DNA from: Nitrosococcus wardiae
Lineage (GTDB): Bacteria; Pseudomonadota; Gammaproteobacteria; Nitrosococcales; Nitrosococcaceae
Direction: 5' to 3'
Assembly: GCF_004421105.1 (NCBI RefSeq)
Contig: NZ_CP038033.1
Location: 453,659-517,658, forward strand
DNA: 64,000 nucleotides
The notes beneath the pieces were generated by a model. That model was given only the letters and a program-made list of their open reading frames with translations, was not told the DNA's origin and did no database searches. A program made the translations under genes and the position numbers. Positions within the stretch are counted from its first letter, which is position 1; the number at the start of each line of letters is the position of its first letter. This document shows positions 1 through 64,000 of this stretch, piece after piece.

Positions 1-995
1 AAAGCTACGCCGGCTATAAAGTCATCCGGATTCACTTTGAAGATGGCAAACCCGTACGGGCGACAGACTTTATCACCGGCTGGTTAGAACCCACTCAGAG
101 GGCCTGGGGTCGGCCGGTAGATGTCATTCAGGGGCCTGAAGGGGCTCTTTATATTTCCGATGACCGGGGCGGTATGATCTATCGAGTCCGCTACCGCGGC
201 GAAAACCCCATCTATAGCACAATCACCCATTTGGTCAACCCCGAATCCGCCTTAACCGGCCCAGATGAGCGAGTCTATGTTTCCCAAATTGGTGAGTTTG
301 ATGTGGATGGGGACGGTGTCATTATGGTCATTGGCAGCGATGGGGAACCCCAAGTTTTTGCGAAAGGTTTGAACGACCCTAAGGGGTTGGCGGTATGGGA
401 CAATCAGATTTATGTCACTGATCGAACCCGTATTGTCCGGATTGGCCCAGATGGAGTAAGCAAGGAGTTTGTCACCGCTTCAGCTTTCCCCCGTCCACCC
501 CGTTTTCTTAATGACCTAGAATTTGGGTCCGATGGCACTCTGTATGTTTCTGACAGCGGGGATCTCAAAGGCCAAGGCGGCGCCATTTTTAAGATTTCCC
601 CAAGTGGCCAGGTAGATCTACTAGCGGACGGTGAATCAGCGGCCGAAATTAAAAGCCCCAATGGTCTCTTAATGGATGACAAAAATCATCTCTTAATGGT
701 GGATTTTATGACCGGCGAACTTTACCGAATAGCGCTTAAGACGGGGACTATGGAACGCATCAACGGCGGTTTTGGTGGCGGCGATGGCCTGGTCCAAGAT
801 ACCCAAGGACGACTCTATGTGAGTGATTATAAAAACGGCAAAGTATATATACTGGACTCGCCTACAGCCGCTCCCCGCTTACTTAGGGATCAATTCCAAG
901 CTGCTGCGGATATTGGTCTAGCCCCGGATGGGAACCATCTATTAGTGCCCGATATGAAGGCTGGACGGCTGATATGGCTGCCATTACCCCAATGA
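1..995 (+). CDS. PQQ-dependent sugar dehydrogenase-like / NHL beta-propeller protein (3' part only)
   Basis: The gene enters from outside the window. The open frame runs from base 3 with no start codon seen and ends at a TGA. The first 60 or so visible residues resemble the last blade of soluble aldose sugar (glucose/sorbosone) dehydrogenases, with DVIQGPEGALYISDD followed by IYRVRYRG. After this the chain goes on for over 250 residues as a second propeller of SMP-30/NHL type, with repeated LYVSD, IYVTD and PNGLLMDD strands. I infer a two-propeller fusion, probably exported, that oxidises or binds a sugar or lactone. The substrate cannot be read from this. The N-terminal half, any signal peptide and any haem domain lie outside. 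Confidence 0.75.
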   Translation, partial: SYAGYKVIRIHFEDGKPVRATDFITGWLEPTQRAWGRPVDVIQGPEGALYISDDRGGMIYRVRYRGENPIYSTITHLVNPESALTGPDERVYVSQIGEFDVDGDGVIMVIGSDGEPQVFAKGLNDPKGLAVWDNQIYVTDRTRIVRIGPDGVSKEFVTASAFPRPPRFLNDLEFGSDGTLYVSDSGDLKGQGGAIFKISPSGQVDLLADGESAAEIKSPNGLLMDDKNHLLMVDFMTGELYRIALKTGTMERINGGFGGGDGLVQDTQGRLYVSDYKNGKVYILDSPTAAPRLLRDQFQAAADIGLAPDGNHLLVPDMKAGRLIWLPLPQ

Positions 996-1049
996 TATCC
1001 CCGCTTAGTTTCCCTGGGGTCGCAAAATCCTGACACCACTGGATAGCAC

Positions 1050-1865
1050 GTGCTGACAACCTCTAATACGGAGGGGGGGGGTATTGCCAGCCTCCCTATC
1101 GGCATTGCCTCCGAGGACCCAGAGCAGGTAGATGCTGCCCGCCAATTAGCTCACCAACTGAGTCTTCCCCTGCTTAACCCTCCCCTTGACCGGTCCACCA
1201 TAGCGCTGGTCCTAAATGCCCAACGACTAGAAATACGCCACCCTGAGCTGGGATCCCCCCTCTTTATAGACTTTGTCAAAGGGGCCATGGGTTACCGTCG
1301 CCGCCGAGGCGAAGGACGTCAACAACCGCTGGCCCGAGCTATCGGCCTTAAGGGAGGGGCCTGCCCTGATGTACTAGATGCTACCGCCGGCCTAGGCCGG
1401 GATGCCTTTGTGCTCGCTTCATTAGGTTGCCAAGTGCTCTTAGTAGAACAATCACCCATTGTAAGAGCGTTGCTAGACGATGGTCTGGAGCGCGCACGCC
1501 AAGCACCTGAAACCGCTCCGGTAGCAACCCGAATGACATCAATTCAAGCGAACGCCATAGATTGGATGGCCAAACTCAGCGCCCAGGATCTTCCTGAGGT
1601 GGTCTACCTCGATCCCATGTACCCTGAACGTACTAAAAGCGCCTTGGTAAAAAAAGAAATGCGCCTGCTGCGCGCCCTGGTGGGCAAAAGTGAGAATGTC
1701 TTCTTACTCCTTGAAGGCGCACTGAAATGTGCGCGGCAGCGGGTCGTTGTCAAGCGTCCTCGCCTAGCCTCTCCCGTGGCAGGATTAAAACCAGACTTTG
1801 CTATTGAGAGCAAAAACACCCGGTTTGACGTCTACCTCACCCGTAAACGCTCAAAAACCCCTTGA
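1050..1865 (+). CDS. rsmJ: 16S rRNA (guanine1516-N2)-methyltransferase
   Basis: RsmJ (formerly YhiQ) methylates G1516 of 16S rRNA using S-adenosylmethionine. Diagnostic features are FIDFVKGAMGYRRR before the SAM site, the SAM-binding segment DATAGLGRDAFVLASLG, the catalytic DPMYPE followed by KSALVKKEMR, and VVVKRP near the end. The 271-residue length is close to the E. coli enzyme. The start is a GTG at 1050. A run of nine G (1073-1081) lies about eight codons into the frame, so a one-base slip there would knock out the whole enzyme from this start. It stands alone, with about 50 bp to the upstream gene. Family assignment is firm, the exact start less so. Confidence 0.93.
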   Translation: MLTTSNTEGGGIASLPIGIASEDPEQVDAARQLAHQLSLPLLNPPLDRSTIALVLNAQRLEIRHPELGSPLFIDFVKGAMGYRRRRGEGRQQPLARAIGLKGGACPDVLDATAGLGRDAFVLASLGCQVLLVEQSPIVRALLDDGLERARQAPETAPVATRMTSIQANAIDWMAKLSAQDLPEVVYLDPMYPERTKSALVKKEMRLLRALVGKSENVFLLLEGALKCARQRVVVKRPRLASPVAGLKPDFAIESKNTRFDVYLTRKRSKTP

Positions 1866-1924
1866 ATTTATAATCTAATCGCTTGATTTGCTAACTTTTA
1901 CAAATATAGATAAGAAGAAACTGT

Positions 1925-1933
1925 TGCTATAAT
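1925..1933 (+). promoter_or_regulatory. extended -10 promoter element
   Basis: TGCTATAAT is a perfect extended -10 box (TGnTATAAT). It lies about 45 bp before the ATG of the DUF4389 gene, with a poor -35 match upstream, as is usual for extended -10 promoters. Inferred sigma-70 promoter. Confidence 0.55.
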
Positions 1934-1978
1934 AGTGGTTGAAAGAATCTTAAAGAAAGATATCGATGGAGTTTGCTT

Positions 1979-2437
1979 ATGACTAATCAAGAAGCGACTA
2001 ATGTTGCTCAAAACTTAAAAAACCCGACTTTTTGGAAACGTCTCCTATTTATGATGCTATTTGCCGTTGCCTATACCTTGGCCGAGTTTGCAGTATGGGC
2101 AGCCATTATATTTCTCATTTTTTATAATCTGTTCACCGGGGGTAGCAATGAGCGGGCAGTCACATTTGGCAGACAAGCCTCAGCCTATATCTACCATCTG
2201 TTGCTCTATTTGACCTATAATACCGAGGAGCGGCCGTTTCCCTTCTCCGACTGGCCCAAACCAGAAAGCATGCCGACAGGACTGGGACGCCCTCTTACCT
2301 CCAAACCTGGAGAACCTGCTACGGGAAACGCTCCTTCGTCATCAGCTGATCCTGCGACAGGAACGGTCCAATCGGCACCCGAAGCCGCCAAAATAAACCC
2401 AACCTCTAGCAGCGAAGAATCCTCTCAAGCAGAATAG
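1979..2437 (+). CDS. DUF4389 inner-membrane protein
   Basis: A 152-residue protein of the DUF4389 family, function unknown. It has one or two hydrophobic segments (about residues 20-55), then the family signature around SAYIYHLLLYLTYNTEERPFPF with PFSDWP after it, and a low-complexity Pro/Ser/Ala/Thr tail of about 60 residues. I chose ATG 1979 rather than the TTG two codons earlier because GGAG at 1968-1971 is then correctly spaced. Known members are small membrane proteins without an established role, and the neighbours (rsmJ, cutA) do not suggest one. Confidence 0.8.
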   Translation: MTNQEATNVAQNLKNPTFWKRLLFMMLFAVAYTLAEFAVWAAIIFLIFYNLFTGGSNERAVTFGRQASAYIYHLLLYLTYNTEERPFPFSDWPKPESMPTGLGRPLTSKPGEPATGNAPSSSADPATGTVQSAPEAAKINPTSSSEESSQAE

Positions 2438-2478
2438 AGTCCCTTTAATTTCTCATCCCTATTGAAAAAACATGCATT

Positions 2479-2820
2479 ATGTTTAATCCTGGTGATCACC
2501 CTTACCAACTCATTTTCTGTACTTGCCCCGACCAAGAGGTGGCCAAAAGGCTCGCGACTTTATTGGTAGAAAACCACCATGCCGCTTGCGCGAATATTGT
2601 CCCGGGATTGACTTCAGTGTACCGTTGGCAGGGAAAAATCGAAACTGACAGTGAATGCTTGCTATTGATTAAGTCCCGCGCCGATCATTATCCAGCAGTA
2701 GAGCAGATTATCAGAGAACAGCATCCCTATGAACTTCCCGAAATCATTGCTGTCACTATCGGCAACGGCCTGGATGGCTATTTGCGTTGGATAGACGAAG
2801 AATTACACCAGCAATCATGA
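2479..2820 (+). CDS. cutA: divalent-cation tolerance protein CutA
   Basis: A 113-residue CutA1 protein, a small trimeric ferredoxin-fold protein associated with copper and other divalent-cation tolerance. Visible family features are LIFCTCPDQEVAKRLA at the N terminus, AACANIVPGLTSVYRWQGKIE in the middle and HPYELPEIIAV near the C terminus. Its TGA overlaps the ATG of dsbD (ATGA), so the two are translationally coupled. The cutA-dsbD pairing is also known in enterobacteria (dsbD was first named cutA2). Confidence 0.95.
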   Translation: MFNPGDHPYQLIFCTCPDQEVAKRLATLLVENHHAACANIVPGLTSVYRWQGKIETDSECLLLIKSRADHYPAVEQIIREQHPYELPEIIAVTIGNGLDGYLRWIDEELHQQS

Positions 2821-4694
2821 GAACATTCTTTGCTTTCGCTTTAATGCTGCTTACCGGTACTTCAGCTTCTGCCGGTCTGCTAGACCGGTTGGGGTTCGGA
2901 GAAACCGAGAAGCCCCCTCTGCTGAAGGTTGACCAGGCTTTTATCTATGACGCCGCAGTGGAAGACGGTAACACCCTAATGGCGCGGGTGAATATCGTCG
3001 AAGGCTACTACCTGTACCGGGACAAGTTCACCTTTCAGATCCTCGAACCGCCGGGAGTGACTGTCTCCACGGTGAAGCTGCCACCCGGCAAGGCCAAAGA
3101 GGATCAATTTTTCGGTTCCACAGAGGTTTATGAGGGCCAAACCGAGGTCCAAATTCCCATCAGGCTAAACCGCCAAGACACAGCAGCCGAAACAGTGATT
3201 TTGGAAGCATCCTTGCAAGGATGTTCCGAAATTCACGGCATTTGCTACCCTCCCACGACCCAGAAAATTAGCCTGGAATTGCCTCCACCCTCCGCCGACG
3301 GAGTGAATCCCATAGAAACAGGCCCAGGGTCGGCACCAGGGGAAACCCCAGGTATTTCCCTTCCTGCCCAAGACCGCATCGTCCAGGCCCTATTTAATGA
3401 CCAGAATTGGCTTACCCTGGCAGCCTTTTTTGGCTTTGGACTATTGTTAGCTTTCACCCCCTGCGTTTTTCCCATGATTCCTATTTTGTCAGGGATCATT
3501 GTCGGTCAAGGCAAAAACATCACCACCCGGCGCAGTTTTATGCTGTCCCTCATGTATGTCCTTGCCATGGCATTAACTTATACCGTGGCGGGCATTATCG
3601 CCGGACTCGTAGGAGAAAACCTGCAGGCCACTTTTCAGCATCCCGGTATCCTGGTGGGCGCCAGCTTGGTCTTCGTACTGCTGGCCCTTTCCATGTTTGA
3701 TTTATACCACTTCCAGCTACCTACACGCTTCCAGAATCGGCTGTTTCATATCAGCCAGAAACAGCAAGGGGGCACCCTCTTAGGAGCAGGGCTCATGGGC
3801 TTATTTTCGGCCCTTATTGTCGGCCCTTGTGTTGCCCCCCCTTTGGCCGGCGCTTTGATCTATATCGGAGAAAGCGGGGATGCCCTATTAGGAGGATCTG
3901 CTCTCTTTGCCTTGAGTATGGGCATGGGCACTCCCTTGCTAGTTTTTGGCACGTCAGCAGGCAAGCTGTTACCGCGTACCGGTGGCTGGATGCAACCGGT
4001 TAAGTATCTCTTTGGAGTCTTATTGCTTGCCGTTGCCATCTGGCTGCTCTCGCGCATTCTTCCCCACCCCGTCATTATGCTCCTTTGGGGGGCTCTATTT
4101 ATTATCTCTGCCGTCTATCTCGGCGCGCTGGAGACGCTAGGAGCCGATAGTACAGGCTGGAGCAAGCTATGGAAGGGAACCGGGCTGATCTCCTTAGTTT
4201 ATGGAATCCTACTCATTGTAGGCGCGGCCAGTGGTAGTGGCACCGAGTGGCAACCCTTACGGGGATTGATGGTGGCCCAATCGACCGATGCGCCAAACAC
4301 GGAGAGTCTAAATTTCCGCTCTATAAAAGGACCTGAGGGTCTGCAACTTGCTCTCCAGGAGGCGGGAGATCGCTTAGTTATGCTAGACTTTTACGCTGAC
4401 TGGTGTGTAGATTGCAAGCGGATGGAAGCTACCACTTTCAGCGATCCCACGGTGAGGAATGCACTCCGCAATACCGTATTATTGCAAACCGATGTGACCG
4501 CTTACGACGAAAAAGATAAGGCATTGCTTAACCAATTTTCTCTTTATGGTCCTCCCTCAGTGCTCTTTTTTGGGCCGGATGGCACGGAGCTTAAGAGAGT
4601 ACGGCTCATCGGCGAAGCTTCACCGAAAGAATTCCTAAAACACCTGCAGCAAGTCAACGCTCTGCTGGCACAGCAAACACCAAAGGGGGCATGA
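2817..4694 (+). CDS. dsbD: thiol:disulfide interchange protein DsbD
   Basis: DsbD passes electrons from cytoplasmic thioredoxin across the inner membrane to periplasmic DsbC/DsbG/CcmG. With ATG 2817 the 625-residue product has a signal peptide (MRTFFAFALMLLTGTSASA). Next come a periplasmic alpha domain with its redox pair in CSEIHGICYPP, eight or so membrane helices carrying FTPCVFPMIP and GPCVAPPLAG (the two transmembrane cysteines), and a C-terminal thioredoxin-like domain with WCVDCK. All six expected cysteines are present. The open frame extends upstream to 2787, but that would put the signal peptide internally. It overlaps cutA and the following tlpA-like gene by 4 bp each. Confidence 0.96.
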   Translation: MRTFFAFALMLLTGTSASAGLLDRLGFGETEKPPLLKVDQAFIYDAAVEDGNTLMARVNIVEGYYLYRDKFTFQILEPPGVTVSTVKLPPGKAKEDQFFGSTEVYEGQTEVQIPIRLNRQDTAAETVILEASLQGCSEIHGICYPPTTQKISLELPPPSADGVNPIETGPGSAPGETPGISLPAQDRIVQALFNDQNWLTLAAFFGFGLLLAFTPCVFPMIPILSGIIVGQGKNITTRRSFMLSLMYVLAMALTYTVAGIIAGLVGENLQATFQHPGILVGASLVFVLLALSMFDLYHFQLPTRFQNRLFHISQKQQGGTLLGAGLMGLFSALIVGPCVAPPLAGALIYIGESGDALLGGSALFALSMGMGTPLLVFGTSAGKLLPRTGGWMQPVKYLFGVLLLAVAIWLLSRILPHPVIMLLWGALFIISAVYLGALETLGADSTGWSKLWKGTGLISLVYGILLIVGAASGSGTEWQPLRGLMVAQSTDAPNTESLNFRSIKGPEGLQLALQEAGDRLVMLDFYADWCVDCKRMEATTFSDPTVRNALRNTVLLQTDVTAYDEKDKALLNQFSLYGPPSVLFFGPDGTELKRVRLIGEASPKEFLKHLQQVNALLAQQTPKGA

Positions 4695-5218
4695 TCTTGA
4701 GCAAAATTATCCGCTGGCCTTTAATACTTGCCGCTGCCTTGCTAGCCAGTATCGGGGGTTACGCCCTATACCAAGCACAGCAAAACGATTACCCTACCAC
4801 GGGGCCACTCCGACCGGTATTCCAACTCCCAGATGTTAACGGGATGGAACACGATATCCGGGAGTGGGACGGCAAGGTGCTGGTGATAAACTTTTGGGCG
4901 ACCTGGTGTCCGCCGTGCCTAAAAGAAATTCCTGAATTCATTGAATTGCAAAAGTCACTGGGGGAAAAGGGACTCCAGTTCATTGGAGTCGCTATTGACA
5001 CCCCGGATAAAGTCAAAGCATTTATCGAGGAGCATGGCATTAACTACCCAGTCCTCGTGAGCGAGGAAAAAGGCTCCGTAATAGCTACGGATTATGGTAA
5101 CGATTTAGGAGTAGTCCCCTATACCGCCTTTGTTAACCGCGCGGGCCAAATCACTCATACCCATGCAGGAGCCTTAGACAAAGAGACCACAAAAAACTTT
5201 ATCTTGCCACTGCTATAG
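4691..5218 (+). CDS. TlpA/ResA-family membrane-anchored thioredoxin
   Basis: A 175-residue protein with an N-terminal membrane anchor (about residues 8-25) and a periplasmic thioredoxin fold with WCPPC at about residues 75-79, preceded by VLVINFWAT. The cis-proline region reads VVPYTAFV. Proteins of this TlpA/ResA/CcmG group reduce periplasmic disulfides, for instance apocytochrome c. Overlap with dsbD (ATGA) strongly suggests DsbD is its electron donor. Which disulfide it reduces is not shown by the sequence. The following 245 bp (5219-5463) hold no gene I can recognise. Confidence 0.9.
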   Translation: MILSKIIRWPLILAAALLASIGGYALYQAQQNDYPTTGPLRPVFQLPDVNGMEHDIREWDGKVLVINFWATWCPPCLKEIPEFIELQKSLGEKGLQFIGVAIDTPDKVKAFIEEHGINYPVLVSEEKGSVIATDYGNDLGVVPYTAFVNRAGQITHTHAGALDKETTKNFILPLL

Positions 5219-5463
5219 CCGAGAAATATTGCTCCCAGCGAGGTACAATACTCGACCTACCAGGATTTCTAGCTTGGTTTTTAATTGCGCCTATCGGTGA
5301 GTTGTCAGGCATAAGGGGAATAGCGGTACCATCTCCGTTATTGGGTCCCAAATCGCCAATATCTAGACATTTAACAACAAAAAGTGCACAATTCGCGGCA
5401 AATTAATAATCTGCCTAAGGAACAGTATGCCGCCGACCTTGTTAATCCAATCCTCTCCAAATT

Positions 5464-5907
5464 ATGGCAAACCTACTGGTCATCCACGGCCCTAATCTTA
5501 ATTTACTGGGTACTCGGGAACCAAAACACTATGGCTCCACTACTTTGGAAGCCATAAATGCCCGCCTGGAACAACAGGCGGTCCAGGCGGGTCATCGCTT
5601 AACCTGCTTCCAAGCCAATGCAGAATATGCTCTCATCGAGCGCATTCAGGCGACCATCCATGAGGATATCCATTTTATTATTATTAACCCGGCAGCGTTT
5701 ACCCATACCAGCATCGCCTTGCGGGATGTCTTAACCGCTGTAGCCATACCTTTTATTGAGGTGCACTTATCGAATATCCATGGTCGAGAAGCATTCCGCC
5801 GTTATTCCTATTTCTCTGATATTGCCGAAGGAGTTATCAGTGGGTTGGGACCTATAGGCTATGAATTGGCTTTGCAAGCGGCACTCGCGCGGTTCTTACC
5901 TCCTTAA
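5464..5907 (+). CDS. aroQ: 3-dehydroquinate dehydratase, type II
   Basis: The type II dehydroquinase converts 3-dehydroquinate to 3-dehydroshikimate in the shikimate pathway. The 147-residue length is normal for the dodecameric class. The N terminus [16 protein letters not shown] carries the catalytic Arg/Tyr loop, NPAAFTHTS the substrate-binding Asn, and [18 protein letters not shown] the second signature with the catalytic His. It lies just upstream of accB-accC, an arrangement common in gammaproteobacteria. Confidence 0.96.
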
Positions 5908-5961
5908 AGCCCAGTATTTTTGCTGATTAACGGTGTTTTTGCTGATTTAGACGAGACATTT

Positions 5962-6408
5962 ATGGACATACGAAAGATCAAGAAGTTGATTGAATTGCTC
6001 GAAGCCTCTGATATTGATGAGCTCGAAATCCATGAAGGAGAGGAATCTGTCCGTATTTGTCGCCATAGTCAATCTCCGGCCCTCCCCCCAACTCCAGTAG
6101 CACCAACCGCGATTCCTCCTGAGCCTCCGCCCCCCAAAGAGGCCCTCCCCAAAAAGGAAGAAGAAATTCCTTCTGGCCATATCGTCAAGTCACCGATGGT
6201 GGGTACTTTTTACCAATCCCCAACACCAGGGACAAAGCCATTTGTAGAGATTGGACATCAGGTTGCGATGGGGGATGTGCTCTGCATCATCGAAGCCATG
6301 AAAATGTTCAATCAAATCGAGGCTGATCAAGCGGGAACCATTGCTGCCATCCTCGTTGAGAATGGACAACCGGTGGAGTACGGTCAGCCCTTATTTGTCA
6401 TAAAGTAA
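5962..6408 (+). CDS. accB: biotin carboxyl carrier protein of acetyl-CoA carboxylase
   Basis: AccB carries biotin between the carboxylase (AccC) and carboxyltransferase in the first step of fatty-acid synthesis. The chosen ATG gives [16 protein letters not shown], the normal AccB N terminus. The frame is open upstream to 5920, but that extension has no family match. A Pro/Ala-rich linker (about residues 40-70) leads to the biotinyl domain with [12 protein letters not shown], whose Lys is biotinylated. At 148 residues the length is typical. accC starts 4 bp after the stop. Confidence 0.96.
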
Positions 6409-6412
6409 TTCC

Positions 6413-7753
6413 ATGCTGGATAAGGTTGTTATCGCAAACCGGGGCGAGATTGCCCTGCGTATTCTACGGGCTTGCCGGGAATTAGGCATCCGGACAGTGG
6501 CTATCCACTCCGAGGTGGATCGCGAACTCAAGCATGTTTTGCTTGCAGATGAGACCGTCTGTATCGGACCCGCGGCATCATTTCAAAGTTACCTAAATAT
6601 CCCCGCCGTGATCAGCGTTGCCGAAATTACCGATGCCATTGCTATCCATCCCGGTTATGGCTTTCTGGCTGAAAATGCTGATTTTGCCGAACGAGTTGAG
6701 CAAAGCGGCTTTGTCTTCATCGGCCCACGCGCCGAAACTATCCGCCTGATGGGCGATAAAGTCTCCGCCATTAAAGCCATGAAGTCCTCTGGTGTTCCTT
6801 GTGTGCCTGGCTCTGGAGGGCCACTTGGGGAAGATAACGAGGAAAATCTAGCGATTGCCAGAGAAATTGGCTATCCGGTCATGATCAAGGCTGCAGGCGG
6901 CGGTGGTGGCCGGGGTATGCGGGTGGTGCATTCTGAAGCGCACCTGCTAACGGCTATTTCCCTCACTCGGACGGAAGCCGGCGCTGCCTTTGGCAATGAG
7001 ATGGTTTACATGGAAAAATATTTGGAAAACCCTCGCCATGTGGAATTCCAGGTTCTGGCTGATACCTATGGTCAGGCTATCCACCTTGGTGAGCGGGACT
7101 GTTCTATGCAACGCCGCCACCAAAAGGTCATTGAGGAGGCACCTGCCCCCGGCATCACGGATGAGCAACGACAGCGTATGGGTGAAATCTGCGCCGAAGC
7201 CTGCCGCAAAATCGGTTATCGAGGAGCCGGCACATTCGAATTTCTCTATCAAGATGGCGAGTTTTATTTCATTGAGATGAATACCCGAGTCCAAGTAGAA
7301 CACCCGGTGACCGAAATGATCACGGGCATCGATATTGTCAAAGAGCAATTCCGTATTGCTGCCGGAGAGAAACTCAGCTATCGCCAGGAAGATATTGAAA
7401 TCCGAGGCCATGCCATTGAGTGCCGGGTCAATGCAGAGGATCCACGCAATTTCATGCCCAGTCCTGGGACAGTTGCCATGTACCATGCGCCCGGCGGCCC
7501 GGGAATAAGGGTCGACTCCCACCTGTACACGGGCTATACGGTCCCGCCCCACTACGATTCTTTGATTGGCAAAATCATCGCCCATGGGGAAACTCGCGAA
7601 TCCGCCATTGCACGCATGCAAACAGCCCTCACTGAACTGGTCATCGAAGGCATTAAGAGCAATGCTCCCCTCCACCAAGATATCCTGAGGAACGCTCACT
7701 TTCGGGCTGGGGGCACGAATATCCACTATTTAGAACGAATGCTCGGGCTATAA
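6413..7753 (+). CDS. accC: biotin carboxylase subunit of acetyl-CoA carboxylase
   Basis: AccC carboxylates the biotin of AccB using ATP and bicarbonate. All landmarks of the 446-residue ATP-grasp enzyme are present: [20 protein letters not shown] at the start, the glycine-rich ATP lid [33 protein letters not shown], and the metal/bicarbonate site [14 protein letters not shown]. It is cotranscribed with accB (4 bp gap) and followed 17 bp later by prmA. Confidence 0.98.
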
Positions 7754-7770
7754 TCTCCTGCAGATATTTG

Positions 7771-8649
7771 ATGGCTTGGATTCAGCTTTACTTCGAGATC
7801 AATGCCGACAAGGTCGAGCACTTATCAAACCAATTAAGCGAGATAGGCGCCGCGGCGGTAACTCTACTAGATGCCGCCGACCAGCCTCTTCTTGAGCCAC
7901 CACCAGGAGATACCCCCTTGTGGACGCAAACCCGCGTGAGTGCTCTCTTCCCTGTGGGCACTGATCTAGACACTCTGCTGGAGATATTGAGACGGGATTG
8001 GGCCCCAGGAACGTTTCCTGCCCATTATTGGGAAATCCTAGCAGACCAGGATTGGGAACGGGCCTGGATGACCCACTTTAAGCCGCTGCAGTTTGGCTCG
8101 CGACTTTGGATTTGCCCCAGTTGGCTCCCTCCCCCTGATCCCACAGCGGTAAATGTCTTGCTTGATCCTGGCCTGGCCTTTGGTACGGGCACCCACCCCA
8201 CCACAGCGTTATGCCTAGAGTGGCTTGCCAACGCCAATCTCAGTCAAGCCCAGATTATCGACTACGGTTGCGGCTCCGGCATTCTGGCAATAGCAGCCCT
8301 TAAGCTGGGGGCGGCGGCAGCTTTTGCGGTCGACTATGATTCCCAAGCCCTACTGGCCACCCAAGCAAATGCGGCCTGTAATGGGGTGGCCTCTCAGCTT
8401 CAAGTCCTATCGCCCTCTGAACTTGCAGAAACCCAAGCTGACCTCTTGGTAGCGAATATCCTGGCTGGTCCTTTGCAGGAATTAGCCTCGTGCTTCGCTA
8501 AATTAGTTCATCCGGGGGCCCGTCTCGCTTTGTCAGGCATTACTTCGGATCAAGTCCAACAACTCATTCAGGCCTACCACCCCTGGTTCACTTTCGATGT
8601 TCCTGTGATCAGAGAGAATTGGGCCTTGCTGACTGGCTACCGTCACTAA
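7771..8649 (+). CDS. prmA: ribosomal protein L11 methyltransferase
   Basis: PrmA trimethylates several amino groups of ribosomal protein L11. The 292-residue protein (ATG 7771, preferred to the TTG one codon earlier) has the substrate-binding N-terminal domain. It also has LDPGLAFGTGTHPTT and the SAM-binding motif DYGCGSGILAIAALKLGA, followed by VANILAGPL. Gene order accC-prmA-fis is normal for the class, except that dusB, which often sits between prmA and fis in enterobacteria, is absent. Confidence 0.96.
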   Translation: MAWIQLYFEINADKVEHLSNQLSEIGAAAVTLLDAADQPLLEPPPGDTPLWTQTRVSALFPVGTDLDTLLEILRRDWAPGTFPAHYWEILADQDWERAWMTHFKPLQFGSRLWICPSWLPPPDPTAVNVLLDPGLAFGTGTHPTTALCLEWLANANLSQAQIIDYGCGSGILAIAALKLGAAAAFAVDYDSQALLATQANAACNGVASQLQVLSPSELAETQADLLVANILAGPLQELASCFAKLVHPGARLALSGITSDQVQQLIQAYHPWFTFDVPVIRENWALLTGYRH

Positions 8650-8736
8650 AATAAGCTTAGACCTTTATCCAACTTGCAGTCAGGGGTATGATGATTGCCC
8701 CTCAGGTAATCCCTTCTGGTATCTGGAATTGAACTC

Positions 8737-8752
8737 GCGAGCAACAGCTCGC
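8737..8752 (+). other. short hairpin in the fis leader
   Basis: GCGAGC-AACA-GCTCGC forms a perfect 6 bp stem with a tetraloop in the 156 bp between prmA and fis. No T-run follows, so it is not an obvious terminator. Role unknown. Confidence 0.3.
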
Positions 8753-8805
8753 CGAAGCACAGGAAATTTTGATAGTTGATGTTACAAGCCGAGAGTGGTG
8801 GCCGC

Positions 8806-9102
8806 ATGACCGACGAGCCTACACAAACAGAACCCTGCAAGCTAACCATCAGCGAGGAGCATCGTGATTCACCCATTAGAGAATGCCTCCGGCATGCACT
8901 CGACGAATATTTCGATCGTCTCAATGGGCACGACCCTGCCGATCTCTATGAAATTGTGATGAGGGAGATTGAGCCTCCATTGCTGGAAGCAACGTTGAAG
9001 CGTACTGGTGGCAATCAGACGAAAGCTGCTAAATTCTTGGGGATGAACCGCGGCACCCTTCGCAAAAAACTAAAGCAATACGGTATCAATGCCATTAATT
9101 GA
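8806..9102 (+). CDS. fis: nucleoid-associated DNA-binding protein Fis
   Basis: Fis bends DNA and activates rRNA promoters during rapid growth. Starting at ATG 8806 the protein is exactly 98 residues, the length of E. coli Fis. The C-terminal half is nearly canonical: QTKAAKFLGMNRGTLRKKLK is the helix-turn-helix, and LYEIVMREIEPPLLEATLKRTGGN is the dimer core. The N terminus is divergent, as usual. The open frame runs 10 codons further up but the homology does not. purH follows after 90 bp, as in many gammaproteobacteria. Confidence 0.95.
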   Translation: MTDEPTQTEPCKLTISEEHRDSPIRECLRHALDEYFDRLNGHDPADLYEIVMREIEPPLLEATLKRTGGNQTKAAKFLGMNRGTLRKKLKQYGINAIN

Positions 9103-9192
9103 TACAATCCCGGGCCGATCTTTTAGGATTTGAAGTGAATCACAACTTCCCTGGCTTGGAAGTCCTAGGCCAGAACATCACTAAGGAAATCT

Positions 9193-10761
9193 ATGAAACC
9201 GATAGCCCGCGCACTTATCAGCGTCTCCGACAAAACCGGAATAGTGGCGTTTGCACAGCAGCTCCAGACACAGGGTGTCGAAATCTTATCTAGTGGTGGT
9301 ACCGCCCAACTACTCCAAAAGCACGGCATTAGAGTCATAGAAGTCTCTACTTATACCGGTTTCCCAGAGATGATGGGAGGACGCATCAAAACCCTCCATC
9401 CCAAGATCCATGGGGGCATCCTAGGGCGAAGGGAAATTGACACCGCCACCATGGCTGAGCATGGCATCAACCCCATTGACCTGGTGGTCGTCAATCTTTA
9501 TCCCTTCGAGCAAACGGTGGCAAAACCAGATTGCGACTTAGCTACCGCCATTGAGAACATCGATATCGGTGGACCAACCCTGCTTCGGGCCGCGGCCAAA
9601 AACTATGCCGCAGTCACCGTCATCGTTGATCCAGCCGACTATGAGCAAGTCCTCACCGAAATAGCGGCCAACGACGGTGCTGTCTCACCCTCTGCCCGCT
9701 TCAAATTGGCAGTAAAAAGCTTCGAACACAGCGCCCGCTACGATGCTGCTATAGCTAATTACCTGGGAACACTTAACCCGGAAGGTGAAAAGAGTGTGTT
9801 TCCCCACAGCTACAGTATCCAATTTGCCAAAAAGCAAGAAATGCGCTACGGAGAAAATCCTCATCAGCGGGCAGCCTTCTATGTGGAACATGCTCCCCCA
9901 GAAGGCACTATTGCCGCTGCCCAACAACTACAAGGAAAAGCCCTTTCCTTTAATAATATTGCTGATACAGATGCTGCTTTAGAATGTGTGAAAGCTTTTC
10001 ATGAGACCCCTACCTGTGTCATTGTAAAACATGCTAACCCCTGTGGAGTAGCCACCGGAGAAGACCCGCAAACAGCCTACGAACGGGCCTATAGTGCTGA
10101 TCCTAGTTCTGCGTTTGGCGGCATTATCGCTTTTAACCGGCCGCTGGATGCCGCCACTGCACAAACCATCATTGAACGCCAATTTGTTGAAGTGATTATT
10201 GCTCCCGCAGTGGAAGCCGCAGCCCAGAAGATCCTCGCTACTAAGCCCAATGTCCGGGTAATGGCCTGTGGTGAATGGCCACTGCAGGCAACGGCTGGAT
10301 TGGATTACAAGCGGGTTGCTGGCGGTCTATTGCTCCAGGATCAGGATATCAATACAGTGCCTTTGGAAGCACTTCGTACCGTGACGGAACGATCACCGAC
10401 TTCTCAGGAACTCAAGGATCTCCTATTTGCCTGGCGTGTGGTGAAATTTGTCAAATCCAATGGGATTGTCTATGCCAAGGGCGAACAAACAGTGGGAATT
10501 GGCGCTGGACAAACCAGCCGGGTGATGAGTAGCCAAATTGCAGGACTTAAAGCGAAGGAGGCCGGGTTCTCGATCCAAGACGCAGTTCTGGCTTCAGATG
10601 CCTTTTTTCCCTTCCGGGACGGCTTGGACGCGGCTGCTAAAGAGGGCATCAGTGCTGTTATCCAGCCAGGCGGTTCCAAACGCGATGAGGAAGTGATCGC
10701 TGCTGCCAACGAACAGAATATGGCAATGATCTTTACTGGAATGCGCCATTTCCGCCACTAA
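9193..10761 (+). CDS. purH: bifunctional AICAR transformylase / IMP cyclohydrolase
   Basis: PurH performs the last two steps of IMP synthesis. The N-terminal cyclohydrolase domain (about residues 1-200) shows [18 protein letters not shown] and [11 protein letters not shown]. The C-terminal transformylase domain carries KHANPCGVA (catalytic Lys-His) and ends FTGMRHFRH. At 522 residues it is full length. AAGGA lies a few bases before the ATG. Confidence 0.97.
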
Positions 10762-10895
10762 GCCCTAACCCAAATGGTCACCAGTCTACAATCCTGGAGG
10801 GATAAAGAGTTCTAGGGGTTCCCCAAGAGTTATAGCCCCGGCCGTGATAGCCCAAACGCTTATCTCCTCTAGCCAAGGCCCCAGTACCCTGTACT

Positions 10896-13727
10896 ATGCT
10901 CGCCACAGTACCTGCTATCCTACTCCATAAGGACATTCGGCAACGCTTCTTCCTCCTCAATCGCCATCGCCTTGGGCGCGTCCGCGAATCGTTATGGCCG
11001 CGACAACGGGTTTTCCTCGATGTATTGCCGCTGTTATTCCATACTAACCATCCTCTCTTGCCTGGTTTCTCAGGTACCAGCATCCCCTGTGGAGTTTCTA
11101 ACTACTCCCCCACAGCAACGGCCATTAAGGCCGGACAATGCATCAGCAAGGGCTTCGCCTACAAAAAGTGGGTCCCCTCCATCCATCCGATTTATGGGCT
11201 TTTCCTTATGGGAAGTAGTGGCACAGTAGCCCAATCCAAGCAAAGTGATTTCGATATCTGGGTTTGTTGCCGCCCCGGATTACCGCAAACTGATAGAGAA
11301 AGCCTGCAAGTCAAATCTACCCTCATTGAGGCCTGGGCAGCAGAGCTTGGAATGGAAGTACACTTTTTCCTGATTGATGAAGAAGAGATCCGGGAAGGAC
11401 GTTTTGAATCCCTATCGAGAATCAGCAGTGGCTCTGCCCAACGTTATCTATTACTGGATGAATTTTATCGGACTGGGCTGTTAGTTGCTGGGCGCTCGCC
11501 TTTGTGGTGGCTTATTCCTCCCGAATGCGAGCCCTATTATGAGGACTTAGTGCAAAAACTCTCGCGCAAACACTTGCTCCGGACCAATGATTACCTGAAT
11601 TTTGGTGGTATCCCCCAGCTACCTGCAGCAGAGTTTTCCAGTGCTGCCCTCTGGCAGTTCAATAAAGCCATCGATTCGCCCTACAAGTCATTGCTCAAAT
11701 TACTGCTGATGGAATGCTATGCTTCCGAGTACCCCCATATCGACCTGCTTTGCCGGCATTATAAACGGGCAGTCTATGCTGGCAAAACCAACCTCAATGA
11801 GCTGGATCCCTATGTCATGATGTTGCAAAAAGTGGAAATCTATCTGCAGCATCGAGGGGAAACTGAACGCCTTGAATTGGCACGGTGCTGCTTCTACTTT
11901 AAAGCCAATGAACCCCTCAGCCGACCCGGGCGATCTGACCGTCCCGCCTGGCGCCGACAACTCCTACAAGCGTTGAGCGCTTCATGGGGTTGGGGCCAGA
12001 CCCGACTACTTCAATTAGACAGCCGTTCAGAATGGAAGATCCCCCAAGTCATAAAAGAACGACAACGGTTAGTGGATCAGTTAACTTATAGTTATCGCCG
12101 TTTGTCCCATTATGTCGGCGCTCAAACGAGGCAAACCCCCCAGACCCAGCAGGATTTGCATATCTTGGGACGCAAACTATATGCCGCTTTCGGGCGTAAA
12201 ACTGGGAAAATTGAATATACCAACCTAGAAATCTCCACCAATCTTAGGGAAGAATGGCTGTCATTTTATCAATTAGAGCAGCCCAACTGTCCTGCAGGAT
12301 GGATTTTATACCGGGGACGTCTTACCTCCGGAAACCATAGCACCGCCCTCAAACATGGCCACAATGTCATAGAACTTCTGGTCTGGGCCCATTTCAATGG
12401 CCTCATCAATCATGGAACTCACCTTGCAGCCTACTCTAAGAACGGCATGCCTAAGCCCCTTGAGCTGCAAACTTTGCAAGCGCAGCTACAAAAGCTATTT
12501 CCCCACTCTTGTCTCCATGGACAAACATTAGATAACTATGCTACTCCTCCGCTCATTGAGCGGGCGGTGGTTTTTATCAACGTGGGCATTGATCCCATGG
12601 CCCATCGCACCCGCCAAGGAATACACCTTACCAGTACCCGTGCCGATCCATTGAGTTATGGAGGAGTTAGGGAAAATTTCGTCCTTTCTCTTGAGATGGT
12701 GTTGTTGTCAAGCTGGAAAGAAGTCCTAGTCATCCCCTATAGGGGGAACCAAGGTATCTTAGAGTGTCTCAGTGAGTACTTCCGGTGGGCCCCTTTAGCA
12801 GAAGGCCAACCACCGCCACCGCTCATTGCCGGCTGCTACTCCACAAGCCATGGGCGGCACATCGCCGAACGGATCGAGATCCTGTTCCAGGATATCGTGG
12901 CCTGCTATTATCAAAATTATCCTCCCCATACGCGGTATGTATTGGGGATAGGGCAATATTACTTTATCTTGTGGTTCGAAAACGATAATTTGTATACTGA
13001 AAAACTGCCTAGCATGGAAGCACTGCTAAAAGCCCTAGGGCGTCCTCAACCCATTTTTACGCCCGTATTCTTGGACCGACGCCTTTCTCATTGTGCCTTG
13101 TTGCATCGCTTGTTTGAAGCTAATCTGCCAAGACAGGTACAGTGCTTCTACCGCGCTCAATCCAAAAGGATTGAACTTTTTATCTTAGACGAGCGTGGCT
13201 CGTTATTTCACCAAATCTATCCTGAGACCGACGCGAAAACACTGTTGGATCACTATTCACGCTTTCTTGATGCTATTGTCGAACGCCTCAATTTAATGCT
13301 TTCACCGGGATATCACAATACAGTTGTGGATAAAACAATCTATTATCGGCTATGTCAAAGTAGCTACGGACCTTGGATAATCGAACGCATACAGCCCGCC
13401 CCTCTTCCTCAAGCCAGTACCTATTTCCAGGTCCAAGTGCTAGGCGATGTACTGGATAATAATAAGGTTTTCACCGTTTTTTGTGATAACCGAGAGTTTT
13501 CTGCTTTTGAATATGGCGCCGATCTCTACCAAGAGGTGGCCCGCCACATACTCCAGCAACGAACAAACCATGAACCGTATCCTATCTATATCACCGATCT
13601 CGATCTCTCACCTGCCTTGCTCGATCGCGAATCCCTGGGTTCTCTCCAAACCGTGCATCTTCTTAACTATAAGCGTGTTATTGAAGATCAACTCAATCAA
13701 GCGCTTACCGAAGTCACCGCTGATTAA
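10896..13727 (+). CDS. cyaA: class I adenylate cyclase
   Basis: The class I (enterobacterial-type) adenylate cyclase makes cAMP from ATP for CRP signalling. The N-terminal catalytic domain has the nucleotidyltransferase signature LMGSSGTVAQSKQSDFDIWVC (about residues 105-125), with the two Asp in SDFD binding metal. The long C-terminal half matches the regulatory region of the family. At 943 residues it is longer than the E. coli enzyme (848). It appears monocistronic, and the 134 bp after purH show no clear promoter or CRP site to me. Confidence 0.95.
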   Translation: MLATVPAILLHKDIRQRFFLLNRHRLGRVRESLWPRQRVFLDVLPLLFHTNHPLLPGFSGTSIPCGVSNYSPTATAIKAGQCISKGFAYKKWVPSIHPIYGLFLMGSSGTVAQSKQSDFDIWVCCRPGLPQTDRESLQVKSTLIEAWAAELGMEVHFFLIDEEEIREGRFESLSRISSGSAQRYLLLDEFYRTGLLVAGRSPLWWLIPPECEPYYEDLVQKLSRKHLLRTNDYLNFGGIPQLPAAEFSSAALWQFNKAIDSPYKSLLKLLLMECYASEYPHIDLLCRHYKRAVYAGKTNLNELDPYVMMLQKVEIYLQHRGETERLELARCCFYFKANEPLSRPGRSDRPAWRRQLLQALSASWGWGQTRLLQLDSRSEWKIPQVIKERQRLVDQLTYSYRRLSHYVGAQTRQTPQTQQDLHILGRKLYAAFGRKTGKIEYTNLEISTNLREEWLSFYQLEQPNCPAGWILYRGRLTSGNHSTALKHGHNVIELLVWAHFNGLINHGTHLAAYSKNGMPKPLELQTLQAQLQKLFPHSCLHGQTLDNYATPPLIERAVVFINVGIDPMAHRTRQGIHLTSTRADPLSYGGVRENFVLSLEMVLLSSWKEVLVIPYRGNQGILECLSEYFRWAPLAEGQPPPPLIAGCYSTSHGRHIAERIEILFQDIVACYYQNYPPHTRYVLGIGQYYFILWFENDNLYTEKLPSMEALLKALGRPQPIFTPVFLDRRLSHCALLHRLFEANLPRQVQCFYRAQSKRIELFILDERGSLFHQIYPETDAKTLLDHYSRFLDAIVERLNLMLSPGYHNTVVDKTIYYRLCQSSYGPWIIERIQPAPLPQASTYFQVQVLGDVLDNNKVFTVFCDNREFSAFEYGADLYQEVARHILQQRTNHEPYPIYITDLDLSPALLDRESLGSLQTVHLLNYKRVIEDQLNQALTEVTAD

Positions 13728-13793
13728 GACTTCCGCTCCCCCCCACTCAGCTTTTATTATTATTTAACCATTTTTCAATGAAGGACAAAAACT

Positions 13794-14825
13794 ATGATTA
13801 GAGCGGGTATCGTGGGTGGAACAGGGTACACAGGAGTAGAGTTGCTACGCCTGCTTATTAACCACCCAAATGTTGAAATCGCCGCCATCACCTCTCGCAC
13901 AGAGGTCGGCACTGCAGTGAGCGAACTGTTTCCAAACCTTCGGGGCCATTTGGAGCTTCATTTTACCGAACCTGAACCCACCCACTTAGCTGATGAGTGT
14001 GATGTGGTCTTTTTTGCTACTCCCCATGGGGTAGCTATGGACATGGTACCCGCACTACTAGCGCGAGATACCCGAGTGATTGATCTATCCGCTGATTTTC
14101 GCCTTTCTGATCCAGTAGTATGGGAACGCTGGTATGGGCGCCCCCACGCAGCTCCTAATTTATTAGCTGAAGCGGTCTATGGTCTACCGGAGATCAATCG
14201 AGAGGCAATCCGCCAGGCGCGTCTGGTCGCCTGCCCAGGGTGCTACCCTACAGCAGTCCAACTAGGATTTCTGCCCCTATTAGAGCAACAACTAGTGGAC
14301 CCGGGCCGGCTTATCGCTGATGCAAAGTCGGGTGTGAGCGGGGCTGGCCGCAAAGCGTCTCTGGGGACCCTTCTTTGCGAGGCGAGTGAAAACTTTAAAG
14401 CCTACGGCGTAAGTGGACATCGGCATCTCCCTGAAATTATTCAAGGACTTCATCAGGTCAGCCAAACTCCTGTAGGCTTAACTTTTGTCCCCCATCTCAT
14501 TCCCATGATTCGGGGAATTCACGCCACCCTCTACGCTCAGCTCCAACAAGAAACCGATCTTCAAGCCGTTTATGAACAACGGTATGCCACGGCTCCCTTC
14601 GTCGATGTATTGCCGCCAGGGAGCCAACCAGAAACACGCAGCGTCCGAGGCAGCAATATGTGTCGCCTTGCTGTCCATCGTCCATCAGCGGGCAATACAG
14701 TCATCGTGCTTTCAGTGACCGATAACCTGGTGAAGGGCGCCTCCGGTCAGGCTGTCCAAAATATGAACCTTATGTTTGGCCAAGAAGAAACCTGCGGATT
14801 GACTAGCATTGCCGTCATCCCTTGA
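13794..14825 (+). CDS. argC: N-acetyl-gamma-glutamyl-phosphate reductase
   Basis: ArgC reduces N-acetylglutamyl phosphate to the semialdehyde in arginine synthesis, with NADPH. The 343-residue protein starts [20 protein letters not shown] (dinucleotide-binding). The catalytic Cys is in [14 protein letters not shown], and [12 protein letters not shown] and [17 protein letters not shown] are further signatures. It is the only arginine gene in the window. Confidence 0.97.
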
Positions 14826-14862
14826 TCTTAGTTTCTACCTAATCAAGAGTTTCTAGGCATAG

Positions 14863-15594
14863 ATGGCAAAACGTACTGATCCCCGTATGGTTATTAGGGA
14901 ACATCGCCCTTGGCGTGGGTGGCTCTTTAGCATCGCCTTAATAACTGTAAGTGGGATTGCGGGTTGGCTGCTTCCCTCCCACCTCCCTCCCTTGTTAGAA
15001 CAAACGTCCAATAATACTCCTAATACTCCCTCTCCATCGGCACTGAATTCTCAGGAACGACTTTCCCATCTACAGCAGGAAAATATCCACCTGCGAGAAC
15101 GGCTAGCCCAGATCCAACGGGAGCTGGAAGTGGAGCAGCATGCGCGTGCCGATCTCAGTGCCAATTTAGTGAACTTACAAGAGGAGATTCTGGGACTCAA
15201 ACGTCAACTGGCGACTTATAAAGGGCTGGTGAAGTCCCTTGAGGAACAAGGTCTCCATATCCAGGATCTTACTTTTAGTAAGACAGCAACAGAACGGTTG
15301 CTCCACTACCGTCTGGTGCTTACTCAAGGTCGCAAAGTGGACCGCTTGGCCCAAGGCCAAGTCCATTTGGTCATTCAGGGTATATTAGAGGGAAAATCAG
15401 CCCGATTCGGACTCGATACCCTTTCTAAGGGTAACCCCGTTACATTTAGGTTCAAATATTTTCAAATCCTAGAAGGAGAGTTATTGCTGCCAAGAAATTT
15501 TAAACCGACTCAGGTTAAGATTGCCTTACTCCCCGAGGATAATCCTTCCAAACTAGTGGAACGGACCTTTGAGTGGAGATCAGTAGGAGGCTAG
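14863..15594 (+). CDS. DUF6776-type membrane-anchored coiled-coil protein
   Basis: A 243-residue protein of unknown function. It has a short basic cytoplasmic N terminus, one membrane helix (about residues 22-38) and a periplasmic coiled coil rich in Gln/Leu/Arg (about 63-120). A beta-rich C-terminal domain of about 120 residues ends the chain and includes RLLHYRLVLTQGRK. I believe it belongs to the DUF6776 family, from its architecture and from its position just before a bactofilin gene. That neighbourhood suggests a part in cell-envelope or scaffold assembly, but this is inference. Confidence 0.65.
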   Translation: MAKRTDPRMVIREHRPWRGWLFSIALITVSGIAGWLLPSHLPPLLEQTSNNTPNTPSPSALNSQERLSHLQQENIHLRERLAQIQRELEVEQHARADLSANLVNLQEEILGLKRQLATYKGLVKSLEEQGLHIQDLTFSKTATERLLHYRLVLTQGRKVDRLAQGQVHLVIQGILEGKSARFGLDTLSKGNPVTFRFKYFQILEGELLLPRNFKPTQVKIALLPEDNPSKLVERTFEWRSVGG

Positions 15595-15649
15595 CAACTA
15601 TACTTCAAGACCCACAATCCAAATTGACCACCCCTCGTCAGGAGAGCTT

Positions 15650-16099
15650 ATGATGTTTAAATTTCAGAAAAAATCTAAGCGCAGAATTCAACTCGATACC
15701 TTAATTGGAGAGTATACCCGGCTTGAAGGCAATATCACCTTTAGCGGAGGGCTACGCGTGGAGGGGTATATAAAAGGAGATGTCATCGCTGAAGATGAAG
15801 ATTCCCTATTGACGATCAGTCAGGATGGAGCTATTGAAGGCCAAGTTAAAGTTCCCTATATCATTCTTAGTGGTTCAGTTACGGGCGATGTCCACGCCAG
15901 CGAGCGCATTGATCTCGCACACCAAGCACGGATTCATGGAGATGTGTATTATCACTTTATTGAAATGGCGGTAGGCGCAAAAATCAACGGAAGTCTGATC
16001 CATATGGAAGAAAAGCAGATTCCTAACCTAAAACTAGCAGCTGGACCGGATATAGAAACTCCCCCCCCCGTACATGGTCTTAAAGAAAGTCATACTTGA
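15650..16099 (+). CDS. bactofilin (polymer-forming cytoskeletal protein)
   Basis: Bactofilins polymerise without nucleotide through a right-handed beta-helix and localise wall-modifying or polar machinery. The 149-residue protein has a short basic N terminus (FKFQKKSKRR), then the core with LDTLIGEYTRLEGNITFSGGLRVEGYIKGDV and SGSVTGDVHASERIDL. A short Pro-containing tail follows. GGAG precedes the double ATG. The tail codons include a run of nine C (16061-16069), where a slip would change only the last 13 or so residues. The pair with the upstream coiled-coil gene (55 bp gap) is probably an operon. Confidence 0.92.
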   Translation: MMFKFQKKSKRRIQLDTLIGEYTRLEGNITFSGGLRVEGYIKGDVIAEDEDSLLTISQDGAIEGQVKVPYIILSGSVTGDVHASERIDLAHQARIHGDVYYHFIEMAVGAKINGSLIHMEEKQIPNLKLAAGPDIETPPPVHGLKESHT

Positions 16100-16160
16100 C
16101 TGTTTCAGTAGGTTTTAGATAATAGAGAGTTAATCTTTAAATTTTGGAGATCATGCGACC

Positions 16161-16511
16161 ATGAGCACGACTAACGCCATGCCAAGTCCGTTAATATTTA
16201 CCGATGCTGCCGCTAGCAAAGTCAAAGAGCTTATCGAGGAGGAAGGTAACCATAAGCTGATGCTGCGGGTATTCATTAGCGGTGGCGGGTGCTCTGGCTT
16301 CCAATATGGATTTACCTTTGATGAAACCTGCCATGAAGGTGATACGCAGGTGGAAAATGGTGGGGTCACCCTACTCATTGATCCCACAAGTTATCAGTAC
16401 TTGGTAGGAGCGGAAATCGACTACACTGAGGGCTTGGAAGGAGCCCAATTTGTGATTCGTAATCCCAACGCCGCGACCACGTGTGGCTGTGGTTCTTCAT
16501 TCTCAGTTTAA
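16161..16511 (+). CDS. erpA: A-type iron-sulfur cluster insertion protein ErpA
   Basis: ErpA delivers [4Fe-4S] clusters to apoproteins such as IspG/IspH and respiratory enzymes. The 116-residue protein has the three conserved cysteines: one in [12 protein letters not shown] and two in [11 protein letters not shown] at the end. [14 protein letters not shown]-type residues begin the A-type domain. It is followed by a hairpin terminator and then a [2Fe-2S] ferredoxin gene, which fits an Fe-S theme. Confidence 0.95.
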
Positions 16512-16544
16512 AAATCCCTCTACTCTTTTGGTTTTATTGCAGCG

Positions 16545-16567
16545 CGCCCGCTTGCTGCGGGCGTTTT
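16545..16567 (+). terminator. rho-independent terminator after erpA
   Basis: CGCCCGC-TTGCT-GCGGGCG is a perfect 7 bp GC stem with a 5-base loop, followed by TTTT. It starts 33 bp after the erpA stop. Confidence 0.75.
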
Positions 16568-16600
16568 GGTACTTCCAGCCGGGCTTCAGAAACACCACCT

Positions 16601-16915
16601 ATGAATGAATCTTACTATCATTATCACGTATTTTTTTGTACTAACCAGCGGGATAATGGCCGCCCCTGTTGTCAGAATCATAATGCTTTAGCACTTCGAA
16701 ACTATGCTAAAGAGAGAGTAAAAGCCCTAGGGTTGGCCAAGCAGCGTCAAGTACGCATTAACACTGCCGGATGCCTTAACCGATGCGCCCAGGGACCCAC
16801 TATTGTGATCTACCCTGAAGGAACTTGGTATACCTATGCCAATCGTGAAGACATTGATGAAATTATCAACGAACATCTGATTAAGGGTCACCCCGTTGAG
16901 CGTCTGCGGATTTAA
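16601..16915 (+). CDS. thioredoxin-like [2Fe-2S] ferredoxin
   Basis: A 104-residue protein of the thioredoxin-fold [2Fe-2S] ferredoxin family (related to the NuoE C-terminal domain and the Aquifex/Azotobacter small ferredoxins). Cluster ligands are visible as C in FFCTNQR, CC in GRPCCQNH, and the C-x3-C in AGCLNRCAQGP. The start at ATG 16601 gives the typical N terminus with YHYHVFFC. The frame is open further upstream into erpA, but that stretch is unrelated. Partners are unknown. The next gene starts 27 bp downstream, so the two may be cotranscribed. Confidence 0.88.
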   Translation: MNESYYHYHVFFCTNQRDNGRPCCQNHNALALRNYAKERVKALGLAKQRQVRINTAGCLNRCAQGPTIVIYPEGTWYTYANREDIDEIINEHLIKGHPVERLRI

Positions 16916-16942
16916 GAGAAATTCCCCTGGGAAAAAGTTATT

Positions 16943-17806
16943 ATGGATCCGGAAACCTATTGCCAAAACAAGGCAACCCGACCAGGGACGAGTCTTTACT
17001 ATAGTCTCCTCTTTCTGCCCGAACCTCAACGGCACGCGGCCACCGCGCTCTATGCCTACCAAAAAGAGATCGTCGGCATTGTAGCCGAGTGCTCCGATTT
17101 AGGCGTTGCCCAAGCTAAGCTCCAGTGGTGGCAAGAGGAAATTACTCGATTATTTACCGGTCATCCCCGGCATCCCGTCACCCAGTCCCTCGCTGCTCCC
17201 ATCCAAAGCTATCACCTCCCTCAACCCTCCTTTCTAAAGGTAATTGAGGGCGTTGGCAGTGATTTAGGGCAATGGACGTATCCCTCTTTTCAGAGCCTGA
17301 CCTCCTATTGCTACCAAGTTGCTGGGAGCATCAGTTCGATGGCAACCGAGATCTATGGCTACCAGGACCCAAAAACTCGAAAATATGCTGAAAATTTAGG
17401 AATTGCCTTACAGTTGACCTATATTCTGCGCAATATACGCCAAGATGCTGCTCGGGGCCGTATTTACCTCCCCCGGGAAGAATTCACCCGCTTTAGGGTC
17501 CCAGTGGAAGCTATCTTCTCTGGAGGTGACCATTCCAAAGGAATGGTCACTCTCCTCGCCCAGCACACAACCCGGGCCCGCCAATACTTTTGTAGCGCCT
17601 TAATTGAACTTGGCAAACATGATTACTATTCACAGCGGGCCGGACTCACCCAAATAGCACTGGGTTTGAGTACTCTGAATGCCATCGAAGAAGAGGGCTA
17701 CCCGGTCCTCCAGCAGCGAACCTCTCTAACCCCCTTGCGTAAGCTTTGGATCGCCTGGCGCACCTCGCACCGCGCCCGACGAGGCCTCGCTCCCCGGTGC
17801 CAATAA
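16943..17806 (+). CDS. squalene/phytoene-synthase-family protein with degenerate catalytic motifs
   Basis: A 287-residue protein clearly homologous to presqualene-diphosphate synthase HpnD: YYSLLFLPEPQRHAATALYAY, ECSDLGVAQAKLQWW, and DAARGRIYLPREE. Both Asp-rich motifs that bind Mg-diphosphate are damaged. The first (DDxxD in active enzymes) reads VGIVAE at residues 44-49. In the second, the first Asp is Asn (RNIRQD, 163-168). No other hopanoid gene is nearby. I therefore infer that it does not make squalene. It may be a non-catalytic relative, as NDUFAF6 is for complex I in mitochondria, or an enzyme with altered chemistry. It converges on rluB, 21 bp away. Confidence 0.85.
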   Translation: MDPETYCQNKATRPGTSLYYSLLFLPEPQRHAATALYAYQKEIVGIVAECSDLGVAQAKLQWWQEEITRLFTGHPRHPVTQSLAAPIQSYHLPQPSFLKVIEGVGSDLGQWTYPSFQSLTSYCYQVAGSISSMATEIYGYQDPKTRKYAENLGIALQLTYILRNIRQDAARGRIYLPREEFTRFRVPVEAIFSGGDHSKGMVTLLAQHTTRARQYFCSALIELGKHDYYSQRAGLTQIALGLSTLNAIEEEGYPVLQQRTSLTPLRKLWIAWRTSHRARRGLAPRCQ

Positions 17807-17827
17807 TCCCCCTCCACCGAGGGAAAA

Positions 17828-18613
17828 TCAGCGTTGTCCTCGGCCTCTGCCCGGTCGAGACTTGGTAACAACGAGGCGCTCCATTCCCGCCGCCTCTAAT
17901 AAGGCATTGAGTTCTGGTGGCTCTAGAAAACGCCAGCGCCCTCCCCGTAATCCAGGAGGTAAGCGGATGGGACCGAAACGGATGCGCATTAACCGACTGA
18001 CTCGAACCCCTTGAGATTCCCAAAGACGCCGAACTTCTCGATTGCGTCCTTCCCGGAGGATGACATGATACCAGTGATTGGTACCCTCGCCGCCAGCATC
18101 GAGTATTTGTTCAAAACGGGCCAGACCATCTTCTAATTGCACCCCTGCTTGTAGTCGCTCAATAACGGCCCCCGCCACAGTCCCTAAAACCCGAACTGCA
18201 TATTCCCGCTCTATTTGCGTGGAAGGATGCATCAAACGGTTCGCCAGGTCACCATCGGTAGTGAGCAACAGGAGACCGGAGGTATTGATATCCAAGCGTC
18301 CAATACTAATCCAGCGGCCCTGCTGAGGGCGCGGTAAGGACTGGAAAACATTAGGGCGCCCCTCCGGATCCTTGCGGCTACAGACCTCACCGGTGGGCTT
18401 ATGATAAACAATGACTTGAGAAGAAGGGGGTTGCAACCGCTTGGGCGATATGGGTCGACCATCGATAGTCACCTGATCCCTGACCGACACCTTATCCCCA
18501 AGCTGGGCTGGAACACCATTGACGCGAACCCGGCCTGCTTTGATCCATTCTTCAATCTCCCGGCGAGAACCTAGTCCGCCCCGCGCCAATACCTTTTGCA
18601 GGCGTTCTGCCAT
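17828..18613 (-). CDS. rluB: 23S rRNA pseudouridine synthase RluB
   Basis: RluB makes pseudouridine 2605 in 23S rRNA. From ATG 18613 the 261-residue protein begins MAERLQKVLARGGLGSRREIEEWI, an S4 RNA-binding domain. It continues with the RsuA-family catalytic motif GRLDINTSGLLLLTTDGDLANRL (catalytic Asp in RLD) and EGRNREVRRLWES. The open frame extends upstream to 18727 over the end of scpB, but family homology starts at 18613. The order scpA-scpB-rluB is a conserved bacterial operon. Confidence 0.95.
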   Translation of the reverse strand: MAERLQKVLARGGLGSRREIEEWIKAGRVRVNGVPAQLGDKVSVRDQVTIDGRPISPKRLQPPSSQVIVYHKPTGEVCSRKDPEGRPNVFQSLPRPQQGRWISIGRLDINTSGLLLLTTDGDLANRLMHPSTQIEREYAVRVLGTVAGAVIERLQAGVQLEDGLARFEQILDAGGEGTNHWYHVILREGRNREVRRLWESQGVRVSRLMRIRFGPIRLPPGLRGGRWRFLEPPELNALLEAAGMERLVVTKSRPGRGRGQR

Positions 18614-18638
18614 GGATAAATACCTTTCTTTCTGAAAA

Positions 18639-19307
18639 CTACTGCCTACGCAGCGCTTCATCAGAAGTGGATACAGGCTCAGCAGAAGCTTCCTTAGAGG
18701 GTGGTGGCTCCTGTTCCCGGACCGCACCCTCCTTCCCTAAGCCACCTTCAACCAAAGTGAGCTCTATTTGAGGTTCACCCAAAGTTTTTATTTCCGCCAG
18801 AGGCGGCAATTCATTCAAGCTCCTAAGGTTAAATTGGTCCAAGAATTTGCGGGTGGTACCATATAAAGCAGGCCGTCCAGGGACTTCCCGGTGCCCAAGA
18901 ACCCTCACCCACTCCCGCTCCTGCAAGGTTTTCATAATAGAACTGCTGACGGAAACGCCACGAATCTCTTCGATTTCCGCGCGGGTAATCGGCTGACGGT
19001 AAGCAATAAGAGCTAAAGTCTCTAAGAAGGCCCGAGAATAGCGGGAGGGCCGCTCTTCCCAGAGGCGAGAAATCCAAGGGGCTAATTCCTGTCGAATCTG
19101 GAAGCGATAACCGCTATGGAGCGCCTTCAACTCAATCCCCCGGCCTTCCCACTCTGCTGTAAGTTCCTCAAGCACCTTGCCTATCTGGTCGCGAGATGGC
19201 GGCCTCCTTTCATCAAACAGCTTACCCAACTGTTCCACCGACAGGGGCCGATCCGCCGCCAACAACGAAGCTTCAATAATATTTTTTAGGGAACATAACT
19301 CACTCAT
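18639..19307 (-). CDS. scpB: segregation and condensation protein B
   Basis: ScpB is the winged-helix kleisin partner that, with ScpA and SMC, compacts chromosomes. The 222-residue protein has IIEASLLAADRPLSVEQLGKLF at the N terminus, and LETLALIAYRQPITRAEIEEIRGVSV, the family signature, in the middle. A charged, Pro-rich tail of about 40 residues ends it. Its ATG overlaps the scpA stop by 4 bp. Confidence 0.95.
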   Translation of the reverse strand: MSELCSLKNIIEASLLAADRPLSVEQLGKLFDERRPPSRDQIGKVLEELTAEWEGRGIELKALHSGYRFQIRQELAPWISRLWEERPSRYSRAFLETLALIAYRQPITRAEIEEIRGVSVSSSIMKTLQEREWVRVLGHREVPGRPALYGTTRKFLDQFNLRSLNELPPLAEIKTLGEPQIELTLVEGGLGKEGAVREQEPPPSKEASAEPVSTSDEALRRQ

Positions 19308-20113
19308 GCCGCCACTGCCCTCACATGTAGCGGACCATAAGCCTCAGCCTGAACGACTTCCAGCAGGGACTCCTTCATCAGCTCCAGGATAGCTAGAAAA
19401 GTGACCACTACCCCCAAACGCCCCTCTTCTAGACGAAATAAAGCGGTAAATTCGCAAAAACTATCCGCACTCACCTGGCTTAGCACTTCCCCCATACGCT
19501 CCCGTACCGATAAAGCTTCTTGAGTCACATGATGGTGGCTGAACATTTCTGCCCGAGCCAATACCCCCTTAAGGGCAAACAAGAGATCGACTAACTCAAG
19601 TTTGGGCTGAGGTTTGACCACCTCCTCAGGTGGAAGGTGGACTCCAGTCTCAAAGATATCCCGGCCCACTCGAGGCAGTGAATCTAAATCTTCAGCCGCC
19701 TTCTTATAACGCTCATACTCTTGGAGGCGACGAACTAATTCCGCTCGGGGATCCCCCTCTTCTTCAGCGGTCTCCTGGGGACGGGGCAATAACATCCTCG
19801 ATTTGATTTCAGCAAGCCAAGCTGACATGACCAAGTACTCTGCGGCTAATTCTAGACGTAGCTCACGCAGAATCTCAATATACTCCATATACTGGCGGGT
19901 AATCGCCGCGAGAGGGATATCCAGGATGTCCAGATTTTGCCGCCGGATCAGATAGAGCAACAAGTCCAGCGGTCCTTCAAAAGACTCCAGAAAGACTTCC
20001 AAAGCATCAGGCGGGATATAGAGATCGTGGGGCAACTCGGTAATGGGCCGCCCTTGAACGACAGCAAGCGCCGGGGCTACTGAAGGCGGCGTTTGCTCCG
20101 ATGTTTCTCCCAT
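19304..20113 (-). CDS. scpA: segregation and condensation protein A
   Basis: ScpA is the bacterial kleisin bridging SMC heads. Signatures in the 269-residue protein are FEGPLDLLLYLIRRQNLDILDIPLAAIT at about residue 45 and AEYLVMSAWLAEIKSRMLLPRP at about residue 90. A C-terminal winged helix around FTALFRLEEGRLGVVVTFLAILELMKE follows. An N-terminal extension of about 40 residues precedes the family core, so a downstream start is possible. First gene of the scpA-scpB-rluB operon, 140 bp after trpS. Confidence 0.94.
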   Translation of the reverse strand: MGETSEQTPPSVAPALAVVQGRPITELPHDLYIPPDALEVFLESFEGPLDLLLYLIRRQNLDILDIPLAAITRQYMEYIEILRELRLELAAEYLVMSAWLAEIKSRMLLPRPQETAEEEGDPRAELVRRLQEYERYKKAAEDLDSLPRVGRDIFETGVHLPPEEVVKPQPKLELVDLLFALKGVLARAEMFSHHHVTQEALSVRERMGEVLSQVSADSFCEFTALFRLEEGRLGVVVTFLAILELMKESLLEVVQAEAYGPLHVRAVAA

Positions 20114-20253
20114 AACTCCGATTCCAGCAACTTTCCAGTTAACCTAGAAGTTCTCCATGGATGGTGAACGCCCCCTCCAGAGATGATACAAAGCGTAGCG
20201 GCACACGGAGCGCGAGGGTCGCATAACGTGTTGTTAACTTCCGACAGGGCTAC

Positions 20254-21471
20254 TTACCGATAAGATAACCCCATTGCTTGACGCACCTCCTCCATCGTTT
20301 CTCGAGCTACCTCCCGGGCCACTTCATTACCCTCATTGATAATCCGCTGGACCTCCTCAGGATGACGGGCATACTCTTGCGCCCGCTCCCGAATGGGCTT
20401 TAGTTCAGACTGAATGGCCTCAACAATGGGTTGTTTGCAATCCAAGCAACCAATGCCTGCTGTCCTGCAGCCTTTTTGGACCCACTCTTTGACTTCCTCA
20501 TTAGAATACACCAGATGGAATTGCCAGACAGGGCACTTGTCCGGATCGCCGGGATCCGAGCGTCGCACCCGGGCCGGATCCGTAGGCATGGTTCGCAGCT
20601 TATGCTCCACCTGCTCCGGCGGCTCACGCAAGGCAATCGTATTGCCATAGGACTTAGACATTTTCTGCCCATCAAGCCCCGGCATGCGAGCGGCTGGAGT
20701 CAATAGAGCTTGCGGTTCCGGCAGAATAGCTTTACCTATCCCTTCCAGATAGCCAAAGAGGCGTTCCCGATCACCGAGGGTAAGATTTTGCTGATTTTCC
20801 AGGAAAGCACGGGCCTTCTCCAAAGCTTCCACATCTCCCTGTTCCTGGAAACGTCGGCGCAGCTCCCGATAGAGCTGGGCGTTTTTCTTGCCCATTTTTT
20901 TAATAGCCGCTTCCACTAACTCCTCAAAGCCGGGCTCACGGCCGTAGAGATGATTAAAACGCCGGGCAATTTCCCGGGTAATCTCCACATGGGGAACTTG
21001 ATCTTCCCCTACCGGCACCTTGGTTGCCCTATAAATGAGGATATCGGCGCTTTGCAACAGGGGGTAGCCTAGAAAACCATAGGTCGCTAAATCCTTCTCT
21101 TTCAATTTTTCCTGCTGATCCTTGTAAGTCGGCACCCGTTCCAACCACCCCAAGGGGGTCACCATGGAGAGCAGCAGATGCAGTTCTGCATGCTCCGGCA
21201 CCTTCGACTGGATAAACAAAGTCGCTGCCGAAGGCTCAATGCCTGCAGCCAACCAATCAATGACCATATCCCAGACGCTCTCCGTAATCACCTGGGGATT
21301 TTCGTACTCCGTGGTCAAAGCATGCCAATCAGCCACGAAAAAGAAGCAATTATATTCGTGCTGCAATTGGGCCCAATTTTTTAATACGCCATGATAATGA
21401 CCAAGATGCAGCTGCCCGGTTGGACGCATCCCTGAAAGCACGCGCTGGGACTGTAAGGAACTCAAAGCCAT
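20254..21471 (-). CDS. trpS: tryptophanyl-tRNA synthetase
   Basis: Class I aminoacyl-tRNA synthetase charging tRNA-Trp. The HIGH-type motif is HLGHYHG (about residue 22) and the KMSKS loop is complete in DGQKMSKSYGNTI. At 405 residues it is longer than the common 330-340-residue form. The extra material is a charged helical stretch between about residues 190 and 270, seen in the longer TrpS subgroup of some proteobacteria. A C-x2-C-containing segment (CRTAGIGCLDCKQP) sits near the C terminus. Confidence 0.95.
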   Translation of the reverse strand: MALSSLQSQRVLSGMRPTGQLHLGHYHGVLKNWAQLQHEYNCFFFVADWHALTTEYENPQVITESVWDMVIDWLAAGIEPSAATLFIQSKVPEHAELHLLLSMVTPLGWLERVPTYKDQQEKLKEKDLATYGFLGYPLLQSADILIYRATKVPVGEDQVPHVEITREIARRFNHLYGREPGFEELVEAAIKKMGKKNAQLYRELRRRFQEQGDVEALEKARAFLENQQNLTLGDRERLFGYLEGIGKAILPEPQALLTPAARMPGLDGQKMSKSYGNTIALREPPEQVEHKLRTMPTDPARVRRSDPGDPDKCPVWQFHLVYSNEEVKEWVQKGCRTAGIGCLDCKQPIVEAIQSELKPIRERAQEYARHPEEVQRIINEGNEVAREVARETMEEVRQAMGLSYR

Positions 21472-21493
21472 CCTCTTTCTCTTCCTCTTACCC

Positions 21494-22195
21494 TTAGTGG
21501 GCTCCCATCAGAGTTAATAATCCACCAAAGAATTCCCGCTTTGGTACCCCCACAAAATACACCAATCCGGTTAAAAGCCCATCGACTAAAGGCCACAGAA
21601 CATACCATAAGGCACCGGTAAACAGCAGGCCGAGGAGGATAAAAAAGCCGTAAGGCTCAACCCGGCTTACCTTATAGGCAAGAGGTCCAGGGAGAACCCC
21701 AACCAACACCCTGCCCCCATCAAGAGGGGGCAGGGGTATGAGGTTCAACATCATTAGAATGGCATTAATAAACATTCCGGCAATGCCCATATAGGCTAGA
21801 GGCAGGCCAATCATGGGAAAATCTAGTGCTAGAGCAATCCCAATGCGCGAGATAATCGCCCAGAGAATCGCCATAACAAGGTTAGCCATGGGCCCTGCCA
21901 AAGCCACAATGGCCATATCTCGCTGAGGATTGCGGAGCTTATCCCAGGACACAGGCACTGGCTTAGCCCAGCCAAAGACCACGCCACCGAGCATGAGCAA
22001 AATGCCCGGGACCAGCAAGGTACCAATAGGATCAATATGATGGATAGGGTTAAGCGTTAACCGTCCCATCATCTGGGCGGTGTGATCACCAAACCGAAGC
22101 GCCATCCAGCCGTGAGCCACCTCATGGACAGTAATGGCGAACAGTATAGGCAACACCCAAATGGCAATGCGCTGTACTACTGATAACTCTTCCAT
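21494..22195 (-). CDS. site-2-protease-family (M50) membrane metalloprotease
   Basis: A 233-residue intramembrane zinc protease of the short S2P/M50B type. The zinc site HEVAHGWMALRFGD is in the first helix, and the second ligand region is NLIPLPPLDGGRVL, with the conserved NPxxHxDPxGT motif in between (NPIHHIDPIGT). Five or six hydrophobic segments fill the rest. This gene very often lies next to trpS and scpAB in proteobacteria, as here, but its substrate is not known. The stop is 22 bp from the trpS start. Confidence 0.92.
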   Translation of the reverse strand: MEELSVVQRIAIWVLPILFAITVHEVAHGWMALRFGDHTAQMMGRLTLNPIHHIDPIGTLLVPGILLMLGGVVFGWAKPVPVSWDKLRNPQRDMAIVALAGPMANLVMAILWAIISRIGIALALDFPMIGLPLAYMGIAGMFINAILMMLNLIPLPPLDGGRVLVGVLPGPLAYKVSRVEPYGFFILLGLLFTGALWYVLWPLVDGLLTGLVYFVGVPKREFFGGLLTLMGAH

Positions 22196-22262
22196 AACCC
22201 CATTATACCTACAATTGAGATAACATCAGGCGCTTCAAGAATAAAAGCAATGAGCTGGGCCC

Positions 22263-23567
<1,305 letters not shown>

Positions 23568-23582
23568 TCACAATAATACATG

Positions 23583-23606
23583 CGGGCCAATAAACCACAT
23601 GGCCCG
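23583..23606 (-). other. inverted repeat in the serS leader
   Basis: CGGGCC and GGCCCG are separated by 12 bases, about 30 bp before the serS start on the minus strand. It could form a leader hairpin. No T-run follows, so I do not call it a terminator. Confidence 0.3.
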
Positions 23607-23756
23607 GCTGGATAATGTGGGAAAGAGTTTTCAATAAAAGAACTCTACCACCATTTTCAAGATAACTGGCTGTTACCGATAATAATAACATTTAGAAGAT
23701 AGAAACTCTCTTTAGTAAGGCCCTCTTTTAAAACGCCTTTTTGTTAAAGCAGAAAG

Positions 23757-24105
23757 ATGAAACCCTGTCGAGAATGCCAACACCCCATTTCAGAGCAAGC
23801 CTTCTCCTGTCCCCAGTGCGGCGCACCCTTCCCAGCACAAGACCCATGGGATGGCTGGGGATTGGAATATAAATCAAGTGCTACCCTCTTCGGGCTACCC
23901 CTGCTTCACCTCTCTTGCAAGTACCGCCCTAAAAGAGTACCAGTCCCGCCAAGGGGTTTATCGCCATCGGGCAATTCGCTTGTGGTTTCATTACCCTCTC
24001 ACAGTTTGGCGTTGGGATCATGAAGGGCGCGGCAAATCGTTAGAAAGCTTTAGCCTAGCGAGTAGCGCACAAATTAGCCGAGAGTATAAAATAGGGAAAA
24101 TTTAA
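23757..24105 (+). pseudogene. zinc-ribbon membrane-repeat protein, frameshifted
   Basis: The first frame starts MKPCRECQHPISEQAFSCPQCGAPF, a zinc-ribbon with two C-x2-C knuckles, then runs through GWGLEYKSSATLFGLPLLHLSCKYRPKRVPVPP. The match then jumps: from about 23951 a different frame reads KGFIAIGQFACGFITLSQF and GVGI, the repeated GQF/SQF pattern that follows directly in intact members of this family. One missing base between about 23946 and 23953 explains the jump. Downstream, a third frame (to 24105) has SFSLASSAQIS, suggesting further damage. As it stands the first frame ends at 24023 with an unrelated tail. The remnant could make a free zinc-ribbon peptide. Confidence 0.75.
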
Positions 24106-24145
24106 CTAAAATAAATCAAAGGTAATCGTGATTAAAGCAGCATGC

Positions 24146-24180
24146 CAAAAATATCATGGTTATCGTTGATTGATATTTTG
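24146..24180 (+). other. AT-rich inverted repeat upstream of the guanidinium exporter
   Basis: CAAAAATATCA and TGATATTTTG form an imperfect stem of about 10 bp with a 14-base loop. It lies about 130 bp before the exporter ATG. No guanidine riboswitch core is recognisable. Function unknown. Confidence 0.25.
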
Positions 24181-24311
24181 CCTACCTCTAATTGAATACC
24201 TAGATACATGTCTCCACAAAAAAAGGAGTAATAATCTCCAAACTCGACAATATCTACTGGCAACCCAGATTTTGGATGGCAAGAAGATTAAAAATATAAA
24301 AGGGAAGCTAA

Positions 24312-24629
24312 ATGGCATGGGTTAATCTCGTAGTCGCGGGTTTATTAGAGATTATTTGGGCTATCGGGCTAAAATATACCGAGGGATTTACGAGGCTCTG
24401 GCCAAGCATTTTTACTGTTGCGGCGATGATTGCCAGTTTCTATTTTCTTTCCCAGGCACTAAAAATTATTCCTATAGGCACAGGATACGCTATCTGGACA
24501 GGAATTGGGGTAGCAGGCACAACTATTCTAGGCATTATTCTCTTCTCTGAGTCGGCTGCCCTGCCCCGCCTAGGGTGTATCGCACTGATTGTGATCGGCA
24601 TTATGGGGCTGAAATTAACATCACCTTAA
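24312..24629 (+). CDS. gdx: small multidrug resistance protein, guanidinium exporter (Gdx/SugE) type
   Basis: A 105-residue, four-helix SMR transporter. It resembles E. coli SugE/Gdx closely (AGLLEIIWAIGLKYTEGF, GTGYAIWTGIG, ALIVIGIMGLKL). The residues that define guanidinium-selective Gdx are present: Glu13 (proton/substrate site), Trp16, Ser42, Tyr59 and Trp62. It should therefore export guanidinium in exchange for protons as an antiparallel dimer in the inner membrane. The glutamine amidotransferase gene starts 4 bp after its stop, so they are likely cotranscribed. No guanidine riboswitch is visible upstream. Confidence 0.9.
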   Translation: MAWVNLVVAGLLEIIWAIGLKYTEGFTRLWPSIFTVAAMIASFYFLSQALKIIPIGTGYAIWTGIGVAGTTILGIILFSESAALPRLGCIALIVIGIMGLKLTSP

Positions 24630-24633
24630 TAAA

Positions 24634-25323
24634 ATGAAAATCCATTATCTTCAACACGTACCCTTTGAGACTCCTGCCAATATTGAAAAGTGGGCAAAAG
24701 CCAATGGCCATCCCCTGTCAGCCACCCAATTTCATCGTGGCGACCCGCTGCCTGAAATAGGATCAATTGATTGGCTAGTGGTCATGGGTGGCCCAATGAA
24801 CATTGACGAAGAAGATAAATATCCTTGGTTGCTACAAGAAAAAAAATTTATCGAGCAAGCTATCAAAGCAGAAAAAGTTGTGATTGGTATTTGTTTAGGT
24901 GCCCAATTGATTGCGGCAGTATTAGGCGCGAAAGTATTTCCAAATCCCTATAAAGAAATTGGATGGTTTCCTATCCAATTCACAGCGGAAGCTAAGGCTT
25001 CGCCTCTATTTAACTTCTTGCCTCAAAAACTCAATGTCTTTCACTGGCATGGGGATACCTTTGAATTACCGCTCGGTGCTAGCCGATTGGCCCAAAGCAA
25101 AGCATGTCATAATCAAGCCTTCATTTACAATGACAAAGTACTGGCTTTGCAATTTCACCTTGAAGTCAGGCCAGAAAACGTGCGACAAATCATTGCTCAC
25201 TGTGAACATGAACTTACCGGCGGCAAATATATCCAGAAACCGGAAGAGATGTTATCCCAGGAAGAAAACTTCAAAAAAATTAATGAGGCTATGGAAGGTA
25301 TTTTAAACAGGCTTCCGGGTTAG
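24634..25323 (+). CDS. class I glutamine amidotransferase (GuaA-N-like)
   Basis: A 229-residue stand-alone GATase1 domain protein, annotated in many genomes as GMP-synthase-like glutamine amidotransferase. The nucleophile elbow is GICLGAQL (Cys at about residue 89), and the His-Glu pair is in LQFHLEV (about residues 170-173). VMGGPMNIDEEDKYPWL is the oxyanion region. No synthase domain is attached or adjacent, so the acceptor is unknown. Related proteins include gamma-glutamyl hydrolases such as PuuD-like enzymes. Its linkage to a guanidinium exporter suggests nitrogen-compound handling, which is inference. It overlaps the convergent threonine dehydratase by 4 bp. Confidence 0.88.
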   Translation: MKIHYLQHVPFETPANIEKWAKANGHPLSATQFHRGDPLPEIGSIDWLVVMGGPMNIDEEDKYPWLLQEKKFIEQAIKAEKVVIGICLGAQLIAAVLGAKVFPNPYKEIGWFPIQFTAEAKASPLFNFLPQKLNVFHWHGDTFELPLGASRLAQSKACHNQAFIYNDKVLALQFHLEVRPENVRQIIAHCEHELTGGKYIQKPEEMLSQEENFKKINEAMEGILNRLPG

Positions 25324-26558
25324 TCACTGATCTTGTCACTATCTGGCAAATAGACCTGGTACTCTGCCTTATCCATTGCCTTTTTTATCTGGTAAACATG
25401 TTCCAACCCTCGCGTATGGACGATAAATTCGACTTCCGCTAACGGTAAGGATAGATTGGTGAATGCCCGTTGATGACGAATCTCTACAATATTGGCCTCT
25501 GCACTGCCCAATAATTGAACGATTTCTCCCAGAGCGCCCGGTTGGTCAGGCACCGAAACCCGAATTCGAACTAAACGGCCAGAGCGAACTAGACCCCGCT
25601 GGATAATGGAGGAAAGGACAAGCAAATCAATATTGCCACCGGACAGGATAAGCCCTACCTGGCGCCCCTTAAATCGATCACGATGATGAACCAGTGCCGC
25701 CAATCCTACCGCACCTGCCCCTTCAACCACGGTCTTTTCTATTTCAAGCAACATCAGCACTGCCGCTTCTATGGCCTGTTCATCTACCAACAGGATCTCA
25801 TCCACCCACTGGGTGACAGCGGCGAGGGTTATCTGCCCCGGTTGCTTCACCGCGATTCCTTCTGCAATCGTGTCCTGGCCACATTTAACGGGCATTCCCT
25901 GGGTGGCTTGAAACATAGAGGGGAAACGTGCCGCTTCTACACCCACCACTTCCATCTCGGGCCTTAACCCCTTGGCAGCAATGGCCACACCAGAGATTAA
26001 GCCCCCTCCTCCCACAGGAACGAGCAACACTTCTAAATTAGGACAAGAATCAAGTATTTCCAGGGCAATAGTCCCCTGACCCGCGATGATTTTTTCATCA
26101 TCGTAAGGATGTACCAGCGTCAGATCCTGTTCTCTCGCCAGCTTCAAGGCATAGGTACTGGCTTCACTCAAGCCGGAGCCATAGAGAATAACTTCAGCCC
26201 CAAAGGCACGGGTGTGTTCCACTTTCACATTAGGCGTAAAACGGGGCATCACAATGGTTGCTGGGATACCTAAACGTTGAGCATGGTAGGCGACCGCCTG
26301 GGCATGATTCCCCGCGGACATGGCAATTACCCCCCCTTTGCGCTCTTCGGGGGTCAATGACAGCAATTTGACCAGAGCTCCCCGTTCCTTAAAGGCACCT
26401 GTAAAGTGAAGGTTTTCAAATTTTAGAAATACCTCTGCGCCGGTAATCTCAGAGAGGGTACAGGAGTGGGCGCAAGGAGTCACCTCAAGACTATCGGTGA
26501 TTAAATCCGCTGCCTCACGGATATCTTGTAAAGTCACTGTCACAATTGAACTTCCCAC
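25320..26558 (-). CDS. threonine ammonia-lyase (short form with one ACT domain)
   Basis: PLP enzyme deaminating threonine (and serine) to 2-oxobutyrate. The 412-residue chain has the PLP lysine in KFENLHFTGAFKERGAL and the glycine loop VPVGGGGLISG. A C-terminal ACT domain (about residues 335-405, VSVDQPGALGEIVQLL-like) follows. The length and single ACT match the short TdcB/IlvA-like class rather than E. coli IlvA with two ACT-like domains. The start is uncertain: GTG at 26558, 26543 and 26537 are all in frame and none has a strong ribosome site. Confidence 0.9.
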   Translation of the reverse strand: MGSSIVTVTLQDIREAADLITDSLEVTPCAHSCTLSEITGAEVFLKFENLHFTGAFKERGALVKLLSLTPEERKGGVIAMSAGNHAQAVAYHAQRLGIPATIVMPRFTPNVKVEHTRAFGAEVILYGSGLSEASTYALKLAREQDLTLVHPYDDEKIIAGQGTIALEILDSCPNLEVLLVPVGGGGLISGVAIAAKGLRPEMEVVGVEAARFPSMFQATQGMPVKCGQDTIAEGIAVKQPGQITLAAVTQWVDEILLVDEQAIEAAVLMLLEIEKTVVEGAGAVGLAALVHHRDRFKGRQVGLILSGGNIDLLVLSSIIQRGLVRSGRLVRIRVSVPDQPGALGEIVQLLGSAEANIVEIRHQRAFTNLSLPLAEVEFIVHTRGLEHVYQIKKAMDKAEYQVYLPDSDKISD

Positions 26559-26731
26559 AAAATCAACACGTCAACATAATCCTAGAAACGGCAGTTGCCG
26601 CTAAGAAGTACAGGAAAGATATGATGAATACTGACCTTCTAGCCGCTGACCAGCTTTCCCACTAAGGTGGTGCTGCCATTGCTACGATAATATTAGGGGA
26701 CTATTGTTACCCTGGCTATTAGGATTGACAT

Positions 26732-27676
26732 ATGCCGATTGTAGAAAAAGATCCCTGGCGCGCTCAGTATTTCGAGAACGTTCCCTGCCCCAAAGACTTG
26801 TTCATTCCCACAGACGATGAATTGGCATGGCAGCTTTATCCCCAATACCGCTGGATTTATAACAAAATGTCAATTTGCGAGAGCCAGGACTTGGAGTATG
26901 CTCCCCACGACATCCTGCCGCCCTCCTTTCCGGTGTTTAGCAAGCCAATTTATAACCTCCGCGGCATGGGAAGTGGTAGCAAAATCATTGAGTCTGCCGA
27001 ACAATACGAGCGTGAACAGGCGCCAGGACACATGTGGATGCCCCTATTGGAAGGTGAGCATGTGAGCACTGACGTGATCGTGGTGAAGGGGGAACCTAAA
27101 TGGTGGCGTCATACCATCGGTAAAGCGCTGGAGGGCGGCATTTTTGATTATTGGACGATCCTTGCCGAGCCCCGCCCCGTCATTGAAGATTATTGTGGGC
27201 AGTGGCTACGCCAGCATCTAAAAGATTACACGGGAGCCCTCAACCTGGAAACTATCGGTGGCAAGATCATTGAGGCGCATCTGCGATTTGCCGATCAATG
27301 GCCCGATCTCTATGGCCCAGGCTGGTTGGACGCCATTGTGGAGCTTTATACCCACCACCGCTGGCACTATCGGGATGAGCAGCGCCGCACAGGCTACAGT
27401 GTCGTGTTGTTTGGCGCCCATGGACTACACTACCCCCAACTCAACCATAAGACTGTGGATGAAATTTTGACCGAACCCGGGATTTCCAGCCTCCAAATCA
27501 CCTTCCTACCGGATAAACCTCCGGAAGTCCACGCCATGCCCCCCGGTGGCTTTCGGTTGGCTATCGTGAACTGCTGGGACCTAGAAGCCGGTCTCGCCGC
27601 CCGGGAACGATTGGCTCTAGCCTTCTGGTCAACCCAAGAGATCCGCGCGGACAGGATAAGCATAGAGCAATTATGA
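26732..27676 (+). CDS. divergent ATP-grasp-like protein, function unknown
   Basis: A 314-residue protein I cannot name. Several stretches resemble ATP-grasp ligases. FSKPIYNLRGMGSGS (about residues 70-85) looks like the nucleotide-binding Lys plus glycine loop. HMWMPLLEGEHVSTDVIVVKGE (about 100-120) looks like the hinge and following strand. ALNLETIGGKIIEAHLRF (about 170-187) looks like the metal site, with E-x-H in place of the usual E-x-N. Its stop overlaps the ATG of the next hydrolase gene, so the two are coupled. I infer a ligase forming an amide or ester bond, or a non-catalytic relative. Substrate unknown. Confidence 0.6.
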   Translation: MPIVEKDPWRAQYFENVPCPKDLFIPTDDELAWQLYPQYRWIYNKMSICESQDLEYAPHDILPPSFPVFSKPIYNLRGMGSGSKIIESAEQYEREQAPGHMWMPLLEGEHVSTDVIVVKGEPKWWRHTIGKALEGGIFDYWTILAEPRPVIEDYCGQWLRQHLKDYTGALNLETIGGKIIEAHLRFADQWPDLYGPGWLDAIVELYTHHRWHYRDEQRRTGYSVVLFGAHGLHYPQLNHKTVDEILTEPGISSLQITFLPDKPPEVHAMPPGGFRLAIVNCWDLEAGLAARERLALAFWSTQEIRADRISIEQL

Positions 27677-29706
27677 AAGTCGTCACCTCATTCCCCCATC
27701 GGGTGCGGGAAATCGAAAACTGTTGGATCCCCATGTCCGACGGTTGCCGCCTAGCCGCCCGAATCTGGCTACCCGAGGACGCCACCCAATCTCCCGTACC
27801 AGCCATTTTCGAGTATATCCCCTATCGTAAACGGGATTTTACCCGTCCCCGCGACGAACCCATGCACCATTACTTTGCTGGCCACGGTTATGCCGCGGTA
27901 CGGGTCGATGTTCGCGGCTCTGGGGACTCAGACGGCTTGCTATTAGACGAGTATCTCCAACAAGAACAAGATGATGCCATCGAGGTTATCCGCTGGATCG
28001 CCTCCCAACCTTGGTGTTCCGGTGCCATTGGCATGATGGGCATTTCCTGGGGAGGATTCAACTCCTTGCAGGTTGCGGCTTTACAGCCCCCAGAGCTTAA
28101 GGCGATCATTACCCTCTGTTCCACCGATGACCGCTATGCCGATGACGCCCACTACATGGGCGGCTGCTTGCTAAACGAAAACCTGACTTGGGGTTCAGTG
28201 TTATTGACCTTTAATGCTTATCCCCCAGATCCGGAACTGGTGGGTGAGCGTTGGCGCGAAATGTGGATGGAGCGGTTACATCATGCCGTTTTGTTCCCCG
28301 AAGTTTGGCTACTCCACCCACGACGGGACAGATATTGGCAACACGGCTCGGTGTGCGAGGACTATAGCCGTATCCATTGCCCTGTATACGCTATTGGCGG
28401 CTGGGCCGATGCCTATTCCAATGCCATCCCCCGGCTGCTAAAAGAATTGTCAGTACCCCGTAAGGGATTAATCGGCCCCTGGACCCACAGTTTTCCCCAT
28501 GAAGGCGCACCTGGACCCACTATCGGCTTCTTACAAGAAGCCCTACGGTGGTGGGACCATTGGCTCAAAGGCATTGATCAGGGAATCATGGAGGAGCCCC
28601 TATACCGGGTGTGGATGCAGGAAAGCGTGCCCCCCCAACCCTTTTATGAAGAACGTCCCGGCCGCTGGGTTGCAGAAAAGCTTTGGCCTTCCCCGCGGAT
28701 TACACCCTTACGACTGATGTTGACCCCCAACCGCCTAGTGGAGGAAGGGGTTGCCGAAACCCAACTGGTTTTCCAATCACCCCAGACCACCGGCCTCACT
28801 GCCGGCGACTGGTGTGGCTTCGGTGCGGATGGCGAAATGCCTACCGACCAGCGTGAAGATGATGGCAAATCCCTGACCTTTGATTCTACCCCTCTGGACC
28901 AGCGCCTGGAAATTCTGGGAGCCCCCCTAGTCACCTTGGAGCTTGCCCTAGATCAACCCGGCGCCCTCATCGCCGTACGCCTGAATGATATTGCTCCCGA
29001 TGGTGCTTCAACCCGCGTAACTTATGGTCTGCTCAATCTCACCCATCGCCACAGCCATGAGGCTCCTGAACCTTTAAAGCCAGGCAAGCGCTATACCGTC
29101 CAAGTCCAACTCAATGATATCGCCCATGCTTTCCCTCCAGGTCATACCCTCCGGCTGGCGGTATCTACCAGCTACTGGCCGGTGGCATGGCCCTCGCCGG
29201 AGCCGGTTCATCTGACCCTATTCACGGGCCATAGTTACCTGGACTTACCGGTGCGCCCCCCCGACCCCCAAGACCCATCGCTCCGCCCTTTTGAAAAACC
29301 AGAAAAGGCGCCGGCCCCCGCGCACCTCACCTTGCGGCCGGCAAAATTTCAGCGCACTATTGAGCGGGATCTTTCCACCAATGAAACCTTGTATACCATT
29401 TTCAGTGACGGCGGTGATTTCGATGGGGCGGCAGTCGCCCACCTCCACGCCATTGACTTAGACCTTGGCCATACGATTCTAAAACGTTTTCGCATCGGCG
29501 AGACCGATCCCCTGTCAGCCCGTGCGGAAAACGAGCAAAATGCCTTACTCCGCCGCGGTGATTGGGAAATCCGCATTAAAGCCCGAACCTGCCTGTCCTC
29601 AGACCAAGATAGCTTTCACCTCTACGCGGACCTAGAGGCCTATGAAGGAAAAACATTGGTTTTCTCTCGCCGCTGGGAGGAGACCATCCCCCGGGATCGG
29701 GTTTAA
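27673..29706 (+). CDS. CocE/NonD-family (X-Pro dipeptidyl-peptidase-like) hydrolase
   Basis: A 677-residue alpha/beta hydrolase of the peptidase S15/CocE family: an X-Pro-peptidase-like catalytic domain and a C-terminal jelly-roll (about residues 330-560). The nucleophile is Ser in GMMGISWGGFNSL (about residue 120). The acid is in GGWADAYSNAI and the His in GPWTHSFPHEG. DVRGSGDSDG precedes the nucleophile. A further segment of roughly 110 residues at the C terminus, past the jelly-roll, is not typical of the short family members. Known relatives split acyl-proline peptides, cocaine esters or glutaryl beta-lactams. No signal peptide is seen, so it is probably cytoplasmic. Coupled to the preceding ATP-grasp-like gene. 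Confidence 0.88.
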   Translation: MKVVTSFPHRVREIENCWIPMSDGCRLAARIWLPEDATQSPVPAIFEYIPYRKRDFTRPRDEPMHHYFAGHGYAAVRVDVRGSGDSDGLLLDEYLQQEQDDAIEVIRWIASQPWCSGAIGMMGISWGGFNSLQVAALQPPELKAIITLCSTDDRYADDAHYMGGCLLNENLTWGSVLLTFNAYPPDPELVGERWREMWMERLHHAVLFPEVWLLHPRRDRYWQHGSVCEDYSRIHCPVYAIGGWADAYSNAIPRLLKELSVPRKGLIGPWTHSFPHEGAPGPTIGFLQEALRWWDHWLKGIDQGIMEEPLYRVWMQESVPPQPFYEERPGRWVAEKLWPSPRITPLRLMLTPNRLVEEGVAETQLVFQSPQTTGLTAGDWCGFGADGEMPTDQREDDGKSLTFDSTPLDQRLEILGAPLVTLELALDQPGALIAVRLNDIAPDGASTRVTYGLLNLTHRHSHEAPEPLKPGKRYTVQVQLNDIAHAFPPGHTLRLAVSTSYWPVAWPSPEPVHLTLFTGHSYLDLPVRPPDPQDPSLRPFEKPEKAPAPAHLTLRPAKFQRTIERDLSTNETLYTIFSDGGDFDGAAVAHLHAIDLDLGHTILKRFRIGETDPLSARAENEQNALLRRGDWEIRIKARTCLSSDQDSFHLYADLEAYEGKTLVFSRRWEETIPRDRV

Positions 29707-29752
29707 GCTAAGGATTACCCCCTAGCTGGTTTGGTGGATACCTGCCTTTATC

Positions 29753-29885
29753 TAAGTATCTCAGTAAAAGTTTTGCAGTATTCCGGGAGCGAGCCGGTGG
29801 CGTGGAGCCAGGGGACAGGGAAGTCCCCGCCAACCCTTTTTTCAGGGAGGAAAAACGGGTTTGGGGAACACCTCCGGCTCGCTCC
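29753..29885. repeat. palindromic dispersed repeat, copy A
   Basis: A 79 bp core (29753-29831) recurs at 43697-43773 with only a few differences. It contains the hairpin GGGGAC-AGGGAA-GTCCCC (29811-29828). In this copy the element is closed by long-range arms, GGAGCGAGCCGG (29786-29797) and its exact complement CCGGCTCGCTCC (29874-29885). It sits between convergent genes, so it may end transcription from both sides. Confidence 0.8.
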
Positions 29886-29905
29886 TAAAACACCTCATAT
29901 TTTAT

Positions 29906-30964
29906 TCATAGGTACTTATATCGAACTTGGGCAGCATGGAGGATTCTTTCCAATAGCTCGGCATAATGGTATCCGGCAAATCCCGCCATCAAATTCAACT
30001 TGCCATCCCAACACCAGGCAGGATTAGGATTGACCTCTAACAATTTAATTTCACCCTGGACATCGGTGCGGAAATCGAACCGGGCATAATCCCGGCAGCC
30101 TAGCCGCTCGAATAAAAACAGGCAATAACCCACCAAACGCTGGCGCAGATCCTCCTCTAGGGAGGCCTCGCGATATTTAATATCGGTCCAGTAAGGTGAT
30201 TGAGGATCGATTTTAGAAGCATAGGCCAGGATAGGAGGCAAGCGGCTGGCCACCAGCTTACTATAGTCCACCACCAGGATAGGCAATATCATAAAACCAG
30301 AGGCTGGGTTACCCAGTATGCCAACGCTGTATTCCTCGCCGGGCAAAAATTCTTGGATCAGCCGATCCCAGTTGGGAAATTCTATGGCGAGCTTGTTGAG
30401 ATAGGCACGGGCTTGCTGTTCGTCGTGGACCAGGGAGGCCTCGGTGATCCCCAAACTGCCATCTGCCCGGTTAGGTTTGATTAAAACAGGAAAATTTTGG
30501 GATACTGCTTCGTAGGGGTCATTGCAACCAACAAAAGTTTCGGCAGGCACAGGAATACCATGGGTTCTCGCCACCGACCGCACCAGGGACTTGTCATAGC
30601 ACATCCCAAGACAAGTGGGTCCTGCACCGCTATAGGGAATTCCAAGTATTTCCAGCAGTGCCGGGAGGTGGAGTTCCTGGCGAGCTTGGTTTTTATAGCC
30701 CGTATCACAAAAATTGAGGACAAAATCCGGGGGATCGGCGATGAGATTAGTCATCAACGTCGAATGGTTATCCAGGTAGGTAAACCGGTAACCTTGCAAT
30801 TCTCCCAAGGCCTCTTTAACTCTGTCCACCGCTTCTATATCCTCGGCACTAAAGCAGCTACCGATTTTGGACTCATCCGGCAAGCGTGGATCACCTAAAA
30901 TGACCGTGATATGAGGAAAAGGCAACTCCCTAGGGGGACAAAAATTATCCCTAATTGCAGACAT
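29906..30964 (-). CDS. D-alanine-D-alanine-ligase-like ATP-grasp enzyme
   Basis: A 352-residue ATP-grasp ligase of the Ddl/carboxylate-amine ligase superfamily. ATP-grasp features include GIPYSGAGPTCLGMCYDKSLVRSVARTHGIPVPAE and FPVLIKPNRADGSLGITEASLVHD. The hinge is IQEFLPGEEYSVGILG, and the metal-binding end is LLEVNPNPAWCWDG (E-x-N). The N terminus (PHITVILGDPRLPDESKIG) differs from housekeeping Ddl, and no cell-wall genes are nearby. I infer that it joins an amino acid or peptide to a carboxylate. It converges on the ATP-grasp/hydrolase pair, separated by the palindromic repeat. Confidence 0.85.
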   Translation of the reverse strand: MSAIRDNFCPPRELPFPHITVILGDPRLPDESKIGSCFSAEDIEAVDRVKEALGELQGYRFTYLDNHSTLMTNLIADPPDFVLNFCDTGYKNQARQELHLPALLEILGIPYSGAGPTCLGMCYDKSLVRSVARTHGIPVPAETFVGCNDPYEAVSQNFPVLIKPNRADGSLGITEASLVHDEQQARAYLNKLAIEFPNWDRLIQEFLPGEEYSVGILGNPASGFMILPILVVDYSKLVASRLPPILAYASKIDPQSPYWTDIKYREASLEEDLRQRLVGYCLFLFERLGCRDYARFDFRTDVQGEIKLLEVNPNPAWCWDGKLNLMAGFAGYHYAELLERILHAAQVRYKYL

Positions 30965-31066
30965 TTGGGTTCCTTAAATAGTTAATCGTGCGACCCTAAC
31001 CGGTTCTAGGATTACTTCGTTTAGCAACAAACTCCAGCCATTATTATCTCTCAAGGTCTTCCCATC

Positions 31067-31711
31067 ATGGTTAAGCAAGCCCGTGTAATAGGGAATGTCA
31101 TTCTTTTAGGTGCAATATGCAGTAGCCTATTATGGCTCCGGTGGAGGAATATTCCTACCCATTTAGACGCCCTTGTCCTGGGTATTTTGGGGGGGACTAT
31201 CCACGGAGGGTTTTATTGGCGGCGTTTATTCCATCGGATCACACGCCAAGATCGGCGCTTTGGACGGAATCGGATCTTTGTCCATTATTTGTCTCTATTC
31301 GAGCTACTATTAGCTGCTGCCACTTGGAGTCTTTATCTTCTTATTGCCCTGGCTCTTTTAGCACTGGCAGGTTTTCTCTTGGATCTCTTTTCCGGGCATT
31401 GGTGGAGCATCTTCATGGGGAGTTTCGGCACTACCGCAGCTCTGGTCTTGGGAGGCAATATTATTCGCTATGAGCGCCATAATGGAACGCTATATTACCA
31501 ATACGATAGCCGCTCTTGGCTCGGAGGAGAAGGACTGCTCTATCAAAGGGGAAAGGCGGTCCAACCCCTCACCCCCAAAGGCAAAATTATGATCAATGGG
31601 GAGTTATGGAATGCAGTCTCTCTAAATGGCGAAAATATCGAAGCCGGAGCATATGTGGAAGTGATTTCCCGGGAGGGCCTCACCCTCTATGTAGACAGTC
31701 TCCCCCAATAG
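31067..31711 (+). CDS. NfeD-like membrane protein
   Basis: A 214-residue protein. Four or so hydrophobic helices (about residues 8-25, 35-50, 85-115, 120-140) are followed by a soluble C-terminal beta domain of about 60 residues. The last domain, with GKIMINGELWNAVSLNGENIEAGAYVEVISREGLTLYV, matches the OB-fold of NfeD proteins, which usually partner stomatin-like proteins or ClpP-type proteases. No such partner gene is adjacent here. The region between the first and second helices is basic and His/Arg-rich. It starts 102 bp from the divergent ligase gene. Confidence 0.7.
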   Translation: MVKQARVIGNVILLGAICSSLLWLRWRNIPTHLDALVLGILGGTIHGGFYWRRLFHRITRQDRRFGRNRIFVHYLSLFELLLAAATWSLYLLIALALLALAGFLLDLFSGHWWSIFMGSFGTTAALVLGGNIIRYERHNGTLYYQYDSRSWLGGEGLLYQRGKAVQPLTPKGKIMINGELWNAVSLNGENIEAGAYVEVISREGLTLYVDSLPQ

Positions 31712-31719
31712 CGTTACTT

Positions 31720-33753
31720 TCAAGGTTTTCCAGTCAGCAAACGCCGATCGGCGCGTTGGAGTGCCTCGGGGGAACCATGCAAGATTAAGGCATCTTCAGC
31801 TTCAATACGCATTTCCGGCGTCGGATTAGCCTTTCTAATCCCCTGGCGACGCACGGCAGTCACGGTAACCCCATGGCGACCCAGGGCGAGTTCCTGTAAT
31901 GTACGCCCTACGGCATATCCCCCTTGGGGGACTCGAAAAACTTGCAACCGCTCGCGCCGACGGGGAGAGCGGCGGCCATGAAAAAAAGTCCGCAATAAAC
32001 TATAGCGGTCGGACCGAACCTCGGTGCTACGTCTGAGTACTCTTCTAATCGGAACGCCAAGCAACAGCAAAATATGAGCGGCTAGGGTCAGACTAGCTTC
32101 CAAAGCATCGGGGATCACTTCTGTAGCGCCAGCATTCAAAAGTTCTTCTAAATGGGTATCGTCTATAGTTCGCACTAAAATAGAGATATCCGGCCGGGAA
32201 GCATGGATATGACCTAGAGCCTTCAGCGCCGAGCGCGTATCATTAAAGGTGACAACCACAGCCTGGGCCCGCTCTAGCCCCGCGGCATGCAGTATATGTT
32301 CACGAGTCACATCGCCATAGCTGACCGGCTCGCCTGCCTCAGCGGCAGCCCGTACTCGATAAGGATCCAAGTCCACGGCGATATAGGGAAAATTCTCTTC
32401 GGCCAGAAATCGCCCAATATTCTGACCCACACGGCCGTAACCGCAGAGGATAATATGGGATTCTAAACCCTTCGCCGTTTCCGCCACTTGTTGTGCAATA
32501 CCGGTGCGCATTCGCTGGAGACTGCCGGCAAAAAAGTATTCAGCTAGCGTCGTATTAAATCGGATCAACACCGGCGCTACGGTCATGCTCAACAGCACAG
32601 CGCTCAATATCACTTGCCCAACAGCCCCCCCCAATAATCCCACATCCAGGGCTAGAAACAGGATGACGAGGCTAAATTCCCCCCCTTGTGCAAGGACGAT
32701 ACCTACCCGTAATGCCGTACTGGCAGGTAAATGGCTTGCTTTGGCCAGCCCCGCAATCACCCCCCCCTTTACCAATATCAGGCCGGTAGCCAACAAGACC
32801 GCTGCTGGCCAAACCTGGACTAGAACTTTCAGATCCACGAGCATGCCCATGGTAATAAAAAATAAGCCCAATAAGACGTCTTGGAAGGGGCGAATATCCG
32901 CTTCAACCTGATGCCTGAATTCCGTCTCCCCTAATACCATTCCCGCCATGAATCCTCCCAGCATTAGGGATAACCCTGCCTCTTGTCCAAACCAAGCCGC
33001 CCCCAGGCTCACCAGGAGCACGGCCAACATGAACAGCTCTGGAGAATGGAGCGAGGCAATATAACGAAAAAATGGCCGTACACCCCAACGCCCTAAAAAG
33101 AGCAAAATAAAAAATACGCCAGCCCCCTGGGCCAAGACCGCCACCATGTCCGAAAAACGCAGCCAGGGGGTTCCTTCCGCCAATATCGGCAAAATCAACA
33201 ACAGGACGATTGCGGCCAGATCTTGAAACAACAAAATGCCCACTGCCGTATGGCCCAGCCGAGTGTGGATTTCTGTTTGTTCAACCAGTTGCCGGCATAC
33301 GATAGCGGTCGAAGACATTGCAAGCGCTACTCCCACGGCAAATGCCGCCGCCGGCTGGAGGCCAAAGACACCAGCCGCCACCCCTATTACCAGGGTCGTC
33401 AGCCCCAATTGCATCCCTCCCAGACCCAATACCGTAGTTTTGTCTGCCAATAAGCGAGGGAGGGAGAACTCCAGGCCAATAGTGAACATTAAAAAAATCA
33501 CCCCTAGTTCTCCCAATCGATGTATCGCTTCTAGGTCTTGCACCCATCCCAGTGCATGGGGCCCGACAATGACTCCCACTAGTAAATAGCCGACGATAGG
33601 GGATAAGCGAGCCCGCTGGATCAACCCAACGACCACAAGAGCAGTGCCCAGAAGAATTAAGATATTATCGATTAGCAATTGTCTTGCCGGTTTGCTCGCT
33701 AGAGGTGATAAGAAATTTAAGTGGCCCAAAGCAATGACAAAACCGCCGCCCAA
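31720..33753 (-). CDS. CPA2-family cation:proton antiporter with TrkA domains (KefB/YbaL type)
   Basis: A 677-residue protein. The first 390 residues form a Na+/H+-exchanger domain of about 12 helices (SPIVGYLLVGVIVGPHALGW, GVIFLMFTIGLEFSLPRL, ALAMSSTAIVCRQL, LLFQDLAAI). A TrkA-N domain with the Rossmann loop GYGRVGQNIGRFL (about 420-540) and a TrkA-C domain near the C terminus (VGRTLQELALGRHGVTVTAV) follow. It likely moves K+ or Na+ against protons under nucleotide control. The start is uncertain: the frame opens with a TTG at 33753 and there is no ATG before the first helix. It converges on the NfeD-like gene with 8 bp between. Confidence 0.92.
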   Translation of the reverse strand: MGGGFVIALGHLNFLSPLASKPARQLLIDNILILLGTALVVVGLIQRARLSPIVGYLLVGVIVGPHALGWVQDLEAIHRLGELGVIFLMFTIGLEFSLPRLLADKTTVLGLGGMQLGLTTLVIGVAAGVFGLQPAAAFAVGVALAMSSTAIVCRQLVEQTEIHTRLGHTAVGILLFQDLAAIVLLLILPILAEGTPWLRFSDMVAVLAQGAGVFFILLFLGRWGVRPFFRYIASLHSPELFMLAVLLVSLGAAWFGQEAGLSLMLGGFMAGMVLGETEFRHQVEADIRPFQDVLLGLFFITMGMLVDLKVLVQVWPAAVLLATGLILVKGGVIAGLAKASHLPASTALRVGIVLAQGGEFSLVILFLALDVGLLGGAVGQVILSAVLLSMTVAPVLIRFNTTLAEYFFAGSLQRMRTGIAQQVAETAKGLESHIILCGYGRVGQNIGRFLAEENFPYIAVDLDPYRVRAAAEAGEPVSYGDVTREHILHAAGLERAQAVVVTFNDTRSALKALGHIHASRPDISILVRTIDDTHLEELLNAGATEVIPDALEASLTLAAHILLLLGVPIRRVLRRSTEVRSDRYSLLRTFFHGRRSPRRRERLQVFRVPQGGYAVGRTLQELALGRHGVTVTAVRRQGIRKANPTPEMRIEAEDALILHGSPEALQRADRRLLTGKP

Positions 33754-33921
33754 CTATTGCCCAAGGAACCCAAAATATTAGACCGACGGCCTATGGGTTT
33801 ATTTCCGTCTTTTTCAACCCATTCTCCCCATTGTAATTTGTCGGCTATACTTTTGCCCAAAAGGAATTGGTGATCTTTTATAGGGCTAAGTCAGCAAGCT
33901 AACGCAAATGGCTCATAACGT

Positions 33922-33935
33922 GTTATAAATATAAC
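33922..33935 (+). promoter_or_regulatory. AT-rich palindrome near the phhB promoter
   Basis: GTTATA-AA-TATAAC is a perfect palindrome overlapping a TATAAA -10-like hexamer, 28 bp before the phhB ATG. It could be an operator or simply the AT-rich core of the promoter. Confidence 0.3.
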
Positions 33936-33962
33936 TCATTAACAACTATTTAAGGTGTCAGA

Positions 33963-34304
33963 ATGGAAGATTTATCCACGATGCAATGCGAGGCCTGTGA
34001 TGCAGGGGCGCCCCAGGTGACAGAAGCAGAAATCCGGGAACTTCATCCGCAAGTGCCTGAGTGGAAAGTTATTGAAGAAAATAATATCCGTCGCCTGCAA
34101 CGGATTTTTAAATTTAGCAATTTTGCTGAAGCACTGGACTTTACCAATAAAATTGGAGCCCTAGCAGAAAAGGTAGGACATCACCCTGCTATTTTAACGG
34201 AGTATGGACAAGTGACTGTGAGCTGGTGGTCCCATAAAATTAAAGGGCTTCATAAAAATGATTTCATTATGGCAGCTAAAACAGATCAATTGCTGCAGTA
34301 TTAA
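33963..34304 (+). CDS. phhB: pterin-4a-carbinolamine dehydratase
   Basis: Recycles the pterin cofactor after phenylalanine hydroxylation, or acts in other pterin metabolism. The 113-residue protein has the family motif [23 protein letters not shown] (His-His-Pro then Tyr and Val) and a C-terminal [17 protein letters not shown] short Cys-containing N-terminal stretch, [11 protein letters not shown], is typical of the bacterial group. No phenylalanine hydroxylase gene is in the window. The last 29 bp overlap the convergent YdjM-like gene. Confidence 0.94.
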
Positions 34305-35007
34305 ACCACCCCTCTACGGGAAACAGCCGCTCAACGAATAACTGCTGTACACGAGAATTGAAGATAAAAGCTAAAAAATCATCTATAGGGGGGGCTAAAT
34401 AAAACAAAGCCCCTGTTAGCAAATAGAGCAACCCGGTCTTTAAGGGGGCGCGGAAACTGCCCAAGTTCAGCGCGGTACCAAAAGAGCGCTTCACGCTTAC
34501 CCCCATCAGATCTACACTGTATAGCTCATCCAAGACTAAGTGAGTCAGAAAACCTAAAAACACAAACGTGCCACAGAGCCAAGCATTGAGCACCGGTACC
34601 TCAAGTGCCTGCACCGCAAGCACCACGGTTCCTAACGAAAAAAACAAAGCCGCAGGAATAGAATGAATAAGACCTCGGTGAACAGTCAACTGAGTAAACA
34701 GGGAAAATATCCCGTAGCGGATAATAATAAAAGAAGCACCCCATAAAAGAACTAATTCTATAAGAGAGTAATGGGCCCCCAAGTATAAAACCAAGAAAAA
34801 ACCAGTTATGACCCCAAGCACATTAAATGTCCAGCGAACGGGTATGGAACTATCAGAATCAATGTCAGGAAGCATCCCTCCAACCACACCTAAGACAAAA
34901 TAGGTCATCAGTATCTGTGCCGGGAAAGTATGTGTCATCATAAGCACAGTAGCCCCGATGCCGCTTACTGCCGCCGCACCAATCATATGGGTATTAAAGT
35001 CTGCCAT
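34276..35007 (-). CDS. YdjM/DUF457-type membrane-bound metal-dependent hydrolase
   Basis: A 243-residue multi-helix membrane protein of the YdjM/YfhO family. Conserved polar motifs between helices are [12 protein letters not shown] at the start, [11 protein letters not shown] (about residue 44), [11 protein letters not shown] (about 110) and [13 protein letters not shown] (about 160). These Asp/His residues probably bind metal. E. coli YdjM is SOS-controlled, but I see no LexA box here. MADF is the usual family N terminus, so the start is secure. It begins only 8 bp from the divergent DUF1499 gene. Confidence 0.88.
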
Positions 35008-35015
35008 CGCGAATC

Positions 35016-35819
35016 ATGATTAAAATGAAAAAAGATACCGTTAAAAATCAACATTCCTCGCCACATCCCCTGGACCGGATTGCTTTTTTGGGGATTACGA
35101 TTGCTATTCTAAGCGCATTAGCAGCAGCCTTATCAGGATTCGGGCATCGTCTAGGCTGGTGGCACTTTGCGACTGGCTTCTCAGTCCTGCGTTGGACAGC
35201 TCTCGGTGCGCTAACCGGTATTGTCTTCTCCTTGTGGGGCGCTTTCCGTACCCGACCAGGACGACAGCGGAGGGGATTTTGGCCGGCTTTGCTAGGGCTT
35301 ACACTCAGCTTGGTAGTGCTCTCCATTCCCCTCTACTGGCTGTTCATTGCACGCTCGGTGCCCCCCATCCACGATATCACCACTGACACCCAGAATCCGC
35401 CCGCTTTTTCAGTGCTTCTTCCCCTCCGTGCCGATGCTCCTAACCCCTCTCATTACGGGGGCATTAATATTGCTGCCCAGCAACAAGAAGCCTATCCAGA
35501 AATTAAACCTCTTCGCCTACCACTCAATAGTCAAGCCGCACTTGATAAGGCATTAGCTGTTGCCCATAGCTTAGGGTGGAAGGTAATAGGAGTCGAATCC
35601 CAGAAAACGAAAGGGGGCAGTATCCGCCTCGAAGCTACCGATACAACATTCTGGTTTGGCTTTATCGATGACATCGTCGTTCGCATTACGCCACTTGACC
35701 AGGGTTCTAAAATTGATGTGCGCTCCGTTTCCCGGGTAGGCCGCAGTGATGTAGGCACCAATGCACGTCGAATTCGCGCTTTCTTAACGACACTAAAAGA
35801 GCGTGCAGCAATAAAATGA
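35016..35819 (+). CDS. DUF1499 membrane protein
   Basis: A 267-residue protein: three membrane helices in the first 120 residues, then a soluble DUF1499 domain (about 125-262). Family features are PSHYGGINIAAQQQEAYPEIKPL, ATDTTFWFGFIDDIVVRI and DVRSVSRVGRSDVGTNARRIRAFL. Function unknown. ATG 35016 and ATG 35025 are both possible starts. Either way its promoter must lie inside the neighbouring divergent gene. Confidence 0.87.
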   Translation: MIKMKKDTVKNQHSSPHPLDRIAFLGITIAILSALAAALSGFGHRLGWWHFATGFSVLRWTALGALTGIVFSLWGAFRTRPGRQRRGFWPALLGLTLSLVVLSIPLYWLFIARSVPPIHDITTDTQNPPAFSVLLPLRADAPNPSHYGGINIAAQQQEAYPEIKPLRLPLNSQAALDKALAVAHSLGWKVIGVESQKTKGGSIRLEATDTTFWFGFIDDIVVRITPLDQGSKIDVRSVSRVGRSDVGTNARRIRAFLTTLKERAAIK

Positions 35820-35881
35820 CAAAAAAGAACCGGCTAAAATTTATAGCACTTACCGTTTAAATAGAGCAACGGTTTGGCCGG

Positions 35882-38800
35882 TTATTCCATTGCTCTGAGA
35901 AGTTGGGGAGGCTCTATGCCGTATCCCTGAGCGAAATCAACTCCAATTTCTTGGAGTTTTGCCAAAACAGCCTTGTTTTCCACATACTCAGCAATGACCT
36001 TCTTACCCATGAAGTGACCAATTTCATTAATAGATTTGACAACTGCATAATCACTAGGGTTAGTGGCTATATCTTTCACAAATGTCCCATCGATCTTAAG
36101 ATAATCCACTGGGAGGTTTTTCAGATAGGAATAGGAGGACAAGCCACTGCCAAAATCATCTAGCGAGAAATGGCAGCCGAGGGCTTTCATTTCCTGAATA
36201 AATCGAGCGGAGCTAGAGAGGCTTGCCACACCAGCAGTTTCTGTGGCCTCAAAGCAGACTCTGTGGGGGGGAGCACCTGTTCTATGAAATTCACGCTTGA
36301 CAAATTCTGCTAACTTCTCATCACTTAGGGATTGCCCCGAGAGATTGATGGCCACCCCCCCCAGCTGCTCTAGCCTCTCCCCGTGATCAGCCATCCATTG
36401 GAGTACAGATTGAACCACCCACCGATCGATAGTCGCCATTCGATGATAGAACTCTGCCGTCTGAATAAATTCACCGGCAGCAATCCATTGCCCATTTTGG
36501 CCCCGGAAGCGCAGTAAGATCTCATAATGCGGTTCCATTTCTGAATGACTCGCAATAGGTGTAATCCGCTGACACCATAACTGTAAGCGGTTATCTTCCA
36601 ATACTTCACCAATTCTTGCAACCCACTCCACCATGCTATGGCGACGGACAAACTCTGCATCATCAAGCTCGCAAACGCGAATCCGGTTTCTTCCCGCCTC
36701 CTTTGCTTTCGTACAAGCGGTCTCTACCCGTTGCAACAAAATGGCGGCATCCCGATTCTGATCGGAGACCGCCACCAAACCAATACTGACACCCACGGAA
36801 AGGCGTTTGTTATTCCAAGCTAGCTGATAGTTTTCAATGGCAATTCGCTGTTTCTCTGCAACCTTGTAGCCTTCGCCTAGGGAACATTGGATTAACAACA
36901 CCCCAAATTCGTTATCTCCTAAACGAGCCAGAATGCCTCGATCCGCCACAAATTGTGCCAGCAACTGGGCAATTTCTTTCAATAACGCATCCCCTGCCTC
37001 ATAACCACAGGTGCTATTAATAATTTTCAACTGATCTAGATCCAAGTAGAGTAAAACATGCTGGTGATGCTCGTGCTTTGCCCGAGCTAAGGCATGATTG
37101 ACTCGTTTTTCGAATTCTTTGCGGTTAATCAACCCGGTGAGAGGATCATGGGTCGCTTCATAGGCAATATGATTATGGAATTTTTGGAGAACCGCATACT
37201 GCGCCCGATCTAAAAGAGGCACATTAGCATCTTCCAGTAGGGTCGCTGTTCCGCGGCGAAGCTGCATCGCAACTTCATTAAGACTCAGGGTGGCCGCTTT
37301 CTTACCTTTCGTATCCACAAAAACAAAGGTAGTAAAATCTTCAGCCACCCATACCAACTGCAAGCGTCGTGGGCGACCTTGGCGATCGGTAAACTGTACC
37401 CAAGAATTTAAGGGCAACCGCTTGGCGCGATTCACCCAACTTTGGGAATCCTCATCTCTGCCTTCCATGGTAGGGGCTTGAGGGCCCAAAACTTTACCAC
37501 GGGTTATCTCTGCCTTTACCTCCGGTTGTGTTTCAGCGATCATCCGTCTGTGTTTTTTTAACTGTTGCTGAGCCTGGTAGCTTTGAACGACCTGAGCGAT
37601 ATTACTGGAAATGGACTGGGTACGCTGCCCAAAGAGCCGTTTAAGCTCCTCTAAAACTTTATAAAAAATGTCAACATTATGCTCAAAATCGTGGGCAATA
37701 TAATTCACAAGATGATCGATTTTGGCCTCAAATTGGGCATCAACTTCATCACGCTCCTTGTTAGGAGGGATTTCAAGCTGCGCCAGCAGATTAAGAATCT
37801 GCCGTGCAGGATGATTTCCTTCATCTAAAAAGGCTTTGTCCAGGATGGCCAGCCGCAATAGGGGGATTTCCAACTGCCTAATCCAGGTCCTGGCATTCTC
37901 CGGCAAGGCTTTGTCTTCAAGAATAGAGACCAGCAGATTACCCACAATTTCTATGAGATCGTGGGCCTCACTGCTGGGAGGCTCATTGCGAACAGTACGT
38001 TCCTGATGGGTTATCTTTGATGATAGCTGTGCTAGCCAATCAGTAACCCTATCCTCATTACCAGTATTTGCCTTGTGATCAGGGCTAAAATTCGCAAGCA
38101 CCTCAAGCAAATCCTCTTCCCTTTTCAATAATCCGGCAGGAGTATAGCCTCCTCTGCGTTGTCCATGCAGTTTATACAATCCAAGTAATTCTCGAGTCAC
38201 CCTGTAAGCCTCGGCGGCAGCAAGAGTAGGGGCAGGGTCCTGGGAACGATCAAGGCTAAAAGCTTCCTGGGGCACTGGTTTTTGAGCCGGGGATGGAGGT
38301 GCCTCGGGGGTAATTCTGCCCCTGGATGGAGTTTTCTGTCCACTAGGCGGAGAAGAAGGATCTCCCTGAGGTGTAACTGGCTGTTCGCTAAATGATGATG
38401 CTCTATTTTGAGCGCTCTGGCCCTGAGGGATAGTAAATTTCCGCTCTAGTGATGGCAGAATACCTTCCGCCTTTAACAGCCCATTTAAATTATTATATAG
38501 CACACCCAATTTATCCTCAGCAGCCTTCTTAAATACCTTGTAGATACACTGCTTGATATAATGCCCTATTTCTAAGCTTCGGATTGCACCTTGCAATGCA
38601 CGGCAAATAGCCCTTGGGCCTACAGGGTTGTTCTCTTTATCAACGGAAATCCCCATGAGACGAGCAAAGCGCTTTTCAATCTCGAACAACAGATCAGCAT
38701 AACAAGCCTCCATTTTCGATACGGCTTCAGCAATCGCCAACCAATCTTCAAATTCCTCCTTATCGACAACGGCAAGCTTGGAGGATTCGGCCTGATTTTC

Positions 38801-39490
38801 CTGCGCAGATAAAGCGTCCCTTGCAGTAGCGCCTAAATCATCTAGCTGGGCTAAGAGGGTTTTTTGCCATTTTTCCTCCACCTGCTGGCGATGGCCTTTT
38901 ATTTCTTCAATCGCCTCAAGATAGAAAGTCTGCTCCAAATTATTTTCTGCATCCCTGGCACAAAGAAATAGGGTTTCATCCAGTTGCTCAAAAAAATCCT
39001 TTAAAATTATAGGGAAATAATCTGCCATTTGCTTCCGACAAGCTTCTACAAGAGCATTATTCCCTTGCCTGTTTTTTTTCTCACTGGAGGAACGGGTTTG
39101 TTTTGGCCCCAATTTGGGTTGAGGGGGTGTTCGCCGCGATTGGGCGGTAAGGTAATGAAGGGCTTGCAGCACCGCAGGTCCCGTTTCAGAAAAGGCTGCC
39201 CCAATTCCCCCTTCAGAGACCCGGACTATACGCATGTTGAGGGAAAAATCCTTATTGCCCACAGAAATTGAACAAGAAAAATGAACGGTGATTATTTCAC
39301 CCGTATGTTCTCGTAGCTGGATATAAGTGGCTTGAGGATCTCTAGGCACGAGGAAAAAACCGCCCAGACAAAAATCTCGGATTTCCACATCACACCGCAC
39401 AAATCGTGCACTGCTGAGATAGGCATCTATTTGTATGGGCTGGCGCGGAAAGGCCCGGCGATTTAACTTACTCCCCTGCGGTGTATACAT
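35882..39490 (-). CDS. PilZ-DUF1631-GGDEF-EAL cyclic-di-GMP protein
   Basis: A 1202-residue protein. A PilZ domain comes first (about residues 10-115, NRRAFPRQPIQIDA), then a long DUF1631 helical region (about 145-720). A GGDEF domain (about 780-930) and an EAL domain (about 950-1195) end it. The cyclase signature is changed: the loop reads RLGDNEFGVLL where active enzymes have GGDEF, so cyclase activity is doubtful. The EAL domain keeps its catalytic acidic residues (YEILLR, CFEATETAG, DDFGSGLSSYSYLK, VIAEYVEN), so I expect a phosphodiesterase regulated by c-di-GMP and perhaps GTP. A Pro-rich linker lies near residues 365-420. Monocistronic. Confidence 0.9.
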   Translation of the reverse strand: MYTPQGSKLNRRAFPRQPIQIDAYLSSARFVRCDVEIRDFCLGGFFLVPRDPQATYIQLREHTGEIITVHFSCSISVGNKDFSLNMRIVRVSEGGIGAAFSETGPAVLQALHYLTAQSRRTPPQPKLGPKQTRSSSEKKNRQGNNALVEACRKQMADYFPIILKDFFEQLDETLFLCARDAENNLEQTFYLEAIEEIKGHRQQVEEKWQKTLLAQLDDLGATARDALSAQENQAESSKLAVVDKEEFEDWLAIAEAVSKMEACYADLLFEIEKRFARLMGISVDKENNPVGPRAICRALQGAIRSLEIGHYIKQCIYKVFKKAAEDKLGVLYNNLNGLLKAEGILPSLERKFTIPQGQSAQNRASSFSEQPVTPQGDPSSPPSGQKTPSRGRITPEAPPSPAQKPVPQEAFSLDRSQDPAPTLAAAEAYRVTRELLGLYKLHGQRRGGYTPAGLLKREEDLLEVLANFSPDHKANTGNEDRVTDWLAQLSSKITHQERTVRNEPPSSEAHDLIEIVGNLLVSILEDKALPENARTWIRQLEIPLLRLAILDKAFLDEGNHPARQILNLLAQLEIPPNKERDEVDAQFEAKIDHLVNYIAHDFEHNVDIFYKVLEELKRLFGQRTQSISSNIAQVVQSYQAQQQLKKHRRMIAETQPEVKAEITRGKVLGPQAPTMEGRDEDSQSWVNRAKRLPLNSWVQFTDRQGRPRRLQLVWVAEDFTTFVFVDTKGKKAATLSLNEVAMQLRRGTATLLEDANVPLLDRAQYAVLQKFHNHIAYEATHDPLTGLINRKEFEKRVNHALARAKHEHHQHVLLYLDLDQLKIINSTCGYEAGDALLKEIAQLLAQFVADRGILARLGDNEFGVLLIQCSLGEGYKVAEKQRIAIENYQLAWNNKRLSVGVSIGLVAVSDQNRDAAILLQRVETACTKAKEAGRNRIRVCELDDAEFVRRHSMVEWVARIGEVLEDNRLQLWCQRITPIASHSEMEPHYEILLRFRGQNGQWIAAGEFIQTAEFYHRMATIDRWVVQSVLQWMADHGERLEQLGGVAINLSGQSLSDEKLAEFVKREFHRTGAPPHRVCFEATETAGVASLSSSARFIQEMKALGCHFSLDDFGSGLSSYSYLKNLPVDYLKIDGTFVKDIATNPSDYAVVKSINEIGHFMGKKVIAEYVENKAVLAKLQEIGVDFAQGYGIEPPQLLRAME

Positions 39491-39694
39491 ACTTTTTAAC
39501 TTAATTTAAATACCTATGGCTAAAGGAAGGCACTCTAAAATACCCTAGGGATATCGACCGTAGCTAGCCACTCCTTTAATGAGCCGATATCCGGAGTTCA
39601 CCCGATTTTTATCACCTCCAATAGTCTGCCTCATCTCAATGGGTTTGCTAGGCTTGTGGGTTTCGCACACCTTCCCTATAAAAACACTTAGGAC

Positions 39695-39723
39695 TTGGTG
39701 GTCGGTAATTGACTGTCTATATT
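39695..39723 (+). promoter_or_regulatory. putative sigma-70 promoter for the prenyl-lipid cluster
   Basis: TTGGTG, 17 bp, TATATT. The -10 box ends about 50 bp before the ATG at 39775. The -35 match is moderate. This is the best candidate in the 284 bp between the c-di-GMP gene and the cluster. Confidence 0.35.
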
Positions 39724-39774
39724 TATTATTTAAGCAAGCCTGCTGCATTCAGCCCCCAATAAAAGGAGAACAAA

Positions 39775-40503
39775 ATGGCTCAGGCGAATAGCGACAACCG
39801 CACCAATGAGTGGTTTGTTCCTTCCTTTGGCCCATTGAAGTTCCGAGTCCTGATAGGGCTGTTGTTTCTGCCATACACCAGCATGGTTCTTGCTTATACG
39901 GTGATTGGCTCCATGCTCGCCCCGACGATATACTGGGACCGGGTGGCTGCTATCCTACTCATTTACTTTCTCGCTTTAGGCATTGGCGCCCATGCCCTGG
40001 ACGCCCTAGGCAGCAAGAACATCAAACCCTGGGGCCATGTCTTTTCAGTGAACCAGCTTCGTGCCCTCGCCACTTTCTCTCTCATCGCCGCCTATGGGAT
40101 TGGCATTTACTATATGCTGATCCATACCCCTCTACTCTGGCTCATTGCTATCCCCGAAGGTTTTTTTGTTCTTGCCTACAATCTAGAGTGGTTCAAGGGA
40201 CGGTTTCATACCGATGGCTGGTTTGCCTTGTCCTGGGGAACGCTACCCGCCCTGGGGGGCTATATTCTGCAGACCAACCAACTATCCCTGGCGGCTCTGC
40301 TAGTAGGCGCTGCCATGGGCTTTTTAAGCCTGGTGGAAATTAAGGCCTCTCGTCCCTATAAAGCGCTCAAACGGGCTCACACCTTGGATAGAGGTGAGAA
40401 AGATTGGGCTCAAGCTCACACCTTAGAAAGCATATTAAAAAGTATCAGCCTAGGGGTTATCTTGCTTGGCGTTGGCATGGCCATCTGGCGCGGGTGGGCC
40501 TAA
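39775..40503 (+). CDS. UbiA-like polytopic membrane protein, function unknown
   Basis: A 242-residue protein with seven or so membrane helices. Between helices it has two conserved-looking polar segments: GIGAHALDALGSK (about residue 72) and YNLEWFKGRFHTDGW (about 138). They sit where UbiA-superfamily prenyltransferases carry their two Asp-rich motifs, but neither is a standard NDxxDxxxD. I read it as a distant UbiA-like enzyme because the next gene makes a polyprenyl diphosphate. The family match is from memory of motif layout, not a proven homology. AGGAG lies 8 bp before the ATG. Confidence 0.55.
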   Translation: MAQANSDNRTNEWFVPSFGPLKFRVLIGLLFLPYTSMVLAYTVIGSMLAPTIYWDRVAAILLIYFLALGIGAHALDALGSKNIKPWGHVFSVNQLRALATFSLIAAYGIGIYYMLIHTPLLWLIAIPEGFFVLAYNLEWFKGRFHTDGWFALSWGTLPALGGYILQTNQLSLAALLVGAAMGFLSLVEIKASRPYKALKRAHTLDRGEKDWAQAHTLESILKSISLGVILLGVGMAIWRGWA

Positions 40504-40520
40504 GAAAAAGGAATAATTGG

Positions 40521-41510
40521 ATGAATTTTCCCAGCTATTGGAGAGAGACCCGTAGCCGGCTTGATCAAGAGCTACGCTGCCAAATACCCATACTTTTTTC
40601 TACCCTTCCCCCTCTACAGATAGAGACCGTTCAACAAATTATCAGGGACGGCAAACACATTCGAGGCTGCTTGGTTTGTCTTATCAACAATGCCCTAGGA
40701 GGCAAGACCGAAGATGCCTTGCCAAGAGCGATAGCCATCGAATGCATTCAAGCAGCCTCGCTTATCCATGACGATTACGTAGATGAGGACGTCACCCGCC
40801 GCCAGCGTCCTGCGACCTGGACCGTGGAAGGGCCGCGAAGGGCGGTGCTTTTGGGAGATGTCATGTTTGCAACCGCAATCCAGAGCATGGCGGAATTAGG
40901 TAACGAGGATGGGGCCATCGTAGCACGTGCCATTGCTACGGTAGCTAATGGTGCCTACCAAGAGCTTTCTTGGCAGACGGATGGGGGGGGAGCTAACCTG
41001 TTCGAAGCAGGCATTTATGATCGCATTATCTATCTCAAAACGGGGGCCCTTTTCGGTGCAGCATGCCAATTAGGCGCCATTGCCACGGGTGCCTCCCAAG
41101 AAATCTCAACTTTGGCCTACGCTTTTGGCACCCGGACGGGGGAAGCCTATCAAATTGCCGATGACCTTCAAGACTTTATCACATTATGGGAGCATCCCCA
41201 GGAAGGGTTCAAAAAACTCTCTCCGCTACTCCCTGCACTCAATTACTTCTGTCATAGAATGGGGCTAGCTTTACCCCACCACGCCTCCCACCAGCAAAGG
41301 GCCCTCCATGAGTGGTGTCAGCGCATTGGGGAAGACTTCATCAACTGCATGGAACAGGAGATCAGTCTACGCTTAAAGCAAGCAGAATCTTATATTGAGT
41401 ACCTTCCCGATAACCCCTATACAAAGATGCTAAGCAAGGCACCGGCCAAAATCGCCACTATGATGTATTGCTCCACCCTCCCTCCCGGGACCGCGTATCA
41501 GATTTTATGA
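40521..41510 (+). CDS. polyprenyl diphosphate synthase-family protein
   Basis: A 329-residue trans-isoprenyl diphosphate synthase. The first Asp-rich motif is complete in LIHDDYVDEDVTRRQRPATW (DDxxD, about residues 85-89) and the second in YQIADDLQDF (about 217-221). GKHIRGCLVCL replaces the usual GGKRxRP near the N terminus. Product length cannot be read from sequence alone. ATG 40521 follows AAGGA and lies 17 bp after the membrane-protein gene, making a two-gene operon. It contains a G8 run at 40983-40990. The usual start of the frame (40404) would overlap the previous gene and has no homology. Confidence 0.88.
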   Translation: MNFPSYWRETRSRLDQELRCQIPILFSTLPPLQIETVQQIIRDGKHIRGCLVCLINNALGGKTEDALPRAIAIECIQAASLIHDDYVDEDVTRRQRPATWTVEGPRRAVLLGDVMFATAIQSMAELGNEDGAIVARAIATVANGAYQELSWQTDGGGANLFEAGIYDRIIYLKTGALFGAACQLGAIATGASQEISTLAYAFGTRTGEAYQIADDLQDFITLWEHPQEGFKKLSPLLPALNYFCHRMGLALPHHASHQQRALHEWCQRIGEDFINCMEQEISLRLKQAESYIEYLPDNPYTKMLSKAPAKIATMMYCSTLPPGTAYQIL

Positions 41511-41519
41511 GTGGTTTGT

Positions 41520-42215
41520 CTATTTCCGGGCTGAAACAATGGCTGAACCATAAAGAGTCAAATATTCCATTTGAATATGGCGGAACCCCTCTTGCTGGAG
41601 CGATTCTTTCAGCTCTGACAGCCAAGGACTCTCCTCAATCAACTGGGGCAGCCCATAATAGATTTCTCTCCAGGAGGGGAAAAAAAAGGTGCCAATAGTC
41701 TGAAGCATCTTAAAGTAAAAACGCCAGATTTGGACAAGGTAAGGTTTGGGAGGAAAAGTAAAGTCATGCATTAAGAGTAGCCCCCCCTCTTTCAGCATGG
41801 TCTTGCTGCTATGGGTAAGAAGCTTCAAATCAGCATATTTAGCCAAGTAGGAGGAACTAATGCAATCAAAAGGCTCCTTTGAGCGATAATCTTCTGCCCG
41901 GCTTAATACCAGCTCAATGTTATTGACCCCTAATTTCTGAACCTTGTAACGTGCAACCTCCAGGTATTCTTCCCGCAATTCTACGCCAACCACCTGGCAG
42001 TCAGGATAGCGGTTAGCAATAGCCAAGGTGGAAATCCCTGTCCCACAAGCAAAGTCTAAGATGCGCCTGGGATTCGGCGGCATCATATTCACCATCTTGC
42101 GTTTCCAGAGACGATCAATTCCCAAGGTCGCCCCATTGACCATAAAATCATAGCTCTTGCCAGTCCCAGCAAAAAACCGCTGGACCAACATCAATTTTGG
42201 ATCAGGTTGTTTCAT
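41520..42215 (-). CDS. class I SAM-dependent methyltransferase (UbiE/Coq5-like)
   Basis: A 231-residue methyltransferase. The N-terminal segment (FFAGTGKSYDFMVNGATLGIDRLWKRKM) resembles the entry region of UbiE-type quinone methyltransferases. The SAM site is RRILDFACGTGISTLAIANRYP, followed by VVGVELREEYLEVA and LKEGGLLLMHDFTFPPKPYL. It converges on the polyprenyl synthase gene with 9 bp between. I infer that it methylates a prenylated or quinone-like product of this locus, though that link is positional only. Confidence 0.82.
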   Translation of the reverse strand: MKQPDPKLMLVQRFFAGTGKSYDFMVNGATLGIDRLWKRKMVNMMPPNPRRILDFACGTGISTLAIANRYPDCQVVGVELREEYLEVARYKVQKLGVNNIELVLSRAEDYRSKEPFDCISSSYLAKYADLKLLTHSSKTMLKEGGLLLMHDFTFPPKPYLVQIWRFYFKMLQTIGTFFFPSWREIYYGLPQLIEESPWLSELKESLQQEGFRHIQMEYLTLYGSAIVSARK

Positions 42216-42285
42216 CGAGTTATTCCTGAGAATGTATCACCTCCAGCGATTGCAACAGGCAATCTACTGACCTCACTTGGATCTG

Positions 42286-42294
42286 CCCCCCCCC
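42286..42294. repeat. nine-C homopolymer between divergent genes
   Basis: C9 tract in the 174 bp between the divergent methyltransferase and coiled-coil genes. Such tracts can slip and change promoter spacing. No promoter boxes are clear enough to say so here. Confidence 0.5.
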
Positions 42295-42389
42295 TTATAC
42301 ACTATGATTAGTAACAACAGAGACGATTTCCCTTCTTGATAGAAAAGAGCTTAAATGTCAGAATTCCATTACTAAGCATAGAGGAAAAT

Positions 42390-42662
42390 ATGATGAGAGA
42401 TGATAAAGATGCCCTTGAAGAATTACTAGATAGTTTAAAGCAACAACGTGATGAGTTGCGTGTGCAAATGCATCTAGCAAAACTTGAGGCTCAAGAAGAA
42501 TGGGAAGAAATAGAAAAAAGGTGGGATCACGAAGTAAAACCTAAGCTGGATGCGGTCCGTGATGATACCCTAGAAAGTTCCAAGAACATTTTCAATTCCT
42601 TAAGGTCAATCGCCGAAGAAATTGAAAACGGATACAAGCGCATTAAAAAGGACTTGGAGTAA
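42390..42662 (+). CDS. small coiled-coil protein
   Basis: A 90-residue, highly charged, almost wholly helical protein with no signal peptide or membrane segment. EEWEEIEKRWDHEVKPKLD and IAEEIENGYKRIKKDL resemble a family of small bacterial amphipathic-helix proteins that look like apolipoproteins, often annotated only as hypothetical. GAGG precedes the double ATG at 42390. The frame is open to 42336, but that part lacks the charged pattern. Function unknown. Confidence 0.7.
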   Translation: MMRDDKDALEELLDSLKQQRDELRVQMHLAKLEAQEEWEEIEKRWDHEVKPKLDAVRDDTLESSKNIFNSLRSIAEEIENGYKRIKKDLE

Positions 42663-42688
42663 AGACTTCATCTATCCAGGAAAGGTTT

Positions 42689-42726
42689 TCTAGCTCGAAT
42701 GTGGAGTGATGCATTCGGGCTAGAAC
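42689..42726 (+). terminator. strong hairpin after the coiled-coil gene
   Basis: Arms 42689-42702 and 42713-42726 pair over 14 bp with one G-U, around a 10-base loop, 26 bp after the stop codon. No T-run follows, so it may act as a transcript-end stabiliser rather than a classical terminator. Confidence 0.45.
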
Positions 42727-42804
42727 CGCCAACAGCAGCCCCATTGATAGAACAATAACGTCTAAAGTTTCATAAGCAAAAATTCCATAGGTAATTTTTT
42801 TTGC

Positions 42805-42821
42805 AGTTTTTCTCAAAAACT
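42805..42821 (+). other. small AT-rich hairpin upstream of terC
   Basis: AGTTTTT-CTC-AAAAACT, 7 bp stem, about 118 bp before the TerC ATG, just after a T8 run. The rest of 42727-42938 holds no recognisable gene or known riboswitch. Confidence 0.3.
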
Positions 42822-42938
42822 TTGAACATCAAACAAGGACTTTTACTATTTTTGGGCATTATGGTTTTCTTGCGATTGCTGCCAGACGAGATATTCCAGA
42901 AAAACTCATCATAAACACACAATAACGGTAAAACTATT

Positions 42939-43673
42939 ATGGAGTGGATTGCCGAACCTCAAGCGTGGATAGCCCTGGCGACGCTTACCTCGCTTGAGAT
43001 TGTTCTTGGTATAGACAATATCATTTTTATTTCTATCCTTGTCTCTCGATTACCTGACCAACAACGACATAAAGCAAGAATAATGGGCCTGTCGTTGGCG
43101 ATGGGTATGCGTATTGTTTTACTACTATCGCTAGCTTGGGTAATGCGTTTGACGACTCCTCTCTTCTCTCTACTGGGAGAAGAGATATCAGGACGGGATA
43201 TTATTCTTATCGGCGGTGGACTCTTTTTGTTGGCAAAAAGCACCTTGGAAATTCATAACAGCCTCGAAGGAGCAGAAGAACATACTCAAGGATTGCAAGT
43301 GGTCAGCTTTGGGGCAATACTTGCTCAAATCGCAATTCTAGATATTGTATTCTCCCTTGATTCGGTGATCACTGCCATCGGCATGGTAAACCAGATTCCC
43401 GTGATGGTCATTGCCATCGTCATTGCAGTTCTTATCATGATGATTGCCGCAAAATCTATTGGGGAATTTGTGGATGCTCATCCTACCGTAAAAATGCTTG
43501 CCTTAAGCTTTTTGGTATTAGTAGGGGTGACTCTAATTGCTGAAGGCTTCGATCTCCATATTCCGAAGGGATATATTTACTTTTCTATGGCCTTTTCCGT
43601 TACGGTGGAAATGCTCAACCTGCGTCTCCGAAAAAAAGCAAGAACTCCAGTCAAACTCCATAAACCCCTTTGA
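42939..43673 (+). CDS. TerC-family integral membrane protein
   Basis: A 244-residue TerC-family protein with seven to eight helices. The signature acidic motifs are present: LTSLEIVLGIDNIIFISILV (about residues 17-36) and AILDIVFSLDSVITAIGM (about 130-150). Relatives (YgdQ, YoaE, Alx, MeeF/MeeY) are linked to metal export, especially manganese, during protein secretion and at alkaline pH. No CBS or CorC domain is attached. No yybP-ykoY leader is recognisable. It converges on mscK across the palindromic repeat. Confidence 0.9.
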   Translation: MEWIAEPQAWIALATLTSLEIVLGIDNIIFISILVSRLPDQQRHKARIMGLSLAMGMRIVLLLSLAWVMRLTTPLFSLLGEEISGRDIILIGGGLFLLAKSTLEIHNSLEGAEEHTQGLQVVSFGAILAQIAILDIVFSLDSVITAIGMVNQIPVMVIAIVIAVLIMMIAAKSIGEFVDAHPTVKMLALSFLVLVGVTLIAEGFDLHIPKGYIYFSMAFSVTVEMLNLRLRKKARTPVKLHKPL

Positions 43674-43696
43674 AGAAATATAGAATACTGCCCTTT

Positions 43697-43797
43697 TAAG
43701 GATTTCAGTAAAAGTTTTGATATTCCTGGAGCAAGCCGGTGGCGTGGAGCCAGGGGACAGGGAAGTCCCCGCCCCGATTCGCCGGGAGCGAATCGGG
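43697..43797. repeat. palindromic dispersed repeat, copy B
   Basis: Second copy of the element at 29753-29885. The core 43697-43773 is near identical and contains the same hairpin GGGGAC-AGGGAA-GTCCCC (43753-43770). The right side differs: here it is a perfect 10 bp hairpin CCCGATTCGC-CGGGA-GCGAATCGGG (43773-43797). Like copy A it lies between convergent genes. Confidence 0.8.
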
Positions 43798-43813
43798 ACA
43801 TTCGGAGGATGCC

Positions 43814-46800
43814 TTAAGAAGAAGATTTACCTATAGCGCCTGACCATTGTTCCTGTTCCCGGGAATTTGGGGGAATCTCTTTGGCTATAGGCGATTGGCT
43901 TGCTCTTGAATGACTTAATTCGCTCCATTCTGCCATGGTCATGGACCGGACATGAATATCCCGTTGGGGAAATGGTATTTCAATCCCCTGCTCGCGCAGA
44001 GCGCGATTGATGGCCGTATTCAACTCGTGCATCAAAGGAAAGCGGTTACCCAACTCCCTCACAAAGGCCCAGACAACAAACTCTAGTGAACTCTCCCCAA
44101 AACCCACAAAATAAACGCTAGGTTGAGGTTCTTCCAACACCAATGGGTTGGCAATGACTTCCTTTAAAATGATCTGGTGGGCAAGGGTGGTATCCGATCC
44201 ATAAGCAATCCCTACCTTGATCGTGATCCGAGTGATCGGATCCGAGAGAGTCCAGTTGACTAACCTATCGGTAATAAAGGACTTATTAGGGACAATTAAT
44301 TCTTTGCGATCAAAATCTGTCACCGTCGTCGCCCGGATTCGAATTCGCGAAACCGTTCCAGAGATATCCCCTACTGTGACCACATCGCCAACCCGGATCG
44401 GCCGCTCAAATAAAATAATCAGGCCCGAAACAAAATTGGCAAAAATTTCCTGTAATCCAAACCCTAATCCCACAGTGAGGGCAGCAACTAGCCACTGTAT
44501 CTGGGACCAACTTCCCCCAATAGCATCAACCACTAAGATAATACCGGCAATGGCAATGGCATAGCGGGATAAAGTCGTAATAGCATAACGACTGCCTGGT
44601 TCTAAGGGAAGCCGCCGCAGCACCACTATCTCCAAAACACCGGGAAGATTTCTTGCGGCACCAAAGGCTATCAAGGCCAAAGCCAAGGCTAGCGCCAAGT
44701 TAGCTAAGGTAAAAGGTTTCTGCACCTCTTGGCCTTCTACAACCGCAGTATGGTGCCACAAGGTAATATTGTTAAGGATGCCCAAAGCGGGAAAAGTAGG
44801 TGCCCAAATAAGCCAGACGCCAATGACAACGGCTAACCCTATCACCGTATGGAGTAATTGGCGGGTTTGGGCATCAATCGTTTGGATATCCACCTGGTGA
44901 ATATTCAGCTTGGTAGGCATTCCTTCACCAACCCGGCTTACAGCATCCCGCTCAGCTTCTCGTCTCTCCCGCATCTTGAGGAGCGCCAGTTTGCGTTGCG
45001 TTACTTCCAGCCAGCGGGTGACTAAATCATGAATCAGAACGGCGGCGATGATCAGCCGCAAGGTGACAATAATTTCATTTTTAAGATGGAGCGCCGTATA
45101 GAAATACCCTGCCGCCGCTAAACCCAGCAAAGCCAGGGGAAGAGCCACAATAGCGGGATACCAAATATAGCGGAAACGGGACAACCAACTTTTCGGCTGC
45201 TCGACTAAATACTGTTCCGCAACTCCTCCTTTAGGTCTTAACATCCGTTGAGAAAAAACCGCAAGCGCCGCCATGCTTACCATAAACCCTACTCGACCAA
45301 GACTTTCAGTGTAGCTCTCTTTTGCCTCCGCCCCCGCCATTGCAGTCACGAACAAGGCCGGCAGTACAATGGGAATTGCCCAAGCGAGATTTTGCCGCCA
45401 AAGTGTCACAACCCGCTGTCGCCAACTAAAATGGACTTTAGCAACGCCATTTGGGCGACACAAGAGCTGCAATCCATGCATAAACAGCAGCGGCAGAGAA
45501 ATTGCTGTTAGCCCTGCACCTACCGCTTTTGCGAAATCTGGGACCTCCTCAAAAGTTTGTAAAAGCCATCCTGTAAATCCTATGAACAGGGGCCAAGGCG
45601 CTGCCGCTAACACAGTGGCGATCAGAGCCCGGAGGGTAAAGCTAAAACGATCCGCATAGGGCCTGGTTACCCGCTCCGCGGTTGCTTCTAAAATCTTGCG
45701 TAAGTTATAGCGAACTTGCAGCAGCCCCATAAACATTAACAGGGCTGTAATAACCCATAGGGGCTCATTCATTGCAATGGCGCCCAGCGCCCGAACAGTC
45801 TCCAGCCAATGATCTAGGGACAGCAACCAACCTATGCCTCCAAGCAAATCTTGCCACACCTGTAAGCCTAAAGGAGAGGCGCTAGGAATCCATAGCAGAT
45901 GCTCATCTAGGAATGTGGAGTATTGCTTGACCGTATCCATAAGCTGGCGCTGCACAAAATCCAATTCCCCTATTAATCGTAAGTACTGGGTCTGGGTTGC
46001 GCTCAGCTTATCTAACAAATTTTTCCTATCTTTCAGCAGATTACTCACCTCTGCTTTAATTTCTTCCCGCTGATAGGCGAGCAATCCCGGCTCCACTTGT
46101 TCTGCCATCACCTGGGTTACCGCCTCATTAAGCTTGCTCAACTGACGGCGTTGTTCATCGACTCGAAGTTGATTAAGGCCGACTTCGGCCATTTCCTCCT
46201 GGTATTGTTCAGTTTCCTCCTGATAGTGGCTAAGATCGGGCAGACTACGGCGCTGATCCCGCAAAATTTGCTGCAGTGCTCTATTCAGTCCAGCGATTTC
46301 TAATCTCTGCTGGGCACTGTTAAAGTCCTGCTTTATCTGCTTTAGTTGGGCTTCTGCGGCTTCACGTTTAGCCGTCACGCGGCCCAAATGGGCAACCAGC
46401 GAAGTAAGCCCTTTGCTCAGGCGAGCATTCTGCTCCGCTAGTTCCTGGATGGCAGGATGTTTACCAGCGGCTTCCTGTTCAGCACGGGCAGCAGCTTCCT
46501 GGACCTCTCCCACTTCGACTTGACGCCGCTGATCAATTAGCTCTTGAAGATATTTAACCCGCGCTTGGGCTTGGGAAACCTGCTGTGCTGTCAGATCACG
46601 CTGCATCCTCAATAACTGGAGCCGGACATTGTGACTTAATAGTTCCTGCTCGAGCATGTCGATTTCATTCAGGCATGCCTCTAGCTGAGCCTTCAATGCG
46701 AGCTGACGGGCTTCGGCAATAAGGGGTGTCTCTGTCGGCGGCGGCGATGCTTTAAGGTCATTTTCTATTCGCTCTTGTCGCTGCTTGGCCTCTGCTAGCT

Positions 46801-47335
46801 GATCCCGTACCTGCCGAGGACGATGCTGTTGCTCTTGCAACTGCTTGTCTAGCCCAATAAGGGTACTTTCTAAAGCCGCGAGTCTGGCCTGTTCTTTTGC
46901 TAGGTGCTGTTCCAACTCAGAAAGAGGGGTCCCATCGGTAATCTGTTCCAGAACCATCATTGCCTTGTCCGTAGCGGGAGAGGCGAGATGCTCATTGATC
47001 TCCTCTATTTGAGTTGGCCCTGTCTCAATAGCCTGCTTATAGGCCCTAGCACTGTCCCTATAGGAATTGGCGGCTTGCAAACGCTCCTTGGCCAACCGAT
47101 ATAGATCAAGTAGCTTCTTTTTCTGTGCCTCCTCTAACCCTTGAGCCTCTTCTATTTCCCTTATTTTGCTCTGGACTTGCTCCAAAGTCACCGAAGAATT
47201 CAAATGAACAAACTCATCTGCCCCTACAGAGGGAAGAATCGCCGCCATGGCCAGCAGGAGGCAAATATTCAAAGCGCGAGATGGCCTTAAGGCCAAAAAA
47301 ACACCGAGACCAGTTAGCATTAGGGTTGGCTTCAT
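43814..47335 (-). CDS. mscK: large mechanosensitive channel, MscK/KefA type
   Basis: A 1173-residue MscS-superfamily channel that releases solutes on osmotic downshock. A signal peptide (about residues 1-39, ending near VGA) is followed by a long periplasmic coiled-coil region rich in Gln/Glu/Leu (about 45-490). Some eight inner-membrane helices come next (about 520-950), then the MscS core (about 960-1130) with LTVGLGFGLQEIFANFVSGLIILFERPIRVGD, the pore helix and beta domain. Size and layout match E. coli MscK (1120 residues) and MscM. Which of the two it equals functionally is not decided by sequence. Confidence 0.9.
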   Translation of the reverse strand: MKPTLMLTGLGVFLALRPSRALNICLLLAMAAILPSVGADEFVHLNSSVTLEQVQSKIREIEEAQGLEEAQKKKLLDLYRLAKERLQAANSYRDSARAYKQAIETGPTQIEEINEHLASPATDKAMMVLEQITDGTPLSELEQHLAKEQARLAALESTLIGLDKQLQEQQHRPRQVRDQLAEAKQRQERIENDLKASPPPTETPLIAEARQLALKAQLEACLNEIDMLEQELLSHNVRLQLLRMQRDLTAQQVSQAQARVKYLQELIDQRRQVEVGEVQEAAARAEQEAAGKHPAIQELAEQNARLSKGLTSLVAHLGRVTAKREAAEAQLKQIKQDFNSAQQRLEIAGLNRALQQILRDQRRSLPDLSHYQEETEQYQEEMAEVGLNQLRVDEQRRQLSKLNEAVTQVMAEQVEPGLLAYQREEIKAEVSNLLKDRKNLLDKLSATQTQYLRLIGELDFVQRQLMDTVKQYSTFLDEHLLWIPSASPLGLQVWQDLLGGIGWLLSLDHWLETVRALGAIAMNEPLWVITALLMFMGLLQVRYNLRKILEATAERVTRPYADRFSFTLRALIATVLAAAPWPLFIGFTGWLLQTFEEVPDFAKAVGAGLTAISLPLLFMHGLQLLCRPNGVAKVHFSWRQRVVTLWRQNLAWAIPIVLPALFVTAMAGAEAKESYTESLGRVGFMVSMAALAVFSQRMLRPKGGVAEQYLVEQPKSWLSRFRYIWYPAIVALPLALLGLAAAGYFYTALHLKNEIIVTLRLIIAAVLIHDLVTRWLEVTQRKLALLKMRERREAERDAVSRVGEGMPTKLNIHQVDIQTIDAQTRQLLHTVIGLAVVIGVWLIWAPTFPALGILNNITLWHHTAVVEGQEVQKPFTLANLALALALALIAFGAARNLPGVLEIVVLRRLPLEPGSRYAITTLSRYAIAIAGIILVVDAIGGSWSQIQWLVAALTVGLGFGLQEIFANFVSGLIILFERPIRVGDVVTVGDISGTVSRIRIRATTVTDFDRKELIVPNKSFITDRLVNWTLSDPITRITIKVGIAYGSDTTLAHQIILKEVIANPLVLEEPQPSVYFVGFGESSLEFVVWAFVRELGNRFPLMHELNTAINRALREQGIEIPFPQRDIHVRSMTMAEWSELSHSRASQSPIAKEIPPNSREQEQWSGAIGKSSS

Positions 47336-47369
47336 AATATCTGTTTAATCTTTTTGATTTTCAAACCAA

Positions 47370-48587
47370 TTAACTTCGTATGCGTTGCCTAAACTCTCCA
47401 GCTGTTTGACGCATTTTTCGTAACCACCGTCTCGCCCATGCAAATTCAATGGCTAAAATACCTAAACCAATCGGGATCACCACAACAGCAGGACCTGGCA
47501 ATACAATCATTGCGATCCCCACTAAAAGCACCGAGGTACCAAGAACGAGCACCACAATCCGTCGCGCTTGCCGATAGCTAAGAACCGCTAAAGTAACTAA
47601 ATCGCTAAATAGCGGTTCGGCCCGCCTGTTAACGTCCATGGGGGGGATTAACAATGAAGCGAGAACTCCCAGGGCGAGAATGCTCCCGATAGTCACTAAG
47701 GAAACAATATTTGGAATGGGATACGAGTGGATCAGCATCATTTTGACAGCGAAATAAACCAAGACAAAAACTAAACTCAGCTTAATGTAGCGGAATCTTT
47801 CCACATAACCGGCAATGGTAAAGTACAGGGCTCGAAGACCCAGCACTGAGAAAACATTGCAAGTGAATACTAAAAAGGGATCTTGAGTGACGGCTAAAAT
47901 AGCAGGAATGGAGTCTAACGCGAACATTAGATTAGTGCTTACCACTAAAATTAGAGCAAGCAATAAAGGTGTTACTGCACGGTTTCCATTTAGGGCGCTA
48001 AAGAAATCCCCGTCTTTATAGTTAGCCGTAATAGGATAAAATTTTTTAACCAGGGGCAACAATGGATTGTGGCCTATGTTGATATTATCCTGACGTATCA
48101 TCATCATCCTTACCGCCGTGGCCATGAGCAGTCCCCCAAACAAGTAGACGCTCCAGTGGAAACGAGCCATCAGCACGGTACCGAGGGTGACCATGATGAC
48201 CCGCAAACCAATCGCCCCCAAAACTCCCCAAAGCAACAGGCGATGTTGCTCCACCACAGGCACTTTCAAATACGAAAATATCATGGCGATGACAAAAATA
48301 TTGTCTATGGAGAGGGATTTCTCCATCAGGAAACCTGTCAAAAACTGGACCGCAGCTTGCTGACCGCTAAAGTCATGGGAGGCAATATCACTCCACCCAA
48401 GCCAGTTATTCTCATAGAGAAAATACACAAAAACATTAAAGCAAAGTGCCAATACTACCCAGGTCATCGTCCAAACCAGAGCCTCTTTGACACAAACCAT
48501 ACGTGTCCCACGATTTAGGACAGCAAGATCCAATATGAGCAACCCGATAATAAGCGCGATAACTCCGATCCAAATAGAGACCGTCAT
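47370..48587 (-). CDS. TerC/Alx-family protein with C-terminal PGPGW-type domain
   Basis: A 405-residue fusion. Residues 1-320 are an Alx-type TerC protein with the two acidic motifs FLMEKSLSIDNIFVIAMIF and STNLMFALDSIPAILAVTQ. Residues 340-400 are an added two-helix unit, VLLVGIAMIVLPGPAVVVIPIGLGILAIEFAWARRWL, that in other bacteria occurs as a separate small PGPGW-type transmembrane protein. Alx-type proteins are linked to manganese export at high pH. GGGAG lies before the ATG. It follows the 412 bp gene-free stretch and precedes mscK in the same direction, 34 bp away. Confidence 0.9.
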   Translation of the reverse strand: MTVSIWIGVIALIIGLLILDLAVLNRGTRMVCVKEALVWTMTWVVLALCFNVFVYFLYENNWLGWSDIASHDFSGQQAAVQFLTGFLMEKSLSIDNIFVIAMIFSYLKVPVVEQHRLLLWGVLGAIGLRVIMVTLGTVLMARFHWSVYLFGGLLMATAVRMMMIRQDNINIGHNPLLPLVKKFYPITANYKDGDFFSALNGNRAVTPLLLALILVVSTNLMFALDSIPAILAVTQDPFLVFTCNVFSVLGLRALYFTIAGYVERFRYIKLSLVFVLVYFAVKMMLIHSYPIPNIVSLVTIGSILALGVLASLLIPPMDVNRRAEPLFSDLVTLAVLSYRQARRIVVLVLGTSVLLVGIAMIVLPGPAVVVIPIGLGILAIEFAWARRWLRKMRQTAGEFRQRIRS

Positions 48588-48999
48588 TGCTTATTATCTC
48601 CCTGCTCTGCTGACCGAAAAAAATCACCTATAACCAATAACTGCACAAAATTACTCCCTTAACCTCTTGATAGAGAAGATACAATAAAGACCCATTGTAT
48701 AGCGTATTGTCAAAAATTAACCTTAGTGGGTAGACTTCACTACACCCTCCCCGGAGGCTCGATACTAGAACCTGCCGCCAAGGGCAAAGAAAAACAGATA
48801 TAGGGAAATAAACTAGAGTCGGCTTTTAGCCGCAAATACACGCGAATAAATGCTTATAAAACAATGCTGAGCGGGAGTTTTATAGGTATAGGGTGCCCAG
48901 AACGTAGCGACGCTGACCATTAAAATGAAAAGGAAAATCCATAATCAAAGATGAGTTTTGCCGCGCGCAACCCTTCTAAAAGAATTCTTCAGCAGCTTC
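48588..48999. other. 412 bp without a recognisable gene
   Basis: Lies between amrS (upstream) and the TerC/Alx gene on the minus strand. It holds a hairpin CGGC-TTTTA-GCCG (48820-48832) inside a segment (about 48770-48860) made of phrases such as CCGCCAAGGGCAAAGAAAA and CCGCAAATACACGCGAATAA. Similar phrases recur as degenerate non-coding repeats in many proteobacteria. On the minus strand a TTGACA is present near 48715, but no good -10 follows at the right distance. Confidence 0.5.
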
Positions 49000-50094
49000 T
49001 CAGGCAAAACGACCTAGGTGTACTGGCATGCGCCTAGCCCCCCAAGTCCCAGGGACTGACTCAAAAACGCCAGCACAAGGCGTGTCGCACCGCTGGCAAT
49101 AGCCATTGGCGGTCAACCCCCAGTCCGATAGGCTATACCAATCCCGGCCAATCAGCAGATGGCCACAGTGGTGGCAATAAGTACTCCCCCCCTTGAGATC
49201 ATGAACATTGCCCACATAAGCATAGCGAATGCCATTTTCAACTGCAATTTGGCGGGCCCGCATCAAAGTGGCAGATGGGGTGGATAATTTATCCATCATC
49301 TTCCAGTCAGGGTGGAAAGCAGTAAAGTGCCAGGGGACCTCCCTTCCCAAATGCTCCACAACCCATTGACTCATCGCTTCCAACTCCTGATTGGAATCGT
49401 TTTCACCAGGGATTAAAAGAGTCGTCATCTCAAACCAAACTTGGGTTTCATATTTTAGATAGGCCAAAGTATCCAGTACCGGTTGTAGATGTCCTCCCGT
49501 GATCTTGCGGTAAAATTTTTCAGTGAAAGCTTTGAGATCGACATTGGCGGCATCCATATAACGGTAAAATTCCATCCGTGGCTCATCACAAATATAACCC
49601 GCTGTTACTGCAACGGATTTAATACCTCGCTCGCGGCAAGCCTGGGCAACATCGATAGCATACTCCATAAAGATAACAGGGTCATTGTAAGTATATGCCA
49701 CACTACGGCACCCGAGTTCTCCAGCCGCACGAGCAATGGCCTCCGGGCTGGCCTGATCAGCAAGAGTGTCAAATTCTCGCGACTTGCTGATGTCCCAATT
49801 TTGACAGAATTTACATGCCAAATTACAACCCGCTGTTCCAAAAGACAGGATGGGTGTTCCCGGTAAAAAATGATTTAGAGGCTTTTTTTCAATAGGATCG
49901 ATACAGTAGCCACTAGAACGCCCATAAGTGGTTAAAACAATTTGACCGTCCTGGCAAGCACGGACAAAACACAACCCTTGTTGGCCCTCACGTAATTTGC
50001 AATAACGGGGGCACAAATCACATTGGACCCGACCATCATCCAAGCGATGCCAATAACGAGTGGGAACCGTATCCGAAAAGGTTTCAATGACCAA
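49000..50094 (-). CDS. amrS: AmmeMemoRadiSam system radical SAM enzyme
   Basis: A 364-residue radical SAM protein with C-x3-C-x2-C in GTAGCNLACKFCQNW (about residues 87-101). An N-terminal cysteine cluster is CDLCPRYCKLREGQQGLC, and a C-terminal rubredoxin-like set is CHHCGH and YCQRCDTPC. It belongs to the AmrS group, always found with AMMECR1- and Memo-like proteins; the substrate is unproven. The start is a TTG at 50094, supported by AGGAG eight bases upstream, and there is no ATG before the first cysteines. Divergent from amrB-amrA, 134 bp away. Confidence 0.93.
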   Translation of the reverse strand: MVIETFSDTVPTRYWHRLDDGRVQCDLCPRYCKLREGQQGLCFVRACQDGQIVLTTYGRSSGYCIDPIEKKPLNHFLPGTPILSFGTAGCNLACKFCQNWDISKSREFDTLADQASPEAIARAAGELGCRSVAYTYNDPVIFMEYAIDVAQACRERGIKSVAVTAGYICDEPRMEFYRYMDAANVDLKAFTEKFYRKITGGHLQPVLDTLAYLKYETQVWFEMTTLLIPGENDSNQELEAMSQWVVEHLGREVPWHFTAFHPDWKMMDKLSTPSATLMRARQIAVENGIRYAYVGNVHDLKGGSTYCHHCGHLLIGRDWYSLSDWGLTANGYCQRCDTPCAGVFESVPGTWGARRMPVHLGRFA

Positions 50095-50228
50095 CGCAAT
50101 AACTCCTGGGCAGCTCCTTGGGCGCCCTCATGGGAAATACTCAGCTTTTATGCGTTAGATAGTGTTCACCAGTAAAGTTTCCCTATTGGCTTGTTCCCCG
50201 CTATCCTATTTCATTTTGAGGATAAACC

Positions 50229-51014
50229 ATGATGACCTTACGGCAACCGGCTGTTGCAGGCCTATTCTATCCTGCCGATTTGGTGGCACTACAAACCCAA
50301 ATACAGAACTTTTTCAAGACGATTGGAACAGGCGGGAGCCCACCCAAAGCCATTATTGCACCCCATGCAGGCTATCGCTACTCTGGCCCAGTAGCGGCAT
50401 CAGCTTACGCCACTCTACAAAAAGTCCAGGAGCGGATTCATCGGGTTATTCTTCTAGGTCCTTCCCATCGAATTCCCTTTTATGGGATAGCAACCAGCCA
50501 GGTAGAGGGTTTCGCAACCCCCCTTGGCATCGTTCCCGTAAACGAAAATGATTTACAACTGGCCTTAACCCTCCCTCAGGTCAGAATACTAGATGAGTCC
50601 CATGCCCTAGAGCATAGCTTGGAAGTCCAGCTGCCTTTCTTGCAGGAAACTCTCGGTGATTTTTCCCTGGTTCCACTAGTTGTAGGGCAGACCTCCCCCA
50701 AACAGGTCAAGGAGGTACTCGATCTCTTTTGGGATAGCAAGGAGACCTTAATTATCGTCAGTTCAGATTTAAGCCATTATCACGACTACGCTACTGCCCA
50801 ACAGCTCGATAGGGCTACCACCAAAGCAATAGAAGTTTTACAGCCCGAGGTGATTCATCCTGAACAGGCCTGCGGTTACATTCCAATGGGCGGGCTCCTC
50901 ATGGCGGCACGGGAACGCGGCCTTCACGGGACCACCCTTGACCTCCGCAATTCCGGTGATACCGCAGGTTCCCGAGATCAAGTCGTTGGCTACGGTGCCT
51001 ATGTCTTTCAGTAA
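50229..51014 (+). CDS. amrB: AmmeMemoRadiSam system protein B (Memo family)
   Basis: A 261-residue Memo-like protein, the bacterial relative of human MEMO1, with a fold like class III extradiol dioxygenases. Metal-site residues are visible in IAPHAGYRYSGPVAASAY (His), EHSLEVQLPFLQ (Glu-His) and SSDLSHYHDY (His). GCGY-type residues in CGYIPMGGLL follow. The N terminus RQPAVAGLFYP is a family hallmark. It overlaps amrA by 14 bp and so is translationally coupled. Confidence 0.94.
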   Translation: MMTLRQPAVAGLFYPADLVALQTQIQNFFKTIGTGGSPPKAIIAPHAGYRYSGPVAASAYATLQKVQERIHRVILLGPSHRIPFYGIATSQVEGFATPLGIVPVNENDLQLALTLPQVRILDESHALEHSLEVQLPFLQETLGDFSLVPLVVGQTSPKQVKEVLDLFWDSKETLIIVSSDLSHYHDYATAQQLDRATTKAIEVLQPEVIHPEQACGYIPMGGLLMAARERGLHGTTLDLRNSGDTAGSRDQVVGYGAYVFQ

Positions 51015-51573
51015 TCCCCCCGTTTTTTTACCAGCAGAAAGGCAGAGATTGGGAGAAATAGCCCGTGACTCTATTCGCCACGGACTCGAGACAGGGGAAC
51101 CTTTGCCTATTGAACTCGATAACTATCCACCGCTAATCCAACGCATCGGCGCTAATTTTGTGACTTTGACATGGGAAAATCGGTTGCGCGGCTGTATGGG
51201 CACCCTCGAAGCCTATCGGCCCTTGGTCTTAGATGTTGCGGAAAATGCTTATGCCAGTGCTTTTCGTGACCCTCGATTCCCCTCGTTGACAACCGGGGAA
51301 TTTGAGCGGCTGACTATCGCCGTCTCAATCCTAACTCCCCCACTTTTGATGACCTTTGAGAACGAACAAGACCTGATTTTCCAGTTACGTCCAGGAGTTG
51401 ACGGGTTAGTACTAGAAGAAGGGACACTTCGGGGGACCTTTCTTCCTGCAGTTTGGGAAGTATTGCCCGATCCTCAGCTATTTCTCAGGGGACTCAAACG
51501 GAAGACGGGCCTACCACCAGAGTATTGGTCGGATTCTTTACGAGTGTTCCGCTATACGGTGGAAAAAATTTGA
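51001..51573 (+). CDS. amrA: AmmeMemoRadiSam system protein A (AMMECR1 family)
   Basis: A 190-residue AMMECR1-domain protein. The invariant motif is present in ENRLRGCMGTLEAYRPL (LRGCIGT in the consensus). FRDPRFPSLTTGEFERLTIAVSILTPP and GVDGLVLEEGTLRGTFLPAVWE follow. ATG 51001 is chosen because it begins just before the domain. The frame is open to 50938, inside amrB. AMMECR1 function is unknown in bacteria; the human gene is linked to a developmental syndrome. Confidence 0.94.
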   Translation: MSFSNPPVFLPAERQRLGEIARDSIRHGLETGEPLPIELDNYPPLIQRIGANFVTLTWENRLRGCMGTLEAYRPLVLDVAENAYASAFRDPRFPSLTTGEFERLTIAVSILTPPLLMTFENEQDLIFQLRPGVDGLVLEEGTLRGTFLPAVWEVLPDPQLFLRGLKRKTGLPPEYWSDSLRVFRYTVEKI

Positions 51574-51584
51574 ATTTTGCGATC

Positions 51585-52319
51585 TCATCGACAAAAGCCG
51601 ATCGATTTAGGCGCACACTCACGCCGATCAGGCCATATGGCATAATCTAATTTCGCCCCTTGCAAAGAAGCTCCGTCTAAATGAGCGCCGGACAAATCAG
51701 CGTAGGAAAGATCGGCGTAATCTAGCCTAGCATGACTCAAATCCGCATTGCATAAATTAGCACTTCGTAACATGGCATCGGAAAGATCCACATGCCTCAA
51801 GTTGGCAAAGGCCAAATTGGCATAAGTTAAAACAGCAGAATTTAACGAAGCTTGGGACAGATCGGCACCTTTAAGGGATGAATTGAGGAGATTGGCTCCA
51901 TTTAGATTGGCCGCTACCAAAACTCTTCCCGAAAGCAGGCAATTACTCCAGTCCACCCCTGGTCTAGGAGGCATATCGCAGTTTCCCATGTGCCAAATAG
52001 AGGATAGGAAAAAGAATCCCCCTGACAGGGCAACCATTGCCAAGATAATCGCCCCAATAAAACGACGTTTAAGGGGATAGCTGGCCTGGTACGCTTTTAG
52101 TTGGCTCCTAAGCTGCGTCCGTGCTCTGCGGTATTTGATGGTTTCAGGTAGCTCAGGAGAGCGCCGGTCCTTTCCACTGCGTTGCTCAGACAGTAAACGC
52201 CGATCCCTGAACCTGCGGCGATCAAATCCAGAGCGGCGATCACGCCAAGGGTATCCCGCCTCGTATTGTTTTAGGCCTGGAAAAGTTTCGGCCCTGCTTT
52301 TATCATGCTTTGTTTGCAC
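51585..52319 (-). CDS. membrane-anchored pentapeptide-repeat protein
   Basis: A 244-residue protein. An Arg/Asp-rich cytoplasmic N terminus of about 85 residues has repeated DRR units (WRDRRSGFDRRRFRDRR, SGKDRRS). One membrane helix follows (about 88-105), then pentapeptide repeats (about 135-230; A[N/D]Lxx, e.g. ANLNGANLLNSSLKGADL). The repeats form a right-handed quadrilateral beta-helix. Whether it binds a protein partner is unknown. The start is a GTG at 52319. It lies at the downstream end of the motility block but may not belong to it. Confidence 0.85.
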   Translation of the reverse strand: MQTKHDKSRAETFPGLKQYEAGYPWRDRRSGFDRRRFRDRRLLSEQRSGKDRRSPELPETIKYRRARTQLRSQLKAYQASYPLKRRFIGAIILAMVALSGGFFFLSSIWHMGNCDMPPRPGVDWSNCLLSGRVLVAANLNGANLLNSSLKGADLSQASLNSAVLTYANLAFANLRHVDLSDAMLRSANLCNADLSHARLDYADLSYADLSGAHLDGASLQGAKLDYAIWPDRRECAPKSIGFCR

Positions 52320-52366
52320 CCAAATTAGAGATAATCGCTAAAGGTAGGCTTTTCTAATACATACCA

Positions 52367-52819
52367 CTATTCTTGCCATTCGTTCAATCTATTTTGGTTA
52401 TCCGCATGGTTAGTACCTGCCTGGCCGAATGGGGTATTTGCAGTCGAATTAGTATTATGCAATAAGTAGACCAACCCCGCTTCGTCTCGAGACAGCCCAC
52501 AGCTGGCTATTAATTGGTCAATATCAGCACCGTTACGCACCATCTTTATCGCCTGGCTATAAGCACAATTCTCAGGCGTATGCAAGTCAATTTGATCTTG
52601 CCGTTCATCAAGTTTTTTTACCCGCCGCTCCAACTGTAAAATTTGGTTTCCTAACCTCGCCGAACCAGCACAAAGCACACCAAAATCCTTCTGTAACTGC
52701 TGCAGCTGTTGGACTTGCTCCTCTAACTGCCGATTGGCTCGATACAAAGTAAGATTTAAATAGAGCACTAAGATTATCAGCACCCCTGTCACCACAAAAA
52801 GCAGCCAGACCAATTCCAT
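52367..52819 (-). CDS. DUF2802 protein
   Basis: A 150-residue protein: an N-terminal membrane helix (about residues 4-24), a coiled coil (about 28-75), then a short helical domain with AYSQAIKMVRNGADIDQLIASCGLSRDEAGLVYLLH. This is the DUF2802 family, which in Pseudomonas and relatives lies at the end of the motility/chemotaxis operon after cheW. The C-terminal part looks like a winged-helix-type element. Function unknown. It lies 67 bp downstream of motD. Confidence 0.85.
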   Translation of the reverse strand: MELVWLLFVVTGVLIILVLYLNLTLYRANRQLEEQVQQLQQLQKDFGVLCAGSARLGNQILQLERRVKKLDERQDQIDLHTPENCAYSQAIKMVRNGADIDQLIASCGLSRDEAGLVYLLHNTNSTANTPFGQAGTNHADNQNRLNEWQE

Positions 52820-52886
52820 TACCGCCTCAATTCTAAAACTAACGGTATCTGGAACACAGGACTAAGAGTAAAAGATACCGCTTCGC

Positions 52887-53741
52887 TTAGTTCTTGGCTT
52901 GCCCCTCCCCAACAGGGGACCCTTGAGCTTCCAGCGTACGGCGGCTAAAGGGCCGCCCCAGTATCACTAGTACCACGCGCCGGTTCCGGCGCCTTCCCTC
53001 TGCTGTACTGTTAGCTGCCACCGGCCGGTATTGTCCATAACCGATAGCGGCCATACGTGCGGGGGATACGCCAAAGCGATCAAGCAGATGCACGACGCTC
53101 GCTGCCCGTGCCGATGACAATTCCCAGTTAGAGGGAAAAACTGGTGTGCTGATCGGAACATTATCGGTAAACCCCTCAACTTGGATGGGGTTGGGAAAGC
53201 GGCGCAAGATCTTGGCTAACTTCTTTAACTCTGGCACGGCTTCTGCTTCCAATTTAGCGCTTCCACTAGTAAAAAGTACCCTATCATTGATTTCAACCTC
53301 CAACCATTCCCGGCCTTGACGTAGGCGAACCAAGTTCTCATCGATTAAAGGCTGCAAGGCAGTTCTAATCTCCTTAGTAATGACCCCAAGACTGGCTATC
53401 ACCGAACTCTCCTCCTGGACAGAGGTTGCAGAAAACGATATTGCTGAAGTCGGGGTCACAGAGGAGATTTCAGGTAATGCCTCTATTTCAATAGGACTAG
53501 AACCCGAGGCAACGATTAACTCCCCTACCTCAATAGGAGGCTCTATCCGGCGAGAGGCTTGAGGAAATATCGCAGTCAAACTTTCTGAGAGCACCCGGTA
53601 CTTCCCTTCATTGATAGAGGAGACAGCATACATGACGACAAAAAAAGCAAACAATAAAGTAATAAAATCCGCATAAGACACCAGCCAACGCTCATGATTT
53701 TCCTGATCTTCCTGATCTTCCTGCCAGCGTCGGCGGGCCAT
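52887..53741 (-). CDS. motD: flagellar motor stator protein MotD (MotB-type)
   Basis: A 284-residue MotB-family stator subunit. The start at 53741 gives MARRRWQEDQ, then the single membrane helix with the proton-carrying Asp in WLVSYADFITLLFAFFVVMYA. The OmpA-like peptidoglycan-binding domain at the C terminus contains EGFTDNVPISTPVFPSNWELSSARAASV and GYGQYRPVAANSTAEGRRRNRRVV. The early codons contain a 9 bp direct repeat, giving QEDQEDQEN. The open frame extends upstream into motC but without homology. It begins 7 bp after motC. Confidence 0.94.
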   Translation of the reverse strand: MARRRWQEDQEDQENHERWLVSYADFITLLFAFFVVMYAVSSINEGKYRVLSESLTAIFPQASRRIEPPIEVGELIVASGSSPIEIEALPEISSVTPTSAISFSATSVQEESSVIASLGVITKEIRTALQPLIDENLVRLRQGREWLEVEINDRVLFTSGSAKLEAEAVPELKKLAKILRRFPNPIQVEGFTDNVPISTPVFPSNWELSSARAASVVHLLDRFGVSPARMAAIGYGQYRPVAANSTAEGRRRNRRVVLVILGRPFSRRTLEAQGSPVGEGQAKN

Positions 53742-53748
53742 AACGCAC

Positions 53749-54489
53749 TCAATCCAAGTAACTTTGTAAATGGATTTCGATATTGCGGGGATTTTCCCCC
53801 TCGGCGATACCAATAAGCCCTTCTACTACCATTTCACTAATATATGAGCGTCCTCGGATAAGCACCTTTAATTTATTAGCAAAGGGGAGAAAAAATAAAT
53901 TAGCAAGACCCACCCCATAGATCGTCGCCACAAAAGCAACCGCAATGCCACTACCTAAGGAGGAGGGGTCGGCCAGATTACCCATGACCTGTATTAATCC
54001 CATTACAGCCCCAAGAATACCAATAGTGGGGGCATACCCGCCCATAGACTCAAAAACCTTGGCGGCCAGGAGATCTCGCTGCTCCGCAAGTTCAATATCC
54101 AGCTCCAGGATCTTGCGGATATCCTCTGGTTCGTTTCCATCCACCAATAATTGCAAACCTCGACGGGAAAAACGATCAGCCTCAGTCTCGGCTATAGCCT
54201 CTAGCCCTAATAAACCTTCCTTACGGGCAATCTTGCTCCATTCAAGGATATTGGCAACAAGTTCTTCTGCCCGCTGGGAAGGTGGCCGAAAAACCCAACC
54301 CGAAATCTGGAAGGCTCGCCAAAAAAGTTTGAGGGGAGTCTGTAACATCACCGCTCCCAGGGTACCCCCTAAGACAATAAGCAAAGCCACAGGATTGAGA
54401 ATGGCTCTTAACTCTCCTCCTTCTAAATACTGGCCAACGAGAATGGCCCCAAATCCAATGATCACGCCAAGGATACTCAAGATATCCAT
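53749..54489 (-). CDS. motC: flagellar motor stator protein MotC (MotA-type)
   Basis: A 246-residue MotA-family stator with four membrane helices: FGAILVGQYLEGG and LLIVLGGTLGAVML at the N terminus, and YAPTIGILGAVMGLIQVMGNL and IAVAFVATIYGVGLANLFFLP further on. The cytoplasmic loop between them carries the charged residues that touch FliG. It pairs with motD. The 188 bp upstream (54490-54677) contain no chemotaxis genes and no clear sigma-28 box. Confidence 0.94.
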   Translation of the reverse strand: MDILSILGVIIGFGAILVGQYLEGGELRAILNPVALLIVLGGTLGAVMLQTPLKLFWRAFQISGWVFRPPSQRAEELVANILEWSKIARKEGLLGLEAIAETEADRFSRRGLQLLVDGNEPEDIRKILELDIELAEQRDLLAAKVFESMGGYAPTIGILGAVMGLIQVMGNLADPSSLGSGIAVAFVATIYGVGLANLFFLPFANKLKVLIRGRSYISEMVVEGLIGIAEGENPRNIEIHLQSYLD

Positions 54490-54677
54490 GCTTTACACCC
54501 GTTGCTCCCCTGGCGCTAGTAAGACCACTCCTAACTGCAACCGCTCCTCCCTTATAGGGGCCTTTGGTACAAAGGACGCACACCCCCCCTAAAGGATAAA
54601 AAATACGAGGGGAAAAGCTGCTGGCATGGAAGTATTATTCCACCCTCTACAGAGAGCACAAATCATGAGCTATATAC

Positions 54678-55403
54678 TCAATCCAACCACTCATTAAGGT
54701 GAGCCCGAAGGCGTAATACAGCCTGACTATGGATTTGGCTAACCCGGGACTCACTCACCCCCAATACTTCGCCGATTTCCCGGAGGTTTAAATCTTCAAC
54801 ATAGTAAAGCGACATCACTAATCGCTCCCGCTCAGGCAGGCCATCAATAGCACCGACTAACGCACTTCGGAAGCTCTGATCTTGTAATCCGTCGAAGGGC
54901 CCCTGCAGGGGGGTTGTCAGAGGATCTGACTCTTCGCTCTCATTAAATTCATCAAGGCTAAATACTCGATAACCGCCTGCATCCTGCAAGAGTCGATGAT
55001 AATCATTAAGCGATAACCCGAGTTCCTTTGCAACTTCATGATCGCGCGCGTCTCGGCCTTCGCGGTTCTCAATTTCCCGCATCACTTCAGCCACTTGCCG
55101 AGCCTTACGATGGACCGAACGAGGGGCCCAATCATTGCGACGAATCTCATCTAAAATAGCCCCTCGAATGCGGATTCCGGCATAAGTTTCAAAACTTGCA
55201 CCCTGGGAAGCATTATAATTGCGGGCTGCTTCCAATAGACCAATCATGCCCGCCTGAATAAGGTCATCCAGCTGAACGCTAGGTGGGAGCCGGGTTAACA
55301 AATGATAAGCAATACGCTTTACCAATGGCGCATACTGAATGACTAATTCGTCACTCCTGGGCTTCTCCTGGGTCCGGGTAGCATAAGCGACGACCCCATT
55401 CAT
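54678..55403 (-). CDS. fliA: flagellar sigma factor FliA (sigma-28)
   Basis: A 241-residue sigma-70-family factor for late flagellar genes. Region 2 is LVKRIAYHLLTRLPPSVQLDDLIQAGMIGLLEAARNYN with RIRGAILDEIRRNDWAPRSVHRKAR. Region 4 is LPERERLVMSLYYVEDLNLREIGEVLGVSESRVSQIHSQAVLRLR. Length is typical. Its start overlaps the flhG stop by 4 bp. Confidence 0.97.
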   Translation of the reverse strand: MNGVVAYATRTQEKPRSDELVIQYAPLVKRIAYHLLTRLPPSVQLDDLIQAGMIGLLEAARNYNASQGASFETYAGIRIRGAILDEIRRNDWAPRSVHRKARQVAEVMREIENREGRDARDHEVAKELGLSLNDYHRLLQDAGGYRVFSLDEFNESEESDPLTTPLQGPFDGLQDQSFRSALVGAIDGLPERERLVMSLYYVEDLNLREIGEVLGVSESRVSQIHSQAVLRLRAHLNEWLD

Positions 55404-56323
55404 AACAAATCCCCCTTACTATGATTCGTCCCCGCATGGACCCTGCTTGATCCATCTGCAAAGCACAGACTGTATTGCACTAGGCGCTCTACAAAGAATT
55501 CAAGGTGACCGCCTGGTTCTCTCCGTACCGGCCAGCGGACTGCCTTTTGGGCTAAGTGCATAAAGGCCATCGCTGATTTACTTCTGGGGTAACTATCTAC
55601 CACCGCGCTTTGTTTCTTTACTGCCTTACGGAGATAATCGTCGTAAGGTACCACTCCCAAAAATTCCAGTGTCACATCCAGAAATTGGTTGGTGACTTTG
55701 GCAAGTTTGTCATACAATTCCCTGCCCTCCTGAATACTACGAGACATATTGGCGAGGAGATGAAACCGTTGCAGGTGATGATCCCGACTTAATACTTTGA
55801 TCAAAGCATAAGCATCAGTGATCGATGCGGGCTCATCGCAAACCACCACGAGTACCTCCTGAGCTGCCCGGGTAAAGCTGATTACACTGTCAGAAATTCC
55901 GGCAGCAGTATCAATTAACAAAACATCCAGGGTCGTGCTGACTTCACTGAAGGCATTGATAAGACCTGCATGCTCAGCCGGACTAAGGCGCGCCATGGCC
56001 TGCACTCCCGAGGACGCCGGTACGATTTTGATGCCTGCGGGTCCAGGGACAATAATTTCCCCTAGCGAACGCTCCCCTTTAATGACATGGGCAAGGTTAT
56101 GAGTAGGCTGTAATCCTAGCAACACATCGATATTAGCTAATCCAAGGTCAGCATCTAACAGCATTACTCTCTGGCCTTGACTTGCTAAAGCCACCGCCAA
56201 ATTCACTGAAATATTAGTTTTGCCGACTCCCCCTTTACCACCAGTCACCGCCACTACCCGGACAGGACGAGTCATCCGCCGCAAACCACTGGCCTGATCA
56301 ATCCGCGCCTCAGACATGAGCAT
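55400..56323 (-). CDS. flhG: flagellar number regulator FlhG (FleN), MinD-like ATPase
   Basis: A 307-residue ParA/MinD-family ATPase that limits the number of polar flagella and antagonises the master activator. The deviant Walker A is VTGGKGGVGKTNISVNLAVAL, and Walker B lies in LLDADLGLANIDVLLGL. LIDTAAGISDSVISFTRAA is the switch region. ATG 56323 or 56317 may be used. It overlaps the flhF end by 14 bp, as in Pseudomonas. Confidence 0.95.
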   Translation of the reverse strand: MLMSEARIDQASGLRRMTRPVRVVAVTGGKGGVGKTNISVNLAVALASQGQRVMLLDADLGLANIDVLLGLQPTHNLAHVIKGERSLGEIIVPGPAGIKIVPASSGVQAMARLSPAEHAGLINAFSEVSTTLDVLLIDTAAGISDSVISFTRAAQEVLVVVCDEPASITDAYALIKVLSRDHHLQRFHLLANMSRSIQEGRELYDKLAKVTNQFLDVTLEFLGVVPYDDYLRKAVKKQSAVVDSYPRSKSAMAFMHLAQKAVRWPVRREPGGHLEFFVERLVQYSLCFADGSSRVHAGTNHSKGDLL

Positions 56324-57479
56324 AATTTATGGCCCTTCCAAACGCTTGAGCCAGTGCCTCATCAGCCAACCCTTTTTCCCTCTCACAGGCATACTCGGTG
56401 AGAAGATGGACTAAGTGCTGAGCACGGGCTGCCCCGAAGTCCTCCGGTACTCGCTGTCCATCACTGATATAGGCAAGAGGCAACTGGCGACGGATAACGG
56501 TGGAGACAATCCCCCCTAGGCTCGCCGCTTCATCGATTTTAGTCAGGATGCAGCCCGAGAGCTCAACCCGATTAAATTGCTGCACCACCTCATCCAACGC
56601 CGAAGATTGAGTGGCCGCTGATAGGACTAAGTAATTCCTAATTTTTGGGCCACCTCCAGCAAGCATGGCAAATTGCTTGGTAAGATGCATATCCCGCTGA
56701 CTCATGCCTGCTGTGTCAATGAGCACTAACTGCCGATCCAGCAAGCCATCCAAAATTTTCTCCAATGCTTGCCGATCCTGAACAACCTTCACAGGAACAC
56801 CAAGAATGCGGCCATAGGTGTGCAATTGTTCCTGCGCTCCGATACGGAAACAGTCAGTAGTCACCAAAGCCACACTATGGATCCCATGGCGAAGCGCAAA
56901 GCGCGCCGCAATTTTCGCCACACTGGTGGTTTTCCCCACCCCCGTGGGGCCGATGAGGGCGACGATCCCACCAGCGGTCAAGGTATCATCATCGGCAATG
57001 GGGATAAGGTCTGTCAGCACCTGCAGCGCCTGCTGCCAAATTTGATGGGGGTCATTGCTGTTACTCGCCTGGGCAGCAAGCTGCCGGCAAAGTTCGGGAA
57101 CAAGATCCAGTCCAATTAACCGGCGGAGCAATTGTGCCTTAAGGGGGTGGCGTCGGCCCAATTCACCCCAGGCAAGGTCCGATAATTGCACCTCTACTAG
57201 ATTGCGTAAATTTTTCACCTCTTGCCGCATCTCAAGCAAAATGGGCTTTTGAGATTCATCCCTAGAGGCGTTGGAAGAAGGCCTCCTTTCTGGCAGAGGC
57301 TCTGCCTCTTGGCAAGAAGCTTGCTCTAATACGGTATCCTCGTAATCCGTGGCAGCGACAATTTCAATGCCTCCACCCACTGAACGATTTGACAAGATAA
57401 CGGCATCTGCCCCCATCGCCTCCCGTACCTGCCGGATAGCTTGTCGCACATCCGGAGCTGTAAACCGTCTAATTTTCAT
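56310..57479 (-). CDS. flhF: flagellar biosynthesis GTPase FlhF
   Basis: A 389-residue SRP-type GTPase that places the flagellum at the pole. The N terminus MKIRRFTAPDVRQAIRQVREAMGADAVILSNR is the B domain, followed by a helical N domain. The G domain has the P-loop GPTGVGKTTSVAKIAARFAL, DTAGMSQRD and TKIDEAASLGG. A 22 bp gap separates it from flhA. Confidence 0.96.
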   Translation of the reverse strand: MKIRRFTAPDVRQAIRQVREAMGADAVILSNRSVGGGIEIVAATDYEDTVLEQASCQEAEPLPERRPSSNASRDESQKPILLEMRQEVKNLRNLVEVQLSDLAWGELGRRHPLKAQLLRRLIGLDLVPELCRQLAAQASNSNDPHQIWQQALQVLTDLIPIADDDTLTAGGIVALIGPTGVGKTTSVAKIAARFALRHGIHSVALVTTDCFRIGAQEQLHTYGRILGVPVKVVQDRQALEKILDGLLDRQLVLIDTAGMSQRDMHLTKQFAMLAGGGPKIRNYLVLSAATQSSALDEVVQQFNRVELSGCILTKIDEAASLGGIVSTVIRRQLPLAYISDGQRVPEDFGAARAQHLVHLLTEYACEREKGLADEALAQAFGRAINYAHV

Positions 57480-57501
57480 CGGCTACTTCCTAACAAGTCA
57501 C

Positions 57502-59574
57502 CTAACTACCCACACTGGCCACGATGCGGACCTGCTTATCTTCCGGTATTTCGTTGTAGGACAGCACCTTAAGTTCAGGAATAGTGTGGTGAACAAACCG
57601 TGCAAGCCAAGCCCTTAATGCTCCCTGTACCAATAGTATGGCTGGCTTTCCAGCGGCCTCCTGCCGCTGCGTACTTTCCTTCAAAGTGCGGTGCAATTTT
57701 TCCGCTAGTCCAGGTTCCATATTGAGCCCCCCTCCTTCGCTGGCAGCCTGTAAGGAACGTAGCAATAATTGTTCCAGTTCAGGAGATATAGAAATGACCT
57801 CAAGTTCTTTAGTTAGACCATTGATATGCTGAACAATAGAACGTCCAAGGGCGATACGAACCATGGCCGTCAATACGGCGGGGTCTTGACTCCGCAGCGC
57901 GTGCTCTGCCAAAGTTTCGACGATAGTCCGCATATCGCGAATAGGCACCCCCTCCGCTAATAGTTGCTGTAACACCTTCTGCACAACGCCCAGGGGCAAG
58001 GTGTCAGGCACCACTCCCTCCGCCAGTTTGGGGGCGACTTTGGCTAGATTCTCCAAGAGCTGCTGCACTTCCTCCCGCCCCAATAACTCATGGGCATGGC
58101 TTTGGAGGATTTGACTCAAGTGAGTGGCAATGACGGTCCCGGCATCGACCACCGTATAGCCTTGCATTTGAGCTCGCTCCCGTTGGGCTGGCTCGATCCA
58201 GAGGGCTTCTAAGCCAAATGCAGGATCCTGAGTGGGGGTTCCTTCCACTTTACCGAAAACCTGACCGGGATTAATGGCCATCTCCCGTTCGGGGAAAATT
58301 TCTGCCTCTCCCACCGTGACACTAAAAAGGGTAATCCGATAAGCCGTGGGAGCCAGGTTTAAGTTATCGCGGATATGAACGGCTGGGATCAAGAATCCCC
58401 ATTCCTGGGACAATTTTTTCCGCACCCCTTTGATGCGTCCCATCAACTGCCCTCCCTGGGCCTTATCCACCATGGGAATCAAGCGATAGCCTATCTCCAG
58501 GCCGATGGGGTCCACGGGAGGAATATCCTCCCAAGAAAGTTCCGGAGTTTCTAGGGGAGCCGCCGCCGGTGGTGACGGTGCCGCCTCAGCTTTCTGCCGC
58601 CGGCTGAGATGCCAAGCAGCAAAGCCGCAAAGAGAGGCTAATCCTAAAAAGGCGAGGTTAGGCATTCCGGGGATAAGCCCCATGCCCCCGAGGACGGCGG
58701 CAACAACGCCCAAGGGTTTAGGATTTTCAAACAATTGGGTCAAAATTTGGGTACCCATGTCTTGGGCATGGGAAACCCGGGTGACAAGAATGCCTGCGGC
58801 AGTAGAGAGCACCAAGGAAGGAATCTGGGCGACCAAGCCGTCGCCAATGGTCAACAGAGTATAGTTCCGGGCTGCCTCGCTAAAGGAAAGATCATGTTGG
58901 AGGAGCCCCACCGAGAGCCCCCCAATGACATTGATCAGCAGAATTAAAATCCCTGCAATAGCATCGCCGCGAACAAACTTGCTAGCCCCATCCATGGAGC
59001 CATAAAAGTCAGCTTCCTGCATGATTTCCTGGCGCCGGAGCCGGGCTTCTTCCTGCTCAATCAGACCGGCATTGAGATCCGCATCAATAGCCATCTGCTT
59101 ACCAGGCATGGCATCCAAGGTAAAGCGGGCACTCACCTCGGAAATGCGGGTTGCCCCCTTGGTCACCACCACAAAATTGATGATGACCAAAATCAGAAAC
59201 ACCACCAGGCCCACCGCATAGTTGCCTCCAATCACAAACTCGCCAAAAGCCTGGATGACCTGGCCAGCGGCAGCGGGACCCGTATGGCCCTCCAATAGCA
59301 CTGCCCGCGTAGAAGCCACATTCAAAGCCAGCCGCATTAGGGTGGCAAGCAGCAAAACTGTGGGAAAAGCAGCAAAATCCAGTGGCCGGTGAGCGTAAAC
59401 ACCTGCAAGCAATACCACCAGCGCCAGGGAAATATTGAAAGTAAAAAGTAAATCGAGCAGTACCGCCGGCAACGGCAACACCATCATCGACAGCATGAGG
59501 AGAAGTATTAATGGCGCACCTAGCCCATTACGGCTTAGTTCCCGCAAATGTCCCAGCACGCTTGCAGCATTCAT
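57502..59574 (-). CDS. flhA: flagellar type III export protein FlhA
   Basis: A 690-residue export gate protein. The N-terminal half has about eight helices, including LPLPAVLLDLLFTFNISLALVVLLAGVY and VVTKGATRISEVSARFTLDAMPGKQMAIDADLNAG (the FHIPEP signature). The C-terminal half is the cytoplasmic nonameric ring domain that docks substrate chaperones. I use ATG 59574, which has AGGAG seven bases upstream, rather than the GTG one codon before it. The gap to flhB is 4 bp. Confidence 0.97.
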   Translation of the reverse strand: MNAASVLGHLRELSRNGLGAPLILLLMLSMMVLPLPAVLLDLLFTFNISLALVVLLAGVYAHRPLDFAAFPTVLLLATLMRLALNVASTRAVLLEGHTGPAAAGQVIQAFGEFVIGGNYAVGLVVFLILVIINFVVVTKGATRISEVSARFTLDAMPGKQMAIDADLNAGLIEQEEARLRRQEIMQEADFYGSMDGASKFVRGDAIAGILILLINVIGGLSVGLLQHDLSFSEAARNYTLLTIGDGLVAQIPSLVLSTAAGILVTRVSHAQDMGTQILTQLFENPKPLGVVAAVLGGMGLIPGMPNLAFLGLASLCGFAAWHLSRRQKAEAAPSPPAAAPLETPELSWEDIPPVDPIGLEIGYRLIPMVDKAQGGQLMGRIKGVRKKLSQEWGFLIPAVHIRDNLNLAPTAYRITLFSVTVGEAEIFPEREMAINPGQVFGKVEGTPTQDPAFGLEALWIEPAQRERAQMQGYTVVDAGTVIATHLSQILQSHAHELLGREEVQQLLENLAKVAPKLAEGVVPDTLPLGVVQKVLQQLLAEGVPIRDMRTIVETLAEHALRSQDPAVLTAMVRIALGRSIVQHINGLTKELEVISISPELEQLLLRSLQAASEGGGLNMEPGLAEKLHRTLKESTQRQEAAGKPAILLVQGALRAWLARFVHHTIPELKVLSYNEIPEDKQVRIVASVGS

Positions 59575-59578
59575 CACA

Positions 59579-60712
59579 TTACTCCTTCCTCAAATCTTCA
59601 GGTATCGGGAGATCATCGGGAAAGAAGGTAGGCTTAACGCCCCCTTGTCGCTGGTAGCGACGCAATTGGAAGACATAGGCCAATACTTGCGCCACGGCCA
59701 CATACAGTCCGGCTGGAATTTCCTGATTCAATTCAGTGCTGTAATAAAGAGCGCGGCTTAAGGATGGCGCCGAAAGAATAGGCACCTTATTGGCTGCTGC
59801 CACGGCCCGAATTTTGAGGGCCACCTGATCGGCACCTTTAGCTACCACACGCGGGGCTCCCCCCTTATCCTGCTGGTAATCCAAAGCTACCGCATAATGG
59901 GTGGGATTGGTCACCACCACATTGGCCTGGGGAATCGCTGCCATCATCCGGCGACCCGCTATTTCCCGCTGTACTCGACGAATCCTTGCCTTGAGTTCAG
60001 GGCTACCCTCGGTTTCTTTATGCTCCTCTTTAATCTCTTGAGGAGTCATCCTCAGCTGCCGAGTATGGTGCCAGTGTTGAAAGGGGGCATCGATAGCGGC
60101 GATGAGCCCAAGGCTGGCCGAAAGAGCCAAAAAACTCCATCCTATCAAGTGGGCGAGTTGGAATAGAGCGGGGATAAGCCCTTGTTGCCCCAAAGCGATG
60201 AGATCGGGGCCCAAATACCAAAACAGCACACAAGCGACTCCCCCCAAAAGCAAAAACTTAACTAAGGCCTTGAGTAACTCCATCCACCCTTGGGGGCCAA
60301 AGACTCGTTTCATGCCCTTAAGAGGATCTAATTTCTCCCACTTAAACCCCAGCGCCTGGAGGCTGAAACTCCACCCTCCCATCAGCAGGGGCGCTGCTAA
60401 TGCGGCAATGAGCGTCAAGAGTAGAAAAGGCATTATCGTTTTGAGGGCTTCCCAGATGGCTTGCTGAAACTGCAAAATGGCAGCAGTTGGCTCGAAGATC
60501 TGGGCCCGCTCTAAGCGCAGGCCCTGCCGCATCAGTCCAGCAAGCCCTTGAAGAAAAAACTCTCCCATCAACAACAAACCCAAGGCAGAACTCAGCAGCA
60601 AAGCCGTCGTATTGAGTTCCCGGGAACGGGGAACCTGGCCCTTTTCCCGGGCTTCCTGCTGACGTTTCGGAGTCGGTTGTTCCGTCCGCTCTTGGGCGCT
60701 AGATTCCGCCAT
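59579..60712 (-). CDS. flhB: flagellar export switch protein FlhB
   Basis: A 377-residue protein with four helices and a cytoplasmic domain that cuts itself between Asn and Pro in VVTNPTHYAVAL (about residue 268-272) to switch substrate class. The N terminus SAQERTEQPTPKRQQEAREKGQVPRSRELN is typical. Its ATG overlaps the fliR stop by one base. Confidence 0.97.
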   Translation of the reverse strand: MAESSAQERTEQPTPKRQQEAREKGQVPRSRELNTTALLLSSALGLLLMGEFFLQGLAGLMRQGLRLERAQIFEPTAAILQFQQAIWEALKTIMPFLLLTLIAALAAPLLMGGWSFSLQALGFKWEKLDPLKGMKRVFGPQGWMELLKALVKFLLLGGVACVLFWYLGPDLIALGQQGLIPALFQLAHLIGWSFLALSASLGLIAAIDAPFQHWHHTRQLRMTPQEIKEEHKETEGSPELKARIRRVQREIAGRRMMAAIPQANVVVTNPTHYAVALDYQQDKGGAPRVVAKGADQVALKIRAVAAANKVPILSAPSLSRALYYSTELNQEIPAGLYVAVAQVLAYVFQLRRYQRQGGVKPTFFPDDLPIPEDLRKE

Positions 60713-61488
60713 TAACCCTCTTCTCTCAGCAGGGTCCGAATAAGGTCCAGGGCAGTATCAACAAGGTTGACTAGATGACTGGAGGCACTGGGTAAAGTGA
60801 ATAAAAGTATCCCAAAACCCAGGATGAGGGTGAGGGGAAAGCCGATGGAAAAGGGATTCAATTGAGGAGCAGCGCGAGTCATCACGCCAAAGGTTAAGTT
60901 AACCAACAGCAACGCCCCAATGGCCGGCAAAGCAATCAGCATACTGCCGGCAAACATCCAACTGCCTCCCCCGACCAGTTGCCAAAAATTATCCGAACTC
61001 AAACTACCCATCCCAAGGGGCAACCTATAAAAACTCTCCGCCAACACCTGGATCACCACTAAATGACCGTCTAAAGCCAAAAACACGAGGGTGATTAAGA
61101 TTTGGTAGAGTTGTGAAACTACTGAAACCGAAACCCCATGCTGGGGATCTATCATGGAGGCAAACCCTAGCCCCATCTGCATTGCTACAGTTTGACCACC
61201 AATGACAAAGGCCTGGAACACCATCTGTAGTACCAAGGCCATAGCTATCCCAATCAGGAACTGTTGGACAATCAGCCCCCCTCCTTGCAAACTCAAGATA
61301 GGGACGGGAGTGCTCGGGATCACAGGGGCAATGACTACCGTTAAGGCCAGTGCGAGGACTAACCGCACGCGCGCCGGGACCACAGTGCTCCCAAAGAGCG
61401 GAACCGCCATCACGAATGCGCCGATCCGGCAAAAAGGCCACAGATAAGCACCGATCAAAGTGCTAACTTCGTCGCTGGTAAAATGCAT
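60712..61488 (-). CDS. fliR: flagellar export apparatus protein FliR
   Basis: A 258-residue protein with six helices, part of the FliPQR core pore of the flagellar export gate. The start at ATG 61488 gives MHFTSDEVSTLIGAYLWPFCRIGAFVMAVPLFG, the usual N terminus. The frame is open to 61572 but that part lies over fliQ. VVIQVLAESFYRLPLG and GFPLTLILGFGILL are family features. It starts 4 bp after fliQ. Confidence 0.95.
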   Translation of the reverse strand: MHFTSDEVSTLIGAYLWPFCRIGAFVMAVPLFGSTVVPARVRLVLALALTVVIAPVIPSTPVPILSLQGGGLIVQQFLIGIAMALVLQMVFQAFVIGGQTVAMQMGLGFASMIDPQHGVSVSVVSQLYQILITLVFLALDGHLVVIQVLAESFYRLPLGMGSLSSDNFWQLVGGGSWMFAGSMLIALPAIGALLLVNLTFGVMTRAAPQLNPFSIGFPLTLILGFGILLFTLPSASSHLVNLVDTALDLIRTLLREEG

Positions 61489-61492
61489 TACC

Positions 61493-61762
61493 TCACCCGA
61501 TAAGGGCAGGAATATCCCTAAACAACTGCTGGGTATAATCCAGCACCAACTGCAGCATCCAAGGGCCGGCAAGGGCCATGGTAAGCAAGATAGCCAAGAG
61601 TTTAGGGATAAAGCTCAGAGTCATCTCATTGATCTGAGTAGCTGCTTGAAACATGCTCACCAAGAGGCCCACCGCTAACGGCGGTAACAAGAGGACCAGC
61701 AACAAGAGGGTGATAATTTCAAGACTACGGTGGAGAAGGGAAAGCACGGTATCGGGAGTCAT
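61493..61762 (-). CDS. fliQ: flagellar export apparatus protein FliQ
   Basis: An 89-residue, two-helix protein, full length for Fli[56 protein letters not shown]. It overlaps the end of fliP (ATGA) and is coupled to it. Confidence 0.96.
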
Positions 61763-62583
61763 GGCGCTATATAAAAGCTTGAGGCTAAGGTTCCCATAAG
61801 CAAGGACCAGCCATCAATCAATACAAACAGCAGGAGCTTAAAGGGTAACGACACCAGCATAGGAGAGAGCATCATCATTCCCATGGCCATGAGCACACTG
61901 GCCACCACTAGATCGATAATGAGGAAAGGGATAAACAGCAAGAAGCCAATCTGAAAAGCCGTCTTGAGTTCACTGGTAATAAAAGCGGGCACCAACAAGG
62001 AAAAGGGAACTTGAGCCGGGGACTCAAAGGCTTTCTGCCCAGCGATCTCTGCAAATAGCTGCAGGTCAGTCTCCCGAGTCTGGGCCATCATGAAATGGCG
62101 AAATGGCTCTCTTGCCCGTACCAAAGCCTCCATTACGGGAATTTCTTCTTGCAGGTAAGGCTTTACCCCCTCCTGGTAGGCCTTATCAAGGACCGGGCCC
62201 ATGATAAAGAAAGTCAAAAATAGGGTAAGCCCAATCAGAATTTGGCTAGAGGGACTCTGGGCTAATCCCAAGGCCTGGCGCAGGATCGAGAGCACCACAA
62301 TAATGCGGGTAAAGGAGGTCATCATCATGACCGCCGCCGGGAGTAGGGTAAGGGCTGTCATAAGTACTAAAATCTGCAAAGTGACGGTATAGGTCTGCTC
62401 GCCACTCCCCTCTGTCGTCACCGCTAGCGCCGGCACACCGGGTGCAGCCAAACTTACTGCTGGAGGCAGCAACAGCAACGCAGCCAACCAGACACAGAGC
62501 GCTAACTTGCCTCCCCCGGGCTTGAATTCCCCCCCGCTGGCTTGCCTTTTCTTCCTCTGCCAGAATTTTCTTTCCCCCCTCAT
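61759..62583 (-). CDS. fliP: flagellar export apparatus protein FliP
   Basis: A 274-residue protein. From ATG 62583 there is a basic leader, a signal-like helix (about residues 27-47), then the four-helix FliP core with [31 protein letters not shown] and [35 protein letters not shown] marks the periplasmic segment. The frame is open to 62838 across fliO, but that stretch has no homology and overlaps fliO in another frame. Its ATG overlaps the fliO stop by 4 bp. Confidence 0.95.
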
Positions 62584-63071
62584 GGCGACTCCCCTGGTCT
62601 CAACGCTCGTTCCAAATGCTGGACAAAGGGGCTTCTCGAGGAGTGAGGAGGCATCGGGAGAGGAGTCTTCAGCACATGCAGGGTCCGTATCTGCCCTGGA
62701 CAAACCCCAAGCAACAACTGTTGCTCGCCAACCTGCACTAATACGACCCGTTCCCGGGTCCCCAGGGAGATCCCTTCCAGAATTTGTAGGTTGCGATGCG
62801 CGCCACGTTGCAAGCCAGGAAGCCGACGCAAAAGCCAAGCCGCTAAGGCAATAATTGCCAGCACTAGCCCCAGTGCAAAAACCATCTGCAGCACTTCACC
62901 CGCAGCAACTTTCTGGGCAGAAAATCCCGAGGTTGGTTCCTCGCTTCCCTGGGCTTGTTCTCCTGATATTGTGGTCGGCTGGGCGGTTATGCTTGCGGCC
63001 CAAGCCGCCTGCCCTGTAGAGACCAACAGCGATAAGGCAAAGACAATAACAGGATAAGGGAATTTACTCAT
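62580..63071 (-). CDS. fliO: flagellar export protein FliO
   Basis: A 163-residue protein that helps FliP assemble. It has a signal-like N terminus (about residues 1-26, ending near AWA), a short Gln/Ser-rich linker, one membrane helix (about 60-82) and a small cytoplasmic domain ([40 protein letters not shown]). Sequence conservation in FliO is low, but the position between fliN and fliP settles it. It overlaps fliN by 4 bp. Confidence 0.93.
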
Positions 63072-63526
63072 TTTAACTTCCTTACCCGCTCGGTGGTGCT
63101 GATCACATCGGTAAGACGAATACCAAATTTCTCATTGACCACCACGACTTCGCCATGGGCAATAAGACAGCCATTGACTAACACATCTAGGGGTTCCCCA
63201 GCGAGCCGATCCAATTCCACGACCGAACCCCGAGTTAATTTCAGTAAATCTCGGATGCTAATCCTGGTACGCCCTATTTCCATGGCTATGGTCACCGGAA
63301 TATCCAAAATAAGATCCAAGTTAATATCCTTGGCAGCTGCTGTGGGATCAGCTGCCAACTCTTCCAATGCTGCCGGGGTATAGGGCTCGGCAGATGACTC
63401 CGCCTGGGCCTTGGAGGTCGACGTTTGCCCTTGCTTAGAACCCAAATCGCCAATTTGCTCTCCCGCCAGCGAGGCTACCCATTCATCAGCGGCAGTGGGA
63501 TCTTGATTTTTAGGATGATCGGTCAT
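63068..63526 (-). CDS. fliN: flagellar motor switch protein FliN
   Basis: A 152-residue C-ring protein. The C-terminal SpoA domain (about 70-150) has ILDIPVTIAMEIGRTRISIRDLLKLTRGSVVELDRLAGEPLDVLVNGCLIAHGEVVVVNEKFGIRLTDV. A longer acidic, Ala/Ser-rich N terminus precedes it, as in Pseudomonas-type FliN. It overlaps fliM by 17 bp. Confidence 0.96.
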   Translation of the reverse strand: MTDHPKNQDPTAADEWVASLAGEQIGDLGSKQGQTSTSKAQAESSAEPYTPAALEELAADPTAAAKDINLDLILDIPVTIAMEIGRTRISIRDLLKLTRGSVVELDRLAGEPLDVLVNGCLIAHGEVVVVNEKFGIRLTDVISTTERVRKLK

Positions 63527-64000
63527 AGGCGACCTTCTGGCTTAAAGTAGGCTTCTCCGCAAACAATCCCTGATGGGGCAAAGATTCGACTACTTTCAAG
63601 GCGTAATTATCGTTATGAACCCCATAACGGGCACGAAACACCGGAACCCCATCTGCCAAGGCAGTGAGGGTAGAGGACAAGTCAATGGGCAAAATATCAC
63701 CCGGCTCAAGCGCTAATATTTCTCGTAAGGAAAGTTGGGTCTCTGCAAGGGTACAGGATAGCTCGACCTCTGCTTCCAGAATTTTTTCTTGCAGAGCCTG
63801 ATCCCAGCGTTCGTCTACTTGGTTGGCGCCACTTTGCCTTCCCACCTCCAATAATTCACGAATGGGCTCCAGCATGGCATAGGGCAAAGTAATATGGAAT
63901 TCCCCCCCCCCTCCATCGAACTCCACGTAAAAGGTGGAGACCACCACCACTTCACTGGGGCTAACAATGGTGGCAAACAGAGGGTTAGGTTCTGCCTGTA
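63510..64000 (-). CDS. fliM: flagellar motor switch protein FliM (C-terminal part)
   Basis: FliM runs off the end of the window. The frame is open from 63510 through the last base with no true start. Visible parts are SPSEVVVVSTFYVEFDGGGGEFHITLPYAMLEPIRELL (middle domain) and the C-terminal SpoA domain. No start is assigned: the GTG at 63950 is internal. A run of ten G (63902-63911, coding strand) encodes the Gly stretch, in a position where relatives also have several Gly. It is the first visible gene of the fliMNOPQR-flhBA operon. Confidence 0.95.
   Translation of the reverse strand, partial: QAEPNPLFATIVSPSEVVVVSTFYVEFDGGGGEFHITLPYAMLEPIRELLEVGRQSGANQVDERWDQALQEKILEAEVELSCTLAETQLSLREILALEPGDILPIDLSSTLTALADGVPVFRARYGVHNDNYALKVVESLPHQGLFAEKPTLSQKVAYDRSS

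Follow-up and report, generated by a model that had tools for sequence, protein, structure and literature searches.

Two unusual relatives of quinone enzymes at a Nitrosococcus wardiae locus probably make or modify a quinone-like membrane lipid

Introduction

What is made by a locus in which a UbiA-like membrane protein, a polyprenyl diphosphate synthase and a UbiE/Coq5-like methyltransferase are encoded side by side, when the membrane protein lacks the classical Asp-rich motifs? This question is raised by three genes of Nitrosococcus wardiae lying in a window of 64,000 nucleotides (contig NZ_CP038033.1, positions 453,659 to 517,658), which is the whole stretch of DNA that was analysed. The presence of methyl-plastoquinone in Nitrospira is a recent finding, and quinones matter there for reverse electron transport (PMC12324825); a 2026 survey holds that further quinones may await discovery (PMC13386864). 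No report of the UbiA-like/methyltransferase pair was found in the titles and abstract beginnings of the open-access PMC literature. Here it is proposed that these two unusual relatives of quinone enzymes probably make or modify a quinone-like membrane lipid.

Results

The features of the locus, in positions of the window, are as follows.

39761..39771, + strand: ribosome-binding-site-like AAAAGGAGAAC 5' of the UbiA-like gene, read by eye
39775..40503, + strand: gene (open reading frame) for the membrane protein with a predicted UbiA fold, 242 aa
39991..40002, + strand: HALD, at the UbiA motif I position by helix order, at the end of the second long helix
40198..40215, + strand: GRFHTD, in weak local alignment with the K-R-x-T loop of canonical UbiA
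40336..40362, + strand: EIKASRPYK, at the UbiA motif II (DxxxD) position by helix order
40521..41510, + strand: trans-polyprenyl diphosphate synthase, 329 aa (PF00348, 139 bits)
40770-40784, + strand: DDYVD, first Asp motif of the synthase, from residue 84
41160-41174, + strand: DDLQD, second Asp motif of the synthase, from residue 214
41520..42215, - strand: UbiE/Coq5-type SAM methyltransferase, 231 aa (PF01209, 85.5 bits)
41826-41849, - strand: YLAKYADL, altered loop of the methyltransferase
within 41751-41768, - strand: HDF of the methyltransferase

The gene order, strands and spacings given in the initial annotation were matched by the open reading frames, with the UbiA-like gene followed after 17 bp by the synthase gene on the same strand, and the synthase gene followed after 9 bp by the convergent methyltransferase gene on the opposite strand. 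The three are genuine genes and not chance open reading frames, as follows from the PF00348 and PF01209 scores, from UbiA-like homologues in two phyla (Pseudomonadota and Nitrospirota) and from low dN/dS. When the window was compared with the three other genomes of the genus, dN/dS was 0.04-0.16, and in two of these comparisons dS was saturated or nearly so; the module genes are under purifying selection.

The AlphaFold2 model of the 242-residue protein (pLDDT 85.4, pTM 0.84) returned UbiA enzymes first in both structure searches. In Foldseek the top ten rows were all of the UbiA superfamily, with a best E of 0.012 and none below 0.01, and in VIA the top nine rows were UbiA superfamily at Z 13.8-15.9, ahead of the soluble isoprenyl synthases as the next fold class (Z 12.3 or less), where mostly helical models with no clear match typically reach a best Z of 14. 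The protein is thus predicted to have the UbiA helical-bundle fold, by a margin that is modest for a helical bundle. In the HMM search PF01040 gave 20 bits, below its gathering cut-off of 34.2; 9 of 14 family members matched this profile at E up to 0.01. NCBIfam gave no match to the protein, comparison of the family profile with canonical UbiA/CtaB (15 of 20 fetched stretches that passed a motif filter) was near chance at a local E of about 0.03, and the family profile, run against PDB sequences, returned a single irrelevant match (E 0.95).

HALD (residues 73-76), YNLE (135-138) and HTDGW (145-149) are present in the protein as first described. In an alignment of 31 homologues, two of them partial, the invariant residues are H73xxD76, N136/E138, H145 and S192-R193-x-Y195-K196, and E128 is likewise among the invariant polar residues. 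The equivalence with motifs I and II was inferred from helix order rather than from superposed coordinates. At motif I, NDxxDxxxD is reduced to HxxD in 29 of the 29 sequences covering the site, where position 72 is never Asn and position 80 never Asp, and at motif II there is no Asp in residues 188-196 in any of the 31 homologues. The reported lack of the classical Asp-rich motifs therefore extends to the family, and since neither is intact, prenyl-diphosphate chemistry of the protein is not assured.

The prenyl synthase passed the PF00348 cut-off of 27 bits and has both Asp-rich motifs ascribed to it; the 11 linked synthases have DDxxD as the first motif and DDxx[DE] as the second. It does not have the Lys/Gly stretch (GKxxGxD) that IspA and IspB of the host have beyond the second Asp motif. 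Its best NCBIfam scores, all below cut-off, were to the encapsulin-cargo prenyl transferase, IdsA, IdsB and archaeal hexaprenyl synthase families, which are of mixed chain length (short-chain IdsA, GGPP synthase IdsB) and indicate no clear chain length. Small residues precede the first Asp motif, a feature that we take to go with long chains. Gene neighbourhoods of the homologues were checked, and the synthase is directly linked to the UbiA-like gene in 11 of 29 carriers, all of them Pseudomonadota and making up 11 of the 13 carriers in that phylum. The initial reading of a UbiA-like protein linked to prenyl synthases thus holds up, given the predicted fold, the family-wide absence of the classical Asp motifs and this linkage. 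The proposed core of synthase, transferase and methyltransferase survived only in part, since a search of the 29 carriers found the methyltransferase in 28, and in 18 of them the synthase is missing beside the UbiA-like gene; the module therefore has the synthase as a third, optional gene.

The methyltransferase passed the PF01209 cut-off (20.1 bits) and failed the NCBIfam UbiE/MenG/MpqE cut-offs (94.1 against 216, 92.2 against 158.35 and 81.2 against 335 bits), as it did the others among the best 25 of 66 families. Its identification as MpqE was rejected on this score and on the separate MpqE present in 11 typed carriers. The nearest solved fold is yeast Coq5 (4obw), which came first in both Foldseek (E 3e-16) and VIA (Z 24.1, 2.2 A over 214 residues), whereas the geranyl diphosphate C-methyltransferases reached Z 18.0-18.4 at 3.6 A. 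Coq5 was also the sole full-length match among the 19 PDB sequences found with the family profile at E up to 1e-8. The weaker PDB sequence matches of the methyltransferase include an FPP methyltransferase (24uw, E 5.8e-5, partial).

The RN of the catalytic loop, the catalytic role of which comes from the Coq5 literature, was present in 15 of 15 canonical enzymes of the hosts, whereas all 23 module members have L[AP]KY and a one-residue deletion. The residue before [DE]F is Leu in the former (15/15) and His in the latter (23/23), and the acidic residue before Phe is kept, as Asp, in the module methyltransferase. Module methyltransferases form a clade of their own (100/100) apart from four UbiE enzymes encoded by the same hosts. 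This tree is limited to four canonical enzymes, the other eleven of the fifteen in the loop comparison having failed a strict motif filter.

The UbiA-like gene and the methyltransferase occurred in exactly the same genomes in two draws, 4 of 369 and, in a draw from the phylum Nitrospirota, 12 of 295, and in five of those 16 genomes the two lie on different contigs. A genome-by-genome check found the methyltransferase in 25 of 26 UbiA-like genomes, and the trees of the two proteins hold one same ten-member group. The pair occurs in a few scattered bacteria, nitrifier lineages among them, and two genomes from the family of the window's species (G004, G005) have no UbiA-like gene; in the other carrier lineages, as in Nitrospira, quinones matter for reverse electron transport.

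With neighbouring genes called as longest open reading frames, the 5-10 kb or so around the UbiA-like gene had only the synthase in common across lineages, and the 6 kb around unlinked methyltransferases had nothing. A larger conserved cluster was rejected, the synteny being lineage-specific, and with no further gene found repeatedly next to the pair in different lineages, the context does not name the acceptor. Lineage-specific neighbours include Ycf48-like genes, presumably an anmK and, in L011, L012, L044 and L051, an HpnM/HpnN/MlaA-like stretch; a hopanoid link was dropped because the proteins of that stretch fall well short of the HpnN, HpnM and MlaA cut-offs.

That no standard ubiquinone gene is present, as originally claimed, is true of the locus. 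Elsewhere the host genome has other, strongly matching UbiA-superfamily genes (C1:95701, C1:775366), other prenyl synthase genes (C1:768548, C1:2336898) and a UbiE (C1:1868631, 406.7 bits), and the locus is not the sole holder of UbiA-type, UbiE or long-chain synthase genes. Canonical UbiA-type genes were additionally found in 10 of 12 carriers searched, and UbiE-type or MpqE genes in all 16 carriers typed (of 29). Of the 12 Nitrospirota-draw carriers, at least 10 had an MpqE scoring over its cut-off, versus 66 of 168 genomes in a draw from that phylum; the set of second-best methyltransferases from the genome-by-genome check is incomplete, having missed the MpqE gene of G361. Some 0.2 kb separates that gene from the module methyltransferase, a linkage seen in this genome only. 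The occurrence of the pair in ubiquinone and methyl-plastoquinone hosts may, with 16 of 29 carriers typed, reflect aerobic hosts only.

Discussion

We tentatively favour a dedicated two-enzyme module that may well make a prenylated, C-methylated benzenoid (quinol-like) membrane lipid. We infer that the UbiA-like protein would join a polyprenyl chain to an aromatic acceptor of ubiquinone- or methyl-plastoquinone-makers, and that the methyltransferase would then C-methylate the ring. The chain would be supplied by the dedicated polyprenyl diphosphate synthase in most Pseudomonadota carriers and by a housekeeping synthase in carriers with no linked one. The mechanism would differ in detail from that of classical UbiA, having one conserved His/Asp site, with conserved Arg, Lys and Tyr predicted to sit where the second Mg-binding Asp pair normally is. 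More speculatively, the product could be an unrecognised prenylquinone-type lipid, made by a UbiA-fold enzyme poor in Asp, in which His/Asp together with Arg/Lys/Tyr would form a new site for binding diphosphate, and by a Coq5-like partner that is obligate; the trait would be horizontally shared between ubiquinone-making Pseudomonadota, nitrifiers included, and methyl-plastoquinone-making Nitrospirota.

It is rather unlikely, though the best of the alternatives, that the pair tailors the quinone of the host (ubiquinone, methyl-plastoquinone or a late intermediate), changing its tail or adding a ring methyl and so giving a minor quinone of shifted redox potential. The resemblance of the methyltransferase to Coq5 is consistent with such tailoring, as are the ubiquinone- or methyl-plastoquinone-type methyltransferases of the typed carriers, the frequency of MpqE in the Nitrospirota-draw carriers and its position beside the module methyltransferase in G361. 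However, the presence of a dedicated synthase in most Pseudomonadota carriers speaks for attachment of the chain de novo, the MpqE linkage is that of a single genome, and the typing covers 10 of 12 Nitrospirota-draw carriers and 16 of 29 overall.

The initial annotation had suggested that a dedicated terpenoid may be made. A quinol-type lipid that is prenylated and C-methylated is the likelier product, since the methyltransferase is nearest to Coq5 and clearly further from the geranyl diphosphate methyltransferases. Methyltransferase/cyclase pairs and UbiA-type terpene cyclases do exist, and a methylated terpenoid would arise if the methyltransferase acted on a prenyl diphosphate and the UbiA-fold protein, with the synthase as its supplier, were a terpene cyclase of the membrane of non-canonical type. 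Two genes would suffice for this, and the lack of a recurring acceptor-making gene, the synthase linkage in 11 of 29 carriers and the weak match to 24uw all agree with it. We nonetheless consider it improbable, as methylation of a prenyl diphosphate is disfavoured by the fold ranking, the residues before the first Asp motif of the synthase presumably mean long chains, and the UbiA-like motif regions hold no DDxxD for diphosphate ionisation.

About as doubtful is a non-transferase role, in which the UbiA-fold protein would be a membrane partner of the methyltransferase, such as a lipid-binding scaffold or carrier. The family-wide loss of the Asp motifs and the marginal profile similarity to active UbiA/CtaB point this way, but the invariant H73, D76, E128, N136, E138, H145, R193, Y195 and K196, in or next to long helices of the model, resemble an active site, and the linkage to prenyl synthases also argues against it. 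Redundant copies of ordinary ubiquinone genes, which the resemblance at family level to UbiA, polyprenyl synthases and UbiE might suggest, are very improbable given the sporadic presence of the pair, the changed catalytic motifs and the scores of the synthase and methyltransferase below every NCBIfam cut-off among the families listed (with no match for the UbiA-like protein), and standard ubiquinone genes at the locus were rejected because separate canonical copies lie elsewhere in the genome.

The co-occurring UbiA-fold/Coq5-like pair of two phyla is a concrete gene target for a quinone of the kind that may await discovery, and it would also reveal if enzymes of the UbiA fold can function once the Asp motifs are gone.

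Like UbiE/Coq5/MenG and MpqE, the module methyltransferase shows full-length similarity within PF01209 and has yeast Coq5 as its nearest structure; it differs in its own clade, in the changes of RN to L-[AP]-K-Y and of Leu to His, and in its sub-cut-off NCBIfam scores. The synthase shares both Asp motifs, GKxxR and KT with the trans-polyprenyl diphosphate synthases (PF00348), and differs from them in having no GKxxGxD and in being linked to the pair in Pseudomonadota only. The membrane protein resembles the UbiA superfamily (PF01040; UbiA, MpqA, CtaB, DGGGP synthase, UBIAD1) in its predicted helical-bundle fold, in the matching order of the conserved polar motifs near which its long helices end, and in having a prenyl diphosphate synthase gene linked to its own in 11 of the 13 carriers among the Pseudomonadota. 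Whereas UbiA structures have nine helices, the model of this protein of about 242 aa shows seven long helical segments, with a break in the first; its motif I is reduced to HxxD, the Asp of motif II gives way to E-x4-R-x-Y-K, and it lies below the Pfam cut-off with no NCBIfam match. A further parallel is the MpqA-MpqE pathway of Nitrospirota, which PMC13386864 describes as likewise a UbiA/UbiE-type pair, making a C-methylated benzoquinone. The module differs from it in that typed Nitrospirota carriers have MpqE additionally, in its rarity (12 of 295 genomes, versus 66 of 168 for MpqE) and in its presence in Pseudomonadota as well.

Results and discussion

The core of the locus is a rare two-gene module, in which a UbiA-fold protein lacking the Asp motifs is paired with a Coq5-like methyltransferase whose loop is altered. 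In the window the two genes flank a prenyl synthase gene:

39775-40503, + strand: UbiA-like membrane protein, 242 residues
40521-41510, + strand: polyprenyl synthase, 329 residues (PF00348, 139 bits, Pfam)
41520-42215, - strand: methyltransferase, 231 residues (PF01209, 85.5 bits, Pfam)

The UbiA-like gene is followed after 17 bp by the synthase gene, and 9 bp lie between the latter and the methyltransferase gene facing it, as described in the initial annotation. Since the host genome carries, away from this triad, two strong UbiA-superfamily genes, two further prenyl synthases and a UbiE over its cut-off (406.7 bits), the triad is an extra set. A very weak PF01040 match (17.4 bits) was also seen in the host genome at locus L021 (G000:C1:3225743-3225895). 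The dN/dS of the three genes was 0.04-0.16 in comparisons of the window with the other three members of the genus, and 0.10-0.20 between two of the latter; for the methyltransferase these comparisons covered just 150-158 codons, and dS reached or approached saturation for two of the genomes. In a search of 59 relatives the UbiA-like gene was found in four genomes, which are all four of the genus, the host included, and in neither of the two other genomes of the family. Elsewhere in the window, a presqualene diphosphate synthase HpnD (16943-17803, + strand) scored 313 bits against a cut-off of 278.6, and the host therefore probably synthesizes hopanoids. At 49003-51570 an AmmeMemoRadiSam radical SAM enzyme (662 bits) adjoins ORFs that resemble its Memo and AMMECR1 partners.

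In Pfam the UbiA-like protein matched PF01040 (UbiA) only weakly (20 bits; cut-off 34.2), and a search of NCBIfam gave no match; nine of 14 members of its family touched PF01040. In a Foldseek search of the PDB with a structure model built from 14 family sequences (pLDDT 85.4, pTM 0.84), the best ten rows were all UbiA-superfamily chains, with E-values of 0.012 to 0.095 and TM-scores by query length of 0.50-0.57. Entries of the same superfamily were the top nine in VIA-align (Z 13.8-15.9), followed by soluble isoprenyl synthases at Z 12.3 or less. This margin is modest, as mostly helical models that lack a clear Foldseek match typically reach a best Z of 14. Comparing sequence profiles of the family with those of canonical UbiA and CtaB from the carriers, that is, from the genomes with the UbiA-like gene, yielded next to no signal. 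The model has seven long helical segments, the first of them broken; UbiA structures have nine helices. We regard the protein as a distant and shortened representative of the UbiA fold class, and the HMM and structure searches on what had been proposed as a UbiA-like protein thus ended in a predicted UbiA fold, but with PF01040 below its cut-off.

In an alignment of 31 homologues, two of them partial, H73, D76, E128, N136, E138, H145, S192, R193, Y195 and K196 were invariant wherever covered. HxxD stands at the expected place of UbiA motif I and [EQ]-I-x-[AT]-S-R-x-Y-K at that of motif II (DxxxD), equivalences that rest on helix order and weak local alignment, and none of the 31 homologues has an Asp at residues 188-196, the expected motif II. 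The lack of classical Asp-rich motifs, already remarked in the initial annotation, thus characterizes the family and is not due to local decay.

The methyltransferase model (pLDDT 91.2) was closest to yeast Coq5 (Foldseek E 3e-16; VIA Z 24.1, 2.2 A over 214 residues), with YecO/CmoA-type enzymes behind it (VIA Z 22.5) and geranyl diphosphate C-methyltransferases well behind (Z 18.0-18.4). When the family profile was run against PDB sequences, 19 were found, of which Coq5 alone matched over its full length. The protein scored below every NCBIfam cut-off shown, and module methyltransferases formed a clade apart from four canonical UbiE of the same hosts (100/100). All 15 canonical carrier enzymes have RN in the catalytic loop and Leu in front of [DE]F; the 23 module members compared all have L[AP]KY and His at these places and retain the acidic residue. 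The suggested UbiE/Coq5 likeness thus holds, though with an altered catalytic loop. The connection between the two genes would hardly be visible to routine annotation, because the UbiA-like protein falls under the Pfam cut-off and has no NCBIfam model, and the methyltransferase passes broad Pfam models only.

The real partner of the UbiA-like protein is the METHYLTRANSFERASE. In the class, the UbiA-like profile matched 4 of the 369 genomes drawn, and in a Nitrospirota draw 12 of 295; the methyltransferase profile, at E up to 1e-35, gave the same counts. The 16 positive genomes were identical for both and none had one gene alone, the draws being taken as identical from like settings, size and listed handles, with matchless genomes partly listed; three positives (G000, G063 and G068) were carriers known beforehand. 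Hypergeometric P was 1.3e-9 and 1.4e-21, respectively, relatedness ignored, and in five of the 16 the genes lie on different contigs. The specific methyltransferase exceeded 300 bits in 25 of 26 genomes with the UbiA-like gene, the next best listed remaining below 100 bits; in the exception, G060, the contig ends directly after the synthase. With three congeners the carriers number 29, of which 20 have the pair convergent within about 2.2 kb and eight on different contigs, the methyltransferase being unseen in one. Trees of the two proteins (23 rows each, without G060, G061, G070 and the three congeners), compared by group content, both contain one and the same group of ten members with starred support, and most of their remaining inner branches are weak.

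Records titled Nitrospirota are 58-69 per cent identical to the window's UbiA-like protein, and those titled Betaproteobacteria as much as 75 per cent, which suggests that the gene may have spread by horizontal transfer. It occurred in one of 250 genomes of the order of G069, G069 itself, and in three of 148 of the draw for G062, namely G062 and two already in the Nitrospirota draw. G062 is titled Nitrospinota and may be a Nitrospirota genome, because the matchless handles listed were the same as in that draw. A second UbiA-like copy was seen on another contig of G068 (L054:2199-2882), its match reported with one in-frame stop. In locus L046 a Ycf48-like repeat protein (7690-9570; 310 bits against a cut-off of 326) lies directly upstream of the UbiA-like gene, and similar proteins were present in five other loci.

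The prenyl synthase, which had been counted in the core of the set, is an optional gene of the module. In 11 of the 29 carriers the UbiA-like gene is immediately followed by a homologue, namely in 11 of 13 Pseudomonadota and none of 16 others (linked copies only), and the neighbourhoods of the remaining 18 have no such linkage. The initial annotation pointed to something real and read it partly correctly, the core being two genes. As it had stated, the synthase has both Asp-rich motifs: in linked copies the first is DDxxD, preceded by an Ala five residues upstream, and the second DDxx[DE], and the GKxxGxD stretch is missing. A small residue before the first Asp motif goes with a long chain, and by this rule the Ala points to a long-chain product. 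NCBIfam scores do not decide chain length: the window synthase is below every cut-off shown, and its best-scoring models include short-chain and GGPP ones. In G292 a different prenyl synthase (L048:7354-8499), best scored by the IdsA and encapsulin-cargo type models below cut-off, lies divergently about 1.4 kb upstream of the UbiA-like gene, a possible independent recruitment.

Quinone type was assigned by one marker gene in 16 of the 29 carriers. The methyl-plastoquinone methyltransferase MpqE was over its cut-off in 11, including G361 and G066, and UbiE in the Pseudomonadota carriers G000, G533 and G381; in G373 and G070 UbiE narrowly missed the equivalog cut-offs but exceeded that of the subfamily. 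MpqE was found in ten of the 12 carriers of the Nitrospirota draw, the two others, G292 and G068, being outside the typed set. As background, a smaller draw of 168 genomes from that phylum gave 66 with MpqE, five carriers among them (binomial P 0.002 for at least ten of 12, relatedness ignored). In G361 the MpqE gene and that of the module methyltransferase converge at a distance of about 0.2 kb (L060:8790-10443). By these markers the typed carriers all look like ubiquinone- or methyl-plastoquinone-makers, a pattern that aerobic life alone could also explain.

No mention of the pair was found among the titles and abstract beginnings listed from an open-access library. Taking both readings together, the most likely role of the module, and in our view a probable one, is to make or tailor a quinol-like prenyl lipid. 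Two Nitrospira species are reported to contain methyl-plastoquinones and no other quinones (PMC12324825), and MpqA-E are treated as homologues of ubiquinone proteins in a paper that also considers that other quinones may await discovery (PMC13386864).
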